From Saccharomonospora marina XMU15 (GTDB taxonomy: Bacteria; Actinomycetota; Actinomycetes; Mycobacteriales; Pseudonocardiaceae): a DNA stretch of 64,000 bases. The notes beneath the pieces are model-generated. The model was not told where the DNA came from, searched no databases, and was given only the letters and a program-made list of their open reading frames with translations. A program made the position numbers and the translations under genes. The stretch spans positions 4,138,643 through 4,202,642 of the forward strand of contig NZ_CM001439.1 in assembly GCF_000244955.1 (NCBI RefSeq). The letters are read 5' to 3'. How positions within the stretch are numbered: the first letter of the stretch is position 1; every line of letters begins with the position of its first letter. Shown piece by piece: positions 1-64,000 of this stretch.

Positions 1-244
1 TCGCCACCGCCGGGCAGGCCCGCCCGACACATCCGGCCACGGTCACCCGGAACCGGTGCACACCCCGCACGAGGGGCAACCGAGGACCTGTCCGGCAACG
101 CTCCCCTCCGAACCGTCGAACCGCCACCGCACCCGTGGCGCGGAGGAGGTGATGCGGTCGAGCCGGGTCGTGGCGGTACGCCGGCGCCGCCACGACCACG
201 ACACCACCGGCCGGCGAACGGAGACAGGACCCAAGGAGGACACG

Positions 245-676
245 ATGTTGATGCGCACGGATCCTTTCCGGGAGCTGGACCGGCTGGCCCAGCAGGTGTT
301 CGGTGCGAACGGCACCGCGACGCGGCCCACCGTGATGCCCATGGATGCCTACCGCTCGGGCGAGGAGTTCGTCGTGCATTTCGACCTGCCCGGCGTCTCA
401 CCGGACACGATCGACCTCGACGTGGAGCGCAACGTGCTCACGGTTCGGGCCGAGCGCAAGCCCAGCTACGCCGACGACGCCGACGTGCAGGTCGCCGAGC
501 GGCCGCGAGGCGTGTTCAGCAGGCAGCTGTTCCTCGGTGACACGCTCGACACCGACCGGATCAGCGCGGACTACGACGCCGGGGTACTCACCCTGCGGAT
601 CCCGATCGCGGAGCAGGCGAAGCCTCGCAAGATCGCCATCACCGGCGGATCCGAACGGAAGAAGATCAACGCCTGA
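245..676 (+). CDS. Hsp20/alpha-crystallin small heat-shock protein
   Basis: ATP-independent holdase chaperone of the small heat-shock family, expected in the cytoplasm as an oligomer that binds unfolding proteins. The 143-aa product has a short N-terminal arm ([13 protein letters not shown]), an alpha-crystallin domain from about residue 33 to 130 starting at the [12 protein letters not shown] strand, the conserved LPGV turn, and the C-terminal GVLTLRIPI signature. The ATG at 245 is preceded by AAGGAGGA at 233-240; a longer ORF reaches back to 56 but its extra N-terminus is low-complexity and lacks the family pattern. A J-domain gene follows 66 bp downstream, so the two may respond to the same stress. 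No HrcA or HAIR-type operator was recognised in the 244 bases upstream, which otherwise hold nothing identifiable. Confidence 0.93.
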
Positions 677-681
677 CGGCG

Positions 682-719
682 GCGGCGGCCCGCCCGCGCG
701 AGGCCGGGCGGACCGCCGC
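682..719. terminator. GC-rich hairpin between Hsp20 and J-domain genes
   Basis: Arms at 682-696 and 705-719 pair over 15 positions with a single C/A mismatch around an 8-base loop. It begins 5 bases after the Hsp20 stop. There is no U-tract, so it may act as an mRNA-stabilising stem or a weak terminator rather than a classical intrinsic terminator. Confidence 0.45.
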
Positions 720-742
720 TGCCCACACAGCACGAGTACGCC

Positions 743-1078
743 ATGTCCGCACAACGCGCGCCCGACCCCGGCAACCCCTACGACGTCCTCGGGGTGTCCC
801 GCACGGCGACGGCAGCGGAGCTAGCGGCCGCGTACCGGCGGCTGGTTCGTGCCGTCCACCCCGACAACAGCGGCGGCGATCCGGACCGGCTCACGACCGT
901 CGTCAACGCATACCGGCTGCTGCGCGATCCGCAGCAGCGCGCGCACTACGACCGGCGGCACCCGACGGCACACAACGAGCGCACCGAACACACCGCCCCG
1001 CCGAACGAACGCAGGGCGCGGTGGCCTCGGGAACCGGACATCCGGGTCGGACCCGTGCGCCGCCATTTCCAGCTGTGA
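743..1078 (+). CDS. Small stand-alone J-domain (DnaJ-like) protein
   Basis: A 111-aa protein whose first about 75 residues form a J-domain: NPYDVLGVSRTAT at the start of helix I, the basic helix II, the invariant HPD tripeptide (residues about 39-41) and helix III ending in DPQQRAHYDRR. It lacks the Gly/Phe region, zinc fingers and C-terminal domains of full DnaJ. J-domains stimulate the ATPase of Hsp70 (DnaK); this one would be a specialised co-chaperone. The remaining 35 residues are charged and of no known fold. It follows the Hsp20 gene by 66 bp on the same strand and may be co-transcribed with it. The ribosome-binding site is poor, but the ATG at 743 sits right before the domain. Confidence 0.85.
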   Translation: MSAQRAPDPGNPYDVLGVSRTATAAELAAAYRRLVRAVHPDNSGGDPDRLTTVVNAYRLLRDPQQRAHYDRRHPTAHNERTEHTAPPNERRARWPREPDIRVGPVRRHFQL

Positions 1079-1153
1079 TGCCGTTCGGGGATGCCCTTCG
1101 GCGATCCTCTTGCGCGATCCACCTCGCCCCCGCCCCGCCGGGACCGGCAGCGC

Positions 1154-1690
1154 TCACCCGGCCGACGCGGCCAGCGCCGTGCCGATGGACACACCGGCGA
1201 CCACCAGCAACGCCAGCCCCGCGGCGGGACCGGTGACGGCGCTGGGCAACAGTTTCGCGCGCCTTGCCAGCAGCGGTGCCGCCACCGCCACCACGGTCAA
1301 CGCGGTGGCCAGCACGTACAGCCACGGCGATCGCAGCACCGGCGCCATCGGATAGAAGTGCACGCCGACGACCAGGCAGATCCACGGCGCCAGATACCGG
1401 GAACGGCGCAGCACGACCAGCAGCAACGCTCCCACCGCCGCCACCGCGAACTCGATCCCCACAATGATCAGGTAGGCGCGGAAGGCGGCGTCGCTGTCCA
1501 GCGCCGAGCCGCTGCCCCACTGCCGCCACGCCACCACCCCACCCACCAAAGCGACGGCCAGGCTGACGATCGAGCCCACCGTCAGCCGAACCCGCCAGGC
1601 TCTGGGCGGGTCCTCCTGCGCCCAGCCGAACCAGGCCGAGGCGAAGAATCCCAGAACGGCGGCCGTCATCGCGGCGTCACGCAGGTGCAC
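1154..1690 (-). CDS. Small multi-spanning membrane protein, function unknown
   Basis: A hydrophobic protein of 178 aa with about five predicted membrane segments, for example around TAAVLGFFASAWFGW, GSIVSLAVALVGGVVAW and AYLIIVGIEFAVAAVGALLL. It has no recognisable enzymatic motif and I do not recognise the family. The GTG start at 1690 is chosen because GGGGGAG lies 5 bases upstream; the longest ORF begins 13 codons earlier with no such site. It faces the J-domain gene tail to tail and lies 45 bp downstream of a cupin gene on the same strand. Function cannot be inferred from sequence or context. Confidence 0.7.
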   Translation of the reverse strand: MHLRDAAMTAAVLGFFASAWFGWAQEDPPRAWRVRLTVGSIVSLAVALVGGVVAWRQWGSGSALDSDAAFRAYLIIVGIEFAVAAVGALLLVVLRRSRYLAPWICLVVGVHFYPMAPVLRSPWLYVLATALTVVAVAAPLLARRAKLLPSAVTGPAAGLALLVVAGVSIGTALAASAG

Positions 1691-1735
1691 GGTGTCTCCC
1701 CCAGTCGGCGTGCGGCCCGGCGGCCGCACGAGGCA

Positions 1736-2179
1736 TCACAGCAATTCGAAATCGTCGAAGTCGAACCCGGGCGAGACCACACAGGACACCAGCACGTCGT
1801 CGCCGCCGTCCTGGCGGGCCGACTGCCACGTGCCCGCGGGCACCAGAACCTGCGGCCGGTGGCCGAGCTCCACGGCACCGCTCAACGTCACCGTCTCGGC
1901 GGGCTCGTGCGGGCGCTCACCGGTGCCGCCCAGCAGCAGGGTCAGTGGCCCACCCCGATGCCACAGCCACAGCTCGTCACCCCGCACCCGGTGCCACCGG
2001 GATCGCTCGCCGGGGCCCAGCACGTAGTAGATACCGGTGGCGCTGTAACGCTCGCCGGGGTAACCCTCGGGAACCAGGCGGTGCCGCGCCTGCCAGGTAC
2101 GCCGATACCAGCCACCCTCCGGATGCGGCGAAAGCTCGAGTTCGCGCGCCAGCGGCGGTGGGTGGCGCTGCGACGTCAT
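1736..2179 (-). CDS. Cupin superfamily protein (DUF985 type)
   Basis: A 147-aa single-domain beta-barrel protein of the cupin_5/DUF985 family. Visible family marks are LELSPHPEGGWYRRTW near the N-terminus, the SATGIYYVLGPGERSRWHRV strand that carries the cupin metal-site-like histidine, the DELWLWHRGGPL segment, and PAGTWQSARQ with VVSPGFDFDDFELL at the end. Members are small cytoplasmic proteins, some described as epimerase-like or sugar-binding, but most have no defined reaction, so none is assigned. Length is normal for the family. It is in the same direction as the neighbouring methyltransferase (24 bp upstream in transcription order) and small membrane protein. Confidence 0.85.
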   Translation of the reverse strand: MTSQRHPPPLARELELSPHPEGGWYRRTWQARHRLVPEGYPGERYSATGIYYVLGPGERSRWHRVRGDELWLWHRGGPLTLLLGGTGERPHEPAETVTLSGAVELGHRPQVLVPAGTWQSARQDGGDDVLVSCVVSPGFDFDDFELL

Positions 2180-2203
2180 GCCGCCACCCTAGAGCAACGG
2201 ATG

Positions 2204-2794
2204 TCACGCAGTGGCGCGCGCCAGCAACCGGGTGGTCGCGCGCGTACCGGTTCGGACCAGTTCCTCGCTCAGCACCTGGAATCCGCCGGGCAGCTGAGCG
2301 GACAGTTCGCCGTGCCGGACACGGAAGCGTCGCGGTTGCGTCGCCGCGAGCGCCTCCCAGCCGAGCAGCCCACCCGGCGCCACCACGGCACAGCCGATGC
2401 GGAAGGCGGCCGGGTCCCAGTACAGCGTCGCGAGCACCAGCGCGAACCGGTTGGCGCCGGTGTCGAACGCCTGCGCTTCGGCCTGCACCAGGTGTAGGCG
2501 ATCGCGAATACCGCACCGTTCGGCCTCGGCGCCCAACTGGCGCAGGGCGACATCGGAGATGTCGACAGCGACCACCGACCTGCCTCGCCGCGCGAGCGCC
2601 AGCGCGCTGCCGGATCGGCCACACGCCAGTTCCAGCACCAGGCCCTGCGGCAACCCGGCGTCGAACGCGGCATCGACCAGCGGGTGTGGCCGGAACCGCG
2701 GAGGCTCGTCGGCGTAGCGGGCGTTCCACCTGAGCAGGTCGCGATCGCGCCCCGGCGGCGCACCGCCGCTTCGGGCACGGTCGTTGCGGGACAC
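2204..2794 (-). CDS. SAM-dependent methyltransferase (class I fold)
   Basis: A 196-aa protein with a Rossmann-like methyltransferase core: LVLELACGRSGSALALARRG is motif I (the glycine-rich SAM loop), SVVAVDISDVAL holds the acidic residue that binds the ribose, and LVQAEAQAFD followed by FALVLATLYWDP are motifs II-III. The N-terminal WNARYADEPPRF is typical of small TehB/Methyltransf_25-like enzymes. Substrate unknown. The GTG at 2794 is selected because the longest ORF runs back through the low-complexity 3-prime end of the upstream gene; translation probably initiates 20 bp after that gene stops. It likely forms an operon with the membrane protein upstream. Confidence 0.78.
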   Translation of the reverse strand: MSRNDRARSGGAPPGRDRDLLRWNARYADEPPRFRPHPLVDAAFDAGLPQGLVLELACGRSGSALALARRGRSVVAVDISDVALRQLGAEAERCGIRDRLHLVQAEAQAFDTGANRFALVLATLYWDPAAFRIGCAVVAPGGLLGWEALAATQPRRFRVRHGELSAQLPGGFQVLSEELVRTGTRATTRLLARATA

Positions 2795-2813
2795 GGCTCC
2801 ACGGTAGCCGTGC

Positions 2814-3980
2814 TCAGCGCGCTTGGTCACCACGCTGGTGCTGTTGCCGCTGCTCCTCCTGCTCCTCCTGCTCCTCCTGCTCCTCCTGCATGCGGTAGCG
2901 GTCGCGCCGTTCGCGCTCGCGTTTGCTGTAGGCGGCGCGGCGGACCGCGTCCTCGCTTTCCAGACTCGACCCCAGCGCACCCGCGAACGTGCCCATCGAA
3001 CTGGCCAGCCAGGCCAACGCGAGGTAGGTAGCCGTGTTCACCGGATGGCCGACCATCGAGGCGAGATAGTCGGAGGGGATGACCGTGCTGGCGCCCGCGA
3101 AGGTCACCACGAACAGCACGACGTAGGCGCACCCGACACCGAAGGCCAGCGTCACGACCGTGGCCACGTTGTACAGCACGGTGTCCTCACGGAAGCCCTT
3201 CACATCCCCGCGCTGCCACAGGTTGTTGTAGACGATGAGCCACGTCACCATCGCGGCGACGGCCAGCACGCTGATGGCAGCCAGCCTGGCGGGGCTCAGC
3301 GCGTCCGCCAGGCTCCAGATGCTGCCGTAGAACACGCCGAACGCGGCGGCGGCCGAGGCTGCCGCAAGCGCCGTCGACAGCTCCGGCACCAGTCGCCACG
3401 GCCGGTTGTCCCGCACCATCCCCAGCAGCAAACGCAACCTGCCGCGCACTCCGACCAGCGACAGCGACGCGTCGATACCGTCGCCCGGCTCGTCGACCCA
3501 GCGAACGGGTGAGATCGCGGTGCCCGCCTTCGGCCGCCGAGGCGAAACCTCCTCCGGCAGCACCCCCGCCCTTCCCAACTCGCCGAGCAGGTAGGCCAGC
3601 GAGTCACGCAAGCGTCTGCGTAACCGGATCCCACCCACGGCGGGCAGCGAGGCCAGCACCACCCGGTGCTCGAGGTTGACGTCGGCGAGGATCGGGTCCC
3701 GCCCCACCCGCCGGGGCAGGTCGGTGACCAGCAACAGGATGTCCCAGCCGTACCTGTCGCGAAGCCGCTCGGCGAGCTTGGCGATCGGCACGTTGCCGTA
3801 CTCGTCCAGCACCAGCGGCTGGGTGCGGAAGTCGACGCGCCATTCCACACCGCCACCGATGCCGTGGTCGAGCATGCCGGGAAGGTCCTCGACCATCCCG
3901 CTTACGACCTCGCTGGGCAGGCCGGGGTCCGCCAGCACCCCGACCACCACGCGGCCGCGCCCACCACCGTCGGAGTCCAT
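2814..3980 (-). CDS. Membrane protein with C-terminal Glu-Glu-Gln repeat tail
   Basis: A 388-aa protein of unknown function. Residues 1-190 form a soluble domain beginning VVVGVLADPGLPSEVV and containing GWDILLLVTDLPRR, which looks alpha/beta in pattern. About four membrane segments follow (roughly residues 200-335, for example LAAISVLAVAAMVTWLIVY and NVATVVTLAFGVGCAYVVLFVVTF). The C-terminus is a charged helix rich in Arg, then four tandem EEQ units and a QRQQHQR tail, predicted to be cytosolic. Homologues in other actinomycetes are annotated only as hypothetical. GGGAGGG lies just upstream of the ATG. It is transcribed divergently from the GAF-ANTAR gene and probably co-transcribed with the following methyltransferase. 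Confidence 0.75.
   Translation of the reverse strand: MDSDGGGRGRVVVGVLADPGLPSEVVSGMVEDLPGMLDHGIGGGVEWRVDFRTQPLVLDEYGNVPIAKLAERLRDRYGWDILLLVTDLPRRVGRDPILADVNLEHRVVLASLPAVGGIRLRRRLRDSLAYLLGELGRAGVLPEEVSPRRPKAGTAISPVRWVDEPGDGIDASLSLVGVRGRLRLLLGMVRDNRPWRLVPELSTALAAASAAAAFGVFYGSIWSLADALSPARLAAISVLAVAAMVTWLIVYNNLWQRGDVKGFREDTVLYNVATVVTLAFGVGCAYVVLFVVTFAGASTVIPSDYLASMVGHPVNTATYLALAWLASSMGTFAGALGSSLESEDAVRRAAYSKRERERRDRYRMQEEQEEQEEQEEQRQQHQRGDQAR
2852..2887. repeat. Four perfect 9-bp tandem repeats (EEQ codons)
   Basis: The plus strand reads GCTCCTCCT four times without error at 2852-2887, coding on the minus strand for consecutive Glu-Glu-Gln units in the tail of the membrane protein. Perfect short repeats are prone to copy-number change by slippage; a unit of nine bases would keep the frame. 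Confidence 0.9.
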
Positions 3981-4111
3981 TCACCCTCCCGCCGGATCAC
4001 CGTCCCCCCCGTGCTGTCGGGATGCTGGCTACCCCGCGCCGCGAAAGGGCATGCGGGCTCGCAGCCGCGTCGCGCTGGACAGGTCGCGGGGGTCACGCGG
4101 AGCCTGGAGTC

Positions 4112-4846
4112 ATGACGGAGCAGCCGAGCCTCGCGGGCCGCGCCCAGCTCGCCGATGTCTTCAGCCGGGTCGCGCGATCACTGGAGCCGGAACCGGACGT
4201 GGAACGCACGGTGCGCAACATCGTGTCCGCGGTGTCGGCGTCGGTTCCCGGAGCCGAGCACGTCGGCGTCTCCCTGCTGGAGGACGGTCGGATCCGCTCG
4301 GTCGCGCCGTCCAGCGCGCTCGTCGCCCGGCTGGACGAGATCCAGCACGAGCTGTCCGACGGACCGTGTGTGGACGCCACCTTCAGCGGCCAGGTGTATC
4401 GCACCGGTGACATCGTCGCCGACGGGCGCTGGCCCAGCTTCGGTCAAGCCGCGGCCGAGCTCGGCATCACCTCGATGCTCGCCGTCCGGTTGTTCACCGC
4501 CAACACACTGCTGGGTGCGTTGAACCTGTACTCAACGCGCACGGACGCGTTCGACTCCGACGCCGAGCACCTGACCGAGCTTTTCGCCGCGCACGCCGCC
4601 GTGGCACTCGTGGGCGCCAACCGCCAGGCACAGCTGCGGGCAGCGCTGAACGCCAGGGACGTCATCGGCATGGCGAAGGGCATCCTGATGCAGCGGCACG
4701 GCCTCGACGAGGACCGAGCCTTCGGGATGCTGATCCAGGCCTCGCAGCACGCGAACATGAAGCTGCGTGAGGTGGCGCAATGGCTGGTCACCGAGTGCTG
4801 CGAAGACCATCCCGGTCCGAGGTCGCTGCCACCGCCGGGGAAGTGA
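4112..4846 (+). CDS. GAF-ANTAR transcription antiterminator-type regulator
   Basis: A 244-aa cytoplasmic regulator with an N-terminal GAF domain (about residues 15-165, including GPCVDATFSGQVYRTGDI and LLGALNLYSTRTDAFD) and a C-terminal ANTAR domain (about 175-232: ALNARDVIGMAKGILMQRHGLDEDRAFGMLIQAS split over the signature helices). ANTAR domains bind paired hairpins in nascent RNA and prevent termination; the GAF domain would sense a ligand or redox signal. The ATG at 4112 has GGAG shortly upstream and starts just before the conserved region; the longer ORF from 4022 is unsupported. Its last 59 bases overlap the 3-prime end of the convergent MFS gene. A close paralogue lies at 30519-31241. 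Confidence 0.9.
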   Translation: MTEQPSLAGRAQLADVFSRVARSLEPEPDVERTVRNIVSAVSASVPGAEHVGVSLLEDGRIRSVAPSSALVARLDEIQHELSDGPCVDATFSGQVYRTGDIVADGRWPSFGQAAAELGITSMLAVRLFTANTLLGALNLYSTRTDAFDSDAEHLTELFAAHAAVALVGANRQAQLRAALNARDVIGMAKGILMQRHGLDEDRAFGMLIQASQHANMKLREVAQWLVTECCEDHPGPRSLPPPGK

Positions 4847-6167
4847 ACGCGAGCACAGCCACCACCAGCAGCGCGGCCGCCATGGCGGCGAAAGCCCGCC
4901 CGTAGCCGCGGGCCAGGTCGGCGGGCCCGGCGAATGCTGGTTGAGCCACGGTCGTCAGCACGGCCAGCCCCAACACCGCCCCCACCTGTTTCGTCGTGTT
5001 CAGCAGGCCGGAGGCCGCTCCGGCATCCGCTCGGGGAACCCCGGACGTGGCGGCGAGGGTGACCGGTGTGTTGAGCAGGCCACTACCGACACCGATGAGA
5101 ACGGCGGGGCCGAGCACGCCGACCAGGTAGCCGCTTTCCGGCGTGAGCCTGCTCTGCCAGACGAACCCGGCGGCGGCGACGAGCGCGCCCACGCCCAGCA
5201 GAGTGTGTCCTCGCACCCGATGCAGCAGCCTCGGCGTGACCACGACGCCGAAGACGATGGCCAGCAGGGTGTGCGGCAGGAATCCGAGCCCGGTCAGCAA
5301 CGGTCCGAGTTGCAGCACCTGCTGCATCGAGAAGGCCAGGAAGAACCACATCGGACTCAGGCAGGCACCCGCGACGAGCGCGATGACGTTGCCCCGCGCG
5401 ACCTGCCCGTGCGCCAGCAGCCGCGGCGGGATCAGCGGGTGGGAAGCCCATCTGGTCTGCACCGGTACGAACAGCGCCAGCGCACAGCCGCAGGCGAGAA
5501 GTGCCGTGACCGTGGCAGGGTCGCTCCAGCCGTGCGTGCCCGCCCTCGCCAGGCCGAACGTGCCACACACCAGCACGGCGACCGCGAGCGCGGCGCCTGG
5601 CAGGTCCAACCGCGGCCTCGTGCGCGCCCGGTCGCAGGGCAGGCAGCGGGCAAGCCAGGCCGCCACCACGCCGATCGGCACGTTGACCAGCAACACCGCC
5701 CGCCACGACACCGTCTGGGTCAGCAGCCCGCCCACCAGGTTGCCTGCCGTGCCACCGGCCAGCCCCACTCCCGTCCAGATCGCCAGCGCACGGGTTCGCG
5801 CGGCGCCTTCGAACGCGGTGCCGACGACAGTCAGTGTGGCAGGGGCCAGCACGGCCGCGCCGAGCCCCTGCGCGGCCCGCGCCGCGACCAGCGTTTCCTG
5901 CCCGCCTGCCAGGCCGCCGACCAGGCTCGCGGTGCTGAACAGTGCCAGACCCGCCAGCAAGGTCCGCTTGTGCCCGTACAGGTCGGCAACCCTGCCACCG
6001 AGCAACAGCAGGCCCGCGAACACCAGCGTGTAGGCGTTGACGACCCAGTGCGAGGCCGTGACGTCGAGGCCGAGCGCGGTCTCGATCCGGGGCAGCGCGA
6101 CGTTCACGATCGAGACGTCGAGCACGACCATGAACTGCGCCATGCAAACCGCGGCCAGAGCCCGCAA
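4788..6167 (-). CDS. MFS drug exporter, DHA2 (14-TM) family
   Basis: A 459-aa proton-driven efflux permease of the major facilitator superfamily. It begins with the typical DHA2 start (MAQFMVVLDVSIVNVALP), has motif A in GGRVADLYGHKRTLL, and the GVGLAGGTAGNLVGGLL motif C-like glycine-rich stretch of antiporters; about 14 hydrophobic segments are visible. The start is probably TTG at 6167, preceded by GGGGGGA. It is divergent from a TetR gene with a double palindromic operator between them, the standard arrangement for an inducible drug pump controlled by its local repressor. The substrate cannot be read from sequence. Confidence 0.9.
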   Translation of the reverse strand: MRALAAVCMAQFMVVLDVSIVNVALPRIETALGLDVTASHWVVNAYTLVFAGLLLLGGRVADLYGHKRTLLAGLALFSTASLVGGLAGGQETLVAARAAQGLGAAVLAPATLTVVGTAFEGAARTRALAIWTGVGLAGGTAGNLVGGLLTQTVSWRAVLLVNVPIGVVAAWLARCLPCDRARTRPRLDLPGAALAVAVLVCGTFGLARAGTHGWSDPATVTALLACGCALALFVPVQTRWASHPLIPPRLLAHGQVARGNVIALVAGACLSPMWFFLAFSMQQVLQLGPLLTGLGFLPHTLLAIVFGVVVTPRLLHRVRGHTLLGVGALVAAAGFVWQSRLTPESGYLVGVLGPAVLIGVGSGLLNTPVTLAATSGVPRADAGAASGLLNTTKQVGAVLGLAVLTTVAQPAFAGPADLARGYGRAFAAMAAALLVVAVLAFTSPAVAATSDRDGLRSTR

Positions 6168-6194
6168 CGCCGTCCCCCCTTCGGTGCCGATCCT

Positions 6195-6222
6195 GATACA
6201 TCTGTATCAAATACATCTGTAC
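6195..6222. promoter_or_regulatory. Double TetR-type operator between MFS exporter and regulator
   Basis: The 11-mer ATACATCTGTA occurs twice, at 6196-6206 and 6211-6221, 15 bp apart. Each copy has TACA and TGTA arms around TC, and the first extends to GATACA/TGTATC. The site lies between the divergent starts at 6167 and 6236, so one bound repressor assembly could shut both promoters. Confidence 0.7.
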
Positions 6223-6235
6223 CACAATCGGTGCC

Positions 6236-6850
6236 GTGCCGAGAACAGCCGATCACGCCCAGCGCAGATCTCAACTCATCGATGCCCTCCTACGGGTCGC
6301 CAGCAGGGCGGGCCTGCACGCGGTGACGATGCGGTCGGTGGCCGCCGAAGCGGGAGTGTCACTGCGGCTGGTCCAGTACTACTTCCGGACAAAAGCCGGC
6401 CTGATGCACGCCGCACTGGAAGAACTCGAACGGCGCGCGCACGAACGCTGGCAGGCCCGGCTGGCCCGGCTGCCGCAGCACGCGCCGGCCCGCGCGCACC
6501 TCGAGGCGTTCCTCACCGAAGCGTTGCCGACCGACGCGCCGAGCCGGACCTTCCACCTCGTGTGGACGTCGTACGCGGTGCTCGCCATGACCGACCCCGA
6601 GCTGGCGCGCGAGCCGTTCGTGGCCGGCCCGGACCGGCTGGAGTCGCGGATCACCGACACGCTGCGCGGGGCGCGAGCGGCGGGTGAGCTACGGCCCGAC
6701 CTCGACCCCGCGACGGAGGCGGCCCGCCTGGTGACGCTCAACCACGGGCTCGGCACCAGCGTGCTCATCGGCCAGCGCACCGCCGAGGCGGCCACGGCCC
6801 TGCTGAGCCACCATCTCGACGAACTGTTCGGCCCCGAGCCCGCCGGCTGA
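6236..6850 (+). CDS. TetR-family repressor of the adjacent MFS pump
   Basis: A 204-aa TetR regulator. The N-terminal helix-turn-helix spans about residues 10-55 (LIDALLRVASRAGLHAVTMR then SVAAEAGVSLRLVQYYFRTK), with the usual YYF end of the recognition region. The C-terminal half is an all-helical ligand and dimer domain like the TetR_C_6/BetI type. GTG at 6236 is the first plausible start, directly after the double operator. By family precedent it would repress itself and the divergent exporter until the drug binds. The stop is 10 bp from the stop of the convergent methyltransferase gene. Confidence 0.9.
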   Translation: MPRTADHAQRRSQLIDALLRVASRAGLHAVTMRSVAAEAGVSLRLVQYYFRTKAGLMHAALEELERRAHERWQARLARLPQHAPARAHLEAFLTEALPTDAPSRTFHLVWTSYAVLAMTDPELAREPFVAGPDRLESRITDTLRGARAAGELRPDLDPATEAARLVTLNHGLGTSVLIGQRTAEAATALLSHHLDELFGPEPAG

Positions 6851-6859
6851 GGACCGATG

Positions 6860-7696
6860 TCAGGGTTTGCGGCCCAGCGCCGCGAACGCGCTACTCGCCG
6901 ACGGCTCGTCGGCGAACTCCTCGGACGCGGGCGAGTCGGCAACCTCCGGGTGCCACAGCGGAACCCACACCACGCCCGGCTCCACCAGGTCGAACCCGTC
7001 GAAGAACCGGGTGAACTCCTCGCGCGTGCGCAGGTGCAGCGCAGAACCCGAACTCTGGTACTGGCTGCGCACCTGCGCGCGCTCGCTCGCGCCCTGGCTG
7101 GGCACCCCGTCCTCGGTCAGGTGGGAGCTGAGCAGGTACGAACCGGTTGGCAGCAGGTCGCGGTAACGCGCGACGAAATCGTAGGGGCCGTCCTCGTCGC
7201 CGAAGAAGTACAGCACGTTCACCACGATGAGCCCGACCGGCTTGCCCGGGTCGAGCACACCGGTCGCGAGCGCTCGCTCCCAGATGTCGTCGGCGTGCCG
7301 CAGGTCGCCGTGCAGCACCGCATGCCTGGCCGGGTCTCCCTGCCGTTCCAGCAGCACCCGCGAGTGCGCGACGGCGACCGGCTCGTTGTCGACGTACACG
7401 CAACGGCTGCCGGGATTCACCGAGTCCGCTATCTCGTGGACGTTACCGACCGTCGGCACGCCCGAGCCCAGATCGAGAAACTGCGTGACCCCCTGCGAGG
7501 CCAGGTAGCGAACCCCCCTGCCGAGGAACTCCCTGCCGACCCTGGCCATGGTCCGCACCAGTGGAAAGGTCTCCACCACCTTGGCGCCGAACTCCCTGTC
7601 GATGGCCCAGTTCGTCGTACCGCCGAGCAACCAGTCGTAGATCCTCGCCGGATTCGGGTGATCGAGGTCCACACCCTCGGGAACGGGTTCCGACAT
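6860..7696 (-). CDS. SAM-dependent methyltransferase, DUF574/Methyltransf_19 family
   Basis: A 278-aa protein of the large actinobacterial DUF574 family. Family marks are the N-terminal NPARIYDWLLGGTTNWAIDRE, the motif I loop FLDLGSGVPTVGNVHEIA, the ribose-binding VYVDNEPVAVAHS and PVGLIVVNVLYFFGD. These genes are numerous in Streptomyces and Pseudonocardiales; a SAM-binding fold is established but the methyl acceptors are mostly unknown. ATG at 7696 is used because GGAG sits 5 bases upstream (GGAGTGCCG before ATG); a GTG two codons earlier overlaps that site. It is likely a single-gene unit. Confidence 0.88.
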   Translation of the reverse strand: MSEPVPEGVDLDHPNPARIYDWLLGGTTNWAIDREFGAKVVETFPLVRTMARVGREFLGRGVRYLASQGVTQFLDLGSGVPTVGNVHEIADSVNPGSRCVYVDNEPVAVAHSRVLLERQGDPARHAVLHGDLRHADDIWERALATGVLDPGKPVGLIVVNVLYFFGDEDGPYDFVARYRDLLPTGSYLLSSHLTEDGVPSQGASERAQVRSQYQSSGSALHLRTREEFTRFFDGFDLVEPGVVWVPLWHPEVADSPASEEFADEPSASSAFAALGRKP

Positions 7697-7790
7697 CGGC
7701 ACTCCTCACACGTCGACCTTCGCATCACACTATCGAGTCAGAGCTGGTGCGAATGTGAGGTGCGACCTGCCCGCATCGCCACCCGGTGTG

Positions 7791-8078
7791 CTAGGCGTCG
7801 TTGCCGTCGAGCCGGTTGTTCACCCGGATCTCGGCGAGGTCGATGCCGTGTCGGTACAGCGCCTCGGTGAGGAAGTCGGCAACCAGCCGCTCGTCCACCG
7901 GGCAGCCGGGCGTTGCGGCGCCGCCGTCGACGTTGTCCGGCGCGTGCCCGTCGGTCAGCTCCACGGCCAGCGCTCGCCGACTCGCGTCGTAGGAGCGCAA
8001 CACCAGCCTGCCGCCGTCCGAGGCGACGATGCGCGCGAGGCCCGCCACCACGGCAATAACCCTGTCCGCGTCCCACAC
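7791..8078 (-). CDS. Small NifU-C-like protein, last gene of CoA-transferase operon
   Basis: A 95-aa protein. The order of elements, VAGLARIVASDGG, then RLVLRSYDASRRALAVELTDG, then TPGCPVDERLVADFLTEAL, resembles the C-terminal NifU/Nfu domain, in which a DGG turn precedes two strands and a Cys-containing loop before the last helix. Nfu proteins carry a CxxC pair for a shared iron-sulfur cluster; here only one Cys is visible in that loop, so cluster carriage in the normal way is doubtful. Start is GTG at 8078, three bases after the stop of the CoA-transferase beta gene, so translation is probably coupled. The NifU assignment is pattern-based and moderate; function unknown. Confidence 0.6.
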   Translation of the reverse strand: MWDADRVIAVVAGLARIVASDGGRLVLRSYDASRRALAVELTDGHAPDNVDGGAATPGCPVDERLVADFLTEALYRHGIDLAEIRVNNRLDGNDA

Positions 8079-8081
8079 AGC

Positions 8082-8744
8082 TCAGACCGTCAACGTGCGG
8101 AAGGTGTCGTCCCAGTACAGCGGCGCGCCGGTCACCCGCTGCACGTCCCGCGGCGTCATGCCCTCGACCGCCTCGTCGAGCCGCAGCCCCCGCTCGGTGA
8201 CGGTCAGCACCGCGAGGTCGGTGTAGACGCGTGTGACCGCCCGCACCGCCGTGAGCGGGTAGGTGCACTCCCGCACGATCTTCGGTTCGCCGTCGCGGGA
8301 GGTGTGTGTCATGGTCACGAACAGGTTCGGCACCGAAGCACCGATGTCGGCGGCACCGCCGATGCCGCCGAACTTGCGGCCCGGCACGTTCCAGTTCGCC
8401 AGATCCCCGCGCTGCGACACCTGGTAGGCACCGATGACAGCGGCGTCGATGTGGCCGCCGCGCAGCATGGCGAACGACGTCGCGGAGTCGAACATGCTCG
8501 CCCCTGCCGTCAGGGTGGTGAACCGGCCGCCCGCGTCGACCAGATCCGGATCACGCTCGGCCTCGGCCGCTTCGGGGCCGAGGCCGAGGATGCCGTTCTC
8601 GCTGTGCAGCACGAAGTCCTGCGAGCGGGCCAGCGTGTCGGCCAGCAGCAGCGGGATGCCCACGCCGAGGTTGACGTACCAGCCGGGCCGCAGGTCCTTG
8701 GCGACCCTGGCCGCGATCCGGCCGCGATCAAGCGGGGTGACCAT
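8082..8744 (-). CDS. Class I CoA-transferase, beta subunit
   Basis: A 220-aa beta subunit of the SCOT/3-oxoacid family. The catalytic glutamate that forms the glutamyl-CoA thioester lies in LHSENGILGLGP (Glu49), after the NLGVGIP motif; GGHIDAAVIGAYQVSQRGDLANW is also characteristic. With the alpha subunit it would move CoA between an acyl-CoA (for example succinyl- or acetyl-CoA) and a carboxylic acid. ATG at 8744 follows GGAGGGAGG and overlaps the end of the alpha gene by 17 bp, which couples translation. Substrate is not readable from sequence; the active-site Glu distinguishes it from IpdB-type hydrolases of steroid breakdown. Confidence 0.9.
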   Translation of the reverse strand: MVTPLDRGRIAARVAKDLRPGWYVNLGVGIPLLLADTLARSQDFVLHSENGILGLGPEAAEAERDPDLVDAGGRFTTLTAGASMFDSATSFAMLRGGHIDAAVIGAYQVSQRGDLANWNVPGRKFGGIGGAADIGASVPNLFVTMTHTSRDGEPKIVRECTYPLTAVRAVTRVYTDLAVLTVTERGLRLDEAVEGMTPRDVQRVTGAPLYWDDTFRTLTV

Positions 8745-9405
8745 CGGCGCCTCCCTCCACGACGATGCGTTGCACGAAAACACCCGGCGTGTGCACCGAT
8801 GCGGGCTCGAAGCCGTCGTCGACGACGCGATCGACATGCGCGATCGTCACCTTGGCCGCGGTCGCCATGAACGGGTTGAAGTTCTGCTGCGCGTGCCGGT
8901 AGTGCAGGTTTCCCCACGGATCGGCCTCGTGAGCACGGACGAAGGCGACATCGCCGCGAATGGCGGGTTCAAGCAGGTAGTCGACACCGCGCACCGTCAC
9001 CACGTCCCTGCCCTCGGCGAACCGCGTACCCAACCCGGTCCTGGTCAACGCACCACCGAGCCCCGCGCCGCCCGCCCTGATCGCCTCGGCCAGCGTGCCC
9101 TGCGGAACCAACTCCATCCGCATCCGGCCCGACTCCACCGCCTCCCGCACCACGTGGTCGGCGGGGCCGAGCGGGTAACTGCACACCAGCGTGTCGACGG
9201 CCCCGTCGCGCACCAGCCGTGCCGCCCCCACCTCGCCCTGCCCACCGTTGAGGCACACCAGCGTCAGCCCGCGCACGCCCTTGTTGGCGAGCGCCTCGAA
9301 CAGCAGCATGGGGTACCCCGCGCCCGCGAAGCCACCCGCGAGCAGTACGGCACCGTCGGCGACGTCGGCCACCGCCTCCTTCGCCGTCAGGACCGGCTTC
9401 CTCAC
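8728..9405 (-). CDS. Class I CoA-transferase, alpha subunit
   Basis: A 225-aa alpha subunit. The glycine-rich LLAGGFAGAGYPMLL near residue 22 and the later LVPQGTLAEAIRAGGAGLGG and VAFVRAHEADPWGNLHYRHAQQNFNP stretches are diagnostic of 3-oxoacid CoA-transferase subunit A. GTG at 9405 overlaps the SDR stop by four bases (GTGA) and has GGGAG 6 bases upstream; the ORF upstream of it is another frame of the SDR gene. The two subunits are expected to assemble as a heterotetramer in the cytosol. Confidence 0.9.
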   Translation of the reverse strand: MRKPVLTAKEAVADVADGAVLLAGGFAGAGYPMLLFEALANKGVRGLTLVCLNGGQGEVGAARLVRDGAVDTLVCSYPLGPADHVVREAVESGRMRMELVPQGTLAEAIRAGGAGLGGALTRTGLGTRFAEGRDVVTVRGVDYLLEPAIRGDVAFVRAHEADPWGNLHYRHAQQNFNPFMATAAKVTIAHVDRVVDDGFEPASVHTPGVFVQRIVVEGGADGHPA

Positions 9406-10334
9406 CGGCTCTCCCGGTCCATCTCTCCGGTGACGTCGAGCGGAATGAGCGGCACCGGGCCCGCGAGGTGCTCCGGCGCGGCAGGCGAGTAGGCGAAGTT
9501 CTTCGCCCGCGCGCCACCGTCGACCACCAGGTCGCAGCCGGTGATCAGCCGCGCGTAGTCCGAGCACAGCCACGCCACGCAATGCCCGATGTCGGTCGGT
9601 GTGCCGGTGGTGCCCATCGGCACCAGCGGCGGTCGCTGCCCGTCCCAACGGGTCGGCCTGCGCCACGGCTCGTCACCGGTCGGCCCGCCCAGTCCCTTGA
9701 CGCGGGGCCGGTCCAGCACCCCACCCGGCCCCTGCTCCGCGATCAGGTCGGGGTTGTCAGGCGTCGGCGCGGTGGGCGTGAAGCCGTTCACGCGAATCCC
9801 GTAGGGCGCCAGGTCCATCGCCGCGGCACGCACGAAGTTGTTGACACCACCCTTGTGGAACGCGTACGCGATAACCCCCGCGGTGCCGGACCAACCGTTG
9901 GACGACGAGATCGCCACGATCGAGCCCCGGATGCCGCGCTCGGCCATGTGCCTGCCGACGTACTTGGTGTTGAGGAAGTTGCCCATCGCGGCCACCTGCA
10001 CGGCCCTCGAGAAGAACTCAGCGCTCTCGTCCAGCACGCCACGCCCGCCGAGCAGCGCCGCGTTGTTCACCAGAATGTCGATCTTGCCGAAGGTGTCGAC
10101 GACGGTGTCGAGGTAGCTCTTGACCTGCTCCTCGTCGGTCACGTCACCGGGTATCGCGATCGCCGTGCCGCCGTTTCGCTCGACCCGCTCGACGCTCCTG
10201 TTCGCGGCGTCGGCGTCGATGTCGTTGCACGCCACCTTGGCGCCGTACCTGGCCAGCGCCAGCGCGATGCCACTGCCGATGTTGGGGCCTGCTCCGGTGA
10301 CCACGGCGACCTTGCCGTCAAGGGAAATCTCCAC
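9402..10334 (-). CDS. Short-chain dehydrogenase/reductase (SDR)
   Basis: A 310-aa NAD(P)-dependent oxidoreductase. VVTGAGPNIGSGIALALARYG is the TGxxxGxG cofactor loop split over residues 12-22, NNAALLGG is the NNAG-type motif, and the catalytic set is Ser in VAISSSNGW with Tyr and Lys in AYAFHKGG. The acidic CNDIDAD after beta-2 suggests NAD(H) preference. A C-terminal extension of about 40 residues beyond VVDGG is longer than usual. Start is GTG at 10334. It overlaps the CoA-transferase alpha gene by 4 bp, implying oxidation or reduction of a hydroxy/keto acid that is then CoA-activated or released. Sixty-two bases separate it from the regulator upstream, so a separate promoter is possible. 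Confidence 0.88.
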   Translation of the reverse strand: MEISLDGKVAVVTGAGPNIGSGIALALARYGAKVACNDIDADAANRSVERVERNGGTAIAIPGDVTDEEQVKSYLDTVVDTFGKIDILVNNAALLGGRGVLDESAEFFSRAVQVAAMGNFLNTKYVGRHMAERGIRGSIVAISSSNGWSGTAGVIAYAFHKGGVNNFVRAAAMDLAPYGIRVNGFTPTAPTPDNPDLIAEQGPGGVLDRPRVKGLGGPTGDEPWRRPTRWDGQRPPLVPMGTTGTPTDIGHCVAWLCSDYARLITGCDLVVDGGARAKNFAYSPAAPEHLAGPVPLIPLDVTGEMDRESR

Positions 10335-10396
10335 CCCGCCAATCTAGAAATGCCGTGGTAGCGAGGCTCCCCGCGAATGACGCGAAACCGGCTACG

Positions 10397-11065
10397 TCAT
10401 TCGACGGTTCCCGGCGGCGGTACCAGACCTTCCCTGATCGCGAGCAACGCCGCCTGCGTACGCGAGGCCAACTGCAGCTTCGCCAGCACGTTGCTGACGT
10501 GGGTGCGCGCGGTGCGCTCGCTGATCGTGAGCCGCTGCGCGATCTCGCGGTTGGAGCAGCCCTGCGCGACGAGTTTCAGGATCTCCCGCTCCCGCGAGGT
10601 GAGCGCGGCCAACCCGGAACCGGGTGCGGACAGCTCACGGGTCAGGCACCGGGCCACCCTGCCGGACAGCCTGGTCTCGCCGCGCATGGCTGCGCGCACG
10701 GCATCGGCCACCTCCTCCGGCTCGGCATCCTTGAGCAGGTAACCGCTCGCACCGGCCTCCAGCGCGGCGCGCACCCGCTCACCTTCCCCGAAACTGGTCA
10801 GCACGACCACGGCCACACCCGGGTAGTCACGCGCGATCACGGAGGTGGCCTCCACCCCGTCGATACCCGGCATCAGCAGGTCCATGAGCACGACGTCGGG
10901 ACGCACAGCCGACTCGGCCAGATACCGCAGCGCGTCGCGCCCGTCCTTGGCCTCCCCCACGACGGTGATGTCGTCCACCATGTCCAGGTAGGCGGTCAAT
11001 CCTCGACGGACAACGGCATGGTCGTCCACGAGCAACACAGTGGCGGCCTTCTCACTCACCCGCAT
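10397..11065 (-). CDS. NarL/FixJ-family response regulator without a linked kinase
   Basis: A 222-aa two-domain response regulator. The receiver (about 9-125) has the acidic pair VDDHAVVRRGL, phospho-acceptor Asp in VVLMDLLMPGIDG, Thr/Ser in VVVLTSFGEGE and Lys in GYLLKDAEPEE. The LuxR-type DNA-binding domain (about 155-215) is LTSREREILKLVAQG, then NREIAQRLTISERTARTHVSNVLAKL. ATG at 11065 has GGAGGAG 8 bases upstream; the longer ORF overlaps IclR and is unsupported. No histidine kinase gene is adjacent. It starts 13 bp after the IclR stop, so the two regulators are probably expressed together. Confidence 0.9.
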   Translation of the reverse strand: MRVSEKAATVLLVDDHAVVRRGLTAYLDMVDDITVVGEAKDGRDALRYLAESAVRPDVVLMDLLMPGIDGVEATSVIARDYPGVAVVVLTSFGEGERVRAALEAGASGYLLKDAEPEEVADAVRAAMRGETRLSGRVARCLTRELSAPGSGLAALTSREREILKLVAQGCSNREIAQRLTISERTARTHVSNVLAKLQLASRTQAALLAIREGLVPPPGTVE

Positions 11066-11078
11066 TTCACAGCTCCTC

Positions 11079-11846
11079 CTAACCGGCCACGCCGGAACGG
11101 CTGTGCCGCCGAGCCCCTGGTGCTCCGAGCGCACGGGAAACCCCGCGCGCGGCTGTCACGACAGCGGGGATGAGACGGCGATGGTCGGTGCCCGCGCTCA
11201 CCACGACCGACAGCGCCGAGCTGACCAACCCGGTCGAATCCACGATCGGCGCGGCCACCGACAGCGCGTCCAACGTCATGTGCCCGTCGCAGACGGCGTA
11301 CCCGGCACGCCGGATCTCGGCCAGCGTGTGCCGCAGCCGCACCGGGTCGACCACCGTCCTCGGCGTGTACCGGCGAAGCGGCGAGGACAGCACGGTCTCC
11401 TGCACCTGTGTCGGCGCGTGGGCGAGCAGCGCCAGCCCGGCGCTGGTGGCGTGCAGCGACCTGCGCCTGCCGAGCGTGGTCAGCACCGGAACGGCGCCGG
11501 GGCCGGACAACCGCTCCACGAACACGATCTCCATGCCGTCCCGGACGGCCAGCAGTACGTTCTCACCGATCGCGTGGTAGAGGTCCTCCAGGTACGGCCA
11601 CGCCACGTCTCGCAGCCCGAGCGCCCTCGGCGCCAGTGCCGCCGTCTCCCACAGCCGCAGCCCGATGCGGTATCCGCCCGGCCCGCGCTCCAGCGCACCC
11701 CACCGCACCAACTCGCCCACGAGCCGGTGCGTCGTGGAGATGGGCAGCCCGCTGCGCCTGGCGATCTCGGTCAGGTTGAGTTCCAGGTGGTCGACCGTGA
11801 AGGCCTCGAACACCCGTAGTGCGCGGCGAAGCGGCGATTCCCGCAT
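11079..11846 (-). CDS. IclR-family transcriptional regulator
   Basis: A 255-aa regulator with the N-terminal winged helix-turn-helix of IclR (LNLTEIARRSGLPISTTHRLVGELVRWGAL, here split at the turn) and the C-terminal effector domain (about 90-250, with GDGMEIVFVERLSG-like and LGRRRSLHATSAGLALLAH stretches). IclR proteins commonly control catabolic operons in response to a small acid. The start at 11846 is 3 bp after the stop of the UGSC-partner gene, so it is embedded in the operon it may control. The C-terminus is slightly extended and Arg-rich. Confidence 0.9.
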   Translation of the reverse strand: MRESPLRRALRVFEAFTVDHLELNLTEIARRSGLPISTTHRLVGELVRWGALERGPGGYRIGLRLWETAALAPRALGLRDVAWPYLEDLYHAIGENVLLAVRDGMEIVFVERLSGPGAVPVLTTLGRRRSLHATSAGLALLAHAPTQVQETVLSSPLRRYTPRTVVDPVRLRHTLAEIRRAGYAVCDGHMTLDALSVAAPIVDSTGLVSSALSVVVSAGTDHRRLIPAVVTAARGVSRALGAPGARRHSRSGVAG

Positions 11847-11849
11847 CGC

Positions 11850-12893
11850 TCAGCCCGGCACGACTCGCTGGATGGGATGGGCCGTGCGGGACCAACCCCC
11901 GAACCCGAACGGACGCACGACCATGGAGATCGCGGCGTTTCGAGCTCCGGCGACCATCACCAGCAACTGCTCCGGCGATGGCAGCATGTGCAGCCCGTAC
12001 TCGTCGATGCCGGGGCCCTCCTGGTCGCCGAGCCCCTTGCCCGCTCGCTCGAGGTCGGCGTGGCTGCGTACGCAATGCTCGTAAAGCCACCGCTGCACAT
12101 CGGCCTTGGAGAACCCCGCATCGGCGAGTTGTTGCGCGTGCTCCACGCTCAGCACCAGGCCCGCCGACGAGTGCCTGCCGATCGCCGCCCCGGTGCGCCA
12201 GATCGTGTCGGCGAGATCCCACAGCACGCGCTCGGCGTCGGTGGTATGCCTGTTGTCCACGAACTCGCAGGTGCGCAGCAGCAACGCGGTAACCGTGTTC
12301 GTGCCCTCCGGCCTGCCGAGTTCGACCGAAAGCGGCTCCCAGGGGCTGTCCTCCTCGTTCTCCCCGATACACAGCGACCACCTGCCCGGCACGCCCTGGG
12401 TGGCCTGTTCGAGTTCCTGCGGTCGAACGCCCAGCACGTTGCGCACGATCAGTCCCACCGCGCGGGCGATCGTGGCGTTGGCCCGAAAGCCCGGCCCGAA
12501 CACCCCGCCCTTGCTGTTGATGCCCAACTCCTGGCGGATCGGTCCGTTGACGATCAGCAGCGGGGCGGGCCCGCTCGTGCTCTGCCACGCGGCACCCGAC
12601 ACCCGATCCTGACCGAGCGCGTCCCACGCCGCGAGCACGACGGGCAGGTACTCCGGCCTGCACCCGGCGAGTGCGGCGTTGACAGCGGCCTGCTCGACCG
12701 TGCACTGCCGCTTCAGGTGCGGCAGCGCGGCGATCACCTCGTCGCGGGCGCGGGGGGTGTGCGCGAGGAACTCCTCGACCATCGACGCGGTGACCGGCAC
12801 GACGGGCAGCCCGTCGGTCCAGCCCTGCGCATAGGCGTGCTCGATGGCGCCTCTGGCGTAGTCGAGCAACTGCTCCTCGCCGGTGGCCGTCAT
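11850..12893 (-). CDS. UGSC-associated protein, conserved, function unknown
   Basis: A 347-aa soluble protein with no transmembrane segment or signal peptide. Recognisable conserved blocks are GWTDGLPVVPVTASMVEEFL near the N-terminus, TSGPAPLLIVNGPIRQELGI, and GPGFRANATIARAVGLIVRNVLG in the middle, followed by CIGENEEDSPWEPL. Proteins with the DGLPVVPPT-type start are widespread in soil actinobacteria and proteobacteria and often occur beside or joined to UGSC proteins, from memory of the family. Its ATG overlaps the UGSC stop (ATGA), strongly suggesting a two-protein complex. The reaction is unknown. Cys residues at about 64, 78 and 174 could interact with the partner CGSC motif, which is speculation. 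Confidence 0.75.
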   Translation of the reverse strand: MTATGEEQLLDYARGAIEHAYAQGWTDGLPVVPVTASMVEEFLAHTPRARDEVIAALPHLKRQCTVEQAAVNAALAGCRPEYLPVVLAAWDALGQDRVSGAAWQSTSGPAPLLIVNGPIRQELGINSKGGVFGPGFRANATIARAVGLIVRNVLGVRPQELEQATQGVPGRWSLCIGENEEDSPWEPLSVELGRPEGTNTVTALLLRTCEFVDNRHTTDAERVLWDLADTIWRTGAAIGRHSSAGLVLSVEHAQQLADAGFSKADVQRWLYEHCVRSHADLERAGKGLGDQEGPGIDEYGLHMLPSPEQLLVMVAGARNAAISMVVRPFGFGGWSRTAHPIQRVVPG

Positions 12894-13441
12894 GCGGCGA
12901 CCGTGGCGGTGTCCGCGGTCAACACGTCGACGATCTCGTCGAGGACCTGCTCGGCACGCTCCGCGACCCCCGCCTCGTCGAGCAGCGCCAACGGGTGCGG
13001 GATGCGCACGTACCGGTAGCCGGGGCTGCCCTGCAGGTCGGCCATCGCATCGGCGCTCGCGACGAAGGCTTCCGTGCAGATCACCACCGCGGGGATTCCG
13101 GCGTTCTCGACGGCGAGCCCGTCGGCGATCGCGGAAGCGCTGCAGGAACCGCAGTCACCGACACCGACCACCACCACGTCGCACTGCTCGGTGAGTTCGG
13201 TGAGGAGGTCGGCGGGCACCGGATCGGTGATGCTGAGCTTCTTACGCCGAACGAATGCCGCGGCACCGTGCCGCTCGCTCAGCAACGAGCCGACCGCGTC
13301 GAGCATGGCCTCGGCGTTGGTCTTGGTGTTGGCGAGCAACCCCACGGTGCGGCCCGCGAGGCTCCGCGGCCGGGCGGCCAGCGGCATAGCCTCCGTGCGC
13401 TCGGCCGGTGTCGCGGTCGGGTCGATCATGGCGTCGAACAT
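12890..13441 (-). CDS. UGSC-family redox protein, Cys form of a selenoprotein family
   Basis: A 183-aa protein of the UGSC family, named for a Sec-Gly-Ser-Cys motif in selenoprotein members. Here the motif is Cys97-Gly-Ser-Cys100 inside VVVGVGDCGSCSAS, with TGC at the Sec position, so no selenocysteine insertion is needed. The preceding core RTVGLLANTKTNAEAML and the following AGIPAVVICTEAF and FVASADAMADLQG are family marks. A thiol-disulfide or peroxide-type redox role is assumed from the motif; no reaction is proven for the family. ATG at 13441 has GAAGGAG 8 bases upstream. The stop overlaps the next start by four bases. Confidence 0.82.
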   Translation of the reverse strand: MFDAMIDPTATPAERTEAMPLAARPRSLAGRTVGLLANTKTNAEAMLDAVGSLLSERHGAAAFVRRKKLSITDPVPADLLTELTEQCDVVVVGVGDCGSCSASAIADGLAVENAGIPAVVICTEAFVASADAMADLQGSPGYRYVRIPHPLALLDEAGVAERAEQVLDEIVDVLTADTATVAA

Positions 13442-13527
13442 GGCGACAACTCCTTCGTTGGACCTGCCTGCGCAGACGGTAGTTTTCGGCCGGCGAGCAG
13501 CGCCACGAGTCTTCCACCGCACGGAAA

Positions 13528-13557
13528 ACCGCGGGCCCCGGCGAAGGAGCCCGCGGT
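13528..13557 (-). terminator. Terminator or attenuator between dppF and the UGSC gene
   Basis: Perfect 9-bp arms (13528-13536 and 13549-13557) around a 12-base loop. Read on the minus strand the stem is followed by TTTT at 13525-13528, giving an intrinsic-terminator shape. It lies 11 bases past the dppF stop and 87 bases before the UGSC start, so it could end the transporter mRNA or lower expression of the enzymes behind it. Confidence 0.6.
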
Positions 13558-13567
13558 CGACCGGTAC

Positions 13568-14554
13568 CTACTGTTCCGGGAAGTGGCAGGCCACGCTGTG
13601 CCCCGGGGTCAGCTCGCGCAACACCGGAGCCTCGTCCGCGCACCGCTGCACGGCGCGCGGGCAGCGGGTGCGGAAGCGGCATCCGCTGGGCGGGGAGATC
13701 GGTGACGGCGGCTCGCCCTTGATACTCAACGCCTTGCGCTGCCGCGCCGTGCTCGGGTCGAGCTCGGGGATGGAAGCCAGCAACGCCACCGTGTACGGGT
13801 GCAGCGGCGCCCGGTACAGCGTCTCGGCGGGACCGATCTCGCACAGCTGACCGAGGTGCATCACCGCGACCCGGTCGCTGACCTGTTTCACCAGCGCCAA
13901 GTCGTGAGAGATGAACAGATAGGACAGCTTGAGCTCGGTACGCAGTTGCTCGAACAGGTTCAGTACCTGTGCCTGGATGAGCACATCCAGTGACGACACC
14001 GCCTCGTCGCACACGATGAGTGCCGGGTCCAGCGCGATCGCCCTCGCGATCGCGACCCGCTGGCACTGGCCGCCGGACAGCTCGTGCGGCCTGCGCTTGC
14101 CGTAGGTGTCCGGGTTGAGGCCGACCAGGTCGAGCAGCTCACGCACGCGGCGGGCGCGTTCGCTGCCGTTTCCCACGCCGTAGCCCACCAGTGGCTCGGC
14201 GACGATGTCCGACACCCGCCAGCGCGGGTTGAGCGAGCCGAACGGGTCCTGGAACACCATCTGCATCTGCCGCCGGGCCTCGGCGATGCCGCTGCGCTTG
14301 GCGTGCATCAGATCGGTGCCGTTGAAGTGCACCTCGCCCGACTTCGGCCGTGGCGCCTGGATGATGGAGCGCGCCAGGGTGGACTTTCCCGACCCGGTCT
14401 CGCCGACCACCCCGAGCGTTTCCCCGGAATGGATGTCGAACGACACGTCGGAAACGGCGTGGACCACGCCGCCCTTCACCCCGCCACGGCCTCGCACAGT
14501 GAACTCCTGCACGATGTTGCGCGCCCGAAGCAGCGGTTCTTCCACAGTGGTCAC
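13568..14554 (-). CDS. dppF: Oligopeptide-type ABC transporter ATP-binding protein (DppF-like)
   Basis: A 328-aa cytoplasmic ATPase. Walker A is GETGSGKST (about 50-58), the Q-loop is VFQDPFGSLNPR, the signature is ELSGGQCQR (the usual LSGGQRQR with Cys), Walker B is LIVCDEAVSSLD, and the switch His is in FISHDLALV. The C-terminal oligopeptide/nickel domain has the CRFRTRCPRAVQRC four-cysteine cluster typical of DppD/DppF. GTG at 14554 overlaps the dppD stop as GTGA. It pairs with DppD to drive import through DppBC. Confidence 0.92.
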   Translation of the reverse strand: MTTVEEPLLRARNIVQEFTVRGRGGVKGGVVHAVSDVSFDIHSGETLGVVGETGSGKSTLARSIIQAPRPKSGEVHFNGTDLMHAKRSGIAEARRQMQMVFQDPFGSLNPRWRVSDIVAEPLVGYGVGNGSERARRVRELLDLVGLNPDTYGKRRPHELSGGQCQRVAIARAIALDPALIVCDEAVSSLDVLIQAQVLNLFEQLRTELKLSYLFISHDLALVKQVSDRVAVMHLGQLCEIGPAETLYRAPLHPYTVALLASIPELDPSTARQRKALSIKGEPPSPISPPSGCRFRTRCPRAVQRCADEAPVLRELTPGHSVACHFPEQ

Positions 14555-15588
14555 TCGGTTTCACCGTCCTCACAAGGGTGCCAACACGCCCACCAGTGGC
14601 CAGGCTCGTGCTCGGTGAAAGCGGGCGCCTCCTGCCCGCAGTCTTGCTGTGCCCTGGAGCAACGAGGCTCGAACGGGCAGCCGGGCGGAAGCGCGGTCAG
14701 GTCGGGCGGTTGGCCCGGCGTGACCGGCAACAGGGCGTGCGGCTGCCGTTCCAGCCTGGGTATCGCACCAAGCAGCGCCTTGGTGTAGGGCATGCGCACA
14801 TGCGAGAACAGCGTGGTAGCAGGCGCGTACTCCACTGCCCTTCCCGCGTACATCACGATCACGTCGTGCGCATAGCTGGCCGCAAGGCCCAGGTCGTGGC
14901 TGATCATGATGATCGCCATTCCCAGCCGCTCCTGCAGTTCCAGCAGCAGCTCCATGATCTGTGCCTGCGTGGTGACGTCCAGCGCGGTGGTCGCCTCGTC
15001 CGCGATGAGCAGTCTGGGGTCCGCGGCCAGCGCGATAGCGATCATCACGCGCTGTCGCATACCGCCGGAAAGCTGATGCGGGTACTCGTGGAAGCGCCGC
15101 TGCGGCGCGGGCAGCCGCACGAGCTGCAGCAGTTCCATCGCCCGCTCGTATGCTGCCCGCTTGTCCATGTCGCTGTGCGCGCGCACCGCCTCGGTGATCT
15201 GCACACCGACCCGCATCGTCGGGTTCAGCGAGCGGGCCGGGTCCTGGAACACCATCGCGATGTCGGCACCGCGGTGCCTGCGCATCTCCCGCTCCGACAG
15301 GTTCAGCAACTCCATGCCCCGGAAGCGGGCCGAGCCGCTGATCCGAGCCGTCGGCGGGAGCAGCCCCATCAACGCACGTGAGCTGACGCTCTTGCCGGAG
15401 CCCGACTCACCGATGATGGCGAGCATCCTTCCTTCGTGCAGCCGGTAGCTGAGGCCGTTCACCGCGTTGACCCGCCTGCCCCTGCCGGTGAACCGCACCC
15501 GCAGGTCCTCCACTTCCAGTAGCGGCTCCGCCCCACCGTAGGCGGGTGCGGCCGCGGTCGCGGCGTCGCTGATCTCCTCGATACTCAT
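14551..15588 (-). CDS. dppD: Oligopeptide-type ABC transporter ATP-binding protein (DppD-like)
   Basis: A 345-aa ATPase. Walker A is GESGSGKSVSS, with Val where Thr is usual in DppF, a DppD habit; Q-loop VFQDPARSLNPTM; signature QLSGGMRQRV; Walker B LLIADEATTALD; switch MISHDLGLAA. The Cys cluster GCPFEPRCSRAQQDCG is near the C-terminus. ATG at 15588 has GGAG 6 bases upstream and overlaps the dppC stop (ATGA); the longer ORF uses an upstream TTG inside that ribosome-binding site. Confidence 0.92.
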   Translation of the reverse strand: MSIEEISDAATAAAPAYGGAEPLLEVEDLRVRFTGRGRRVNAVNGLSYRLHEGRMLAIIGESGSGKSVSSRALMGLLPPTARISGSARFRGMELLNLSEREMRRHRGADIAMVFQDPARSLNPTMRVGVQITEAVRAHSDMDKRAAYERAMELLQLVRLPAPQRRFHEYPHQLSGGMRQRVMIAIALAADPRLLIADEATTALDVTTQAQIMELLLELQERLGMAIIMISHDLGLAASYAHDVIVMYAGRAVEYAPATTLFSHVRMPYTKALLGAIPRLERQPHALLPVTPGQPPDLTALPPGCPFEPRCSRAQQDCGQEAPAFTEHEPGHWWACWHPCEDGETE

Positions 15589-16460
15589 CGGCCGCTCCAA
15601 CGGGCACGCAGGGTCTCACCGAGCAGGTTGAACGCCAGCACCGTGAGGAACAGCACCACCGACGGCCACACGACCAGCATCGGCGTGGCCGACAGGGCCT
15701 GCTGCCCCTGGGAGATCATGTTCCCCCAGCTCGGTGCCGGTGGGGGGATGCCGAGACCGAGGAAGCTCAGCGCGCCCTCGATCACGATGATGATGCCCAT
15801 GCCGAGCATCGCGAACGTCACCAGTTGCGGGATGATGTTGGGCGCGATGTGCCGGAACAGCATCCGCCAGCCACTGGTTCCCGACAGTCTCGCGGCGGTC
15901 ATGAACGGCTGCTCCCGCAGTCGCAGGGTCGCGGCACGGGCCACCCTCGCGAACGCGGGCACCGAGAAGAACGCCAGCGCGAAAATGGTGTTGGTCTGGC
16001 TGGGCCCGAGGCTTTGCGCCACGGCCAGCGTCAGCACCAGCGAAGGGAACGCGATCAGCACGTCGAGCACCCGCATGATGATCGCGTCCAGCACCCCGCC
16101 GACGTGGGCACTGACCGCACCCAACGTGCCACCGACCAGCAACCCCAGCACGTTCACGGCGACACCGACGACCAAAGAGGACCGCCCACCGTAAAGGATG
16201 CGCGACCAGACGTCGTTGCCGTTGGGGTCGGTGCCGAGCAGATGCCCCTCCGAGAACGCGGGCAGGTTCGACTCCAACACGTTTCCGCCCACCGGGTCCG
16301 GAACCGACCCGATCACCGGCCACAGGAAGCACCCGCCGATGATCACGACGAGCAGGCCGACCGGAAAGGCGAGTTCCAGGTAACGCAGCCAGCCTCGCAG
16401 CCGGCTCTGCCCGGTCTCGGCGAGCAGTGCGGAAGAAGCCGATGCCTCAACTATTGCCAT
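15585..16460 (-). CDS. dppC: Oligopeptide-type ABC transporter permease (DppC-like)
   Basis: A 291-aa inner-membrane permease with about six membrane segments. The N-terminal segment after RGWLRYLELAFPVG is followed by the DppC-type periplasmic stretch HLLGTDPNGNDVWSRILYGGRSSLVVG. The ABC-binding EAA loop reads TAARLSGTSGWRMLFRHIAPNI and the conserved LSFLGLGIPPPAPSWGNM follows. It overlaps dppB by 14 bp and dppD by 4 bp. It would form the channel with DppB. Confidence 0.92.
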   Translation of the reverse strand: MAIVEASASSALLAETGQSRLRGWLRYLELAFPVGLLVVIIGGCFLWPVIGSVPDPVGGNVLESNLPAFSEGHLLGTDPNGNDVWSRILYGGRSSLVVGVAVNVLGLLVGGTLGAVSAHVGGVLDAIIMRVLDVLIAFPSLVLTLAVAQSLGPSQTNTIFALAFFSVPAFARVARAATLRLREQPFMTAARLSGTSGWRMLFRHIAPNIIPQLVTFAMLGMGIIIVIEGALSFLGLGIPPPAPSWGNMISQGQQALSATPMLVVWPSVVLFLTVLAFNLLGETLRARWSGR

Positions 16461-17478
16461 AGCGGATCCTCGGGTCGAGCACGGCGTAGAGCAGGTCCGT
16501 CAACAGGTTTGCCAGCACCGCCACCACCGCGAACACCACCACGCACGCCTGCACCACCACGAAGTCACGGGTGTTGATGGCCTGCAGCAGCAGCTGGCCG
16601 ATGCCGGGCAACGCGAAGATCTGCTCGATGATCACAGTGGCGCCGATCAGGGTGCCAAGGTTCAGGCCGACCACCGTGAGCAGGCCGAAGGAGGAGTTGC
16701 GGAACGCGTGCCGCAACAGGACCTGCCACGGCCCGATGCCCTTCGCTCTCGCGGTGATGATGTAGTCCTCGCCCTGCAACTGGTCGACCAGGTCACCACG
16801 CAGGAAACGGGTGTAGAAGCAGAACAGCGGGAAGGCGATCGACACCGCGGGCAACAGCATCGCTCGCAGGTTCTCGCCCAAACCCTGACTGACGGGGACG
16901 AAACCGATAGCCGGGAAGAACGCGAACTGCACCGCGAACAACAACACCAGCAGCAGTGCGATCACGTAGTTGGCCACGGCGAGCCCCGTGATGCTGACGA
17001 ACATGCTGATGCGGTCGAACAAGCGGTTCGGCTTGTACGCGGCGAGCAGCGCGACCGGGACCGCGAGCCCCAGCGAGATCACGAACGCCAGCCCCACCAA
17101 CTCGCCGGTGACGGCGAACCGCGCACCGAGCTCACTGGTCACCGGTTGCCCGCTCACCAAGGAGTTGCCCAGGTCGCCGGTGACCGCGCCACCCAGCCAG
17201 TCCAGGTAGCGCTGCACCGGGGGTTGGTCGAGCCCCATCTGCCTGTTCAGCGTCGCGATCTGCTCGGGTGTCGCCTCCGGGCCGAGCAGCAACTGGGCCG
17301 CGTCGCCGGGGATGAGGCTGAGCACGATGAACGTCAGGATGCTGACACCGAGCACGATCGGAACGGCCGCGAGCAGCCTTCGGACGATCAGCCGCAGGCT
17401 CGGTGAGTGCGCGAGGCGGGCGACGACGCCCGGGGCGGCTTCCCGGGCGTCGTCTGTGACCGGTTCCGTGATGGTCAC
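16447..17478 (-). CDS. dppB: Oligopeptide-type ABC transporter permease (DppB-like)
   Basis: A 343-aa permease with six membrane segments and the DppB N-terminal pattern LIVRRLLAAVPIVLGVSILTF, LGPEATPEQIATLNRQMGLDQP and YLDWLGGAVTGDLGNSL. The EAA loop is TARAKGIGPWQVLLRHAFRN. GTG at 17478 overlaps the dppA stop as GTGA, matching the other junctions; a GTG four codons upstream of GTGACC is also possible. No Cys-rich or extra domain is present. Confidence 0.9.
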   Translation of the reverse strand: MTITEPVTDDAREAAPGVVARLAHSPSLRLIVRRLLAAVPIVLGVSILTFIVLSLIPGDAAQLLLGPEATPEQIATLNRQMGLDQPPVQRYLDWLGGAVTGDLGNSLVSGQPVTSELGARFAVTGELVGLAFVISLGLAVPVALLAAYKPNRLFDRISMFVSITGLAVANYVIALLLVLLFAVQFAFFPAIGFVPVSQGLGENLRAMLLPAVSIAFPLFCFYTRFLRGDLVDQLQGEDYIITARAKGIGPWQVLLRHAFRNSSFGLLTVVGLNLGTLIGATVIIEQIFALPGIGQLLLQAINTRDFVVVQACVVVFAVVAVLANLLTDLLYAVLDPRIRYGNS

Positions 17479-19076
17479 TTGCTCATCCACACCCCGTCCC
17501 ACAGGATTCCGGTGTTGACCAGAACCGGCGGGATCTTGGTGTCGACGCCGGGACCGTGCACACCCTTCGCCGCGATGTTCGCGGGAGCGAAGGCCAGGAT
17601 GTAAGGCGCGTACGCCTTGTCACTGATCAACTTACCTGCCTCGGCGTACAGCTCACCGCGCTGCTCCGGCTCGATCGTGGCCGCCGCGTCGTCGAGCAGC
17701 TTGTCGAGGTCCTTGTCGTGGACACCACTGAACGGTGCCTCCGAGTCGAACCGGAAGCTCACACCGACGCCCGCGGCCGGGTCCCACGCCCCTGCCGTCT
17801 GCAACATCGCCTCCCACTTGCCGGAGTTGAAGTTCCCGATCAGAGCGTTCAGTTCGTGCGACTCGATCGTGGTCTTGATGCCGACCTCTTCCCACTGGCT
17901 CTGCAAGGCCGTCATGACCTGCTCGGCCACGTACTGCTTGATCGTGCCGAGGTTGACTGTCAACCCTCCCAGTTCCTTGACCAGTTGCTTGGCCTTCTCC
18001 GGGTCGTACGTGCGGTAGCCGGGGACGGTGTCCTGGTGGAACAGGCCTCCGGGGCCTGTGAACGTCTGGGCCGCGGGGTAGGCGCCCTTGAACAGTCCCT
18101 TGCTGATGGCCTCCGCGTTGGTCGCGTAGTAGATCGCTTCGCGTGCCTTCTGGTTGTCGAACGGCGCCCGCGAAGTGTTCAGCTGCACCAGGTACGGGGA
18201 GGTGGCCGGCTGCTGGGTCACCGTCACCTGGGCGTTGCCCTTTGCCTGCTCGATGAGCGGGGTGGTCACCATGCCCTCGTAGACGTGTGCCTGTCCGGCG
18301 AGAATCGCCTGGTACGCAGGCTGGTCACCGCCCACCGACTTGATGATCAGCTCGTCCAGGTACGGCTGCCCGTCCTTGAAGTAGTTCTCGTTCCGGGTCA
18401 GCCGCAGCTCGGAGCTCAACCGGTTACTGACAACCTTGAACGGCCCCGCACCCACCGGCTTGATCTTGAACTTGTCCTCGCCCATCTTCTCCAGTGCAGT
18501 CGGAGAAGCAATCCAGTTCGCATTCGAGACCACAATGGAGTTGATCACTGCGGCGTAGGGCTGCGTGAACTTCAGCACCACCGTGTTGTCGCCTTCGGTG
18601 GTGATTCCACCGTTCTCGGCCAGCGGCCAGCGTGGCGCACACGTGCAGGTCGATTCCAGGTCACGTTTCCAGTTGAACGCCACGGCCTCCGCGTTGTACG
18701 GCGTACCGTCACTGAACTTGATGCCATCACGGATGGTGATCTTGAGCGTCTTTCCGCCGTCGGAGAACTCGTAGCTCTCCGCCATCTCCGGCTCGACACG
18801 GGCATTGCTCCCGTCGTCGTCCGCCACGAGCTTGAACAGGCCACCGAAGATGGCGTTCATGTGGCTCAGGTTCGCGCCACCCGTGGTGTTCGTCGCCGGG
18901 TCAAGGCCGCTGGGCCAGGAACCGGCAAAACCGGACGAAAGCAGCACGGTGAGCGAGCCACCCCGCTGCGGTGGGCCCTCCGACCCTGCACTCGTGTCGG
19001 CCGGGCCACCCCCGCACGCGGCGACGACGAAAATCACCCCCACGAGTGCGATGATCTGCCGAATTCTTATTCTCAC
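17475..19076 (-). CDS. dppA: Oligopeptide-type substrate-binding lipoprotein (SBP_bac_5)
   Basis: A 533-aa extracellular binding lipoprotein. The signal peptide RIRQIIALVGVIFVVAAC ends in a lipobox (VAAC) followed by GGGPADTSAG. The SBP_bac_5 body shows YEFSDGGKTLKITIRDGIKFSDG and the domain continues to the end. Family members bind di/oligopeptides, nickel complexes, opines and other small ligands, so the ligand here is open. GTG at 19076 is preferred because AGGAG lies 6 bases upstream; ATG at 19082 would abut that site. It is the first gene of the transporter unit; 249 bases of upstream DNA to the ADH stop must contain its promoter, but no clear consensus is seen. Confidence 0.92.
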   Translation of the reverse strand: MRIRIRQIIALVGVIFVVAACGGGPADTSAGSEGPPQRGGSLTVLLSSGFAGSWPSGLDPATNTTGGANLSHMNAIFGGLFKLVADDDGSNARVEPEMAESYEFSDGGKTLKITIRDGIKFSDGTPYNAEAVAFNWKRDLESTCTCAPRWPLAENGGITTEGDNTVVLKFTQPYAAVINSIVVSNANWIASPTALEKMGEDKFKIKPVGAGPFKVVSNRLSSELRLTRNENYFKDGQPYLDELIIKSVGGDQPAYQAILAGQAHVYEGMVTTPLIEQAKGNAQVTVTQQPATSPYLVQLNTSRAPFDNQKAREAIYYATNAEAISKGLFKGAYPAAQTFTGPGGLFHQDTVPGYRTYDPEKAKQLVKELGGLTVNLGTIKQYVAEQVMTALQSQWEEVGIKTTIESHELNALIGNFNSGKWEAMLQTAGAWDPAAGVGVSFRFDSEAPFSGVHDKDLDKLLDDAAATIEPEQRGELYAEAGKLISDKAYAPYILAFAPANIAAKGVHGPGVDTKIPPVLVNTGILWDGVWMSK

Positions 19077-19325
19077 GTGCATCTCCTGCTTCGGTAGCGC
19101 CGTTGGACCGAGGTAACTCCGATGCGGCTACAGGTTCCCTACTCGTCTCGGATCGGAGCAGAGACCTTTCGTGAGGTGGAAGAGAAACTTCCTGCCACTG
19201 CGTAGTCTCGTTCCGCGGGCGTAGCGGACCTACGTCATTTGTCGCGATATTGCGTCACGGTGGGTTATCTCCGCACGTCAAGCAGGGCATGACAGGCGGT
19301 GAAGAAGATCGACATGTCCGGAAAC

Positions 19326-20444
19326 TCAGTGTTCGTGGACAATCACGCCACGAATATTCTTGCCGTCCAGCATGTCCTGGTAGCCCCGGTTGACCTCGTC
19401 CAGGGCGTATCGGCGAGTGACCAGCTCGTCCAGCTTGAGGTCGCCGGCACGGTAGAGATCGAGTAGCCGGGGGATGTCATAGAGAGGGTTGCTGTCACCG
19501 AACAACGCACCCCGTATTTGCCGCTGGTATCCGATGAGCATGCCGGCGGGCACATGGACGGCCTTTTCCTCGAGCTTCCCAACGGCGGTCACGGTTACCT
19601 TGCCCGCTTTGCCGGTTACCTGAACGGCCGCATTGACGACGTCCTCCGTGAGCACGCCTGGCGTACAGATCGCATGATCGGCCAGCTGGCCCCAGGTGGC
19701 CTCGACGACGAAGTCGTGCGCGGCTGCGGCATCGGCGAAGGTGTGCGTCGCCCCGAAGACCTTGGCCATGTCTCGCTTGAACTCGACCGGGTCTACTACA
19801 ACGACGTAGCGGGCTCCGGCATATCGTGCACCTTGAACAGCGTTACTGCCGACTCCGCCAGCGCCGTATATAACGACCGTTTGCCCTGCTCGCACTTCGG
19901 CCGCGTGCACCGCCGAACCCCACCCGGTCGGCACTCCGCACCCGACGAGGGCCGCGATCTCGAAGGGGATGTCATCGGCCAACGCCACACATGCCCACTC
20001 CGAGACGACGGCATACTGCGAGAACGTTCCCAGCGTGCAGAACCCGCCAAGGTCGGTGTCGCCGTCGTGAAATCGGAACGTTCCATCGGAGAACATGCCG
20101 GTGGACGCATTCTTGCCCTCGTCACACATGTTCTGATGACCGGTTGAGCAGGGGCGACACTTGCCGCACGCAGGAATGTACGAGCAGACGATGCGGTCTC
20201 CAGACTTCACCCTGGTTACATGGGGCCCGACCGACTCAACGATGCCTGCTCCTTCGTGACCTCCGACAACCGGTAGTCGCACCGGAGCGTCACCACGGGT
20301 TATGTGGTCGTCGGAGTGGCACAGGCCTGCGGCATAGAACTTCACCCTGACCTCGTGTGCTCTTGGGTCGTCAAGCTCGAGTTCCGTGACTTCCCAAGGT
20401 GAATGCGCACGGCGTGTGATCGCTGCACGAGTCGTGATGGTCAT
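19326..20444 (-). CDS. NDMA-dependent alcohol dehydrogenase, zinc MDR family
   Basis: A 372-aa medium-chain zinc dehydrogenase. Catalytic zinc ligands are Cys42 (GLCHSDDH) and His63-Glu64 (GGHEGAG); structural zinc cysteines are Cys93, 96, 99 and 107 (PACGKCRPC...MC); the cofactor loop is VIYGAGGVGSNAVQG. Overall sequence matches the NDMA-dependent alcohol dehydrogenases of actinobacteria, which hold NAD tightly and are often linked to the cofactor mycofactocin. Family membership is confident; mycofactocin dependence is inference since no mft genes are in the window. Codon use is less GC-extreme than in neighbours. It is separated from dppA by 249 bp and may be unrelated to it. Confidence 0.9.
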   Translation of the reverse strand: MTITTRAAITRRAHSPWEVTELELDDPRAHEVRVKFYAAGLCHSDDHITRGDAPVRLPVVGGHEGAGIVESVGPHVTRVKSGDRIVCSYIPACGKCRPCSTGHQNMCDEGKNASTGMFSDGTFRFHDGDTDLGGFCTLGTFSQYAVVSEWACVALADDIPFEIAALVGCGVPTGWGSAVHAAEVRAGQTVVIYGAGGVGSNAVQGARYAGARYVVVVDPVEFKRDMAKVFGATHTFADAAAAHDFVVEATWGQLADHAICTPGVLTEDVVNAAVQVTGKAGKVTVTAVGKLEEKAVHVPAGMLIGYQRQIRGALFGDSNPLYDIPRLLDLYRAGDLKLDELVTRRYALDEVNRGYQDMLDGKNIRGVIVHEH

Positions 20445-20567
20445 TCGATAATCCCCTCCCGCGGGCTCACAGTGCCGCAGTGATGCAGCCGACGATGCCC
20501 GGAGGGTCAGCGCGAGGCTAGCTGCCTTTCGTCTCGCGGAAGCGCCACACTGCTCCGCCGTGATCTG

Positions 20568-21752
20568 CTACGGAATCATGGGGTCATGGATCGGTTCCGG
20601 CACGCTGCTGTAGCTCTGTCCCGATGGTGTCCGCACGGTGAGCCGTTGGGTTCGATGGTTGAGCTGGTACGTCCACCCCGGAGCGGTCTTCAGCCGGTGG
20701 TGTCGTCGGCAGTAACCAATGAGGTTCCTCGCGTTGGTGTGTCCGCGACGGAACCACGCGGTGGCGTGGTCCACATCCCCGAACTGGCTGGGGCGATGGC
20801 AGCCGGGGAACCGGCATTCGCGGTCGCGGACCCGAACAAAGTCGTCCGTGACTCTCGGCGGCCGGTACCGCTTGCGACCGACGTCGACCGGTGCACCGGT
20901 GCGGGAATCGGTGATGATCCTGCGCCAGGTGCTCGCGGGATCGTGGGCGAGCTGGCGCGCGATCCACGCGGGAATCGTGCCGTGCCCGGCCAGGTATGCC
21001 GGGTTGTCGTTCATTTCCAGCAGGGTGCGTAGGTCGACGTAGACGAATACTTCCGCCTTCGGCCCCTGTGCACTGCGGTTACCGGCCTTGCCGAGGACTG
21101 TGTCCGCGAAGACGTCGGCACGGAGTTGGTCAAGAGTCCGTGGTTCGTCGGCGCCACGTGACTTCCGCGCCAAACGATCGATCCGGGCGTACGCCGCACC
21201 GGCGACTTCTGCGGGCAGATATGCCGTGATGCTGGCCATCGAGTCCTCGCGGTGCGCAAGCTCCACTCGGCGCTCCGCACGGCGTCGCGCGGCTCTTTGC
21301 GCCGAACCGTCCGGATCGACCTTGTTCACGACGTACGCAGCCGAACGTCGTAGCTGTGTTGGAGTCTTGCCGTCCAGTCGGCCGGCCATGATTTCGTCGA
21401 CCTGTCGGACGTGTTCGTGCGACAGAGAGGCAGTCGGACCCGCAATCTTCGACGCCTTGTGGGAATCGAGATCTCCGCGTTGCATAGCCTGTAGTGTCTT
21501 CGGCAGCCGGTGAATCAGCGCTCTGGCCATCGAAATCCGCCTGCCCGCCGACTTCTCGTTGATTGCGAGGGTCAACGCCAACTCAGCGGCCGCCTCGGTC
21601 GGGCTTCGCTGGGTACTCTCATATCGAGCGATCTCCTTTAATTGCATTGCTTGCAGGCGCGCGATACGCCTCTCAAGCGAGCGAATCTTGTCGAGGCTGC
21701 TCTTTCCGCCGTGATCCGCGGACGAGCGAGTGGAATTTCTCTTCTCCCCCAT
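20568..21752 (-). CDS. HNH endonuclease with DUF222 (13E12-repeat type)
   Basis: A 394-aa protein. The N-terminal two thirds is the DUF222/13E12 domain (ERRIARLQAMQLKEIARYES, LALTLAINEKSAGRRISMARAL, LDSHKASKIAG). The C-terminal HNH domain has CRFPGCHRPSQFGDVDHATAW and NLIGYCRRHHRLKT, with the Cys/His pairs and HNH histidines present. These genes occur in many copies in actinobacteria and behave as semi-mobile elements, but their cleavage role is not established. ATG at 21752 is chosen at the MGEKRN start; the longer ORF adds an unsupported 23 residues. The region is less GC-rich than the flanks. Confidence 0.88.
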   Translation of the reverse strand: MGEKRNSTRSSADHGGKSSLDKIRSLERRIARLQAMQLKEIARYESTQRSPTEAAAELALTLAINEKSAGRRISMARALIHRLPKTLQAMQRGDLDSHKASKIAGPTASLSHEHVRQVDEIMAGRLDGKTPTQLRRSAAYVVNKVDPDGSAQRAARRRAERRVELAHREDSMASITAYLPAEVAGAAYARIDRLARKSRGADEPRTLDQLRADVFADTVLGKAGNRSAQGPKAEVFVYVDLRTLLEMNDNPAYLAGHGTIPAWIARQLAHDPASTWRRIITDSRTGAPVDVGRKRYRPPRVTDDFVRVRDRECRFPGCHRPSQFGDVDHATAWFRRGHTNARNLIGYCRRHHRLKTAPGWTYQLNHRTQRLTVRTPSGQSYSSVPEPIHDPMIP

Positions 21753-21831
21753 GGCGACGATCGTAGCTTCCGATCGCCTTTCTCGGCGTATCCCGATCAG
21801 GTGAAAAATGACAATTCGCACGGACGCCGAT

Positions 21832-21846
21832 TTCGCCTATGGCGAA
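21832..21846. terminator. Short perfect hairpin upstream of HNH gene
   Basis: TTCGCC at 21832-21837 and GGCGAA at 21841-21846 flank TAT. It lies between the ctpE stop (21923, transcribed leftward) and the HNH start (21752). It could be a weak terminator for the ATPase gene or an operator for the HNH gene; the sequence does not decide. Confidence 0.35.
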
Positions 21847-21922
21847 TGGACCTTTCATGTCACGAATTGCGTGTGTGCGGCTGGGCGCATGCTCGTATGC
21901 TCACCACGTGTCCGAACTTGTG

Positions 21923-24313
21923 TTATCTCTGCGACAGCGGGGCGCCCGCGATTCTGCCGCTGATCCGCCAGCCCAGTTGGACCAGCAGGATGCCGACGCC
22001 CGCACATCCGAGAGCAACCAGGATCTCGGTGTAGCCGCCCGGCTCGAGAAGGAACAACTCTCGGGTCAGCGGCAGCACGAACATCAGCGCGGACAGTGCC
22101 GTCATTCCTGCGATGAGGGCCCACTTCCACCACACGTACGGCCGCGCGATCATCGCGAGTACCCACAGCGCGACGGTGATCAGTGTGATGAGGGCCGCTG
22201 TACTGGCCTGAACGTGGTCGATGTAGGTGGGTTGCTGACCTTCACGAACCAGGAGGTAGGAAGCGAAGCAGGCGACCGAGGCCGCTACGCCGGCAGGTAC
22301 GGCCGTACGCATGACCCGCGTGACGAACCCGGATCTTGCGCGCTCCTTGTTCGGGGCCAGAGAAAGCACAAAGGCGGGCAACCCGATGGTGAACCATCCT
22401 GTGATGGTCACGTGTCGCGGCAGGAAGGGATAAGGAAGGACGTCCATCCCGATCAATCCGGGAATGCCGACCAGGATCGCAAGCAACACCGAGTACACCG
22501 TCTTGGTAAGGAACAGGGCGGATACCCGTTCGACGTTCCCGATCACCCTCCTTCCTTCGGCCACCACGTACGGCAGGGTGGCGAAGCTGTTGTCCAGCAG
22601 AACGATCTGAGCGACCGATCTGGAAGCGGGGCTGCCCGATCCCATGGCGACACCGATGTCGGCATCCTTGAGGGCAAGTACGTCGTTGACGCCGTCTCCG
22701 GTCATGGCGACGGTGTGTCCTCGTCGCTGCAACGCGCGGACGATGGAGCGCTTCTGGACCGGAGTCACTCGGCCGAAAACGGTCGTACGTTCGACGGCAT
22801 CGGCGAAGTGATCCGGTGTGTCCGGCAATGTCCGACTGTCAACTGGCTCCGCGGACCGCGGCAAGCTGAGCGAGCCAGCCACAGCGCCCACGGACGCAGC
22901 GTTGTCGCCAGAAATGATCTTCAGGGAGACGCCCTGTTTCGCGAAGTAGTCGAGGGTGGCTTTGGCCTCTGGTCGCACTCGCTGCTCCAGCACGATGAGC
23001 GCGGCCGGGGTCACCCGCCCTGGGGCATGCGGATCGTCGACCGGGCCGTCTGCGCGGCCGAGCAGGAGAACGCGCAAGCCACGTCCGGCAATACGTTCAG
23101 CTTGGTCGCGTTCGGCACTGCCCTCCTCGAGGAGGACATCGGGGGCGCCGAGTACCCAGTCACCGTGGTTTCCGAAGCTGCCACCGCTCCACTTCCGGGC
23201 CGAGGAAAAGGGCGCTACCGCTGTCGGTTCCCAACCGGGTCGTTCCGGATAGTCACGTGCGATCGCGGCGATGCTCGGATTCGGCCGTGTGTCCAGCGCC
23301 GCCAACGCGGCGAGGACCTGTTCCGGTGGCGCCTCGAGCTTGCCCAGGGGGCGCACCTCGGAGAGTCGCATCGAGTTTTCGGTGAGTGTGCCCGTTTTGT
23401 CCGCACACACCACGTCGACTCGCGCAAGACCTTCGATAGCGGGCAACTCGTTGACAAGGCAACGGCGGCGACCGAGCCGAATCACGCCCACCGCGAACGC
23501 AATGGAAGTCATCAACACCAGGCCTTCCGGCACCATCGGAACGAGCGCGGCGACCATTCCGCGCAACGCGTCAGGCAGCGCCAGATCGCCCGAGAGCTGG
23601 TTGTAGATCGACAATGCACCCGCAGGCACCAGCAGAAAGGTAATGAATCGCAGGATCCGGTCGATGCCACGTCGGAGTTCGGAGTTGACCAATGTGAACT
23701 TGCCGGCCTCTTCGGCCAGCCGAGCGGCGTACGCCTCTTTACCGACTTTGGTGGCACGATAGGCGCCCATACCCGCTACCACATAGCTGCCCGAGAGTAC
23801 GTGGTCGCCGAGTTGCTTGCCGACAGGGTCCGACTCGCCGGTCAACAACGATTCGTCCACCTCGAGGCCGTCACCGGCAACCACGTTCCCATCGACGACG
23901 ATCTGATCACCAGGCCCGATCTCGATGACGTCGTCGGCGACAACCTCGTTCGACGCAAGCTCAATGGTGATGCCGTCCCGGCGAACGCTGGGTTTGGCTT
24001 GGCCCACGATGGACAGTGCGTCGAGGGTACGTTTCGCCCTCAGCTCCTGGATCATCCCGACAACGCTGTTGGCGATGATCAGCAACCCGAACATGCCGTC
24101 GATCAGGTATCCCGTGGAGAGCACGATCGCCAGCAGCATCGCGAAGATCGCGTTGATCCGACTGAACACGTTCGAGCGGACGATGTCCCAGACTCCTCGA
24201 CTGGCGCGGAGCGGAACGTCATTGGTACGACCTTCGGCAACGCGCTGCGCCACCTCTGCAGCAGACAGTCCCTGCTCCAGCCGCGGAGTCGTCGTTCGCT
24301 CGTCGCCCGGCAT
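21923..24313 (-). CDS. ctpE: P-type cation ATPase, CtpE-like
   Basis: A 796-aa P-type ATPase of the plasma membrane. The phosphorylated Asp305 is in [10 protein letters not shown], the actuator has LLTGESD (158-161), and the hinge is AMTGDGVND. Around ten membrane segments are visible; the M4 motif is [12 protein letters not shown], and [23 protein letters not shown] leads to the catalytic Asp, closely like mycobacterial CtpE, a pump linked to calcium homeostasis. The lack of CPx in M4 and of heavy-metal N-domains argues against a copper or zinc pump. Start is ATG at 24313, 20 bp after the kinase stop, so kinase and pump are probably co-transcribed. Confidence 0.87.
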
Positions 24314-24333
24314 GTACTTGAACGTATCGGCTC

Positions 24334-25665
24334 CTAGGGGGTCCGGCAGGTCAGCCTCGGTTCGAGCGGCTGTTCACCTGCCGCGGCACCCACAAAACCA
24401 AACGCGGTCGACTCCCCTGAGGGAACAACAGCATTCCAGTCGGCGCCCGACACTGTCACGTGCTGGCCGCTTCGAGCCAGCACACCGTTCCACACGTCGT
24501 CGATGGTGTAGCCCTCAGGCAATCGCCAGGTGACGGACCAGCCAACGAGTCGACGCCCTCGCTCACCACCCACGGTGACTTCCGCTTGATAGCCACCGGG
24601 CCAGGTATTGGTCACGCGGTAGGAGGCGGTGCACCCGTGGTCGCTCACAGTCGTGGTAACAGTCGCAGAGTTGGGCGGGCTCGCCGCCTCCGGGACGGCG
24701 CCGGAGCCTGCCAGCGACATCCCGATCACGACACCGACGGCGACGAGGCAAACCCCAGCGCTTGCCGCTACCGCGGCACCCTTTCGCGGACGGCGTGCGG
24801 GAAGTACCAGCGTGCGAGGACCGGGTGGCGGCAGTACGGGAGTGCGACCCTCGACAAGGGCCACAAAAGCTTCGTGCACCTGACGCATCGAAGGTCGCTC
24901 TGCGGGGTCGTTTCGCAACATGGCCGAGACGACGTCGGCGACCGGTCCCGTCGTCTCCGGTGGAGTGATCCGGCCACGTGCTACACGAGCCAGCAGCGCG
25001 ATGGTTGCGTCGGTTTCCCCGAACGGCGAATGTCCCTCCAGCGCGGCATACATTGTCGCTCCGAGGGAGAAGACGTCGGAAGCGACGGTCGCATGAGATC
25101 CACGCGCGACTTCTGGCGCGAGAAAGGCAGGCGTACCCACAATCGTGCCTGCGTCGGTAACCGTCGCTTCGCCGGTCGCCCGAGAGACGCCGAAATCGAC
25201 GATCTTGGCTGTGTCTTCCGCAGTGATCAGGATGTTGCCCGGTTTGACGTCTCGGTGGACGATCCCTTCCTCGTGCGCGGCAGCGAGCGCGCCCGCGATC
25301 TGCTTGGCGATCAGGGCGACACTCGAGGCAGGCAACCGGCCTTGTTCAGCCAGTACCGCGGCCAGGCTCCGGGACGACAGGAATTCCATGACCAAACAGG
25401 GCTTCCCGTCGTGTCGCACGACGTCGTACACGGTGACGGCATGGGGATGCCGCAACCGCGCCGCGACACGTGCTTCGCGGGTGGCTCGCTGGACGGCCTG
25501 CTCGGTCAGCGCTTCCTCGGAGCCTGGGTGCAGCGACATTTGCTTGATTGCCACGGCCCGGCCCAGTTGCTCGTCGGTCGCGCGCCAGACGATTCCCATG
25601 CCACCCTGGCCAATGCGAGCTTGGAGGCGGTAGCGCCCGGCGATCAGTACGCCCTCGTCAGTCAC
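24334..25665 (-). CDS. Transmembrane Ser/Thr protein kinase with extracellular CBM2-like domain
   Basis: A 443-aa PknB-type kinase. The catalytic domain (12-270) is complete: IGQGGMG loop, Lys41 (VAIKQM), HRDVKPGN with Asp139, DFG at 157-159 and activation-loop [17 protein letters not shown] Pro/Arg-rich linker leads to one membrane helix (297-320). The outside domain (344-441) matches carbohydrate-binding module family 2: bracketing Cys345 and Cys440, [39 protein letters not shown] and [19 protein letters not shown]2 modules usually bind cellulose, chitin or xylan on secreted enzymes, so here it may sense polysaccharide or cell wall. GTG at 25665 has GGAGG 8 bases upstream. Confidence 0.88.
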
Positions 25666-25753
25666 GGAGCACACCTCCGGTTGCCGTTGGCTGGGCAGAC
25701 AGCGCTATGTTCCCGGGCAGCCTTCGTGACTCGCAGAACTCCTGCGGCCACTG

Positions 25754-27331
25754 TCACAACGCCTTGAGATGCTGCCGGGTGACCGGACCGAGGAACTCGC
25801 GCAGGACGGCGGTGAGGTCGGCCCGTGCCTTCCGCTGTTGTGCGACCAGACCGGCCGCCAGTTCTCCCATCGCGAGCAGTGTCGCGGCGGGTGGGCGGGG
25901 ATCGACGGCTTGCAGTTGCTCCGCATACGTGTGCAATGCGGCGCTTTGCACCTCGCCGTCCTGGAAGTCGCCGAGTACGTCCTGCAGCCGTTTGAGGTCC
26001 CGCAAGGCTGCTCGATGCGCGCGTGCGTCGCAGACCGGCCGGGCGACCTCGAGCAGATAGCGCAGTTCCTTGCAGCGCTTGCGCAGATCGTGCACGCGTG
26101 CGCTCGGCGACTCGGGGGTGATGGTGGCCGCCCTGCGCACGACCCGTTTGACTGCGCGACGCAGTCGCTTCTCGGCGAGTTCTCTGGCCGAACCGAAGGA
26201 AGTACTGCCCGCCGTGCCGCAATTCTGGAGCACGGCGTCCAGTTCGCGCCACCAACCGTCGAGCAGCCCGCTGAACCGCTGTGACCGCAACCCGTCCACC
26301 AGTTCGTCGCGAGCGCGGTCCCGCTGCGCACAGAGGTGTTCGGTGAAGGGGCGCAGATCCGCGGCTTCGCAGGCGAGGAGGGTGTTGGCGAGATCCTCCA
26401 TGCGCAGCAGGAACACGTCGAGGTCGCGGGTGGGTGTGGTGAGGTCGCCCAGCCACGCGAACTCGGCGGCATACCGCCGCGCCAGTTCGGCGGGCAGCAC
26501 GTCGCCCGCCAGTTTGAGCAGCGAGCGGGTGCGTCGTACCGCGACCCGCAGTTCGTGCAGGAACTCGGTGTCCACATCGTCCACAACGCCGCCGAGGGTG
26601 TCGGCGATGGTGTCGGCGAAGCCGAGCAGTGCGGTGGCGACGGCGGCGACGGCGGGCGTGTCCCGGGTGATCGGCGGCCTGCCGTTCCCGGCTTGCCGCA
26701 GGGCGCCTGTCGCGGTCAACAACTCGGTGTAGGCCTGCGCCGGCGCGGAGGAAGCCGATCGGATCTGGGGTTGAGCACGAAGCCTCTTGGCAAGGCGCTC
26801 GCCTGCCTTGCGGCAGCCCGGTTGCGGATACAGGGTGATCCGCACCAGCGGTTCGGCCGCGGCGGGTTCGGTGACGGTGGTCTCGATCCACTCGAACTTG
26901 GCGACGAGGTCGCCCCGACTGTCGCGGACCGCCACCTCGCGTGTGACCGTGCGGGCGGTGAGCGTCGGCAGCACCGCGCGGATACCGACCACCGGACCGA
27001 GTTCGTCCCGCACGAGCCCGCCGGGGAGTTGTTCGAGCCGAGCGGGAAACCGCGGCAACTCCTTCAGGCGCACGGTGTGAGTGTCGCCGCGACCGGTCAG
27101 CACGAGTTCCCCGGCGGCACCGGCACGTTCGTGGGTGAGCACGAGATTCTTCCTGCGCAACCTGTGGTCCGCGGTGTCGAGGTAGGTGACCGTTCGCACG
27201 CGACGCGGACCTGGATGCAACTCGTACCGGGAGCCGGCCGCAGTCGCCAGACTGCGGAGCACGGCCGTCGAATCTCCTCGCGTGGGGCGCCCTGTCCAGG
27301 TGAGGGCCGACGATCGCGCGGACTCAGGCAC
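25754..27331 (-). CDS. CYTH-CHAD domain protein
   Basis: A 525-aa cytoplasmic protein. Residues about 15-205 form a CYTH (triphosphate tunnel) domain: EXExK-like region degenerate at the start, RTVTYLDTADHRLRRKNLVLTHER, TVRLKELPRFPARLEQLPGG and AKFEWIETTV. Residues about 235-520 form a CHAD helical domain with the conserved FLHELRVAVRRTRSLLKL and VHDLRKRCKELRYLLEV repeats rich in His and Arg. CHAD domains bind polyphosphate; CYTH enzymes handle triphosphates. The first CYTH strand lacks the canonical ExExK that binds substrate, so catalytic activity is uncertain. Start is GTG at 27331. It is upstream of the kinase on the same strand, 88 bp away. Confidence 0.88.
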   Translation of the reverse strand: MPESARSSALTWTGRPTRGDSTAVLRSLATAAGSRYELHPGPRRVRTVTYLDTADHRLRRKNLVLTHERAGAAGELVLTGRGDTHTVRLKELPRFPARLEQLPGGLVRDELGPVVGIRAVLPTLTARTVTREVAVRDSRGDLVAKFEWIETTVTEPAAAEPLVRITLYPQPGCRKAGERLAKRLRAQPQIRSASSAPAQAYTELLTATGALRQAGNGRPPITRDTPAVAAVATALLGFADTIADTLGGVVDDVDTEFLHELRVAVRRTRSLLKLAGDVLPAELARRYAAEFAWLGDLTTPTRDLDVFLLRMEDLANTLLACEAADLRPFTEHLCAQRDRARDELVDGLRSQRFSGLLDGWWRELDAVLQNCGTAGSTSFGSARELAEKRLRRAVKRVVRRAATITPESPSARVHDLRKRCKELRYLLEVARPVCDARAHRAALRDLKRLQDVLGDFQDGEVQSAALHTYAEQLQAVDPRPPAATLLAMGELAAGLVAQQRKARADLTAVLREFLGPVTRQHLKAL

Positions 27332-27704
27332 GGCTACGGATCCTGCTTCGGTCGCAAGCTGCTACCCCCACCACTATAGTCGCCGTCACACCACCTCGAA
27401 TTCCATTCATGTTCCCGGTTTCCGCCTGATCACGCCACCATGTGCGGAACCCCGCGCGATCACGCTGCGCGACCGTGATGCTGCCGTGTGCGCGATCGTG
27501 GTCCCGTGGCGGAATCCCTGTCCGGCCCGGTGGTGAATCGGCTGCTGGACCGTATGTGACCAATCGGGTCGAATGCGGCGAACCTGGATCCGCCAGGGAC
27601 GGCTCCGAAGCCGAACTCGGTGGAGTTTGCGCTGTTCAGAGGGTTTCGCGGAGGGATTGTTCGCGCGGGTTCCCGGATCCGGAAAGCGTGCCTATCATCG
27701 TTAG
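27332..27704. other. Intergenic region between divergent genes
   Basis: This 373-bp interval separates the CYTH-CHAD start from the MEDS-STAS start and must hold both promoters. It contains short ORFs but none with a ribosome-binding site and recognisable protein. No clear -10/-35 pair or palindrome was identified. Confidence 0.5.
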
Positions 27705-28535
27705 ATGCGCCTTTGCGGAGAGGTCGACAGCGCCCGGAGCCTGGGCCTGCACGACCACGTGTGCTGGGTGTACGACGATCCCGGCGAGTTCCATTGGCGC
27801 GCCCTGGAATTCCTGTCCGACGGCCTCGCGCAGGGGCAACGTGTCCGGTATCTCACACACGGTGACGGCGACGAGTTGTTGCATGTCCTCGAGTCCGCGC
27901 CACGGTTGGCATCGGCGCTGCGTTCCGGCGCCGCGCAGGTCCATCAGCTCGCGGAGGGTGACACTGCCGCTTCGACGGCGCAGTTGCGCACCCTCGCGGC
28001 CGCCACGCACGAGGCGCTGGCCGAGGGCTACACGGGGTTCCGGGTGGCCGCGGAGGCGACCGGGTCGGTGTGCAAGCTGGAGCAGCCGTCCGAGTACGCC
28101 CGCTACGAGCACCTCGTGGACCGATACACCACGCGGGAGCCGTTCGCGGCGTTGTGTGCCTACGACCGCAGGGCGATCGGCACGGATCTGGCCGCCCAGT
28201 TCGCGTGCCTGCATCCTGCGGGTAACGCCGACATCACACCGTTTAGGCTGCACGCCTGCCGTGATGCCGACATAGCGCTCAGCGGCGAGTTGGACCTTTC
28301 CTGCCAGGACCTGCTCTGCCGAGCTCTCGAGCGGGTTGATCCGCATCCGCAAGGCGGCGAACTCGTGATCGATGCGAAGGGGCTCACCTTCGTCGACCAC
28401 AGGAGCTTGTTCCGGCTCGCCGAGTTCGCGCAACGAAGAGGCGCGACCGTCGCGCTGCGCACCAACCAGAGCGCTCCCGCGCGGCTCGTCGAGATTCTCG
28501 ACGTCCCCGCGGTGCGCGTGGAGTGGGTTGAATGA
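27705..28535 (+). CDS. MEDS-STAS protein, anti-sigma-factor antagonist type
   Basis: A 276-aa protein. Residues about 15-170 form a MEDS (DcmR-type sensory) domain, beginning LGLHDHVCWVYDDPGEF and including GQRVRYLTHGDGDELL. Residues about 180-275 form a STAS domain (DIALSGELDLSCQDLLCRAL, then GGELVIDAKGLTFVDHRSLFRLAEFA), where the usual phosphorylated Ser/Thr after ...D is replaced in VDHRSL by His-Arg-Ser, leaving Ser as the possible acceptor. STAS proteins bind anti-sigma kinases. Its stop overlaps the next ATG (ATGA), so the pair is translationally coupled and likely forms a partner-switch module. Confidence 0.85.
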   Translation: MRLCGEVDSARSLGLHDHVCWVYDDPGEFHWRALEFLSDGLAQGQRVRYLTHGDGDELLHVLESAPRLASALRSGAAQVHQLAEGDTAASTAQLRTLAAATHEALAEGYTGFRVAAEATGSVCKLEQPSEYARYEHLVDRYTTREPFAALCAYDRRAIGTDLAAQFACLHPAGNADITPFRLHACRDADIALSGELDLSCQDLLCRALERVDPHPQGGELVIDAKGLTFVDHRSLFRLAEFAQRRGATVALRTNQSAPARLVEILDVPAVRVEWVE

Positions 28536-29527
28536 GATCGGGTATCGCCGAAAACCACGAGGGTTACCTGCACGAAGCCGCCTACTACGGCTCCGACGAG
28601 GAGTTCCTTTCCATCACCGTCCCGTTCGTCGAGGAAGGCCTTCGGGCTGGGGAGCCGACACTGGTCACGCTTGGTGAGAACGGGACGCGACTGCTGAAGG
28701 ACGCCTTCGGTTCCCCGTCGGGACTGGCGTTTCGCCCTGGTGGCGACAGCTATACGCGTCCGGCCAGCGCCATCAAGGAGTTCCACGAGTTGGTCCGAAG
28801 CCACGTCTTCGCGGGGGCGGAGCAGGTGAGGGTCGTCGGGGAGGTTCCGCATTCCGGCACCGGTGTGGTGTGGGATCCGTGGGCCCGTTACGAGGCTGCC
28901 GTCAACCATGCGCTCGGTGGCTTTCCACTGTGGGGCGTGTGCATGTACGACACCAGGGTCACTCCCGTCGAGGTACTGGCCGATGTGGAACGCACCCATC
29001 CGATGCTGGCGACCCCGGGCGGTGGGCACGTCACCAACGCCGGCTATGTCGACCCGGCCACGTTCCTTTCCGACTACGAGCCCCGCTACACCGACCCGCT
29101 CGAGCGGTCGGCGCCCGCCGTGGAGCTGCTGTCACCGACGCCGGAGGCCGCCAGGAAGGCGACCGCGGCCGTCGGCAGGGACAGCGGCCTCGCCTCCGAG
29201 GAGGTTGAGGGTTTGGTGATGGCGGTGAGCGAGTTGGTCACCAACGGGATCCGGCACGGTGAGCCACCGGTGGAGTTTCGGCTGTGGTCGACGCGTGGTC
29301 GCCTGGTGGCCATCGTGTCCGATCGGGGCGACGGGCCGAAGGACCCGTTTGTGGGGCTGGTACCCGCGCGGCAGAACCCCGCGGAGGGTGGCCTCGGTCT
29401 GTGGATCGCCCATCAGGTGTGCCAGCAGGTGACCATGCATCGCACGGACAGCGGCTTCACCGTCCGTCTTGTCGCTGGTGCGCGGGTAGCTCAGCCCTCG
29501 CCTCAGCCGCCTGCGTGTCGGCACTGA
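28532..29527 (+). CDS. MEDS-HATPase protein, anti-sigma kinase (RsbW-like) type
   Basis: A 331-aa protein. The N-terminal MEDS domain (about 8-185) includes HEAAYYGSDEEFLSITVPFVEEG and GGFPLWGVCMYDTR. The C-terminal domain (about 205-325) is a GHKL ATPase of RsbW type: N-box EEVEGLVMAVSELVTNGIRHG, then VSDRGDGPKDPF (D-x-G box) and PAEGGLGLWIAHQVC (G2 box). It lacks a histidine-kinase dimerisation helix, so it should act as a Ser/Thr anti-sigma kinase. No sigma-factor gene is in the window; the target is elsewhere. Its 3-prime end overlaps the convergent YihY gene by 71 bp. Confidence 0.87.
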   Translation: MRSGIAENHEGYLHEAAYYGSDEEFLSITVPFVEEGLRAGEPTLVTLGENGTRLLKDAFGSPSGLAFRPGGDSYTRPASAIKEFHELVRSHVFAGAEQVRVVGEVPHSGTGVVWDPWARYEAAVNHALGGFPLWGVCMYDTRVTPVEVLADVERTHPMLATPGGGHVTNAGYVDPATFLSDYEPRYTDPLERSAPAVELLSPTPEAARKATAAVGRDSGLASEEVEGLVMAVSELVTNGIRHGEPPVEFRLWSTRGRLVAIVSDRGDGPKDPFVGLVPARQNPAEGGLGLWIAHQVCQQVTMHRTDSGFTVRLVAGARVAQPSPQPPACRH

Positions 29528-30464
29528 ACGCACCTCGCCTGCCCTGGGGCAGCGGCTCCTTGGTGGTGGTGTCGCTGGCTGTCTGCCGTTCGGACTCGGA
29601 GTTGATCTCGGCGCCGAGCAGTACGACGTAGCTGCTGAGGTACAGCCACAGCATCAGCACGATCACACCGGCCAGCGCGCCATATGTTTCGTTGTAGCTG
29701 CCGAAGAAGTTGACGTACAGGCTGAACAGGACGCTGCCGAGAATCCACAACACGGTGGCAGCGACCGCGCCGGGGCTCACCCACCGCCAGCGGGCGGGAC
29801 TGCGGTCGGGCGCGATGCGATAGAGCAACGCGAGCGCGACGGTGAACAGCGCGATGAGCAGGAGCCACCGGACGACCTCTCCGATGACGCGGCCCGCGGT
29901 GCCGAGCCCGACGGCGTCGAAGACGATCGGAACGGCGGCCACCAGTGCAAGGGTGAGCAGAGCGAACACGATCACCAGGAAGGTGAGCACCAGCGCGACG
30001 GAACGCAGCTTGACGAATCCTCGGCTTTCGTCCTCGCTGTAGGCGAGGTTGATCGCGGTCATCAGGTTGCTCACGCCGCTGGAGGTGCTCCACAGCGCCG
30101 CGAGCAGCGCGATGACGAGCCCTACGGTGAGCGCGGCCGCGCCCGCCCCGGTGGCGGCCGTCAACTGGTCGGAGATGACCTGCCCTGCGGACGACGGAAG
30201 CGCGGAGGTCAGGCGTTGGGCTTGCGAGGCCACCTGCGAGGGGTCCGCGACGAGGCCGTAGATCGTGAGTGCCGCGATCAGCGCGGGAAAGATGGCCAGG
30301 AAGCCGAAGAACGCCACACCCGCGGCCAGGATGGAGACGTTGTCGGCCTTGGCCGACTTCGCGCCGCGGCGCACCACCTGCCACCAGCCCCGTGGTGGGA
30401 TGTCGCCGGGACGGCGTGCGTGCTCGCCGCGCTTGCCGCCACCTGCCCTGTCACCTGAGTTCAT
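29457..30464 (-). CDS. YihY/virulence factor BrkB family membrane protein
   Basis: A 335-aa inner-membrane protein with six membrane helices. Family marks are AKADNVSILAAGVAFFGFLAIFPALIAALTIYG, WSTSSGVSNLMTAINLAY and YGALAGVIVLMLWLYLSSYVVLLGAEINSE at the end of the core. The cytosolic tail is charged. BrkB/YihY proteins have no agreed transport function; older labels such as ribonuclease BN are misassignments. ATG at 30464 (MNSGDRAGG) is chosen over an upstream start. The 3-prime overlap with the anti-sigma-type gene is 71 bp. Confidence 0.88.
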   Translation of the reverse strand: MNSGDRAGGGKRGEHARRPGDIPPRGWWQVVRRGAKSAKADNVSILAAGVAFFGFLAIFPALIAALTIYGLVADPSQVASQAQRLTSALPSSAGQVISDQLTAATGAGAAALTVGLVIALLAALWSTSSGVSNLMTAINLAYSEDESRGFVKLRSVALVLTFLVIVFALLTLALVAAVPIVFDAVGLGTAGRVIGEVVRWLLLIALFTVALALLYRIAPDRSPARWRWVSPGAVAATVLWILGSVLFSLYVNFFGSYNETYGALAGVIVLMLWLYLSSYVVLLGAEINSESERQTASDTTTKEPLPQGRRGAFSADTQAAEARAELPAHQRQDGR

Positions 30465-30518
30465 GTGACGGGGATTCCCCGCCCGGGCCCAGGCCACACG
30501 AGCCGGGTGGCTGCCTTC

Positions 30519-31241
30519 CTAGCGTCCGCCCTCCGGTGAGGAGCTTCGCACCAGCCATTCCGCCGCGTCCCTCAGCTTGATATTCGCGTGCTGCGAGGCC
30601 TCGACCAGCATCTCGAAGGCCCGGTCGGGCCCGACGCGATGGCGTTCCATCAGGATGCCCTTGGCCATGCCGATCACGTCCCGTGTCTTGAGCGCGACCT
30701 GCAGTTGCGCCAGCCCTCTCGAACCTGCCAACGCCACGGCGGCGTGCGCGGCGAACAGTTCGCCGATGCGTTCGGCTTCCTCGTCGAAGGCGTCCCGCCG
30801 CCAGGAGTAGAGATTCAGCGCCCCGATGACGGCTTTGCTGGTGAACAGTCGAAACCCCAGCATCGAGACCACCCCGGCGTCGGCTGCCTGTTTGCCGAAA
30901 CGTGGCCACCTCGGGTCCGCGCCGATGTCGCCCGTGCGGTAGACCGGGTGTTCGTAGATGGCGTCCACGCAGGGACCTTCGCGAAGCTGGTGCTGCAACT
31001 GGTCGAGTCTGGTGACGAGTTCGCTCGACGGCCCCACCGATCGCATCTGGGAGTTCTCGAGTAACGACACACCCGCCTCGTCCGCGCCCGGCACGGTCGC
31101 CGCGGCGGCCACCACGATGTGCTCGACGGTGCGGTCCACATCGAGTTCCGGTTCCAGGGTCCGAGCGATCTTGCTCAACACTGAGGTCAGGTCGGCAACG
31201 GGCTCGGCCGGGCCGGCCGCCGGAATGGACTCATGGGTCAC
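30519..31241 (-). CDS. GAF-ANTAR regulator, second copy
   Basis: A 240-aa paralogue of the protein at 4112-4846. It has the GAF domain (about 15-165: GPCVDAIYEHPVYRTGDI, VIGALNLYSWRRDAFDEEAERIGELFAAHAAVAL) and the ANTAR domain (KTRDVIGMAKGILMERHRVGPDRAFEMLVEAS in the paired helices, about 178-235). An RNA-binding antitermination role is known for ANTAR proteins. Start GTG at 31241 is the most likely; no strong Shine-Dalgarno is visible. It is 55 bp downstream of nothing on its own strand except the endonuclease-like gene 66 bp upstream. Confidence 0.9.
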   Translation of the reverse strand: MTHESIPAAGPAEPVADLTSVLSKIARTLEPELDVDRTVEHIVVAAAATVPGADEAGVSLLENSQMRSVGPSSELVTRLDQLQHQLREGPCVDAIYEHPVYRTGDIGADPRWPRFGKQAADAGVVSMLGFRLFTSKAVIGALNLYSWRRDAFDEEAERIGELFAAHAAVALAGSRGLAQLQVALKTRDVIGMAKGILMERHRVGPDRAFEMLVEASQHANIKLRDAAEWLVRSSSPEGGR

Positions 31242-31306
31242 GTTTCAAGCATCGCATACCTTCGCGCATTCTCTCCTGCGAAGATCATCTACGGCTCACG
31301 CGCTGG

Positions 31307-31945
31307 TCACTGCGTTACCTGTTGGGCGAGCTTCTTGTCCAGCCGCACACGCACCAGTGCAGCCGAGAAGCGGGCCAGGTCGTCGCCCCTGACCAGTTTC
31401 GCCAACTCGTCGACATCGGTGGGCAGGCTGATGCGCTGCGCGCCCTCCCTGGCCTTGCGGTCGAGGTAGGGGCGAAGCTCCGGCCACACCTGCTGCGCCT
31501 CGCGGCAGAAGATGTCGGCACCGACCGGTCCCAGCCTGGGCACCTCGCGCAGCAGGCCACGCAATTCACCGACCTCACCACCTGCCCGGTCACGCAGCTT
31601 TCGCAGGTCACCGCCGTAGCTGTCCAGCAGCAGGCGCGCTCCCTCGCCGAGTGCGGTGGCCGTGCTCTCGTCGTACCGGACGTAGCGTCCCCTGCCGAGT
31701 GCGTCGACACGGTCCTGCCAGGAGGCGTCCAGCATCTTGCGCGGTGTACCGAACCCGGCTTCGAACAGTTCCCTGGCCGCGGCGACCGCGATGTCGGCCT
31801 TGATCCGGGTCGAAAGCAACACCGACAGCACGAGCAGGCGGTACAGCATCGCCGGGCTGTCGCTGAGCCGGATCCCGGCTTCGTCCGCGTAGGTCCTGGC
31901 TGCCACTTCCAGCAGGCGGCGGGTGACGCGCTGGGGGTCCTTCAT
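31307..31945 (-). CDS. Endonuclease III-like HhH-GPD family protein
   Basis: A 212-aa helical protein similar to the HhH-GPD DNA-glycosylase fold: LYRLLVLSVLLSTRIKADIA as an early helix pair, then LRGLLREVPRLGPVGADIF as the helix-hairpin-helix, followed by a Asp-containing YLDRKA. It lacks the four-cysteine iron-sulfur cluster of EndoIII, and the catalytic Lys of bifunctional enzymes is not evident, so activity may be reduced or different. Homologues in related genera are labelled endonuclease. The ATG at 31945 has GGAG immediately adjacent, an unusually close spacing. Confidence 0.7.
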   Translation of the reverse strand: MKDPQRVTRRLLEVAARTYADEAGIRLSDSPAMLYRLLVLSVLLSTRIKADIAVAAARELFEAGFGTPRKMLDASWQDRVDALGRGRYVRYDESTATALGEGARLLLDSYGGDLRKLRDRAGGEVGELRGLLREVPRLGPVGADIFCREAQQVWPELRPYLDRKAREGAQRISLPTDVDELAKLVRGDDLARFSAALVRVRLDKKLAQQVTQ

Positions 31946-32060
31946 CTCCGATCACGTACCCGTGCCCACCGCTGACGACACCGATAACGGACGTCGGCAG
32001 CCTCTCCTCAAGGTGACCGCGAACACATAAGCTGACGTTCTGTAGGAATCGAGGAGGGCA

Positions 32061-33896
32061 GTGTTGAGCACCCAACCATCCGTCGTCGCCGAGGTCGACA
32101 GCCTCACCGTGCCGAAGTTGCTGCGGCGCAACGCCACCGAGTACGAGTCCCTGCCCGCGGTGACGTCACTGGACGCCGAAGGCAGGCCGACCCTGACCTG
32201 GGGGCGGCTGCGTGAGGAGATCGCGGCGTTCGCCCGTGGCCTTGACGACCTCGGCCTTCGGGGTGGCCAGCGGATGATCATCATGGGGCCCAGCAGTCCC
32301 GAGCACCTGATCGCCGACCTGGCCGCCACGAACTTGGCGGCCATCCCGTGCACCGCGTACTCCACGCTGAGCAGCGAGCAGATCTCCTTCGTCGTCAACC
32401 ACAGCGCGGCCCCCGTCGCGGTGGTGGCCGGTGAGGAGGAACTGCGGCGCTGGCTGCCTGTGCTCGACGAGTTGCCGAACCTTGAGCACGTGGTTGTGAT
32501 GGACGCCGAGGCATTGCCAAGCGGTGACGAGCGGTTCGTCTCCTTCGCACAGGTGTCCGAACGCGGAGCGGCACTGCACGCCGAGCAGCCTGATGTCTTC
32601 GAGCGGGCTACCGACGAGGTGAAACCGGACGACCCGCTTTCGATGATCTACACCTCCGGTACCACCGGCGTGCCCAAGGGCGTGGTGCTGTCCCACCGAA
32701 ACGCCATCCACGAGGCTGTCGCGGTACACAAGCTGCACGGCAGCCCCATGCACATGACCAACATCTCCTACCTCCCGCTCGCGCACATCGCCGAACGGGA
32801 GCTGTCCATCTACATGCCGCTGGTGCACGCCGGACACGTGCACACGCTCGCCGACGCGAAGAACATCGTGGGTGCGCTGGGCCAGGTGCGGCCGCAGGGC
32901 TTCTTCGGCGTGCCGCGGGTATGGGAGAAGATGGCGGCCGGGCTGAAGAACATGCTGGCGGGCGTGCCCGAGGAAAAGCGGACCGCCCTGCTACAAGCCA
33001 ACGAATTGCTGCAGGAAGGCTATCGGCTGCGCAGCGCGGGCAAGCAGGTTCCCGCCGAATTGGCCGAGCGTATCGCCGAGACCGACCGCACGGTGCTGGC
33101 TCCTGTGCGGCAGCTGCTCGGTCTCGACAACCTCGTCCTGGCCTCCAGCGGCGCGGCGGCGCTGCCGACGGAGGTGCAGTACTTCATCGCGGGCCTCGGG
33201 GTGGAGATCCAGGAGGTGTGGGGCCTGTCGGAGACCACGGGCGCCGCCACGTCGAACACGGCAGGCGCATTCAAGGCGGGCACGGTGGGCCGTCCGATCG
33301 CCGACGTGGAGGTGAAGGTCGCCGAGGACGGTGAGCTGCACGTGCGGGGCCCGATCGTGTTCCTCGGTTACCTGCAGGAAGACGGCTCGATCGCGCCCGC
33401 GACCGATGCCGACGGCTGGTTCGCCACCGGTGACATCGGCACGATCGACGAGGACGGGTTCGTCACGATCACCGACAGGAAGAAGGAACTCATCATCACC
33501 GCGGGCGGCAAGAACATCGCACCCACCAGGATCGAGAGCCTGCTCAAGGAGCACCCGCTCATCGGGCAGGCGGTCGCCATCGGCGACGACCGGCCGTACG
33601 TGACGGCGTTGATCGTGCTGGACGACGAGATCGCGCCCGCGTGGGCCGCGGCCAACGGCGTCGAGGCTGCCGACATCGGCGAGCTCGCAGGCCGGCCCGA
33701 GATCAAGGCCGAGATCGACCGTGCCGTCGAGGCGGCGAACGAGCGACTGGCCAGGGCCGAGCAGGTGAAGCGCTACCAGCTGCTTTCGAAGGCGTGGAGC
33801 CCGGAGAGCGGGGAGCTGACACCGACGCTGAAGCTGAAGCGGCGCGTCATCAGCCAGCGCTACGGCTCCGACATCGCCGCGTTGTACGCGGACTGA
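32061..33896 (+). CDS. Long-chain fatty acyl-CoA synthetase (FadD family)
   Basis: A 611-aa adenylate-forming enzyme that activates a fatty acid with ATP and CoA. Motifs: P-loop MIYTSGTTGVPKGVVLSH (A3), HIAERELS, WGLSETTGAATSN (A5), DGWFATGDIG (A7), ITDRKKELIITAGGKNIAPTRIE (A8), and the C-terminal Lys is at TLKLKRRV. This is the FadD15-like long-chain type with its ISYLPLAHIAE segment. Start GTG at 32061 with GAGGAGGG just upstream; TTG at 32064 is an alternative. It is followed by a convergent SDR gene. Confidence 0.92.
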   Translation: MLSTQPSVVAEVDSLTVPKLLRRNATEYESLPAVTSLDAEGRPTLTWGRLREEIAAFARGLDDLGLRGGQRMIIMGPSSPEHLIADLAATNLAAIPCTAYSTLSSEQISFVVNHSAAPVAVVAGEEELRRWLPVLDELPNLEHVVVMDAEALPSGDERFVSFAQVSERGAALHAEQPDVFERATDEVKPDDPLSMIYTSGTTGVPKGVVLSHRNAIHEAVAVHKLHGSPMHMTNISYLPLAHIAERELSIYMPLVHAGHVHTLADAKNIVGALGQVRPQGFFGVPRVWEKMAAGLKNMLAGVPEEKRTALLQANELLQEGYRLRSAGKQVPAELAERIAETDRTVLAPVRQLLGLDNLVLASSGAAALPTEVQYFIAGLGVEIQEVWGLSETTGAATSNTAGAFKAGTVGRPIADVEVKVAEDGELHVRGPIVFLGYLQEDGSIAPATDADGWFATGDIGTIDEDGFVTITDRKKELIITAGGKNIAPTRIESLLKEHPLIGQAVAIGDDRPYVTALIVLDDEIAPAWAAANGVEAADIGELAGRPEIKAEIDRAVEAANERLARAEQVKRYQLLSKAWSPESGELTPTLKLKRRVISQRYGSDIAALYAD

Positions 33897-33927
33897 GACT
33901 GAGCCGAAAGCCGTCACGCCGCCGACG

Positions 33928-34839
33928 TCAGGCGCTGCGCAGCGGCGGCGGCGTGAACTCGCCGTGGGTCCACTTGCGCAGCCTCGGTGGCACCCGCTTC
34001 TCCATGCCGTACGGCTCCAGTTGCGCGCCGAAGACCTCGTCGAACGCGCGTTGCACACTTTCGGAGTCCCACACCTGTCGTTCCAGGATCGGCGCCTTGA
34101 AGTACGGCTGTCCGACAATGTGCAGCTGCGGGCCGTTGCACCGGATCAGTTGCCCTGTGATGCCGGCGGAGCCGTCGCCGAGCAGGAACAGCACCAGTGG
34201 CGCCACCCGCGCGGGAGTCCGATCGGGTGGGCAGTTGCGCAGCGAGCGCTCTGACTTCCACACCATCCTGGTGTGGGCGAGTGGACAGACCGCATTGACG
34301 CGAATGCCGACCTCCTCCATGTCGAGCGCCCAGGAGTAGGTCAGTGAGGCGACCGCACCCTTGCTCGCCGCGTAGGTGCCGAGCTTGCGCTGACCCAGCG
34401 ATGCCCCCGAGGAGATGTTGACGATCGAGCCTCCCCCTCCTCGCTCGACCATCGCCTCGGCGGCGGCCATGCCCGGGTAGATGACGCCGAGCACGTTGGT
34501 TTCCACCAGCTTCCGCACCCGCACGGGGTCTTCCTGCCAGGGCAGCGCCTCGTAGTTCAGCCCGGCGTTGTTGACCAGGCCGTCGATGGTCCCGAACTCG
34601 GACACACAGGTTTCGATGACGGCCCTGGCCTGGGCGTGGTCGGCGACGTCGTGTCCGCTGGCCACCGCACGCCCGCCGTGTTCGGTGATGTTCGCGGCGG
34701 TGCGATCCGCCAGGTCGGCGTCCACATCGTTGACGACCACCGAGGCGCCCGCCTGCGCGGCGTGCATGGCGAACGCCTCGCCCAGCCCCCTGCCCGCGCC
34801 CGTCACCACCACGGCCTTGCCGTCGAGCAACTTGTCCAT
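33928..34839 (-). CDS. Short-chain dehydrogenase, 3-oxoacyl/hydroxyacyl type
   Basis: A 303-aa SDR. Cofactor loop VVTGAGRGLGEAFAMHAA; acidic NDVDADLAD suggests NAD(H); NNAGLNYEALP; catalytic Ser in NISSGASLG and Tyr-Lys in YAASKGA; the IRVNAVCPLAHT segment follows. The C-terminal PYFKAPILERQVWDSE is typical of a steroid/fatty-acyl beta-oxidation-associated SDR subgroup in actinobacteria. ATG at 34839 (MDKLLDG), with GGAG 11 bases upstream, is preferred over an upstream ATG. It converges with the acyl-CoA synthetase gene. Confidence 0.88.
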   Translation of the reverse strand: MDKLLDGKAVVVTGAGRGLGEAFAMHAAQAGASVVVNDVDADLADRTAANITEHGGRAVASGHDVADHAQARAVIETCVSEFGTIDGLVNNAGLNYEALPWQEDPVRVRKLVETNVLGVIYPGMAAAEAMVERGGGGSIVNISSGASLGQRKLGTYAASKGAVASLTYSWALDMEEVGIRVNAVCPLAHTRMVWKSERSLRNCPPDRTPARVAPLVLFLLGDGSAGITGQLIRCNGPQLHIVGQPYFKAPILERQVWDSESVQRAFDEVFGAQLEPYGMEKRVPPRLRKWTHGEFTPPPLRSA

Positions 34840-35548
34840 CGGCTTCCGTTCTCCCACCAGCACGGCTCACTCTCGGTCCACCCCTTGCGGCTGGCCTCAC
34901 TGTCAGTCTTGGCCTCCTGGGTGGCTTGTGCCCTCGGTGCGCGCCGAGCGGCCGCTGCACTGCGCCGAACGAGTGAGCAGTGATCGGCTCCGGGAAACGG
35001 CGGGGTGGTCGTCACCGCATGACCCGGTTGACCGGTTCCCACGTTGCGGCAAGGGGCCACCGGGTGGTGTTGGCCCGATCCGACTACTCGGTGTTCGAGC
35101 ACGGATCACGGTGGGCACCCTCTTCGTCGGTGATCGCTTCCGGTCGCCGAGCGGACGCGAAGTGTCACGGGGAGGTGTGCCACCGCTGCGATGAGCGTGA
35201 GGCGGCGCCGCCCACCGCGGTCGGGTGGGCGCTGAGCGCGTGCAGCCGTCGGCTCGGCCGACGGACTGCCGGGCGAACGTAGCGACGAATCAGAAGTCGC
35301 GGCCGGTCACCGGGTACACCTCCTCGAGCCGTGCGATGACGATGAAGACAGTGCGTATCCAATATGGCAGAAAGCGCTCGAAAGGCAGAGTCGGCGGCAG
35401 GCGGCCGAGTGGTTCGCCGATCGCTGCCCCGCGAGGGCTGTCGCCACTCGCGCCTCGGCGGCCCCGGCCGGTCGTGGCTGACTCACCCCCCTTGTTCTAG
35501 AGCAGAAGCCGACAACAGACAAGGCAGGACCGGCCGGGAGGTTGCGTC
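34840..35548. other. 709-bp non-coding interval between SDR and diguanylate cyclase
   Basis: No ORF here has both a plausible start and a recognisable product. It contains the SDR promoter side, a hairpin (35242-35269) and, near 35500, the leader of the diguanylate cyclase. GC content and short ORF debris would fit a decayed gene, but no parent family could be identified. Confidence 0.5.
35242..35269. terminator. Hairpin in the 34.8-35.5 kb gap
   Basis: CCGTCGG at 35246-35252 pairs perfectly with CCGACGG at 35258-35264 around a 5-base loop, and the stem extends outward as GCAG/CTGC with one bulged base. No T-tract follows. Confidence 0.4.
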
Positions 35549-36847
35549 GTGACCGCCAGGCAGGCTCCGGCGAACACGGTGCCTCGTCGCGCGCTACGGC
35601 CGAGGCAGTGGGCGCTGTGGCAACGGCCGAAACGCTTCGTCGCCTACCTGATCGTGCTGGAGCTGGCGGCGATCCCCGGATTCGTGGCCGCGTTCGCGCT
35701 GGCCGCGACGCCGACGGCAGAGGACTGGCTCGGGTTCGCGATCCTGCTCGTGGGTGCCAGCATCCATATCCAGCTCACCCAGCGGCAGGAGGAACGCAGG
35801 CGCAACCGCACGAGAACCGTCCTCATCGACCTGATCGCGGTCTGGGTTTTCCCCGCCGTCCTGGTGCTTCCCGCGACGCTGGCGGTGCTGCTCGTCGCGC
35901 TCATCCGCCTGCAGCGCTGGTTCACCGCTCGGCGGCCGGTGCACAACTTCGTGTTCTCGTCGATCTCGCATGCTCTGGCCGCCGCGCTCGCCGACCTGAC
36001 CTACGTCTCGTTGGGGCCCGTCGACTGGCACACCGTGACGGCACTCGGCTCGCTGCGTGAGTTCGGGCTGGTCCTGGTCGCGGCGGCCGTCTACGAGGGT
36101 GTGCAGGTGCTATACGTCGGCGGTGTGCTCGCGCTGAGCATGCGACGGCCCACCGTGCGAGGTGTGCTGGGCAGCAAGGCCGACAACACGCTGGAGGCCA
36201 TCACGACCGGGTTGGGGGTGGTGACGGCGGCCGTGCTCGTCACCCTGCCGCCCGCGGTGGCGATCATGGCCGTGGTGACGGTCGTCTTCAACCGACTGGC
36301 CGAGTTGGAGCAGTTGCAGGACGACGTGGTGACCGACCCCAAGACCGGCCTTCTCAACATGCGCGGCTGGTCGGAGGCAGCGCAGCGCGCGCTGAACCGG
36401 GTGTGGCGTGCGGGTGGCGGCCTGGCGGTGTTGATGATCGACCTGGATCACTTCAAGTGGATCAACGACACCTACGGGCATCCGGCGGGTGACGACGCCA
36501 TCGCGGCGGTGGCCGACGCGTTGCGACGGGTGACGAGGCCGTCCGACATCGTCGGCCGGTTCGGTGGTGAGGAGTTCCTCGTGCTGCTGCCGGATGTGGA
36601 CGGCGCCGCCGCGCGGGCCGCCGCCGAACGAATCCGAGGCACGGTTTCGGATCTGCGCATCGCCACGACCGACAAGCGGGGCAGGCAGGCGCTGATCGTC
36701 GGCCGTACCGCCTCGCTGGGAGTCGCGGTGTTCCCCGAGCATGCCCGCACCCTGGACGGGCTGCTGCAGTCGGCCGACGCCGCCGTTTACGAGGCGAAGG
36801 AGGGGGGCCGCGACCAGGTGCGGATGGCAGGGCACCGCTCAGGGTGA
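35549..36847 (+). CDS. Membrane-bound diguanylate cyclase (GGDEF)
   Basis: A 432-aa enzyme that makes cyclic di-GMP from two GTP. The N-terminal 250 residues have about seven membrane helices (for example FVAYLIVLELAAIPGFVAAFAL and LIDLIAVWVFPAVLVLPATLAVLLVALI). The GGDEF domain is at about 260-425: TDPKTGLLNMRGW, DLDHFKWINDTYGH, the active-site FGGEEFLVLLPD (GGEEF, so catalytic) and SLGVAVFPEHA. No I-site RxxD was seen five residues before GGEEF; the sequence there is RPSDIVGRFGG, in which RPSD is exactly an RxxD, so product inhibition is plausible. GTG start at 35549 with GGGAGG upstream. Confidence 0.92.
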   Translation: MTARQAPANTVPRRALRPRQWALWQRPKRFVAYLIVLELAAIPGFVAAFALAATPTAEDWLGFAILLVGASIHIQLTQRQEERRRNRTRTVLIDLIAVWVFPAVLVLPATLAVLLVALIRLQRWFTARRPVHNFVFSSISHALAAALADLTYVSLGPVDWHTVTALGSLREFGLVLVAAAVYEGVQVLYVGGVLALSMRRPTVRGVLGSKADNTLEAITTGLGVVTAAVLVTLPPAVAIMAVVTVVFNRLAELEQLQDDVVTDPKTGLLNMRGWSEAAQRALNRVWRAGGGLAVLMIDLDHFKWINDTYGHPAGDDAIAAVADALRRVTRPSDIVGRFGGEEFLVLLPDVDGAAARAAAERIRGTVSDLRIATTDKRGRQALIVGRTASLGVAVFPEHARTLDGLLQSADAAVYEAKEGGRDQVRMAGHRSG

Positions 36848-36901
36848 GAGCCAGGGGGAACCCGGATGTGGCCACCGAGCGGACACTGACACCCTGTTGG
36901 C

Positions 36902-39082
36902 ATGCCGGAGCAAGGAGAGGAGAGCCCGCACGCGTCCAGACGTCGCCACGGCGTGGTCGGCACCACGGCGTGGCTGGTACTCCTCGTTCTGGCGGTGACG
37001 AGCTTCGGGTTCGTCGCCTCACGTGCCGAGGCCGTTCCCAGGCACGGCCCGCTGCGGCAGGACACCGCGGCCGCCGCGCGAGCCATCGACGCGCTGCTGG
37101 CTCCCGGGTCGTCCGCCGAAGCGCTCACCCTGCTGCCGCCGGATTTCACCGAGGTCACCGGGGTGGTTCCCGGTTCGTCGGGGGCCCGTGACGGTTCGAT
37201 ACGCGCGGTGCACGTCGACGGCGGCTGCTCGACGCCGTGGGGGGACGACAACACCAGGTGGGACTTCGCTACGGCGTGCCGCTCCCACGACCTCGGTTAC
37301 GACCTGCTGCGCTATGCGGAGAAGAAGGGCCAGCCGCTGGGCCCGCAGGTGCGCAGGGCGTTGGACGACCGGCTGTCCGCCGACATGCACGCCACCTGCC
37401 GCACCAACCCGCAGGACTCGCGCCAGTTGTGCGAGGCGGTGGCCGCTGTGTACTCGGCGGGCCTGGTGGTCAACTCCTGGCACCAGCGGTGGGGCCCTCC
37501 CGTCGGTGAACCGATCCTGCCGCTGCTGGCGGGGGTGGCCGCGATCGGGATGTTGCTGTCGTTTCGGCTGCGGGGCTGGCTGCTGGCAAGGCGGCACCGG
37601 CCGAAGCATCGGGCGACGGCCCGCGTGCCGAGGACGCCCGTGCCCGGCAGGCGCTGGACGTTGCTGGGTGTGGGCAGTATCGGTGTGCTGATGTCCGGAG
37701 AGTCGGCAGTGGCGCTGGCGGGCTGGGTAGGCGTCGGGCAGGGCTGGTTGTGGCCGCTGACCTGGGTGGCGCAGTTGTCGTTCCTGTTCTTCTTCGCGGG
37801 TGGCCACGCGAACGCGCGGTGCTGGCTGGCCGTGGAGGAATCCGGCGGCGGTTACCGCGAGTACCTCGCACACCGGGCGAGTTGGCTGCTGCGTCTTACT
37901 CTGGTGTTCGCAGTGGTGGCGTTCCTGGTGCCGATCGCGCTGGAACTGCTGCGGATCCCGGAAGGCACGACCGCGGTCGTGATGCGGATCGCCCTGCATC
38001 CGCTGTGGCTGCTGGGGCTGTACGTGCTCACCGTGGTGGCCACCCCGGTGATGTTCGCGCTGTATCGCAGGGCTCCGCTGGCCGTACCACTTGCGCTGGC
38101 GGCGGTGCTCGCGTTGGCGGAGTGGTCGGCCACCGGGCTGGGGCTGACCCCGCTGCGTGACCTCGCCGCGCTGGCATTGGCACTGCTGGGCCAGCAACTG
38201 GCCTTCGCTCATCACGAAGGGCACAGCCCACCTCGGTGGGTGATGGGTGCGGTGGCGGTGGTGGGCGCCGGCGCGCTCGCGGCCGGAGCCGTGAGCGGAG
38301 TGGTTCCGCTCACCATGCTGGGCACCCCTGGTGCCGCGCCCGCGCTGTCCGGGCCAGCGCTGCCCGTGTTGCTGCTGGGTGCGGTGCAACTCGGCGTGCT
38401 GGGGCTGGTGCGAAGGCCGCTGTCCGGCCTGGCCGCGCGACCGTGGACGCTGCGGCTGGCCGGGTTCGCCGCGAGGGCGCCGATGAGCCTGTACCTGCTG
38501 TTCCTGTCGGCGATGTTGTTGCTGGTCGCCGCGGTGTATCTGCCGGGACGCCTCGGTACGGATCTGGCTTGGATGCTGCGGCCGAGACCGTTGCTGGCGC
38601 TCGCGCTGCTGGCCGGCCCAGCGGCGTTGGTGTTCCTCTGGTTCGAGCGGCACCTCGGGCACCGCCCACCCCCGCTGCCCACGTGGCGGCCCGTGCCGGA
38701 GGGCCTGGACCGGTTCCTGGCGCGCGCGGCGACGGCCGCGGGCATCGGTTACTCGACCGCCGGGGTGTTCGGGTTCGCGTTGACGAGCTTCGGCGACACC
38801 GAGATAACCGTGGTTCCCGGCCTGCTGCTTGACCCGGTGCAGAGCCTGGTACACCTGCTGCTGGGCATGTCGTTGCTGCACAGCGTGCGCACGGGGGCCA
38901 GTTCGGCTCCTGGCACCTGGCTGCTGACGGCGCTGGCTTGCGTGCCGCCACTGCTGTTCGCTTCGACCGCCCCTGACGTGGACGCGATCGGCGTCGCCGT
39001 GCCCGTCGCCACCGGTGCACTCGCGCTGGCGGCGGCGGTACTGACCGGCGTGTTCTCGCCGAGCCGCACCGCGCGGCCGTGA
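36902..39082 (+). CDS. Phospholipase A2 domain fused to multi-spanning acyltransferase-like protein
   Basis: A 726-aa fusion. After an N-terminal signal/anchor helix (about 18-40) comes a prokaryotic phospholipase A2-like domain (about 60-195) with DGGCSTPWGDDN, catalytic His129-Asp130 in ACRSHDLGYDLLRY, Asp161 in LSADMHATC and four cysteines (109, 126, 166, 177) fitting two disulfides. It is followed by about ten membrane helices (205-605) whose FFFAGGHANARCWL and YLAHRASWLLRL resemble acyltransferase_3 proteins, and a last about 100 residues (TSFGDTEITVVPGLLLDPVQSLVHLLLG) that look like DUF4383. Exact domain limits beyond the PLA2 part are tentative. ATG at 36902 follows a weak ribosome-binding site; no neighbouring gene defines a pathway. 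Confidence 0.78.
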   Translation: MPEQGEESPHASRRRHGVVGTTAWLVLLVLAVTSFGFVASRAEAVPRHGPLRQDTAAAARAIDALLAPGSSAEALTLLPPDFTEVTGVVPGSSGARDGSIRAVHVDGGCSTPWGDDNTRWDFATACRSHDLGYDLLRYAEKKGQPLGPQVRRALDDRLSADMHATCRTNPQDSRQLCEAVAAVYSAGLVVNSWHQRWGPPVGEPILPLLAGVAAIGMLLSFRLRGWLLARRHRPKHRATARVPRTPVPGRRWTLLGVGSIGVLMSGESAVALAGWVGVGQGWLWPLTWVAQLSFLFFFAGGHANARCWLAVEESGGGYREYLAHRASWLLRLTLVFAVVAFLVPIALELLRIPEGTTAVVMRIALHPLWLLGLYVLTVVATPVMFALYRRAPLAVPLALAAVLALAEWSATGLGLTPLRDLAALALALLGQQLAFAHHEGHSPPRWVMGAVAVVGAGALAAGAVSGVVPLTMLGTPGAAPALSGPALPVLLLGAVQLGVLGLVRRPLSGLAARPWTLRLAGFAARAPMSLYLLFLSAMLLLVAAVYLPGRLGTDLAWMLRPRPLLALALLAGPAALVFLWFERHLGHRPPPLPTWRPVPEGLDRFLARAATAAGIGYSTAGVFGFALTSFGDTEITVVPGLLLDPVQSLVHLLLGMSLLHSVRTGASSAPGTWLLTALACVPPLLFASTAPDVDAIGVAVPVATGALALAAAVLTGVFSPSRTARP

Positions 39083-39204
39083 GTGAAGCGCCCACGAAGG
39101 TGGTACCAGCCAGGTACGACGCCACCGTGTGACACGCTACGGCAACCTGTGCCGTCCGCAGCGCGTCCAACTGGCGGACAGTCGTCGAGAGAGGAGCGGT
39201 TGGC

Positions 39205-40899
39205 GTGGACTACCCGCCGCGATATCCCCCGCGAGGCGGCCGCCCCGCGAGGTCGTGGCAGGAGCGGGAAGGCGGATACCCACCCGCCGGTCGACCCGGA
39301 CGTCCCGGCCAGGACCGTGTCCCGAGCGGACGACCACCCGCCAACCGGCGGCCTCCCGCGCCGACGGGCGCCCAACGGACCCAACGCCCTCCGGCTCGAC
39401 CTGGCCGCACACCGGCCCCGCCCGCGCCGAAACGCCGGCCACGGCGAGGCGCCAAGATCGCCCTGGCTCTGGTGTCGGCGCTGGTCATGACGTTGACCGG
39501 CTACGCGTGGGCCGCGATGCAGGGCTTGGTCAACGGCCTGACGATGGCTGACGTGATCGGCGAGGACGGCGGCGGGGAACTACCCGCCGACGGCTCGCGC
39601 GACATCCTGCTCGTCGGCATGGACAGCCGCACCGACGCGCAGGGCAACCCGTTGCCCGAGGAGATGCTGGCCAAGCTCCGCGCAGGCGTGGCAGACGGCG
39701 AGCTCAACACCGACACGCTGATCCTGGTGCACGTCCCCAACGACGGCAGCAAGGCGGTCGCGATCTCGTTCCCGCGCGATTCCTACGTCTCCATACCCGG
39801 CCACGGCAGGCACAAGATCAACTCCGCGTACGCCCGCGGGAAGCTCGCCGCACGCGAGCAGCTGCGGGAGGAGGGTGTCAGCGACGAGCGGGACCTGGAG
39901 GTTCGCGCCAACCAGGAGGGCGCGAAGACGCTCATCAAGACCGTCGAGAACATCTCGGGTGTCACCGTCGACAACTACGCCTCGATCAACCTGCTCGGCT
40001 TCTACGACATCACCAAGGCCATCGGCGGGGTCGAGGTGTGTCTCAACGAACCGGTCGACGACCCCTACTCGGGTGCGAAGTTCGACGCGGGCAGGCAGAC
40101 CATCGCGGGAGTTCAGGCACTGGCATTCGTCCGGCAGCGTCACGGCCTGCTTCGTGGCGACCTCGACCGGGTGGTGCGCCAGCAGGTGTTCATGGCGGGA
40201 CTGGCCCGCAAGGTGCTTTCCGCTGGCACCCTCGCCGATCCGGGCAAGCTGAGCGACCTGGCCGATGCGATCAAGAAGTCGGTGGTGGTGAACCAGGGAT
40301 GGGACATCCTGGCGTTCGCTCAGCAACTGAAGGGGCTCACCGGCGGGCAGATCCAGTTCCGCACGGTGCCGGTCGAGAACCCCGAGTACCAGACCAGCAC
40401 CGACGGGATGGCGGTGAAGCTGGACTCCGCCGAGGTCAAGCGGTTCATCCAGGGACTCTCCGGGAAGAAGCGGCCCAGTGGCGACGCAGGGTCCTCCCCC
40501 GCACCGGATCCCGCCGACATCACGGTGGACGTCTACAACGCATCGGGTATCGACGGGTTGGCGGGTACCGTGTCCGGCTCGCTGGTCGAGCAGGGCTACC
40601 TGCAGGGCGAGGTCGCCAACGCCGCGCCCAGGGACACGAGTGTGATCCAGGTCGCGAACGGAGAGCGGTCGGCGGGTGAGTCCGTGGCCGACGCGCTCGG
40701 CGGCGACATCGAGGTGGAGGAGAGCGCCGACGCGCAGTCCGGGCACGTCCAGGTACTGTTGGCGCCGGACTATTCCGCGGGCGGTGGCTCGTCCCCCGGC
40801 GGGCCCGCCGGGAGCGGCACGGCCGCGGCGCTGCGTCAGCCGTCGACCGAGCCGACCGACCCCCCGATCAAGGCCGACGGCGTCACCTGCGTCAACTGA
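39205..40899 (+). CDS. LytR-CpsA-Psr (LCP) cell-wall ligase with LytR_C domain
   Basis: A 564-aa protein. The first 80 residues are Pro/Arg-rich and cytoplasmic; one membrane helix (about 83-108, IALALVSALVMTLTGYAW) is followed by the extracytoplasmic LCP domain (about 125-375: ILLVGMDSRTD, NTDTLILVHVPNDG, AISFPRDSYVSIPGHGRHKINSAYA, FVRQRHGLLRGDLDRVVRQQ). A LytR_C domain (about 435-520, VDVYNASGIDGLAGTVSGSL) follows. Such proteins attach arabinogalactan or other polymers to peptidoglycan. GTG start at 39205, GAGGAG 9 bases upstream. It is a single gene, with a 21-bp repeat array directly after its stop. Confidence 0.92.
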   Translation: MDYPPRYPPRGGRPARSWQEREGGYPPAGRPGRPGQDRVPSGRPPANRRPPAPTGAQRTQRPPARPGRTPAPPAPKRRPRRGAKIALALVSALVMTLTGYAWAAMQGLVNGLTMADVIGEDGGGELPADGSRDILLVGMDSRTDAQGNPLPEEMLAKLRAGVADGELNTDTLILVHVPNDGSKAVAISFPRDSYVSIPGHGRHKINSAYARGKLAAREQLREEGVSDERDLEVRANQEGAKTLIKTVENISGVTVDNYASINLLGFYDITKAIGGVEVCLNEPVDDPYSGAKFDAGRQTIAGVQALAFVRQRHGLLRGDLDRVVRQQVFMAGLARKVLSAGTLADPGKLSDLADAIKKSVVVNQGWDILAFAQQLKGLTGGQIQFRTVPVENPEYQTSTDGMAVKLDSAEVKRFIQGLSGKKRPSGDAGSSPAPDPADITVDVYNASGIDGLAGTVSGSLVEQGYLQGEVANAAPRDTSVIQVANGERSAGESVADALGGDIEVEESADAQSGHVQVLLAPDYSAGGGSSPGGPAGSGTAAALRQPSTEPTDPPIKADGVTCVN

Positions 40900-40980
40900 C
40901 CCGCGAGTCCCCCACTCCCGCCCGCGAGTCCCCCGCTCTCGCCCGCGAGTTCCCCGCTGTGGGCAGCGAGTTGCCCGTTT
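40900..40980. repeat. Four imperfect 21-bp tandem repeats after LCP gene
   Basis: The core GCGAGT occurs at 40903, 40924, 40944 and 40965 (spacing 21, 20, 21), each copy in the form CCCGCGAGTCCCCC-GCTCTCG with drift in the last. The array starts right at the LCP stop and ends about 200 bp before the XRE start. It has no palindromic unit, so it is not a terminator by itself. Confidence 0.75.
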
Positions 40981-41177
40981 CGAGGCCTTCGTGCCCGCCG
41001 GGTTAGCCCATTCGGGTTGGATCATGCCCGTTGGTCGAAAATTCCACCGCAAGGTGCGTAAGGCAAGTGGCGTTTGCGCATTCATTCCTTGTGGAACTTG
41101 TCGACGACGTACACGACGTGACGGTGCTGCCGACTCAGCAGTGGGCCAGCCAACGCGACGCGGGCAGGGGAACTGGA

Positions 41178-41645
41178 GTGCACATCGACGCGGACGCCTA
41201 CCAGCGGGTGTTGGGCGAGGAGCTGCGCAAGCTCCGCAAGAAACGCGGATGGACGCGCAAAGAGCTCAACGACCGGCTGCAGAGCGACATCTCGCTGCAG
41301 ACGCTGGCGACCTACGAGTTGGGTACCCGGCAGTGCTCGGTTGTGCGGCTGGTGGAGATCTGCCTGGCGCTCGACGAACCTCCACACGAACTGCTCGGCC
41401 GGGTCCACCGGCGGGTCTTCTCCGACGAGCCCGGCAAGCTGCGGATCAACCTCGCCACCGTCGCCGCCGACGACCAGGCCGAACTCGGCCCACTTCGCCG
41501 CTGGGCGCAGGGCAGGCTCGCGCTGTCCGATACACCGGATGTCCACCTCGACCGCACCGCGTTGGACCGGATGGCCGAGCTCTGCGGCCTGGAGACCCAG
41601 GAGCTGGTCAAGCGGTTGCAGGAACTGTCGGCCGCTCCTCGCTGA
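41178..41645 (+). CDS. XRE-family helix-turn-helix regulator
   Basis: A 155-aa regulator. The HTH spans about residues 8-70: LGEELRKLRKKRGWTRKELNDRL then ISLQTLATYELGTRQCSVVRLVEICLALDEPPHELL. A C-terminal part (about 80-150) has RINLATVAADDQAELGPLRRWAQGRL and a leucine-rich helical end. GTG at 41178 is chosen: AGGGG lies 7 bases upstream and the domain starts directly; a longer ORF from 41031 adds unconserved residues. The 3-prime end overlaps the convergent monooxygenase gene by 38 bp. Targets unknown. Confidence 0.82.
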   Translation: MHIDADAYQRVLGEELRKLRKKRGWTRKELNDRLQSDISLQTLATYELGTRQCSVVRLVEICLALDEPPHELLGRVHRRVFSDEPGKLRINLATVAADDQAELGPLRRWAQGRLALSDTPDVHLDRTALDRMAELCGLETQELVKRLQELSAAPR

Positions 41646-43116
41646 CCGACCGCAGCAGTTGGTAGTCGCTGGGGTCGAGCTTTCGGGTCCGTAGCCAGTA
41701 GCGCCAGGTGAACCCGGGCCAGATGGTCCGGTTCACCCCCTGCGCGTCGAGGTACCAGCTCTTGCATCCACCCTGGGTCCAGATCCCCTCGGTGAGCTTG
41801 CGCTGCACCTCGTTGTTGAACCGCTGCTGTGCCCGCGGCCGCACGTCGATGGCGTCGGCCCCACTGCTCTCGACGTAGCGGATCGCCTCCGCGACGTAGC
41901 GGATCTGCTGCTCGATCATGAAAACCACGGAGTTGTGTCCCAGCCCGGTGTTGGGTCCGAGCAGGAAGAACAGGTTCGGAAAGCCGGTGACCGTGACGCC
42001 GAGGTAGCTCTGCATGCCCTCCTCGGCCCACTGCTTACCGAGGTTTCGCCCGCCGAGCCCGATGATGTCGAGGTCGTCGAAGGCGTCGGTCACGTGGAAG
42101 CCGGTGCCGTAGATGATCGCGTCGAACTCCCTGCTCGCTCCGGCCGTGTCGACGATGCCGTGTTCGGTGACCTCGGCGATGCCGTCGGTGACCACCTCGA
42201 CGTTGTCGCGGTTCAGCGCTGGGTAGTAGTCGTTCGAGATGAGCACCCGCTTGCAGCCCATGACGTAGTCGGGCGTGAGCTTGGCGCGAAGCGCTGGATC
42301 GGCAATGTTGTTGTCGATATGCCGCTTCGCGATCTTCTGCGCCAGCTTCATGACACGCGGGTTGCCGTTGAAGCCGATCGCGCGCAGCTCCAGCATCCAG
42401 TACAGCAGGTCGCGGTACACCCGTTGCGTCAGCGGTACCCGCGCGAACAGCCGCTTGGCCCAGTCCGGCATGGCGTGGTCGGGCTTGGGCATGATCCACG
42501 GTGGGGTGCGTTGGAAGACGGTCAGCTGGGCGACGTCCTCAGCGATCTGGGGCACGAACTGGATGGCGCTGGCGCCGGTGCCGACCACGGCGACCTTCTT
42601 GCCGCGCAGGTCGTAGTCGTGGTCCCACTCGGCTGAGTGGAACGACCTGCCCGCGAATCGCTCGATTCCCGGCAGTTCGGGAATCTGCGGCAGGTGCAGT
42701 GCGCCGACGCCGCTGACCAGGTAGCGGGCGACGAACTCGTCACCGCGGGCGGTGCTGACGTACCAGCGGTTCTCTTCGGCGTCCCACCGCGCGCCGGTCA
42801 TTTCCTGACCGAATCGAGCGAACCGGTACAGGTCGTACTTGCGGGCGACACGTCGCATGTAGTCGAAGATCTCCGGTTGCGGGGAGAACGAGCGCGACCA
42901 GTCGGGGTTCTGCTCGAAGGAGAACGAGTACATGTGTGACTGGATGTCGCAGGCACAGCCGGGATAGGTGTTGTCGCGCCAGGTGCCGCCCACCTCTTCG
43001 GCCTTTTCCAGCAGCACGAAGTCCTCTCGCCCCTCCTTGCGGAGCTGGATTGCCATCCCCAGGCCTGAGAACCCGGTTCCGACGATGACCACCCCGGTCT
43101 CGGTGCGGTTGCCCAT
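41608..43116 (-). CDS. Flavin monooxygenase of Baeyer-Villiger type
   Basis: A 502-aa FAD- and NADPH-dependent oxygenase. FAD-binding VIVGTGFSGLGMAIQL (about 11-26), NADPH-binding VAVVGTGASAIQFVPQIA, and the Baeyer-Villiger fingerprint FAGRSFHSAEW (FxGxxxHxxxW). YPGCACDIQSHMYSFSFEQNPDWSRSF is typical of the cyclohexanone/phenylacetone-like group; steroid and alkyl-ketone oxidising members are common in actinobacteria. It would insert oxygen into a ketone; the substrate is not readable. ATG at 43116 (MGNRTETG). It is divergent from a TetR gene with a set of operators between them. Confidence 0.92.
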   Translation of the reverse strand: MGNRTETGVVIVGTGFSGLGMAIQLRKEGREDFVLLEKAEEVGGTWRDNTYPGCACDIQSHMYSFSFEQNPDWSRSFSPQPEIFDYMRRVARKYDLYRFARFGQEMTGARWDAEENRWYVSTARGDEFVARYLVSGVGALHLPQIPELPGIERFAGRSFHSAEWDHDYDLRGKKVAVVGTGASAIQFVPQIAEDVAQLTVFQRTPPWIMPKPDHAMPDWAKRLFARVPLTQRVYRDLLYWMLELRAIGFNGNPRVMKLAQKIAKRHIDNNIADPALRAKLTPDYVMGCKRVLISNDYYPALNRDNVEVVTDGIAEVTEHGIVDTAGASREFDAIIYGTGFHVTDAFDDLDIIGLGGRNLGKQWAEEGMQSYLGVTVTGFPNLFFLLGPNTGLGHNSVVFMIEQQIRYVAEAIRYVESSGADAIDVRPRAQQRFNNEVQRKLTEGIWTQGGCKSWYLDAQGVNRTIWPGFTWRYWLRTRKLDPSDYQLLRSVSEERPTVPATA

Positions 43117-43141
43117 GCTGCCTCCGTGCCACAAGTAGGTG

Positions 43142-43184
43142 TTACCTGGAGTCCATCTTACTGACAGTAGGTTACTTCCAGTAG
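43142..43184. promoter_or_regulatory. Operator cluster between monooxygenase and TetR genes
   Basis: TACTGACAGTA at 43159-43169 is a perfect 5+1+5 palindrome; TACTTCCAGTA at 43173-43183, 14 bp downstream, has TACT/AGTA arms, and TACCTGGAGTC at 43144-43154 is a weaker third copy. The cluster lies between starts at 43116 and 43195. Confidence 0.65.
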
Positions 43185-43194
43185 AATAGCGTTC

Positions 43195-43812
43195 GTGAGC
43201 ACGACGGCAAAGCCCCCCGCCCGACGCAAACGCGTGCCGAGGGCCGAACGTGAGCGGCAGATGATCGAGGTCGCCGAGGCGGTGTTCGCCGAGCAGGGCT
43301 TCACCGCCGCCTCGATGGACGACATCGCCGAGCGGGTCGGGGTCTCCAAACCGATGCTCTACGAGTACTTCCACTCCAAAGAGGGACTGCTCCTTGCCTG
43401 CATTCAGGCCTCCAGAGCGGAGTTGCGGGCCGCCACGGAACGAGCGGTGGCACGCGCCGACGGCGCCGAGGACGCCATGCGCCAGGGCCTGCGCGCGTTC
43501 TTCGTCTTCATCCGCGAACACCGGCAGGCCTGGTCACTGCTGCGGCAGGAGATGACCCTGATCGGCACCTCCGCGGCCGAGGAGATCGAGACCACGCGGA
43601 CCCAGCAGACTGACCTCATCGCCCACCTGATGGCCGCCTACCTCGACAGTTCCGACCCGGTGGCGACACGGGTAGCCGCCGAGTTCGTGGTGGGCGGCTG
43701 CGAGCGAATGGCGATCTGGTGCGAGCGACACGAAGAGGTCACTCCCGACCTCGCCACCGAGTACGCCATGAACCTGCTGTGGGGCGGACTCGCACACCTA
43801 GCGCAACAATGA
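43195..43812 (+). CDS. TetR-family regulator of the monooxygenase
   Basis: A 205-aa repressor. Helix-turn-helix in residues about 20-65: QMIEVAEAVFAEQGFTAAS, MDDIAERVGVSKPMLYEYFHSKEGLL. The C-terminal part is TetR_C_13-like, a helical ligand domain. GTG at 43195 starts directly after the operator cluster. It probably represses itself and the Baeyer-Villiger gene, induced by a hydrophobic substrate. Typical length. Confidence 0.9.
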   Translation: MSTTAKPPARRKRVPRAERERQMIEVAEAVFAEQGFTAASMDDIAERVGVSKPMLYEYFHSKEGLLLACIQASRAELRAATERAVARADGAEDAMRQGLRAFFVFIREHRQAWSLLRQEMTLIGTSAAEEIETTRTQQTDLIAHLMAAYLDSSDPVATRVAAEFVVGGCERMAIWCERHEEVTPDLATEYAMNLLWGGLAHLAQQ

Positions 43813-43868
43813 TCAACGCTACGACGCAGCTACCTCACCCTAAGTGGCGAGGCACTGAGATGGTTATC

Positions 43869-43878
43869 ACTGTCAGTA
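43869..43878. promoter_or_regulatory. Possible third-site TetR operator copy
   Basis: ACTGTCAGTA is the reverse complement of TACTGACAGT, ten of the eleven bases of the palindrome at 43159-43169. It lies 57 bp after the TetR stop and 123 bp before the next plus-strand gene, so that gene may belong to the same regulon. A chance match of ten bases cannot be excluded. Confidence 0.4.
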
Positions 43879-44001
43879 GCGCGTTGAGCTGTTTCGTATT
43901 GCTGGAAGCAACGATGCGTTACAGACTGGCTTCAGCGTCATAAAGGTCAGCCGAACTCGCTCTCTTGTAGTGGGTCTGCTGTCCAGAGAGGGGTGAGACC
44001 G

Positions 44002-44517
44002 GTGGTGCAGACGATCACCGCGACGTACGCGCAGGACAAGGACGACTGGACGGTCACCGTCGCCGGCCTTGACAGGAAGCTCAGCGGCAAGGCGCCGGGC
44101 ATCATCGCCGCCCGGGACAGGGCCGACCAGCTCGTCGAGAAGCTGGTGCCGGAGGGCACCCGCCCGACCGTGGTGCACCTGCTCAACGGCAGCGCGCTGG
44201 AGTTCACCTCCGCCTACATCGCCGCTCGCCTCGCCAGGACGGAGCCGTCGGAGGAGGTCGAGGCCGAAGCCGACGGCCGACGCCGGCCCGTTGCGGAGAA
44301 CGCCACGCCTGCCCCGGCACCGAAGCAAGCGGAGCCCTCGCAGCCGCAGGCAGCGACGGCGCGAACGTCCTCGGGCCGTGCGGTGCCACGCAAGGAGTTG
44401 AGCAAGACCCCGTCCCCCGCCGGGCGCTCGGATGCGGGCACGGCACAGGCCAGGTACCCGTCGGCGGCCGGCGCCCGTAGCGGCGCGCCCGCCGGCTCGG
44501 CAGCAGTGACCGGCTGA
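44002..44517 (+). CDS. Hypothetical protein with Ala/Pro-rich tail
   Basis: A 171-aa protein of unknown family. The N-terminal about 75 residues are regular: TITATYAQDKDDWTVTVAG, then LDRKLSGKAPGIIAARDRADQLVEKLV and RPTVVHLLNG; the first part looks like a small alpha/beta domain of HicB-like shape, which is only a resemblance. The rest is disordered, rich in Ala, Pro and Arg. AGAGGGG at 43987-43993 supports the GTG at 44002 over the ORF start at 43993. It may share regulation with the TetR gene upstream (see the site at 43869). Confidence 0.65.
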   Translation: MVQTITATYAQDKDDWTVTVAGLDRKLSGKAPGIIAARDRADQLVEKLVPEGTRPTVVHLLNGSALEFTSAYIAARLARTEPSEEVEAEADGRRRPVAENATPAPAPKQAEPSQPQAATARTSSGRAVPRKELSKTPSPAGRSDAGTAQARYPSAAGARSGAPAGSAAVTG

Positions 44518-44533
44518 GACCGCCTGTCGACAC

Positions 44534-44572
44534 AAGCAGCCCCGCGGCGATGCGTTCGCCGCGGGACTGCTT
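44534..44572. terminator. Bidirectional hairpin between convergent small genes
   Basis: Arms 44534-44550 and 44556-44572 pair over 17 positions with a single mismatch around a 5-base loop. It sits between convergent stops at 44517 and 44595 and can end transcription from both sides. Confidence 0.75.
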
Positions 44573-44594
44573 CACACTTTCGAGTTCCTGCGCG

Positions 44595-44816
44595 TCAGCG
44601 CAGCAGTTTACGTAGCAGCAGTGCGCCGATCAGCGCACCGGCCGCGATCAGCGGGTACTTCACCCTCGGCTCGCTCAGCTTCGCCGCGAGGCTGGTCTTC
44701 GCGGAGTCGGCGAACTGCTTGGGGTTCGCCTTCTCCCCGATCCGGTCCAAGGTGGCCGCGAGAGCCTCCCTGGCCTTCTCGATGTCGCGTTCGATCGTCT
44801 CAGGGTCGCGCGCCAC
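44595..44816 (-). CDS. DUF3618 family small membrane protein
   Basis: A 73-aa protein typical of DUF3618: DPETIERDIEKAREALAATLDRIGEKANP at the N-terminus and one membrane helix near the C-terminus (LIAAGALIGALLLRKLLR). Such proteins are common in actinobacteria beside genes for membrane or envelope functions; no activity is known. GTG at 44816 has GGAGG 4 bases upstream. Confidence 0.88.
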   Translation of the reverse strand: MARDPETIERDIEKAREALAATLDRIGEKANPKQFADSAKTSLAAKLSEPRVKYPLIAAGALIGALLLRKLLR

Positions 44817-44930
44817 GTATCCTCCCTCACCGGGCAGCCTTCTCGCAGGATGTCACGGTAGATCACCCGGCGGCCGCTCGCCTCACCGGCCACCAGCAGC
44901 CCGGTGCGGCCACGCTAGGCTGCCAATGTC

Positions 44931-45004
44931 GGGCCCGTAGCCCAATTGGCAGAGGCACACGGTTTAGGTCCGTGCCAGTGTGGGTTCGAGTCCCACCGGG
45001 CCCA
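44931..45004 (+). tRNA. tRNA with Leu anticodon UAG but short (class I) variable loop
   Basis: The 74-base sequence folds into a full cloverleaf: acceptor arms GGGCCCG/CGGGCCC, D-arm GCCCAATTGGCAGAGGC, anticodon stem CACGG/CCGTG around TTTAGGT, a 5-base variable loop CCAGT, and T-arm GTGGG-TTCGAGT-CCCAC. Anticodon is UAG (reads CUA, Leu), with G37 and discriminator A73 as in tRNA-Leu, but tRNA-Leu normally has a long variable arm (class II). The 3-prime CCA is not encoded (CCG follows A73). It is either an atypical tRNA-Leu or a tRNA charged with another amino acid; aminoacylation cannot be told from sequence. Confidence 0.85.
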
Positions 45005-45424
45005 CCGATTCAGTCGTCGCGCGAACCACCCCGGTTCGGGGCCGGCTCCGCTGACCCCGAGCGCGCCCCGTAGTTGTCGCCGGGTTCTGGGGGATGGGGA
45101 AGACCGGGCGAGCCGGTCTCCGGCCGTTCTTCGCCAGCGTTGTCGCTGAAGTCACGCCCGGCTGGAACCTTTCAGGACCGCCCTCGACGAGCAGCTACCC
45201 CGACCGCCGTGCGCCAATCTCCATCCCTGCAACCGCCAGTGCCAGCCGGAGCACGGGTCAAGATCACCCACCACCCGTTGTAGGCACGCAGCGCGGTGCC
45301 GTTCCCGCTCGCACTGATCACCGTGTTGCGGCGGTTGGCAAGCGCGTCCAGGTCTGCTTCGAGGAGTTGGGAGGCGGGTAACCTGCGGGTTCCGTCATGA
45401 GCAACCGCCCGGTGCGCGGGCGCT
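45005..45424. other. 420-bp region downstream of tRNA, no functional gene seen
   Basis: On the minus strand a reading frame at about 45172-45405 encodes a protein-like stretch (LPASQLLEADLDALANRR, then NTVISASGNGTALRAYNGWWVILTRA) with no good start codon, so it looks like a truncated gene. Integration of elements beside tRNA genes often leaves such debris, but no att duplication of the tRNA end was found. Confidence 0.35.
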
Positions 45425-45877
45425 ATGGTGATGACTGTGATCTCTGTGGAGAAGCGCATCGTCGACGGTGCCGACGATGCGATCGCCTTTGCCGACAAGG
45501 ACGGGTTCATCCGGCTGTGGAACGCCGCCGCCGAGCGCATGTTCCACTACACGGCCGATGAGGCGCTCGGGCAGTCCCTCGATCTGATCATTCCGGAGAA
45601 ACACCGCCCGCGGCACTGGGACGGTTACCGCAGGGTGATGAAGACCGGGCAGACAGCCTATGCGGGTTCGCTGCTCGCGGTGCCGGCCCTGCGGGCGGAC
45701 GGCACCCTGATCTCCGTCGAGTTCAGCGTCACCCTGGTCCACGGCGAAACCGGAGATGTCGAGGGGATCGCCGCGATCATGCGGGAGGTGACCGAGCGGC
45801 GAGCCGCCCTCCGAGCCCTCCAGCAGGAACTGGCCGACCTGCGAGAGCGCATCGGCACCTCCGGAGAATCCACCTGA
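45425..45877 (+). CDS. Stand-alone PAS-domain sensor protein
   Basis: A 150-aa protein that is one PAS domain plus a short helix: VDGADDAIAFADKDGFIRLWNAAAERMFHYTADEALGQ is the PAS core, LIIPEKHRPRHWDGYRRVMKTGQ the F-alpha/loop, and FSVTLVHGETGDVEGIAAIMREVTERRAALRALQQEL the last strands with a PAC-like VTER helix. No output domain, so it may be a sensory partner for another protein. ATG at 45425. 286 bp separates it from menC; that gap holds no gene I can see. Confidence 0.8.
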   Translation: MVMTVISVEKRIVDGADDAIAFADKDGFIRLWNAAAERMFHYTADEALGQSLDLIIPEKHRPRHWDGYRRVMKTGQTAYAGSLLAVPALRADGTLISVEFSVTLVHGETGDVEGIAAIMREVTERRAALRALQQELADLRERIGTSGEST

Positions 45878-46163
45878 CCACGACCGACGTCGACACTTGT
45901 CCGCGCCGACTACGACGCCCGTTACGGCCACTCGGTCGCCGAGTTGGCGGTCGACGACCGGTCGCGCCGCTGCGCGTTTGACGGAAGCGCTTCGCATCCA
46001 ACTAGCCACCCACCGAAGCTTGGGCGAACGACACCCACCGGGTGGATCATGAGGTCGGGCTTTCGACCAGAATGTCGCGGAACGTGTGCTGACGCGTGGG
46101 GGCCGCGTCGCCGAGTTGCTCTCCCGCGACCCATACCCGACGTGATGAGGACGGCAGCAGCTG

Positions 46164-47159
46164 ATGGCCAACGAGATCGACTTCGAAGGCGCCCGCGGCT
46201 ACGCGATCCCCATGCGTACCCGGTTCCGTAACATCACGGTGCGGCAAGGAATGCTGATCGAGGGCCCCGCCGGGTGGGGCGAGTTCTGCCCGTTCGCCGA
46301 GTACGACGACACCGTGTCCGCGTCGTGGCTGGCGACCACGATCGAACAGTGCACCATCGGCTGGCCCGAACCCGTGCGCGACCGTATCCCGATCAACTGC
46401 ACCGTGCCCGCCGTCGGCCCCGAACGTGCCCACGACATCGCCGCCAACTCCGGCTGCCGCACCGCCAAGGTCAAGGTCGCCGACCACCCAGTGTCGCAGG
46501 CCGAGGACATCGCCCGCGTCGAAGCCGTCCGCGACGCACTCGGCCCTGGCGGTGCGATCCGCGTGGACGCCAACGGGGCATGGGACGTCGAAACCGCGGT
46601 CACCACCATCCGTGCGCTGGACAGGGCCGCGGGCGGGTTGGAGTACGTCGAGCAGCCCTGCCGCACCATCGACGAACTCGCCGCCGTCCGGCGCCAGGTC
46701 GAGGTGCGCATCGCCGCCGACGAATCCATCCGCCGCGCCGACGACCCGCTACGGGTCGCCGTCGCGGGTGCGGCCGACATCGCCGTGATCAAGTGCACCC
46801 CGCTCGGTGGCGTCCGCCGGTCGTTGCGGGTCGCCGAAGCCGCCGGACTGCCGTGCGTGGTCTCCTCCGCGCTCGAAACCAGCGTCGGCCTCGCCGCGCA
46901 ACTAGCCCTGGCAGGCGCCCTGCCCGAACTGGACTTCGCCTGCGGCTTGGGCACCCTCTCACTGCTCGAGAGCGACCTCGTTCCCGAGCAGCAGTCGCTG
47001 CGGCCGGCAGCAGGCTACCTGCCCGTACCGCGCACACCGCCCACACCAGACCCGAGCCTGGTCGACGCCTACGAACTGACCGACCCCGACCGGGCCGCGT
47101 GGTGGCGCGACCGGCTCTCCCGCGTCCGCGCTGTGCACGACGCCCACCTCGCAGGCTGA
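46164..47159 (+). CDS. menC: o-Succinylbenzoate synthase (menaquinone biosynthesis)
   Basis: A 331-aa enolase-superfamily enzyme that dehydrates SHCHC to o-succinylbenzoate in menaquinone synthesis. Catalytic pattern: Lys in AKVKVAD, metal-binding Asp in RVDANGAW, Glu in YVEQPCRTIDE, Asp in IAADESIRR and base Lys in VIKCTPLGG. Length is normal for actinobacterial MenC. ATG at 46164. No other men gene is in the window. Stop is 12 bp from the end of the convergent MFS gene. Confidence 0.9.
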   Translation: MANEIDFEGARGYAIPMRTRFRNITVRQGMLIEGPAGWGEFCPFAEYDDTVSASWLATTIEQCTIGWPEPVRDRIPINCTVPAVGPERAHDIAANSGCRTAKVKVADHPVSQAEDIARVEAVRDALGPGGAIRVDANGAWDVETAVTTIRALDRAAGGLEYVEQPCRTIDELAAVRRQVEVRIAADESIRRADDPLRVAVAGAADIAVIKCTPLGGVRRSLRVAEAAGLPCVVSSALETSVGLAAQLALAGALPELDFACGLGTLSLLESDLVPEQQSLRPAAGYLPVPRTPPTPDPSLVDAYELTDPDRAAWWRDRLSRVRAVHDAHLAG

Positions 47160-47170
47160 CCCCGGGTCTC

Positions 47171-48373
47171 TCAGGCACCGTCCGTGCGCATGGCCGCGAC
47201 CGGCGGTCGATCGAGCAGGGCGAGGGGAACGGTGAGCACGGCCAGCAGGGCGCCGATCCAGGCCACGGAGTTGATCGGCCCGCCGAAACCGAGTGCCATG
47301 GCGGCGAACACCGGGGTGAGGCTGATGCCGAGTTGGAACGCGGAGACCGTGGTGGCACCCGCGAGGGTCGGCGCGTCGGTGGCGATGGTGAACACCCGTC
47401 CGTAGAGGGCGGGATTGAGCACGAACGCCGCGACTCCGAGCAGGAAGACGATCGGCGCGACGGCCGCCTGCCGGTCGGCGAACGATGCCAGCAGTGCCGA
47501 CAGCGTCGCGATCCCGATCGCGCCTGCGAGGATCGCATGGCGGGGATACCGGTCGGCGATCCGTCCTCCGACAGTCAGGCCGACGAAAGCGCCCGCTCCG
47601 AACAACGCGAGAACCGCGGAGATCCACACCTGCGGAATGTGCGTGACGTCGGTCAGGATCGCCGCGAGGTAGTTGAAAGACAGCATGTACGCGGCCGTGC
47701 TCAGTATCGTGATCGCATAGATGTTCCACAGTCGCGGCTTGCGCATCACCGCGAGTTCGGCGGACACCATCGGCTCCACCCCGGACCTGGTGCTGGGCAA
47801 CCCGAACGCGCAGCCGATCGCTCCGACAAGGGTCAGGACGGTCACTGCCCAGAAGCCGGCCTGCCATCGCGTCAGCTGACTGAGCAGCGTGCCCACAGGT
47901 CCACCGGCCACCATGGCGACACTGAGTCCACTCACGACAACACCCGAAGCGCGGGCCTTGCGGTCAGGGCTGACCAGGCTTACCGCGGTCACGGTGGCGA
48001 CTGCGAAGAATCCGGCGTAGGCGAGACCGGACACGAACCGGGTGCACAGCAGCACCCAGTAGTCGGTGACCAGGCCGACAGCGATCCCGGCGGCGAAGAC
48101 GAGCTGGCTTGTCAGCAGCGCGGTACGCCTCGACCAGCGCAGACTGAGAACCGCGAAGGGCGGGCCGCCGAGGACCACGCCCAGCGCGAACGCGGTGATG
48201 AGAGCACCTGCCGACGGCAGCGACACGTCGAGGTCGACCGCGACCGCGGGCAGCACTCCTGCCAGCAGGAACTCCGCGCTGCCCATCGCGAACAGGCTGA
48301 AGGCGAGTAGGTAGACGCCGAGCGGAAGCCGGTCGAAACGGTGGGCAGGCCGTTGCCGGGTGGTCGCGCTCAT
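47171..48373 (-). CDS. MFS efflux transporter, 12-TM (DHA1) family
   Basis: A 400-aa permease of the chloramphenicol/arabinose-efflux (Cml/AraJ-like) group. FAMGSAEFLLAGVLPAVAVDL is the first-helix pattern, and the following helices contain the motif-A region ALGVVLGGPPFAVLSLRWSRRTALL. About 12 segments. ATG at 48373 (MSATTRQRP) is used; the longest ORF reaches into the divergent regulator gene. It is divergent from an XRE-cupin regulator with a 16-bp palindrome between them. Substrate unknown. Confidence 0.88.
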   Translation of the reverse strand: MSATTRQRPAHRFDRLPLGVYLLAFSLFAMGSAEFLLAGVLPAVAVDLDVSLPSAGALITAFALGVVLGGPPFAVLSLRWSRRTALLTSQLVFAAGIAVGLVTDYWVLLCTRFVSGLAYAGFFAVATVTAVSLVSPDRKARASGVVVSGLSVAMVAGGPVGTLLSQLTRWQAGFWAVTVLTLVGAIGCAFGLPSTRSGVEPMVSAELAVMRKPRLWNIYAITILSTAAYMLSFNYLAAILTDVTHIPQVWISAVLALFGAGAFVGLTVGGRIADRYPRHAILAGAIGIATLSALLASFADRQAAVAPIVFLLGVAAFVLNPALYGRVFTIATDAPTLAGATTVSAFQLGISLTPVFAAMALGFGGPINSVAWIGALLAVLTVPLALLDRPPVAAMRTDGA

Positions 48374-48541
48374 CGGGGCTCGACTCCGGTGCGGGTGGGG
48401 CGTCCGGCCGCGGTGTGGCCCGCGTGTCGGCCACTGCCCAGGGCCGTCTCGAACCGCTGCTCGGCGGCTACGGAAGTTTCCCGATGTGAACTCATCACTC
48501 AACACCTCCGCCCGAGAGCATCGGCACGAACCGCCGAGCAC

Positions 48542-48557
48542 GGCAAAGTTCTTTGCC
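48542..48557. promoter_or_regulatory. 16-bp perfect palindrome before XRE-cupin gene
   Basis: GGCAAAG and CTTTGCC (7-bp arms) flank TT at 48542-48557, 17 bases before the proposed GTG at 48575. A perfect palindrome of this length at this place is a likely autoregulatory operator. It is 169 bp from the divergent MFS start. Confidence 0.65.
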
Positions 48558-48574
48558 AAAAGCGGGAAGAAGTG

Positions 48575-49195
48575 GTGGACTCGGGAAGTATGGAAGCCCA
48601 GCCCGCCGTCGCCGCGGCGGTTGACCGGATCGCTCCCCGACTTCGCCGTGCCCGGCAGCAGAAGGGGGTGACGCTCACCGAACTCGGCCGTGCCACCGGC
48701 ATTTCCACCAGCACCCTGTCGCGGCTGGAGGCAGGTCAACGCAAACCCAGTCTCGAACTGCTGCTGCCGATCACCGCGGCTTTGGGGCTGCGGCTCGACG
48801 AGATCGTCTCCGCACCGCTCGTCGTGGATCCCCGGGTGCCGCAGAATCCGACCAGGGCCAACGGCAGGGTTCTGGTGCCGCTCACCCGCCAGCAAGGCGA
48901 GCCGCGCGCCTACAAGATGACGATCCCAGCCGGTGACGAGGAGCCCCTGCTACGGACCCATGCGGGGTACGAATGGCTGTACGTGCTGCGGGGTCGGCTT
49001 CGAGTCATGCTGGGCGATCACGACATCGTGCTGGGCCAGGGCGAGGCCGCCGAGTTCGATTGCCAGACACCACACTGGTTCGGTGCGGCAGGGCGCACGA
49101 GTGTCGAGGTGTTGAGCCTGTTCGGCAAGCAGGGCGAGCGAATCCACGTCCGTGCTCGCGGCAGGCCAGCCGCCCGTGGTCGCCGTCAGCCGTGA
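48575..49195 (+). CDS. XRE-family regulator with C-terminal cupin domain
   Basis: A 206-aa regulator. The HTH (about 15-75) has LRRARQQKGVTLTELGRATGISTSTLSRLEAGQRKPSLELLLPIT, here split in the middle. The C-terminal cupin (about 115-185) has MTIPAGDEEPLLRTHAGYEWLYVLRGRLRVMLGDHDIVL and the metal-site-like His in QTPHWFGA. Architecture fits the SutR/PuuR-type regulators of transport or catabolism. GTG at 48575 with GGGAAG upstream; ATG at 48590 is an alternative. By layout it should regulate itself and the divergent MFS exporter. Confidence 0.87.
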   Translation: MDSGSMEAQPAVAAAVDRIAPRLRRARQQKGVTLTELGRATGISTSTLSRLEAGQRKPSLELLLPITAALGLRLDEIVSAPLVVDPRVPQNPTRANGRVLVPLTRQQGEPRAYKMTIPAGDEEPLLRTHAGYEWLYVLRGRLRVMLGDHDIVLGQGEAAEFDCQTPHWFGAAGRTSVEVLSLFGKQGERIHVRARGRPAARGRRQP

Positions 49196-49223
49196 CCGGC
49201 CACGATCGGTCCGGGGGGCAGTG

Positions 49224-50039
49224 CTAATCGGTCGGTCCGAACCGGTGCTGCTGGCCGCGATCAAGGTAACGCACCTCAGTGGACAGTGCTTCGGCTCGCA
49301 CCAGTGCCCTGAACTCGGTCAGCGGGGTCTTGAAAACGCCGTAGTCGTCGTAATGGACAGGAACGGCTGTCCGTGGCCGCAGCAGCCGCAACAGATCGAT
49401 CCCCTGCGGTCCGTCCATACTCACCAGTGCCCCGAGTACCCGCGTGCCGCCGAGATGAACGACCGCCAGGTCGATACTCGGGAACTGCTTGCCGATCTCC
49501 TCGAGATCGTCGTAGAACAGGGTGTCTCCGGAAAGGTAGATTCGCACCGGCCGCGCCGCCTGCGAACGGCGGTACTCCAGCAAGGTTCCCATCACCGGCG
49601 GCAGCAGGCGTTCCACGAAGCCGAACGAGTGCCGTGCGGGCAGTGAGACCGCCACCAGGCTGGCGTCGCCCTTCACGATGGTTTGCTGCGTCCAGGTGCG
49701 CATGCCGACGGCCTCGCCGAAGCCGAATGTGCGCAGCCGTCCCGCCGCTTTGGGCGTCGTCATGACGGGTGTGGTCCGGTCGAGCCCGCGCCTCGCGATC
49801 CGGTCGAAGTGGTCACCGTGCAGGTGTGACAACACCACCGCGTCGAGGTCTGGCAGGTCGTCGATGCTCAACGCGGGTTCGGTGCGCCTGCGAGTGACCA
49901 GCCCCTTGCCGAGGTAGGCCCACTGCCCACGATGCAGGAAGTTCGGATCGGTCAGCACGGTGAACTCCCCCAGCCGAAGCAGTGTGGTCGCAGTGCCGAC
50001 GAAGGTGATCGAACAGTTGCCGCTGCCGGCAGCACTCAC
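49224..50039 (-). CDS. MBL-fold metallohydrolase, UlaG-like
   Basis: A 271-aa metal-dependent hydrolase. The metal-binding motif is VVLSHLHGDHFDRI (HxHxDH). Further ligands are in VSLPARHSFGF, IYLSGDTLFY (Asp) and AVPVHYDDYGVF (His). NCSITFVGTATTLLRLGEFTVLTDPNFL resembles UlaG (L-ascorbate-6-P lactonase) and related phospholipase D-type enzymes; the substrate is open. GTG at 50039. It converges with the XRE-cupin gene. Confidence 0.88.
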   Translation of the reverse strand: MSAAGSGNCSITFVGTATTLLRLGEFTVLTDPNFLHRGQWAYLGKGLVTRRRTEPALSIDDLPDLDAVVLSHLHGDHFDRIARRGLDRTTPVMTTPKAAGRLRTFGFGEAVGMRTWTQQTIVKGDASLVAVSLPARHSFGFVERLLPPVMGTLLEYRRSQAARPVRIYLSGDTLFYDDLEEIGKQFPSIDLAVVHLGGTRVLGALVSMDGPQGIDLLRLLRPRTAVPVHYDDYGVFKTPLTEFRALVRAEALSTEVRYLDRGQQHRFGPTD

Positions 50040-50116
50040 GTGCCGTCCTCCTCCCCCTTCCGGTCCCGGCCGCCGCGACCAGGTGCCGAGTGTTCAACGG
50101 CGTTGTGGGGTAACCA

Positions 50117-50701
50117 GTGGCCATGACGGTGAAACGCGTCCTGTGGGAAGGCTTCGTGGCCGGTGCGGCCGGGACGGTCGCGATGACGGTGGCGGAGCAG
50201 GTGGAGCAGCGGCTGACCGGTCGGCCCGATTCGCACGTCCCCGGCCGGGTGCTGGTTCGGCTGGCCCGTGTGCGCGAACGCCGAGGCCAGCGGTTACGGC
50301 AGGTGAACCTGGCCATGCATTTCGGCCAGGGTGCGCTGCTGGGAGTGCTGCGCTCGGTCATGGCACACGCCGGGCTGCGCGGAGCGTGGTCCTCGGCGCA
50401 GTTCACCGTCGTGAGGTTGACCAACGACCAGATTCTGGAGAACGCCACCGGTGTCGGTGCGCCGCCGCCCACCTGGCCCCGCACGGAACTCGTGGTCGAC
50501 CTGCTGCACAAGACCGTCTACGGGTTCGCCACCGGGCTGGTTGCCGACGCACTGGCCGCCCGCGGCGGCCCTGGCCCCGGCCAGCGGCACGCCGCGATGC
50601 TGCCAGGACGCCACCGGAACGTGGGGCCACTGCCCCGGGCGCACCGCAGGGCCTCACGACCTGCTCATAATCCCAGGACAAGGCGAGCCAGCAGGAAGTA
50701 G
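50117..50701 (+). CDS. Hypothetical protein with weakly hydrophobic N-terminus
   Basis: A 194-aa protein I do not recognise. LWEGFVAGAAGTVAMTVAEQVEQRLTGRPDSHVPGRVL near the N-terminus includes a possible membrane-associated helix; NLAMHFGQGALLGVLRSVMAHAGLRG and LVVDLLHKTVYGFATGLVADAL have the alternating hydrophobic pattern of further helices. Similar proteins exist in mycobacteria and relatives without function. GTG at 50117 has GGGG 6 bases upstream. The 3-prime end overlaps mgtE by 37 bp. Confidence 0.7.
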   Translation: MAMTVKRVLWEGFVAGAAGTVAMTVAEQVEQRLTGRPDSHVPGRVLVRLARVRERRGQRLRQVNLAMHFGQGALLGVLRSVMAHAGLRGAWSSAQFTVVRLTNDQILENATGVGAPPPTWPRTELVVDLLHKTVYGFATGLVADALAARGGPGPGQRHAAMLPGRHRNVGPLPRAHRRASRPAHNPRTRRASRK

Positions 50702-51996
50702 ATGATCAGGCCGGTGGCGTCGACCAGGGTGGTGACCAGTGGCGCGGAAATGACGGCGGGGTCGATGCCAAGACGTTTGGCCAGCAGCGGCATGGTAGCT
50801 CCGATGGTGGCCGCCCACCCGCACACCAGGATGAGGGACAGCGCGACGGTGGCTGCCACGGGGAAGTCGACGAGAAGCGTCCCTATGCCCAGGCCCACGG
50901 CGGCGAGCATCGTGCCGAGCACCAGCCCGACGCGGCTTTCGCGCCAGGCGACGCGGAGCAGGTCGCGGGTGCGAACCTCTCCGACGGCGAGTGCTCGGAC
51001 GGCGGCGGTGGCCGCCTGCGCGCCCGCGTTGCCGCCGGTGCCGACGAGCAAGGGGATGAACAGCGCGAGCGCGGTGACCTGTTCGAGCGTTGCCTCGAAG
51101 AACTGCAGGACGTTGACGGTGAGTGTGGCGGCGAAGATCAGCAGCAGCAACCACACCGCTCGCGAGCGCGCGAGTTGGACGACGCTCGCGGACATGTAGT
51201 GACCACTCCACGGGGCCGCGGCGGATTGGCGAGCGATGTCTTCGGTGTCGGCGGCCTCGATGACCTCGACGGCGTCGTCGATGGTGAGCAGGCCCAGAAC
51301 GCGGTCCTCGCTGTCCACCACGGGCAGGTCGAGCAGGTTCGCCTCCTGCATGAGGCGGGCGGCGGTTTCGGCCGGGTCGGTTGCGCGTACTCGGGGGGTC
51401 GTGGTGTCGGTGAGTTCGACGACCTGCCGGTCGGGAGGGTTCAGCACCAGGTCGCGCAGTGACAGGGTGCCGAGGAAGTGGCGCTGATCGTCGATGACGG
51501 GCAGGGTGTAGACGGTTTCGGCGTCGGCGCCGCGCTCGCGCACCACCTGCAGGGCATCGCCCACGGTCAGATGGTGGCGGAGGGCCACGGTCTCCGGGGT
51601 CATGTAGCGACCGGCGGAGCCGTCCGGATAGCCGAGCAGCGCCGCGGTCATGGTGCGTTCACGCGGGCTCAGCCCGGCCAGTACGTGCCGGGCGAACTTG
51701 GCGGGCGCCTCCCCGAGCAGGCGAGCGCGGTCGTCCGGGTCCATCGCCTCGAGCACGTCACGGAAGGCCTGGTCGCGAAGCCCGGACAGCACCTTGTGCT
51801 GGTCGGAGGGGCCGAGTTCCTCGAAGACCGCCAGCGCGCGATCCTTGTCCAGCAACCGGAACAGCAGCACGGCACGCACCGCGTCCGCGCGGCCGAGTTC
51901 GTCGGCGATCTCGTGCGGGTGATGGCGCGCGAGCCAGTCCTGCAGCGCGGGAAGGTCGTTGGTCTCCAGGAGCTGGCGCAGGTCCTGCACGGTCAT
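50665..51996 (-). CDS. mgtE: Magnesium transporter MgtE
   Basis: A 443-aa magnesium channel. N-domain (about 5-125, MTVQDLRQLLETNDLPALQDWLARHHPHEIADELGR split), two CBS domains (about 130-250; TLPVIDDQRHFLGTLSLRDL, LDLPVVDSEDRVLGLLTIDD), a connecting helix and five membrane segments with the pore sequence FIPLLVGTGGNAGAQAATAAVRAL (conserved GxNxGxQ). CBS and N domains close the pore at high internal magnesium. ATG at 51996 has GGGAGGG upstream. The stop overlaps a convergent hypothetical gene by 37 bp. Confidence 0.93.
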   Translation of the reverse strand: MTVQDLRQLLETNDLPALQDWLARHHPHEIADELGRADAVRAVLLFRLLDKDRALAVFEELGPSDQHKVLSGLRDQAFRDVLEAMDPDDRARLLGEAPAKFARHVLAGLSPRERTMTAALLGYPDGSAGRYMTPETVALRHHLTVGDALQVVRERGADAETVYTLPVIDDQRHFLGTLSLRDLVLNPPDRQVVELTDTTTPRVRATDPAETAARLMQEANLLDLPVVDSEDRVLGLLTIDDAVEVIEAADTEDIARQSAAAPWSGHYMSASVVQLARSRAVWLLLLIFAATLTVNVLQFFEATLEQVTALALFIPLLVGTGGNAGAQAATAAVRALAVGEVRTRDLLRVAWRESRVGLVLGTMLAAVGLGIGTLLVDFPVAATVALSLILVCGWAATIGATMPLLAKRLGIDPAVISAPLVTTLVDATGLIIYFLLARLVLGL

Positions 51997-52147
51997 CCCG
52001 ATCCCTCCCGGCTGCGTGGGCTGCCATGTCCGATGATCACAAGGACTGGCCGAGTCGGCTGTGTCAGGGCAATCGGCAGTGCGGGAAAACGAGACCGTGC
52101 AAAGCGGCGTGGAGCCCAACGACCGTCCTCGGACGGCCTGCCCAGGG

Positions 52148-53269
52148 TCAGCGCAGTGCGGCGAAGAACGCGCGCAGGTCAGCGGCGTAGTCGTCGGGCC
52201 GGTCCATGGCGACGAAGTGGTGTCCTTCCGGGTTGTGTTCGGGCCAGTGCACGATGGTGTTGTCGCGCTCGGCGAGCCTGCGGACTCCCGGAGGACCGCT
52301 GTACACGCCGGTCGGCGCGACCTTTTGCCCTTCGGGCCAGCTGAACCCGGTGCTGTCGTAGTACAGCCATGCCGACGACCCGAACGTTCCGGTTAGCCAG
52401 TACAGGCTCACGTTGGTCAGGAACAGGTCACGGGCGATCGCCTGCTCCAGTGGCTTGCCGCCTGCGTTGAACTCGTGGAACTTCTGTGTCATCCAGGCCA
52501 GCGCCGCCACGGGAGAGTCGTGCCAGCCGTAGGCGAACGTCTGCGGTGCCGTGCCGAGCAGTCCGTGGTGATCCACCCCGTTCATCCAGTCCTGTTTCGA
52601 AAGCTCGGCGAAGGCTTCGCGTTCGTCGTCGGTGAGCTGCGACATGTCGTCCTGGCCGGGAAAGCCCAGCCCGCCGGTGATGTAGACGCCGACAACGTGG
52701 TCAGCCGCTGCGGTGGCAACGGCGGGTGCGACGTAGGCGCCGAAGTCGCCGCCCTGGGTGCCGTACCGGTCGTAGCCGAGACGCCGCATGAGTTCTGCCC
52801 AGATCCGCGCCACGCGTGCGGCGTTCCAACCGGTCTCCCCTGGTGGGGAGGAGAACCCGAAGCCGGGCAGCGACGGCACCACCACATGGAACGCCTGCTC
52901 GCCGTTTCGCGGCCTGGCGAGCAGGTCGATGAAGTCGACGAACTCCACGAAGGAGTTGGGCCAGCCATGGGTGAGAACAAGCGGCAGCGCGTCCGGCTCG
53001 GGCGAGCGCACGTGCAGGAAGTGGATGTCGAGACCGTCGATCTCGGTGAGGTACTGCGGGAACTCGTTCAGCCGCGACTCGTGGACGCGCCAGTCGAATT
53101 CGTCGCGCCAGTACGTCGCCAGCTCTTTCAGGTAGCTCACCGGGACCCCTCGGCTCCACCCTTCGCCGGGCAGTTGCCCCGGCCAACGCGCCAGGTCCAG
53201 CCGAGAACGCAGGTTGTCGAGCTCGGCTTGCGGGATCTCGATGCGGAACTGTCGGATGTCTTCGCTCAT
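52148..53269 (-). CDS. Epoxide hydrolase (EHN + alpha/beta hydrolase)
   Basis: A 373-aa soluble enzyme that hydrates epoxides. Residues about 5-110 are the EHN cap domain (FRIEIPQAELDNLRSRLDLARWPGQLP, YWRDEFDWRVHESRLNEFPQYLTEIDGLDIHFLHVRS). The core has THGWPNSFVEF (oxyanion HGWP), nucleophile Asp in GTQGGDFGAYVAP, the lid Tyr region, and catalytic His in NPEGHHFVAMDRPDD. ATG at 53269 (MSEDIRQF); an ATG 3 codons earlier is possible. It is divergent from the WYL regulator with a perfect inverted repeat between. Confidence 0.92.
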   Translation of the reverse strand: MSEDIRQFRIEIPQAELDNLRSRLDLARWPGQLPGEGWSRGVPVSYLKELATYWRDEFDWRVHESRLNEFPQYLTEIDGLDIHFLHVRSPEPDALPLVLTHGWPNSFVEFVDFIDLLARPRNGEQAFHVVVPSLPGFGFSSPPGETGWNAARVARIWAELMRRLGYDRYGTQGGDFGAYVAPAVATAAADHVVGVYITGGLGFPGQDDMSQLTDDEREAFAELSKQDWMNGVDHHGLLGTAPQTFAYGWHDSPVAALAWMTQKFHEFNAGGKPLEQAIARDLFLTNVSLYWLTGTFGSSAWLYYDSTGFSWPEGQKVAPTGVYSGPPGVRRLAERDNTIVHWPEHNPEGHHFVAMDRPDDYAADLRAFFAALR

Positions 53270-53287
53270 GTGGCACAAGCTAGCTTC

Positions 53288-53314
53288 GATGTAGGCCAGA
53301 TCCTGACCTACATC
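53288..53314. promoter_or_regulatory. 8-bp perfect inverted repeat between epoxide hydrolase and regulator
   Basis: GATGTAGG at 53288-53295 and CCTACATC at 53307-53314 are exact reverse complements separated by 11 bp. The site is between starts at 53269 and 53333 and is the likely binding site of the WYL regulator, overlapping both promoters. Confidence 0.75.
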
Positions 53315-53332
53315 TCAGGCATTCTGGAAGCC

Positions 53333-54292
53333 ATGACAGATCCCTCGGCCCGGCTGCTGCGGCTGCTGTCGCTGTTGCAGACCCCGCGCGAATGGCCTGG
53401 CAGCGAACTCGCCCGGCGGCTGGAGGTCAGCCCGCGCACCGTTCGGCGGGACATCGAGCGGCTACGCGCTCTGGGCTACCCGGTGGAAGCGGCGCTGGGA
53501 GCCGAAGGCGGTTACCGGCTGGTCGCGGGGACGGCCATGCCGCCGCTGCTGCTCGACGACGAGGAGGCCGTCGCCATCGCCGTCGGTCTGCGGATCGCCT
53601 CCGGTAACGCGGTCGAGGGCATCGAGCAGGCAGCCGTGCGGGCACTGACGAAGCTGGAGCAGGTGCTTCCGTCCCGGCTGCGCAGGCGGGTCGGTGCGTT
53701 GGCTTCGGCGACGGTTCCGATACTGGCAGGCATCGGCCCGAAGATCGATCCGGAAACGCTGACCGTGCTGGCCACAGCCACCGAGGGCCGCGAGCGGCTG
53801 CGCTTTCGCTACCGGGCCGGTGACGGCGCCGAGAGTAACCGTCAGGTAGAGCCTTACCGGCTGGTTTCGATGGGCCGTCGCTGGTACCTGCTCGGCTTCG
53901 ACACCGGAAGGGACGACTGGCGCATCTTCCGGGTCGACCGGATCGAGGCGCCGCTGCTGACCGGCGCGCGGTTCGCCCCTCGGGACCTTCCCGCCGAGGA
54001 TGCGGCCGCTTACGTCACCAGCAAGCTGTACTCGCTGGCCCCCACTTACCGCGCCGTCGTGACCCTGCACGCTCCCGCCGACGTGGTGAGAGCCCGGTGG
54101 GGCGGCGCGGGTGGCGAAGTGACGCCGCTGGAGGAGCACACCTGCCGGCTGCGCAGCCATACCGACACCGTCGAGTGGCTCGGATTCCGGCTCACCATGC
54201 TCGGCGTCGACTTCGAGGTGCACGAGCCGCCGCAGTTGGTCGAGTACCTGCGCGCGCTGGGTGAACGTGCCGTCCGCGCTTCGGGAGGCTGA
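53333..54292 (+). CDS. WYL-domain transcriptional regulator (HTH_11)
   Basis: A 319-aa regulator. N-terminal winged HTH_11 (about 5-60: LLRLLSLLQTPREWPGSELARRLEVSPRTVRRDIERLRALGYPV, shown in parts), WYL domain about 135-215 (RFRYRAGDGAESNRQVEPYRLVSMGRRWYLLGFDTGRDDWRIFRVDRI split) and the WYL C-terminal extension to the end. WYL proteins sense a small ligand or nucleic acid. Start ATG 53333. By gene order it probably represses or activates the divergent epoxide hydrolase gene through the repeat at 53288-53314. Confidence 0.9.
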   Translation: MTDPSARLLRLLSLLQTPREWPGSELARRLEVSPRTVRRDIERLRALGYPVEAALGAEGGYRLVAGTAMPPLLLDDEEAVAIAVGLRIASGNAVEGIEQAAVRALTKLEQVLPSRLRRRVGALASATVPILAGIGPKIDPETLTVLATATEGRERLRFRYRAGDGAESNRQVEPYRLVSMGRRWYLLGFDTGRDDWRIFRVDRIEAPLLTGARFAPRDLPAEDAAAYVTSKLYSLAPTYRAVVTLHAPADVVRARWGGAGGEVTPLEEHTCRLRSHTDTVEWLGFRLTMLGVDFEVHEPPQLVEYLRALGERAVRASGG

Positions 54293-54337
54293 GGAGCGTT
54301 GATCGACGAACCGGGCCGGATCACTTCGGCACGTCGG

Positions 54338-55168
54338 CTACCCCCTTGCGACGAGCACGTCGGAGGGCGCCTGCCGCAGTACGTGCTGGGCGACGGTGCC
54401 CAGCAGGGCGTGCCCGAGGTGGAAGTGCGTCCCGCTGCCCACGACGGTCAGGTCCGCCCCGTACCGCCGCACCAACTCCGGTAGCACGCCGCGTGGCTCG
54501 CCCGACTCCACCTTGATCACGCTGGGGGCGGGCTCGAGGTCGCCCGCCAGCTCTTCGATTCGCGGTCGCACCCGTTCGGTGCTCACGTCGCGCAGCCGGT
54601 CGAGATCGTCTTCCTCGATTCCGCGCATGCGCATGAGATGCTCACCGACGACCACGCTGACGTGCACGATGATGTGGTCGGCTCCGGGGGTGAGCGAGGT
54701 ACCCACCCCGGCCGCCACCGCCGCGTGTCGCGATGCCTCCACCGCGAGCAGCACGGTGCGGTAGGCGCCCTCGACCTGGTTCTTCACCACAAGCACCGAT
54801 GTCACGCTGGCGCGTACCAGGTTCTCCGTGGTGCTGCCGACCAGCGCACCCAGTTTCCAGTGCCCGCCGCGCTCACCAACCACCAGCAGGTCGGCTTCGC
54901 GCTCGACGGCCTCGGACACGGTCACCGAAGCGGGCTTTCCCTGCCGTACCACGGTCTGCGCGTCGACCTCCGGCGCGAACTTCTCGACGTGCGAGCGCAG
55001 CCACTCGGCCGCGAAATCGACGAGTTCGGGTTCGACGTCGAACGGCACCACGTGCACGGCGATCAGCCGCGCCCCGTGTTCGGCGGCGAGCAGCCCGGCT
55101 CTTTTCACCGCCTGCCCCGAACGGTCGGACAGGTCGGTCGCGACCAGTATTCGGCGAAAACGCGTCAC
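54338..55168 (-). CDS. Tandem universal stress protein (two USP domains)
   Basis: A 276-aa protein with two USP domains, residues about 1-140 and 145-276. The first has RILVATDLSDRSGQAVKRA and VGERGGHWKLGALVGSTTENLVRASVTSVLVVK; the second ends VVGSGTHFHLGHALLGTVAQHVLRQAPSDVLVARG. The ATP-binding G-2x-G-9x-G(S/T) pattern is clear in both. Mycobacterial tandem USPs of this type bind ATP and act in dormancy. GTG at 55168 with a weak GGCGG upstream; 5-prime of it the ORF is not supported. Confidence 0.9.
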   Translation of the reverse strand: MTRFRRILVATDLSDRSGQAVKRAGLLAAEHGARLIAVHVVPFDVEPELVDFAAEWLRSHVEKFAPEVDAQTVVRQGKPASVTVSEAVEREADLLVVGERGGHWKLGALVGSTTENLVRASVTSVLVVKNQVEGAYRTVLLAVEASRHAAVAAGVGTSLTPGADHIIVHVSVVVGEHLMRMRGIEEDDLDRLRDVSTERVRPRIEELAGDLEPAPSVIKVESGEPRGVLPELVRRYGADLTVVGSGTHFHLGHALLGTVAQHVLRQAPSDVLVARG

Positions 55169-55257
55169 GCAACACCGCCCGCCTCGACGTCGGGTCCCTG
55201 ACTGGGAGGTTAGCGGCAGGTCAGCGGTTCGGCCGGACGAAGCTGCCTGCTGGGAGC

Positions 55258-55677
55258 TCACGATCCCGCGTACTTCTCCAGACGATGGGCGAGGGTTTGC
55301 CTGTCGACGAGGTGGAAGTTCACGACCGCCTGGCTGCCCTGCTCCGCACCGCGCAGCGCGTTGGCCACGAACGCGGCCACTTCGGCGGGGGCGGGTAGCA
55401 ACTCGTCGACGAACTGCGCGATCACCTGCTGCGGTTCGTTCGGGGCGGTCTCGACCGCGATCCGCCAGCCGCGGCGCTCGCTCCAGTTGAGCATGAGGTC
55501 ACGGTCGGGGTGTGCGGACCAGCGAGCGGCCAGGCCCAGGTAGCCGGTGGCCGTGTCGCTGATTTCGAAGCTGGTGCCTTCGGCGGGCAGACCGATCGCC
55601 GCGGCGACGGCTCGGATGTAGCCGCCGAGCCCGCGAGCCAGGGCAACAGTGCTGTCATGGCTGCTGTCGGTGTCCAT
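55258..55677 (-). CDS. DUF6292-like conserved hypothetical protein
   Basis: A 139-aa cytoplasmic protein. GLGGYIRAVAAAIGLPAEGTSFEISDTATGYLGLAARW and SAHPDRDLMLNWSERRGWRIAVE have the look of the actinobacterial DUF6292 family from memory. It has no catalytic motif. ATG at 55677 is chosen; no strong ribosome-binding site. It lies 84 bp 3-prime of a small ORF on the same strand and upstream (in transcription order) of the USP gene. Confidence 0.7.
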   Translation of the reverse strand: MDTDSSHDSTVALARGLGGYIRAVAAAIGLPAEGTSFEISDTATGYLGLAARWSAHPDRDLMLNWSERRGWRIAVETAPNEPQQVIAQFVDELLPAPAEVAAFVANALRGAEQGSQAVVNFHLVDRQTLAHRLEKYAGS

Positions 55678-55760
55678 GCCGACCACGCTAGGGGTGCCGC
55701 CGTCCGGTACTCGACCGCCGGAAAGGTGCCGTCCGCCCCGCATCACGACTGCCGAATCGC

Positions 55761-55937
55761 CTACCGCTGCCGTCCCCGCGGTCGGCGCTGAACGCTGCCC
55801 GCGTGCGGCGCCCGGAAGTCGGGCGAGTCGGCCTCGTCGGTCGTGGCGACGTTGGCCGCGAGCTTTCCGTAGTCGATGGTTTCTTCACGTTCGCTGTGGC
55901 TGAACACCACAGGCTGCACAGCTGCTGGTGTTGACAT
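55761..55937 (-). CDS. Small ORF (58 aa) immediately after the desaturase
   Basis: A 58-aa peptide, MSTPAAVQPVVFSHSER at the N-terminus, with EETIDYGKLAANVATTDEADSPDFRAPH and an Arg-rich end. GAGGAG lies 5 bases upstream of the ATG, a strong site, so it is translated. No family is recognised. It starts 27 bp after the stop of the desaturase gene on the same strand and is likely co-transcribed with it; a role with the desaturase is possible. Confidence 0.7.
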   Translation of the reverse strand: MSTPAAVQPVVFSHSEREETIDYGKLAANVATTDEADSPDFRAPHAGSVQRRPRGRQR

Positions 55938-55964
55938 GGAACTCCTCAATGGGTGTACCCGCGG

Positions 55965-57011
55965 CTACTTCGCGACGCGGGCCGCGGCGCGCAGCGGCGC
56001 GCCGATGGAATGCAGGTGACGCAGCACTTCGGCGTATGAGGCGAAAGCACCGGTCTGGCTGTAGGGGAGGCCGATCCGGCTGCAGTACTGCTCGACCAGC
56101 GGCTGCGCGTGTCGCAGGTTGGCCCTTGGCATGCTGGGGAAGAGGTGGTGCTCGATCTGGTAGTTCAGCCCGCCGAGGGCGAAGTCGACGACGCGGCCGC
56201 CTCGCACGTTGCGTGAGGTGAGAACCTGCTTGCGCGGGTGGTCGAGCTTCTCACCCGCGGTGAGCATCGGCATGCCCTTGTGGTTTGGGGCGAACGACAT
56301 TCCGAGGTAGATGCCCCACAGTCCCTGGTGGATCGCGATGAAGGCGATGGCCTGAAGGGGTGAGAGGACAACGAAGACGGCGGTGAGGTAACCGACGATG
56401 TGCGCGGTGAGCAGCGTCGCTTCCAGCCGGGTCGCCTTGACCTCGCGGCGCAGTACGGCCTGGATGCTGGAAAGGTGCAGGCTCAACCCCTCGAGCAGCA
56501 GCAGCGGGAAGAACAGGAACGCCTGGTACTTCGCTGTCCATCGCTGGAAGCCGCGCTTCTCGGCGGCCTGACCGTGGCTGAACGCCAGCAGCGGGATGTC
56601 GAGATCGGGGTCGTCGTCCTCGTGATTGGGGTTGGCGTGGTGCCGGTTGTGCTTGCCGACCCACCACGCGAAGCTGAGTCCCACGAGGCCACCGTGCACA
56701 TACCCGACTACGCGGTTGGCGCGGCTGCCGCGGAAGATCTGCTTGTGACCCGCGTCGTGGCCGATGAAGGCCAGCTGAGCGAACACGATCGCGAGGAAAG
56801 CCGCGATCAGTAGTTGCCACCAGGACGAACCGAGCAGCGCGAAACCCACCCAGCCGAGGCCGAGCAGCACCGCGTTGACGGTGAATTTCAAGGCGTAGTT
56901 GCCAGGCCTGCGGTTGAGCAGTCCGCGCTGCTTGACGCTGCGGGTCAACTCGGCGAAGTCGCTGCCTGGTCTGGACGGGGCGGTGGAGGTGGAGGTGCCG
57001 CTCGAGGTCAT
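55965..57011 (-). CDS. Acyl-lipid/fatty acid desaturase
   Basis: A 348-aa di-iron membrane desaturase. The three His boxes are HDAGH (about 85-89), HNRHH (about 121-125) and QIEHH (about 289-293), the last with Gln as in front-end/omega desaturases of actinobacteria (DesA3-like). Four to six membrane helices lie between (for example FIGHDAGH preceded by WQLLIAAFLAIVFAQLAF). It would introduce a double bond in an acyl chain of phospholipid or acyl-CoA using oxygen and a reductase. ATG at 57011; the Csp gene lies 101 bp upstream in transcription order. Confidence 0.92.
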   Translation of the reverse strand: MTSSGTSTSTAPSRPGSDFAELTRSVKQRGLLNRRPGNYALKFTVNAVLLGLGWVGFALLGSSWWQLLIAAFLAIVFAQLAFIGHDAGHKQIFRGSRANRVVGYVHGGLVGLSFAWWVGKHNRHHANPNHEDDDPDLDIPLLAFSHGQAAEKRGFQRWTAKYQAFLFFPLLLLEGLSLHLSSIQAVLRREVKATRLEATLLTAHIVGYLTAVFVVLSPLQAIAFIAIHQGLWGIYLGMSFAPNHKGMPMLTAGEKLDHPRKQVLTSRNVRGGRVVDFALGGLNYQIEHHLFPSMPRANLRHAQPLVEQYCSRIGLPYSQTGAFASYAEVLRHLHSIGAPLRAAARVAK

Positions 57012-57066
57012 GGACCACCGTGGGCTTTCTGTGAGTATCGAATGGTTCCGCCTGCCCCGGCGGTGT

Positions 57067-57100
57067 CCTGCCCGTCACCCGGCAGCGGGTGACGGGCAGG
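57067..57100 (-). terminator. Hairpin after cold-shock gene
   Basis: Arms 57067-57080 and 57087-57100 are perfect 14-bp complements around a 6-base loop. It lies 12 bp past the Csp stop and 56 bp before the desaturase start. No U-tract is present, so it may stabilise or attenuate rather than fully terminate. Confidence 0.65.
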
Positions 57101-57111
57101 TCGGGATTCGC

Positions 57112-57315
57112 TCAGAGCGTGCGAACGCCGGTGGCCTGCGGGCCCTTGGCGCCCTGGCCGACGTTGAACTCCACCCGCTGCCCGTCCTCGAGGCTGCGGA
57201 AGCCGCGTGCGTCGATTTCCGAGTAGTGCACGAAGACGTCGGCGCTGCCGTCGTCGGGGGCGATGAAGCCGAAGCCCTTCTCGCCGTTGAACCACTTCAC
57301 AGTTCCCTGTGTCAT
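57112..57315 (-). CDS. cspA: Cold-shock protein (CspA family)
   Basis: A 67-aa OB-fold RNA chaperone. RNP1 KGFGFI and RNP2 VFVHY are intact ([29 protein letters not shown]). Length is that of the actinobacterial Csp group. ATG at 57315 is preceded by GGAAGGGG; a longer ORF reaches 57519 but is not family-like. The sequence upstream of the ATG (57316-57556) may form the long cold-shock leader. Confidence 0.95.
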
Positions 57316-57556
57316 CTTGTCCCCTTCCAGGAGCCGGTTCGGCGTCCGCACTTCGCGGACGCGGGTAGCCGCAGGTCGAGACGGCCACCACTTCGGCGAT
57401 TCGAAGACAAGCGACACGTCCGCACCGAGATTCCGCGGACGTGAGAACACGAACACGCAAAAACTTGCGACTGCATGGGTAACGTCACCGGCGTACCGGG
57501 TTGTTCCCCGTATGCACACACTACCCCACGCCCGGTGCTCGTGGTGCCGCCCGGGT
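57316..57556 (-). promoter_or_regulatory. Upstream region of cold-shock gene
   Basis: A 241-bp interval that must contain the Csp promoter and a probable long 5-prime untranslated leader, as is known for csp genes. No consensus promoter or a recognisable cold box was identified. Confidence 0.35.
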
Positions 57557-57805
57557 CTACTCGTCGTGCTCCGACCATGCCGAGACGTCGTCGATCGCGG
57601 TGAGTCCGTTGGTGTGGCCGTTGGACATGGCGGCCTGCTGGTCGGCGTGCTCGTCGAGCAGATCTCCGGCCTCGATGAGGGCCGCGGCTACCTCGCGTTG
57701 CGAGGTGACGGGCAGGCTGCCCCGGCGCAACCCCTCGACGACCCCGGGAAGATCGTCACGAAGAGCGACGAGCGCGGTCAACACCTCGTGCACTCCCTGC
57801 TCCAT
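57557..57805 (-). CDS. Hypothetical 82-aa protein
   Basis: An 82-aa acidic helical peptide, [55 protein letters not shown] in the core. ATG at 57805 is preceded by AGGAGGG, so it is probably translated; the longer ORF to 57916 is not supported. No family is recognised. Confidence 0.6.
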
Positions 57806-57834
57806 GCGGTAACCCTCCTCAGTCCCCCCTGTTG

Positions 57835-57912
57835 AGCTACCTAGACAGACAATTGGAGCAACGGGATATGACGTCCGGGTCGGGTGGACTGCGCCGACAG
57901 CTACCTGAGGTA
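57835..57912. promoter_or_regulatory. AGCTACCT repeats and palindrome upstream of livH
   Basis: AGCTACCT occurs at 57835-57842 and at 57899-57906, 64 bp apart; the second copy is part of TACCTGAGGTA at 57902-57912, a perfect 5+1+5 palindrome. They lie 66-144 bp before the proposed livH start at 57979 and could be sites for a transport-gene regulator. A TACACT -10-like hexamer is at 57953-57958. Confidence 0.4.
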
Positions 57913-57978
57913 ACAATCACGTACACCGATATTCGTATGCCGAACGTGTGCTTACACTGACCGCCAAATCCGACCCCG

Positions 57979-58989
57979 GTGCGCGAGGTGACTGTGCGTG
58001 TAACCCGATTACTCGTACCGATACTCGCTCTGTTGCTCGTGGTGCTGGCTCCGGCCGCGGCATGGGCGCAGGGCGAAGAGGTACCAGCAGGCCCGACCTT
58101 CCTCGACAGGGCACTGCAGTCGCTGCTCGACGGCATCCAGTTCGGCGCCATCATCGCGATCACGGCGGTGGGCCTCTCGCTCGTCTTCGGCACCACTCAC
58201 CTGATCAACTTCGCGCACGGCGAGCTGGTCACCATCGGCGCCGTCATCGCGTTCTTCCTGAACGTGACCGCGCAGGGGCCCGGCTGGCACATCATCATCT
58301 CGGCGGTGGTCGCCGTCGTGCTCGGTGCCGCGCTCGGCGGGGTGCTGGAACGGGTGATGTGGCGCCCGCTGCGCAACAGAGGCACCGGGCTGATCAACCT
58401 GTTCATCATCACGATCGGCCTTTCGCTGCTGTTGCGGCACGTCGTGCTGGTGTTCTTCGGCTCACGGCCGAGCTCCTACCGGGAGTACGACATCCAGCAG
58501 GCCATCGACCTCGGCCCGGTGGGCATCACCCCGCGAGATCTGACGATCACGGTGCTTTCGGTGCTCGTGCTGCTCGGGGTGGCGTTCATGCTGCAGAAGA
58601 CCCGCATCGGGACCGCCATTCGCGCGGTGTCCAGCAACCGGGACCTGGCCGAGGCCTCGGGCATCGACGTCAACCGCGTCGTGCTCGTGGTGTGGATTCT
58701 CGGCGGCGGGCTGGCCGCGCTCGGCGGGGTCTTCTTCGGCCTTGTCGAGATCATCACCTGGGACATGGGCTTCCGGCTGCTGCTGTTGATGTTCGCCGGC
58801 ATCATCCTCGGCGGGCTCGGCTCTGCCTACGGCGCGATGGTCGGCAGTTTCGTGGTCGGCATCGTCGCGCAGATGTCCAGCCTCTGGTTCCCCATCGACC
58901 TGCAGAACGCCTGGGCGCTGCTCGCGCTCATCGTCGTTTTGCTGATCCGTCCGCAAGGCATTCTCGGCCAGCGGGAACGAGTGGGCTAG
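57979..58989 (+). CDS. livH: Branched-chain amino-acid-type ABC permease LivH
   Basis: A 336-aa permease with about eight membrane helices. LDGIQFGAIIAITAVGLSLVFGTTHLINFAHGELVTIGAV is the conserved LivH core (ALGLSLIFGVLRVINFAHG type), and FFGLVEIITWDMGFRLLLLMFAGIILGGLGS the loop with the GLGS-like motif. An extra N-terminal hydrophobic segment VTRLLVPILALLLVVLAPAAAWA resembles a signal sequence, unusual but seen in some homologues. GTG at 57979 is uncertain because several GTG codons follow. First gene of livHMGF. Confidence 0.88.
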   Translation: MREVTVRVTRLLVPILALLLVVLAPAAAWAQGEEVPAGPTFLDRALQSLLDGIQFGAIIAITAVGLSLVFGTTHLINFAHGELVTIGAVIAFFLNVTAQGPGWHIIISAVVAVVLGAALGGVLERVMWRPLRNRGTGLINLFIITIGLSLLLRHVVLVFFGSRPSSYREYDIQQAIDLGPVGITPRDLTITVLSVLVLLGVAFMLQKTRIGTAIRAVSSNRDLAEASGIDVNRVVLVVWILGGGLAALGGVFFGLVEIITWDMGFRLLLLMFAGIILGGLGSAYGAMVGSFVVGIVAQMSSLWFPIDLQNAWALLALIVVLLIRPQGILGQRERVG

Positions 58990-58998
58990 GCGGTAGAC

Positions 58999-59991
58999 AT
59001 GGACTGGGAAATCATCCTCTCCGACGCGCTTCGGTCGGGCATCGGTCCGATCGCGGCCGTCTATGCGCTCGCCGCGATCGGACTCAACCTCCACTTCGGC
59101 TACACGGGCCTGCTGAACTTCGGCCAGGTCGCCTTCATGCTCGTCGGCGCGTACGGGGTGGCCGCCTCGGTATCGACGTTCGGGCTGTCGTTGTGGGTCG
59201 GTGTGCTGGTCGGGCTCGCCTGCTCGGTGGTGCTCGCGTTACTGCTCGGACTGCCGACGCTGCGGCTGCGCGCGGAGTATCTCGCGATCGCCACCATCGC
59301 CGCGGGCGAGATCCTGCGGCTGTTCTACCGGTCGAGCTGGGCCGAGCCCGTGACCGGTGGCGTGTTCGGGCTGCAGCAGTTCGCGAACGACTTCTACGAC
59401 GTCAACCCCATCCCCAACGACAGGTACGGGTTCTGGCTGCTGAACTTCAGCGCCCGTGACCTGTGGGCGCTGGGCGTGGCATGGGGGCTGGTCGCGCTCA
59501 TGACGGTGCTCATCGCACTGCTCGTGCACAGCCCGTGGGGCCGGGTCATCCGGTCGATCCGCGAGGACGAGGAGGCGGTGCGCAGCCTCGGCAAGAGCGT
59601 CTACGCCTACAAGCTGCAGAGCCTGGTGCTCGGCGGGGCGATCGGCTCGCTGGCGGGCATGATGCTGGCGATCAACAACCAGTCGGTGAACCCGGACAGC
59701 TACGACCCTGTTGTCACGTTCTTCCTCTACACGCTGCTGGTGCTCGGCGGCGCAGGGCGCGTGCTGGGGCCGGTGATCGGCTCGATCCTGTTCTGGGCGA
59801 TCCTCACGTTCTTCGACAGCCTGCTTCGGCAGGCGATCGACGCGGGTGTCATCTCGCCGACGATCATCGCGGCCCCTGAGGTCGGAGCGGTGCGCTTCGC
59901 CCTGGTCGGGCTCGGCCTGATGCTGCTCATGATCTTCCGGCCGCAAGGCATTCTCGGCAGTCGCAAGGAGATGCTGCTCGATGTCCGCTGA
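58999..59991 (+). CDS. livM: Branched-chain amino-acid-type ABC permease LivM
   Basis: A 330-aa permease. LAAIGLNLHFGYTGLLNFGQVAFMLVGAYG is the LivM pattern (GYxGLxNFGQ), with QSLVLGGAIGSLAGMMLAINNQSVNPDSYDP and LGGAGRVLGPVIGS following. ATG at 58999, 9 bp after the livH stop. It overlaps livG by 11 bp. Confidence 0.92.
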   Translation: MDWEIILSDALRSGIGPIAAVYALAAIGLNLHFGYTGLLNFGQVAFMLVGAYGVAASVSTFGLSLWVGVLVGLACSVVLALLLGLPTLRLRAEYLAIATIAAGEILRLFYRSSWAEPVTGGVFGLQQFANDFYDVNPIPNDRYGFWLLNFSARDLWALGVAWGLVALMTVLIALLVHSPWGRVIRSIREDEEAVRSLGKSVYAYKLQSLVLGGAIGSLAGMMLAINNQSVNPDSYDPVVTFFLYTLLVLGGAGRVLGPVIGSILFWAILTFFDSLLRQAIDAGVISPTIIAAPEVGAVRFALVGLGLMLLMIFRPQGILGSRKEMLLDVR

Positions 59992-60820
59992 CCTCGCGAA
60001 CGTCGCCCCGGAAGCCGGGGTGGCCAAGCCCGACGCACTGCTGGTCGCCGACGGTGTCACTCGCCGCTTCGGCGGGCTCACCGCCGTGCGGGTGGACCAC
60101 CTGGAGATCCAGCGGGGTGCCATCACCGCGCTGATCGGCCCGAACGGCGCGGGCAAGAGCACCCTGTTCAACGTGCTCAGCGGCTTCGACCGGGCGGACG
60201 CGGGCAGCTGGTCGTTCGACGGGCACGACATCAGCAAACGCCCCGCACATCGCGTCGCCCGCCGGGGCATGGTGCGTACGTTCCAGCTCACGAAGACCCT
60301 GTCGCGGCTGTCGGTGATGGAGAACATGAAACTCGCCGCGCGGCACCAGCGCGGTGAGCGGTTGGCGCTCGCGGTGCTACGCCCGTTGTGGCGCTCCCAG
60401 GAGCGCGAGATCGAGCGCCGCGCCGACGAACTGCTGGAGCGCTTCCGGCTTTCCCACATGCGCGACGAGTACGCGGGCACGCTCTCAGGCGGGCAACGCA
60501 AGCTGCTGGAGATGGCGCGGGCCTTGATGGTGCGACCCACGATGGTCATGCTGGACGAACCGATGGCGGGCGTGAACCCGGCGCTCACCCAGTCACTGCT
60601 CGGCCACATCACCGAACTGCGTGACGAAGGCATGACGGTGTGCTTCGTCGAGCACGACATGGATGTGGTGATGGGTATCAGCGACTGGGTGGTGTGTATG
60701 GCCGAGGGCGAGGTGGTGGCCGAAGGGCCGCCGCGGGCCATCGGCAAGAACCCGGCCGTGATCGACGCCTACCTCGGCAAGCAGCACGACGAACCCGAAT
60801 CGAGGCCCGACGATGAGTGA
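59981..60820 (+). CDS. livG: ABC ATP-binding protein LivG
   Basis: A 279-aa ATPase. Walker A GPNGAGKST, Q-loop region VRTFQLTKTLSRLSVMENMKLA, signature GTLSGGQRKLLE, Walker B MVMLDEPMAGVNP and H-loop CFVEHDMDVVM. The MAGVNP and EHDM variants are LivG-typical. ATG at 59981, overlapping livM; it overlaps livF by 8 bp. Partner of LivF. Confidence 0.92.
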   Translation: MSADLANVAPEAGVAKPDALLVADGVTRRFGGLTAVRVDHLEIQRGAITALIGPNGAGKSTLFNVLSGFDRADAGSWSFDGHDISKRPAHRVARRGMVRTFQLTKTLSRLSVMENMKLAARHQRGERLALAVLRPLWRSQEREIERRADELLERFRLSHMRDEYAGTLSGGQRKLLEMARALMVRPTMVMLDEPMAGVNPALTQSLLGHITELRDEGMTVCFVEHDMDVVMGISDWVVCMAEGEVVAEGPPRAIGKNPAVIDAYLGKQHDEPESRPDDE

Positions 60821-61541
60821 TCCGCTACTGACGGCCGAAGACGTCTACGCGGGCTACATCTCCGGCGTGGACGTGCTGCGCGGTTGTGGTCTCGTGCTCA
60901 ATCCCGGCGAGCTGGTCGGGGTGATCGGACCGAACGGCGCCGGAAAGTCCACGCTGGTCAAAGCCATGTTCGGGCTGTTGCGCATCCGCGAGGGCACGGT
61001 TACCTTCCGTGACGAGGACGTGACCAACAAGCCCGCCCACGAACTGGTGTCCAAGGGCATCGGCTACGTGCCGCAGCGGCAGAACGTCTTCCCCACGCTG
61101 ACCGTGGAGGAGAACCTGCGCATGGGCACCTACCTCAAGCCGAAGGCGTTCGACGAGCGGGCGGGCTTCGTCGAGGAGCTGTTCCCGGTGCTGGCCGAGC
61201 GGCGTGCGCAGAAGGCCAGTTCGATGTCCGGCGGCGAGCGGCAGATGCTGGCGATGGGCAGGGCGCTGATGATGGAACCCGAGGTGCTGCTGCTCGACGA
61301 GCCGTCAGCCGGGCTGTCCCCGATGTACCAGGACCAGGTGTTCGAGCGCGTCAAGCAGATCAACGCCGCGGGCGTGGCGATCCTGATGGTGGAGCAGAAC
61401 GCCCGCCGTTGCCTGCAGATCTGCGACCGCGGCTACGTGCTGGACCAGGGCAGCAACGCCTACACGGGCACCGGTACCGAACTGCTGCACGACGAGAAGG
61501 TCATCGAGCTGTACCTGGGCACGCTCGCCAGGGCCCGCTGA
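60813..61541 (+). CDS. livF: ABC ATP-binding protein LivF
   Basis: A 242-aa ATPase. Walker A GPNGAGKST, signature SSMSGGERQMLAMG, Walker B VLLLDEPSAGLSP, then VAILMVEQNARRCLQICDRGYVLDQG, the Q/N-type switch of LivF. ATG at 60813. Last gene of the permease/ATPase operon; it ends at a large bidirectional terminator. Confidence 0.92.
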   Translation: MSDPLLTAEDVYAGYISGVDVLRGCGLVLNPGELVGVIGPNGAGKSTLVKAMFGLLRIREGTVTFRDEDVTNKPAHELVSKGIGYVPQRQNVFPTLTVEENLRMGTYLKPKAFDERAGFVEELFPVLAERRAQKASSMSGGERQMLAMGRALMMEPEVLLLDEPSAGLSPMYQDQVFERVKQINAAGVAILMVEQNARRCLQICDRGYVLDQGSNAYTGTGTELLHDEKVIELYLGTLARAR

Positions 61542-61550
61542 ACCACCGAC

Positions 61551-61593
61551 AACGATCAGCCCCCCGGGTCCTGGACCCGGGGGGCTGATCGTT
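61551..61593. terminator. Large bidirectional terminator between livF and livK
   Basis: 61551-61571 and 61573-61593 are exact 21-bp complements around a single base (61572), so the actual loop is a few bases of the stem tip. It lies 9 bp past the livF stop and 30 bp past the livK stop; on the plus strand the stem ends in GTTT. Both convergent operons can end here. Confidence 0.9.
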
Positions 61594-61623
61594 TGTGCTG
61601 CTACCGCTGCTTGCGCAGGGCTG

Positions 61624-62883
61624 TCAGCCGTTGCCGGTGCTCTTCTCCGTGCGCACGGTCTCCAGCTGGCCCGAATTGTTGTAGCGGTACACCTCGATCG
61701 TCGCCTCACCGGGCTCGCCCTGCTCGATGAAGTCGAGCGGCCCGCTCACGCCGTCGTAGTCGATGTCGGTGCCCTGGTCGAGCAGGCCCTTGCACTGCTC
61801 GAACGACGTGCACTTCTCGCCGCCCTTGGTCACGCCGTTGATCTCCGGCGCGAACGTGGCAGGGTCGGTCGACTGGGCCGCCTCTGCGGCAAGTGCGATG
61901 ATCGTCACGCAGTCGTACACCTGCGGTGCGAACTGCAGTTCGGCGAGGTTGGGTGCGAACTCCTTGAGCCTGTTGACGTACTCCTGGTTCTCCGCCGACG
62001 CGGGCGCGGTGCCCTTCATGCCCGCGATCACACTCGGGTCGTTCGGCGAGACCAGCTTGGCCAGTTCCTCGCTGCGCAACCCGTCGGCGCCGTAGACGCC
62101 GATCTGCTGCGGACCCACGCCCGCCTCGATCATGGACTGCATGACCTGCGTGCCTTCCTCGAAGGCCACCACAACGGCCGCATCCGGCCGCGAGTTCTTG
62201 ACCTGCTGCGCGAGCTGGTCGAAGTTGGTCGCCTCGGGGTCGTAGGTCTGCGTCAGCACGACGTTGGCGCCCTGCTCTTCCAACGCCTTCTTGGTGGCCT
62301 CCATGAGGCCGCGGCCGTAGTCGTCGGCGCGGGCCACCAGAGCGACCCGGTTGTGGCCGTCCTCCACGATCACCTTGCCCAGCACCGGGCCCTGCAACGC
62401 GTCACTCGGCGCGGTCCTGAAGTAGAACCCGTCGTCGTTGTAGTCGGTGAACGTGGGCGCGGTGTTCGAGCCGGAGCACTGGACGACACCCGAGCCGGTG
62501 ATGTTGTCGATGATCGCCAGGGACATGCCGGACGCCGCGGCACCGATGATGGCGTCCACACCCGAGGACAGCACCCGGTCGGCCGACTGCACGGCCACAC
62601 CTTCCTGCCCGGCCTCGTCACCGGCGACTATCTCCGGTATCGGCTGCCCGAGCACACCACCGGCGTCGTTGATGTTCTTGATCGCGAATTTCGCCGACTG
62701 GATCTGTGGCGGCCCGAGGAAGGCCAGCTGCCCGGTCTCGGGCAGGACGTAGCCGAGGTTGAGCACGCCGTCACCGCCGTCGCCTCCGCCTTGGCCACCG
62801 TCATCCCCGCCACCGCACGCGGCCACCACGAGCGCCGTGGCGCTCAGGAAGATCGCTGACCGCCAAAGTCTTGACGCTCGCAT
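61624..62883 (-). CDS. livK: Branched-chain amino-acid-type substrate-binding lipoprotein
   Basis: A 419-aa lipoprotein. Signal peptide with lipobox (ALVVAAC at about 17-23), then Gly/Asp-rich linker, and the Leu-Ile-Val binding fold: LNLGYVLPETGQLAFLGPPQIQSAKFAIKNINDAGG, VDAIIGAAASGMSLAIIDNI, GSGVVQCSGSNTAPTFTD and VVAFEEGTQVMQSMIEAG. Two Cys pairs are near the C-terminus. ATG at 62883. It is convergent with livHMGF, sharing its terminator; its promoter is in 62884-63133, where nothing else was identified. The substrate could be an amino acid, urea or another small solute. Confidence 0.9.
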   Translation of the reverse strand: MRASRLWRSAIFLSATALVVAACGGGDDGGQGGGDGGDGVLNLGYVLPETGQLAFLGPPQIQSAKFAIKNINDAGGVLGQPIPEIVAGDEAGQEGVAVQSADRVLSSGVDAIIGAAASGMSLAIIDNITGSGVVQCSGSNTAPTFTDYNDDGFYFRTAPSDALQGPVLGKVIVEDGHNRVALVARADDYGRGLMEATKKALEEQGANVVLTQTYDPEATNFDQLAQQVKNSRPDAAVVVAFEEGTQVMQSMIEAGVGPQQIGVYGADGLRSEELAKLVSPNDPSVIAGMKGTAPASAENQEYVNRLKEFAPNLAELQFAPQVYDCVTIIALAAEAAQSTDPATFAPEINGVTKGGEKCTSFEQCKGLLDQGTDIDYDGVSGPLDFIEQGEPGEATIEVYRYNNSGQLETVRTEKSTGNG

Positions 62884-63133
62884 TCCTTCCGCCTCCCGTC
62901 ATCGAGTTCTCATGAGGGCGGTCAACTGGTGAACCTGCCGGGCAGTGAACTGCTCGGCGACGGCGACCGTCTTCCACCCGGCTTGTCCGAAGAGACTGAA
63001 AGAGTAGATCTTTTCGGACACCGCGTGAACAGGCAACATACGATTGATACGTCGGCTTGACTCTCCGAGGCCTACGAGATCGCGGGGAGTAGCTTGGGAC
63101 ACACAGCACGCGAGCGGTACCGGGAGGCCAGGC

Positions 63134-63316
63134 ATGTCGGTAGGCAATCCGTTCCGGTGGCCGGAACGCGTGGCCGACTGGTTCGAGATGCGCGGCGTCT
63201 ACGTTCCCGGCGAGGACAACCGGGTGGTGAACCCGTGGCGTGACTGGGGTTGGCTCATCGTGGTGTGGCTGGCGGGGCTGGCGGTTTTCGTACTTTTCTT
63301 CGCCCTCGCCGTCTGA
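63134..63316 (+). CDS. Small membrane protein (60 aa)
   Basis: A 60-aa peptide with a basic/aromatic N-terminus (NPFRWPERVADWFEMRG) and one C-terminal membrane helix (WGWLIVVWLAGLAVFVLFFALAV). GGGAGG is 6-7 bases upstream of the ATG, so translation is likely. No family is recognised. Confidence 0.7.
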   Translation: MSVGNPFRWPERVADWFEMRGVYVPGEDNRVVNPWRDWGWLIVVWLAGLAVFVLFFALAV

Positions 63317-63525
63317 CACCCTCCTCGTTACCACGAACGAGTGATTGGCATCACTCCATGTGGCCCAACGGTCACGGTCAGGACACAGCCGGACACCAGG
63401 TCCGCCTCAACCCCGGCATCCGGCTGGCATCACACGGCCGGCCGCCGCCAGAGTGGACGAGGCGGCATCCGGCCGCCACCGAACGGAGCAACCAGCCGGT
63501 GCGAACGGAGTAAGGAGCATCTGCC

Positions 63526-64000
63526 GTGCGAATGTCGAGGATCGCTGTGGCCGGCTGCGCGGTGCTCGCGCTGACCGCCTGCGGCACCTCCGAAGCCGGT
63601 GACACTCCGCTACCGACCGAATCGGCCACGGCGACCTCCACCCCGGATGCGCGACTCAGCCCGCCTCCAGGCGTCTTCGAGTTCGGCTCCGAGTACCGGT
63701 TTCCCACCGGCCTGGTCGTCCGCGTCTCCACCCCGGACGTCTTCCGGCCGAGCGAGAGCGCCTACCCCCGCTCGGAGCGGGCGGCGGCGTTCGGCATCGT
63801 GCTCTTCAACGACGGCGAGCAGCCCTACCGGCTTTCCAACTTCTCGGTGACCGCGACGGTCGGCGAGCAGGAGGTGAAGCAGGTGGTCGACACCACCCGC
63901 GGCTACAACGGCATCCCCGACGCCGACCGCGACATCGGGCCCGGCAGTACCGTGCGGCTCACGCTGGCATTCGCGATGAGCGCCGACCGCGACCCGGTGC
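63526..64000 (+). CDS. Lipoprotein, C-terminus beyond the window
   Basis: At least 158 residues before the window ends with no stop codon. GTG at 63526 has AAGGAG 8 bases upstream. The signal peptide IAVAGCAVLALTAC ends in a lipobox (LTAC) followed by GTSEAGD and a Ser/Thr/Pro-rich linker. The domain that follows (FEFGSEYRFPTGLVVRVSTPDVFRPSESAY; AFGIVLFNDGEQPYRLSNFSVTATVGEQEVKQVVD) resembles the DUF4352-type immunoglobulin-like fold of actinobacterial lipoproteins. The rest is outside the window. Confidence 0.8.
   Translation, partial: MRMSRIAVAGCAVLALTACGTSEAGDTPLPTESATATSTPDARLSPPPGVFEFGSEYRFPTGLVVRVSTPDVFRPSESAYPRSERAAAFGIVLFNDGEQPYRLSNFSVTATVGEQEVKQVVDTTRGYNGIPDADRDIGPGSTVRLTLAFAMSADRDPV

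Follow-up and report, generated by a model that had tools for sequence, protein, structure and literature searches.

In the relevant passages of two reviews, tRNA-Leu is described as a class II tRNA (PMC7609411, PMC4033280). For the E. coli tRNA, the available portion of a further source makes leucylation dependent on A73, the A15-U48 pair, G18G19, A20a and contacts of the D and T loops, while the sequence and folding of the long arm show no correlation with leucylation activity and variants without the arm stay active (PMC9976931). A leucine tRNA without a long variable arm is known from human mitochondria, where, according to the mitochondrial section of the same source, tRNA-Leu(UUR) takes its identity from A14 together with A73 (PMC9976931); unlike the bacterial tRNA described below it is organellar, and its short form probably arose independently. 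The anticodon UAG on a body other than that of a class II leucine tRNA also has a precedent, namely yeast mitochondrial tRNA-Thr(UAG), which in the passage concerned has an 8-nt anticodon loop and makes threonine of CUN codons (PMC7609411), in contrast to the 7-nt loop and apparently leucine-coding CUA of the present case. In actinobacteria, the available part of a report on a tRNA cluster of Mycobacterium mucogenicum mentions a Leu(UAG) whose variable loop is short (PMC6582537), there as an additional copy beside a normal class II gene, whereas the gene studied here is the sole chromosomal UAG gene and is accompanied by class I CAA and UAA genes. For M. tuberculosis, an excerpt gives tRNA-Leu-2, 3 and 5 as having long loops and hints that the other leucine tRNAs of this species lack them (PMC11541572). 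No description of class I leucine tRNAs as a standard set turned up in the open-licence literature, in which the M. mucogenicum passage was the only statement on a short-loop bacterial tRNA-Leu that we found; an earlier description may exist in subscription journals.

Here, we describe a class I tRNA-Leu(UAG) gene of Saccharomonospora marina XMU15, which is very probably the normal tRNA-Leu for CUA in this Pseudonocardiaceae genome and the only one there, a member of a class I Leu family (UAG, CAA and UAA) and an ordinary elongator tRNA charged by leucyl-tRNA synthetase (LeuRS). The window, that is, the whole 64-kb stretch of DNA that was analysed, contains a single tRNA called by ARAGORN, tRNA-Leu(UAG) at 44931-45006, and the Rfam tRNA model RF00005 scored 44931-45004 at 56.3 bits, where the cut-off is 29. 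ARAGORN, Rfam and direct reading agree on a class I gene whose positions 1-73 lie at 44931..45004 on the + strand, and so bear out the preliminary description of a complete cloverleaf with a UAG anticodon, G37, A73 and five variable bases. The next bases are CC (45005-45006) and then G, so that the 3' CCA is not fully encoded. We found neither a sigma-70-like promoter nor a terminator near the gene, which in a GC-rich genome says little.

By direct reading, the acceptor stem has 7 bp and the anticodon stem 5 bp. The D-arm (44940..44956, + strand, parser numbering) reads GCCC-AATTGGCAGA-GGC and contains A14, A15, G18G19 and a C13.A22 mismatch, the GCCC at positions 10-13 being the marker of the class I Leu form. 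It is followed on the same strand by the anticodon loop TTTAGGT with G37 (44963..44969; anticodon TAG at 44965-44967), by the variable loop CCAGT (44975..44979), whose last base is U48, the presumed partner of A15, and by the T-arm, the 3' acceptor strand and the discriminator A73 (44980..45004, from direct reading and the covariation set). With 5 nt, the variable loop falls short of the long arm (at least 10 nt) that marks bacterial class II tRNA-Leu, and of the 11-16 nt found in the class II Leu tRNAs of our read set. The tRNA shares with the E. coli-type class II tRNA-Leu a leucine anticodon, A73, A14, A15-U48, G18G19, a mismatch at 13.22 (read in the CAG tRNA of S. marina itself) and LeuRS as the presumed partner; it differs in the length of the variable loop and in the D-stem, which is GCCC/GGC here but mostly GCGG/CGC in the class II form.

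The S. marina genome is assembled as one contig (C1) of 5.97 Mb that is 99.98% complete, and an RF00005 search of it yielded 46 tRNA genes, all of which were read and typed with ARAGORN. Five are leucine tRNAs, each in single copy: CAG (86 nt) and GAG (87 nt), the only class II members, and the class I tRNAs UAG, CAA (C1:3672430-3672503) and UAA (C1:4662364-4662437), which belong to a family with the common D-arm GCCC-AA..GGCAGA-GGC and a variable loop some 5 nt long. None of the 46 typed genes is a class II UAG, CAA or UAA tRNA, and the UAG tRNA is by anticodon the only one matched to CUA. Since a count of other tRNA-Leu(UAG) genes came to zero beyond the gene at 44931-45004, the earlier suggestion of an extra isoacceptor is wrong for this genome. 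An employment outside translation, be it by supplying an aminoacyl group to a biosynthetic enzyme or, as had also been proposed, as a regulatory RNA for the rare CUA codon, is exceedingly improbable: CUA is indeed rare in the genes tested (LeuRS, rpoC and the genes flanking the tRNA), but there is no other UAG anticodon in the genome to read it, the same body is also the bearer of the genome's only CAA and UAA anticodons, and of the four neighbouring proteins scanned with Pfam one has no match, the others being a PAS protein, a TetR regulator and an enolase-like protein.

The arrangement seen in S. marina is shared by most of its family. The exact UAG pattern was matched by 123 of 140 Pseudonocardiaceae genomes, all 123 with a class I-type D-arm string. 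The other 17 were searched again with one mismatch allowed and their loci were read, by which a class was assigned in 11 of them, class I in nine and class II in two, with six standing outside the class counts. One genome has a real class II UAG tRNA in addition to its class I one; class II-like UAG strings in two others were discarded, being not called as tRNAs. Four of the nine class I tRNAs recovered by the second search have C33 for the near-universal U33 (loop CCTAGGA), and in one genus (g3) three other genomes show U33 strings in class I UAG. The class I UAG tRNA is standard in the Pseudonocardiaceae, though not universal. The caveat of the preliminary description, that a class I tRNA might turn out to be the standard UAG isoacceptor of the order, is thus correct at the level of the family and does not extend to the whole order, other families of which have class II UAG tRNAs.

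The premise from which the gene had first seemed odd, namely that bacterial tRNA-Leu is always class II, is wrong, as 152 of the 394 genomes searched in the class contain a class I Leu pattern; a similar pattern was found in 32 of 198 genomes of a phylum sample, some of them common to the 394-genome set. For a finer view, 138 genomes of the class, drawn evenly, were searched with UAG, UAA and CAA patterns, most assignments being made by D-arm string alone, and genomes without a match may still have the tRNA with another D-arm. The UAG pattern was matched in 101 genomes, once in each, with 22 tRNAs of class I type and 79 of class II type (79 GACRC, 21 GAGGC and one GAGAC string, the last read and found to be class I). 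For UAA, 71 genomes matched, 58 with class I-type strings (52 GAGGC and six GAGAC, each of the latter shown by reading to be class I) and 13 with class II-type strings, and for CAA there were 50 (23 class I-type, 26 class II-type and one other). One CAA row from each of two genomes, dropped from the count, and a second UAA row from a third were not called as tRNAs. Full reads of 210 distinct Leu tRNAs show the GGC form of the D-arm in 167 of 171 class I and none of 39 class II tRNAs; D-arm type therefore stands well for variable-loop class, a link that is partly due to selection, since D-arm patterns served to locate most of the loci.

A scan of named genomes returned at least 120 stretches, and among the matches listed ARAGORN called a class I UAG tRNA in 79 of 80. 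Beyond the Pseudonocardiaceae, the matches listed with such a tRNA include Nocardioides, Microbispora, Herbidospora, Catellatospora, Pilimelia and Ilumatobacteraceae MAGs, as well as two Corynebacterium and two Bacteroidota; in a third Bacteroidota locus among them (L251), ARAGORN called no Leu tRNA. Two Bacteroidota contigs carrying class I leucine tRNAs show them in sets. In Xanthocytophaga flavus, a tandem Leu set (L274:7298-7692) comprises CAG (75 nt), UAG (75 nt), CAA (85 nt) and UAA (84 nt), and in a Bacteroidetes MAG (L300:1866-2053) class I UAA and UAG tRNAs lie inside a tRNA array.

Covariation was assessed in a set of 126 distinct class I tRNAs, all of which have UAG, having been chosen by anticodon. 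Pairing is nearly complete, in 881 of 882 cells of the acceptor stem, 630 of 630 of the anticodon stem and 626 of 630 of the T stem, and two-sided, compensatory changes occur at all seven acceptor pairs, all five anticodon-stem pairs and four of the five T-stem pairs. None of three D-stem pairs shows such a change, and C13.A22 (parser numbering) is present in 126/126 and A73 in 125/126; the invariance of the D-arm is partly a matter of how loci were selected, because the class I D-arm doubled as the search key for most of them. In the GAGAC tRNAs, by contrast, T-A replaces C-G at pair 11-24. Class I Leu tRNAs with a GTCC/GAC D-stem, compensatory at 11-24, were seen at nine loci from several other families. 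Near-complete pairing combined with compensatory changes is what selection on a working tRNA leaves behind, and the UAG tRNA is neither a chance match nor a pseudogene. The minimum-energy fold of the unmodified tRNA alone is not a cloverleaf, to which we give little weight because the covariation of the stems stands against that fold.

The UAG tRNA carries A73, A14, A15, U48 and G18G19, the identity elements of LeuRS according to the available portion of PMC9976931. These bases are widely kept, since A14 is found in 167, A15 in 170, U48 in 164 and A73 in 168 of 171 distinct class I Leu tRNAs, some of the misses being 1-nt parsing offsets, and all four are present in 39/39 distinct class II Leu tRNAs. 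The Leu-UAA tRNA of S. marina has all four on direct reading, the automatic test having missed them where the ARAGORN call begins one base early. The four bases alone are not unique to leucine, because they are also present in the tRNA-Lys(CUU) of this genome (C1:4102421-4102493), the only one of 40 own non-Leu tRNAs to have them.

One LeuRS, in two pieces of one frame, exceeds the family cut-off in the genome; seven further matches to the LeuRS profile, in other frames, fall below it and are presumably IleRS, ValRS and MetRS. Counted from its called start, the enzyme is 962 aa long; it contains editing and anticodon-binding domains, and its residues 230-961 align with full-length solved LeuRS chains, for example, 3zgz and 4aq7, which are E. 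coli LeuRS with tRNA. Given a single LeuRS and the retained identity elements, the same enzyme can plausibly charge both the class I and the class II leucine tRNAs. It would charge the UAG tRNA with leucine via A73, A14, A15-U48 and the corner formed by the D and T loops, all of them elements that bacterial LeuRS uses, the long arm not being among them, and the tRNA would then work as an ordinary elongator.

Whether CUA stands for leucine can be read, indirectly, from alignments. We counted columns that are conserved without the tested codons, at a threshold of at least 70% for LeuRS and rpoC and at least 80% for the genes flanking the tRNA, with codons pooled over genomes irrespective of the UAG form that each holds. 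LeuRS was searched in 30 genomes of the class, with frames chosen by blastp, and in the 29 loci counted the codons at Leu columns were CTA 14/14, TTA 4/4, TTG 81/89 and CTG 727/778. The corresponding values are CTA 7/7, TTA 2/2, TTG 15/16 and CTG 413/419 for genes beside the UAG tRNA in Pseudonocardiaceae, and CTA 8/10, TTG 104/107 and CTG 2125/2158 for rpoC in 30 genomes of the family. Both CTA misses of rpoC are at an Asp column, 132, beside a valine/TTG column; they were set aside because this adjoining column was read as the start codon, and the CTA cells of column 132 probably precede the GTG or TTG start of rpoC and would not be coding. In S. marina itself, CTA occurs at a single counted column of LeuRS, which is a Leu column, and at none of those of rpoC. 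As CUA, UUG and UUA sit at conserved Leu columns about as CUG does, the genetic code looks standard, with CUA read as leucine, and the column tests in LeuRS, rpoC and the flanking genes gave no support to a recoding of CUA, UUA or UUG.

These counts also bear on the earlier idea of a mischarged tRNA that reads CUA as another amino acid. Dual identity of this kind is exemplified by Streptomyces proline tRNAs with foreign anticodons. A class I body is unusual for leucine, and dual-identity tRNAs have been reported in bacteria in parts of the literature; a dual identity of the UAG tRNA, by which some other amino acid would be placed at CUA, is nevertheless highly improbable, as this is the only UAG tRNA in the genome, CUA is found at Leu columns and the identity elements of leucine are kept. 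Dual-identity tRNAs would be expected beside a normal isoacceptor and a duplicated synthetase, whereas here the UAG tRNA is alone and LeuRS single, the count of synthetases covering LeuRS only. The nearest relatives of the UAG tRNA in its own genome, compared outside the variable and anticodon loops, are likewise leucine tRNAs, namely Leu-CAA (0.774) and the class II Leu-CAG (0.758), followed by Leu-UAA (0.698) and, as the best non-Leu tRNA, Asn (0.694). The best reading of the UAG tRNA is that of a normally leucylated elongator.

An origin from a leucine tRNA by loss of the arm is favoured because the nearest own relatives are Leu-CAA and Leu-CAG; the UAG tRNA looks more like a leucine tRNA turned armless than like another isotype with a changed anticodon, although the margin is small beyond the first two. 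A tree of 53 Leu tRNAs over 53 columns, from which the anticodon loop, the variable loop except its last base and part of the D-stem were left out, left 33 of its 50 inner branches open and did not reject a single class I clade (p-AU 0.739), with two rows that look parser-shifted; so short an alignment would fit one origin as well as several. Nine neighbouring proteins of the window (the query at 44578 in a wrong frame) had no tblastn match at 1e-6 in 20 regions, 19 of them from other families, with class I and class II UAG genes mixed and flanks of at most about 3 kb, or in the loci L151-L180. This missing synteny fits a replacement of the gene rather than loss of the arm in place; rearrangement would look alike. 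Within the family, the gene at 43993-44517, encoding a 174-aa protein without a Pfam match, was matched in 40 of 48 examined loci with a class I UAG gene (that of S. marina included), compared with 0 of 15 such loci in the other families of the order.

Phages, too, carry class I Leu(UAG) tRNAs. A query for them matched 134 phage records, 112 of them Mycobacterium phages and others including Enterobacter and Pantoea phages. The three that were read, the Mycobacterium and Gordonia phages Finemlucis, BobsGarage and GodonK, have a tRNA that resembles that of S. marina in its class I body, UAG anticodon and D-arm, with 84-87% identity in the aligned part, but that sits in a phage tRNA array. Horizontal spread of class I Leu(UAG) is possible because phages carry it in such arrays. 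That a phage or mobile element brought in the S. marina gene itself, as a surplus to a normal class II set, would agree with these arrays and with the short-loop Leu(UAG) beside a normal one in the available account of the mycobacterial tRNA cluster (PMC6582537), yet it is very unlikely. The gene is solitary, being the only tRNA in the window and the sole UAG copy, its 76 bases are identical in five other Pseudonocardiaceae genomes, and the 43993-44517 neighbour accompanies it in the family as counted above; as an additional copy it is refuted for this genome, in which there is no class II UAG gene among the 46. The gene may still be of ancient phage origin.

For the class I UAG tRNA as a standard leucine isoacceptor, the course of events may be pictured as follows. 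Since LeuRS would not need the long arm, its loss could be borne by a lineage, and class I tRNAs would then have taken over some anticodons from their class II counterparts. A more specific cause can be imagined, if as an unlikely one, in which the short form lets leucine tRNAs escape from host or rival factors to which a class II arm is the recognition mark, tRNA-modifying toxins and tRNA nucleases for instance, and the class I set for CUA, UUA and UUG spread for this reason through actinobacteria and their phages; were this true, cells would be left with two structurally separate pools of leucine tRNAs that could be separately controlled.

In many actinobacteria a short-armed family of leucine tRNAs, so far little described, has replaced the long-armed form for some leucine codons. 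The view of the S. marina gene as an oddity stands in so far as a class I body with a leucine anticodon departs from the textbook, and falls in so far as it is ordinary in these bacteria, as the family count shows. Classifiers that use the long arm as a mark of leucine may flag or misjudge normal actinobacterial tRNAs. Class I and class II versions of one isoacceptor take each other's place here, a large natural data set with which it can be tested directly which parts of tRNA-Leu are needed by the synthetase, EF-Tu, modification enzymes and tRNA-targeting toxins.
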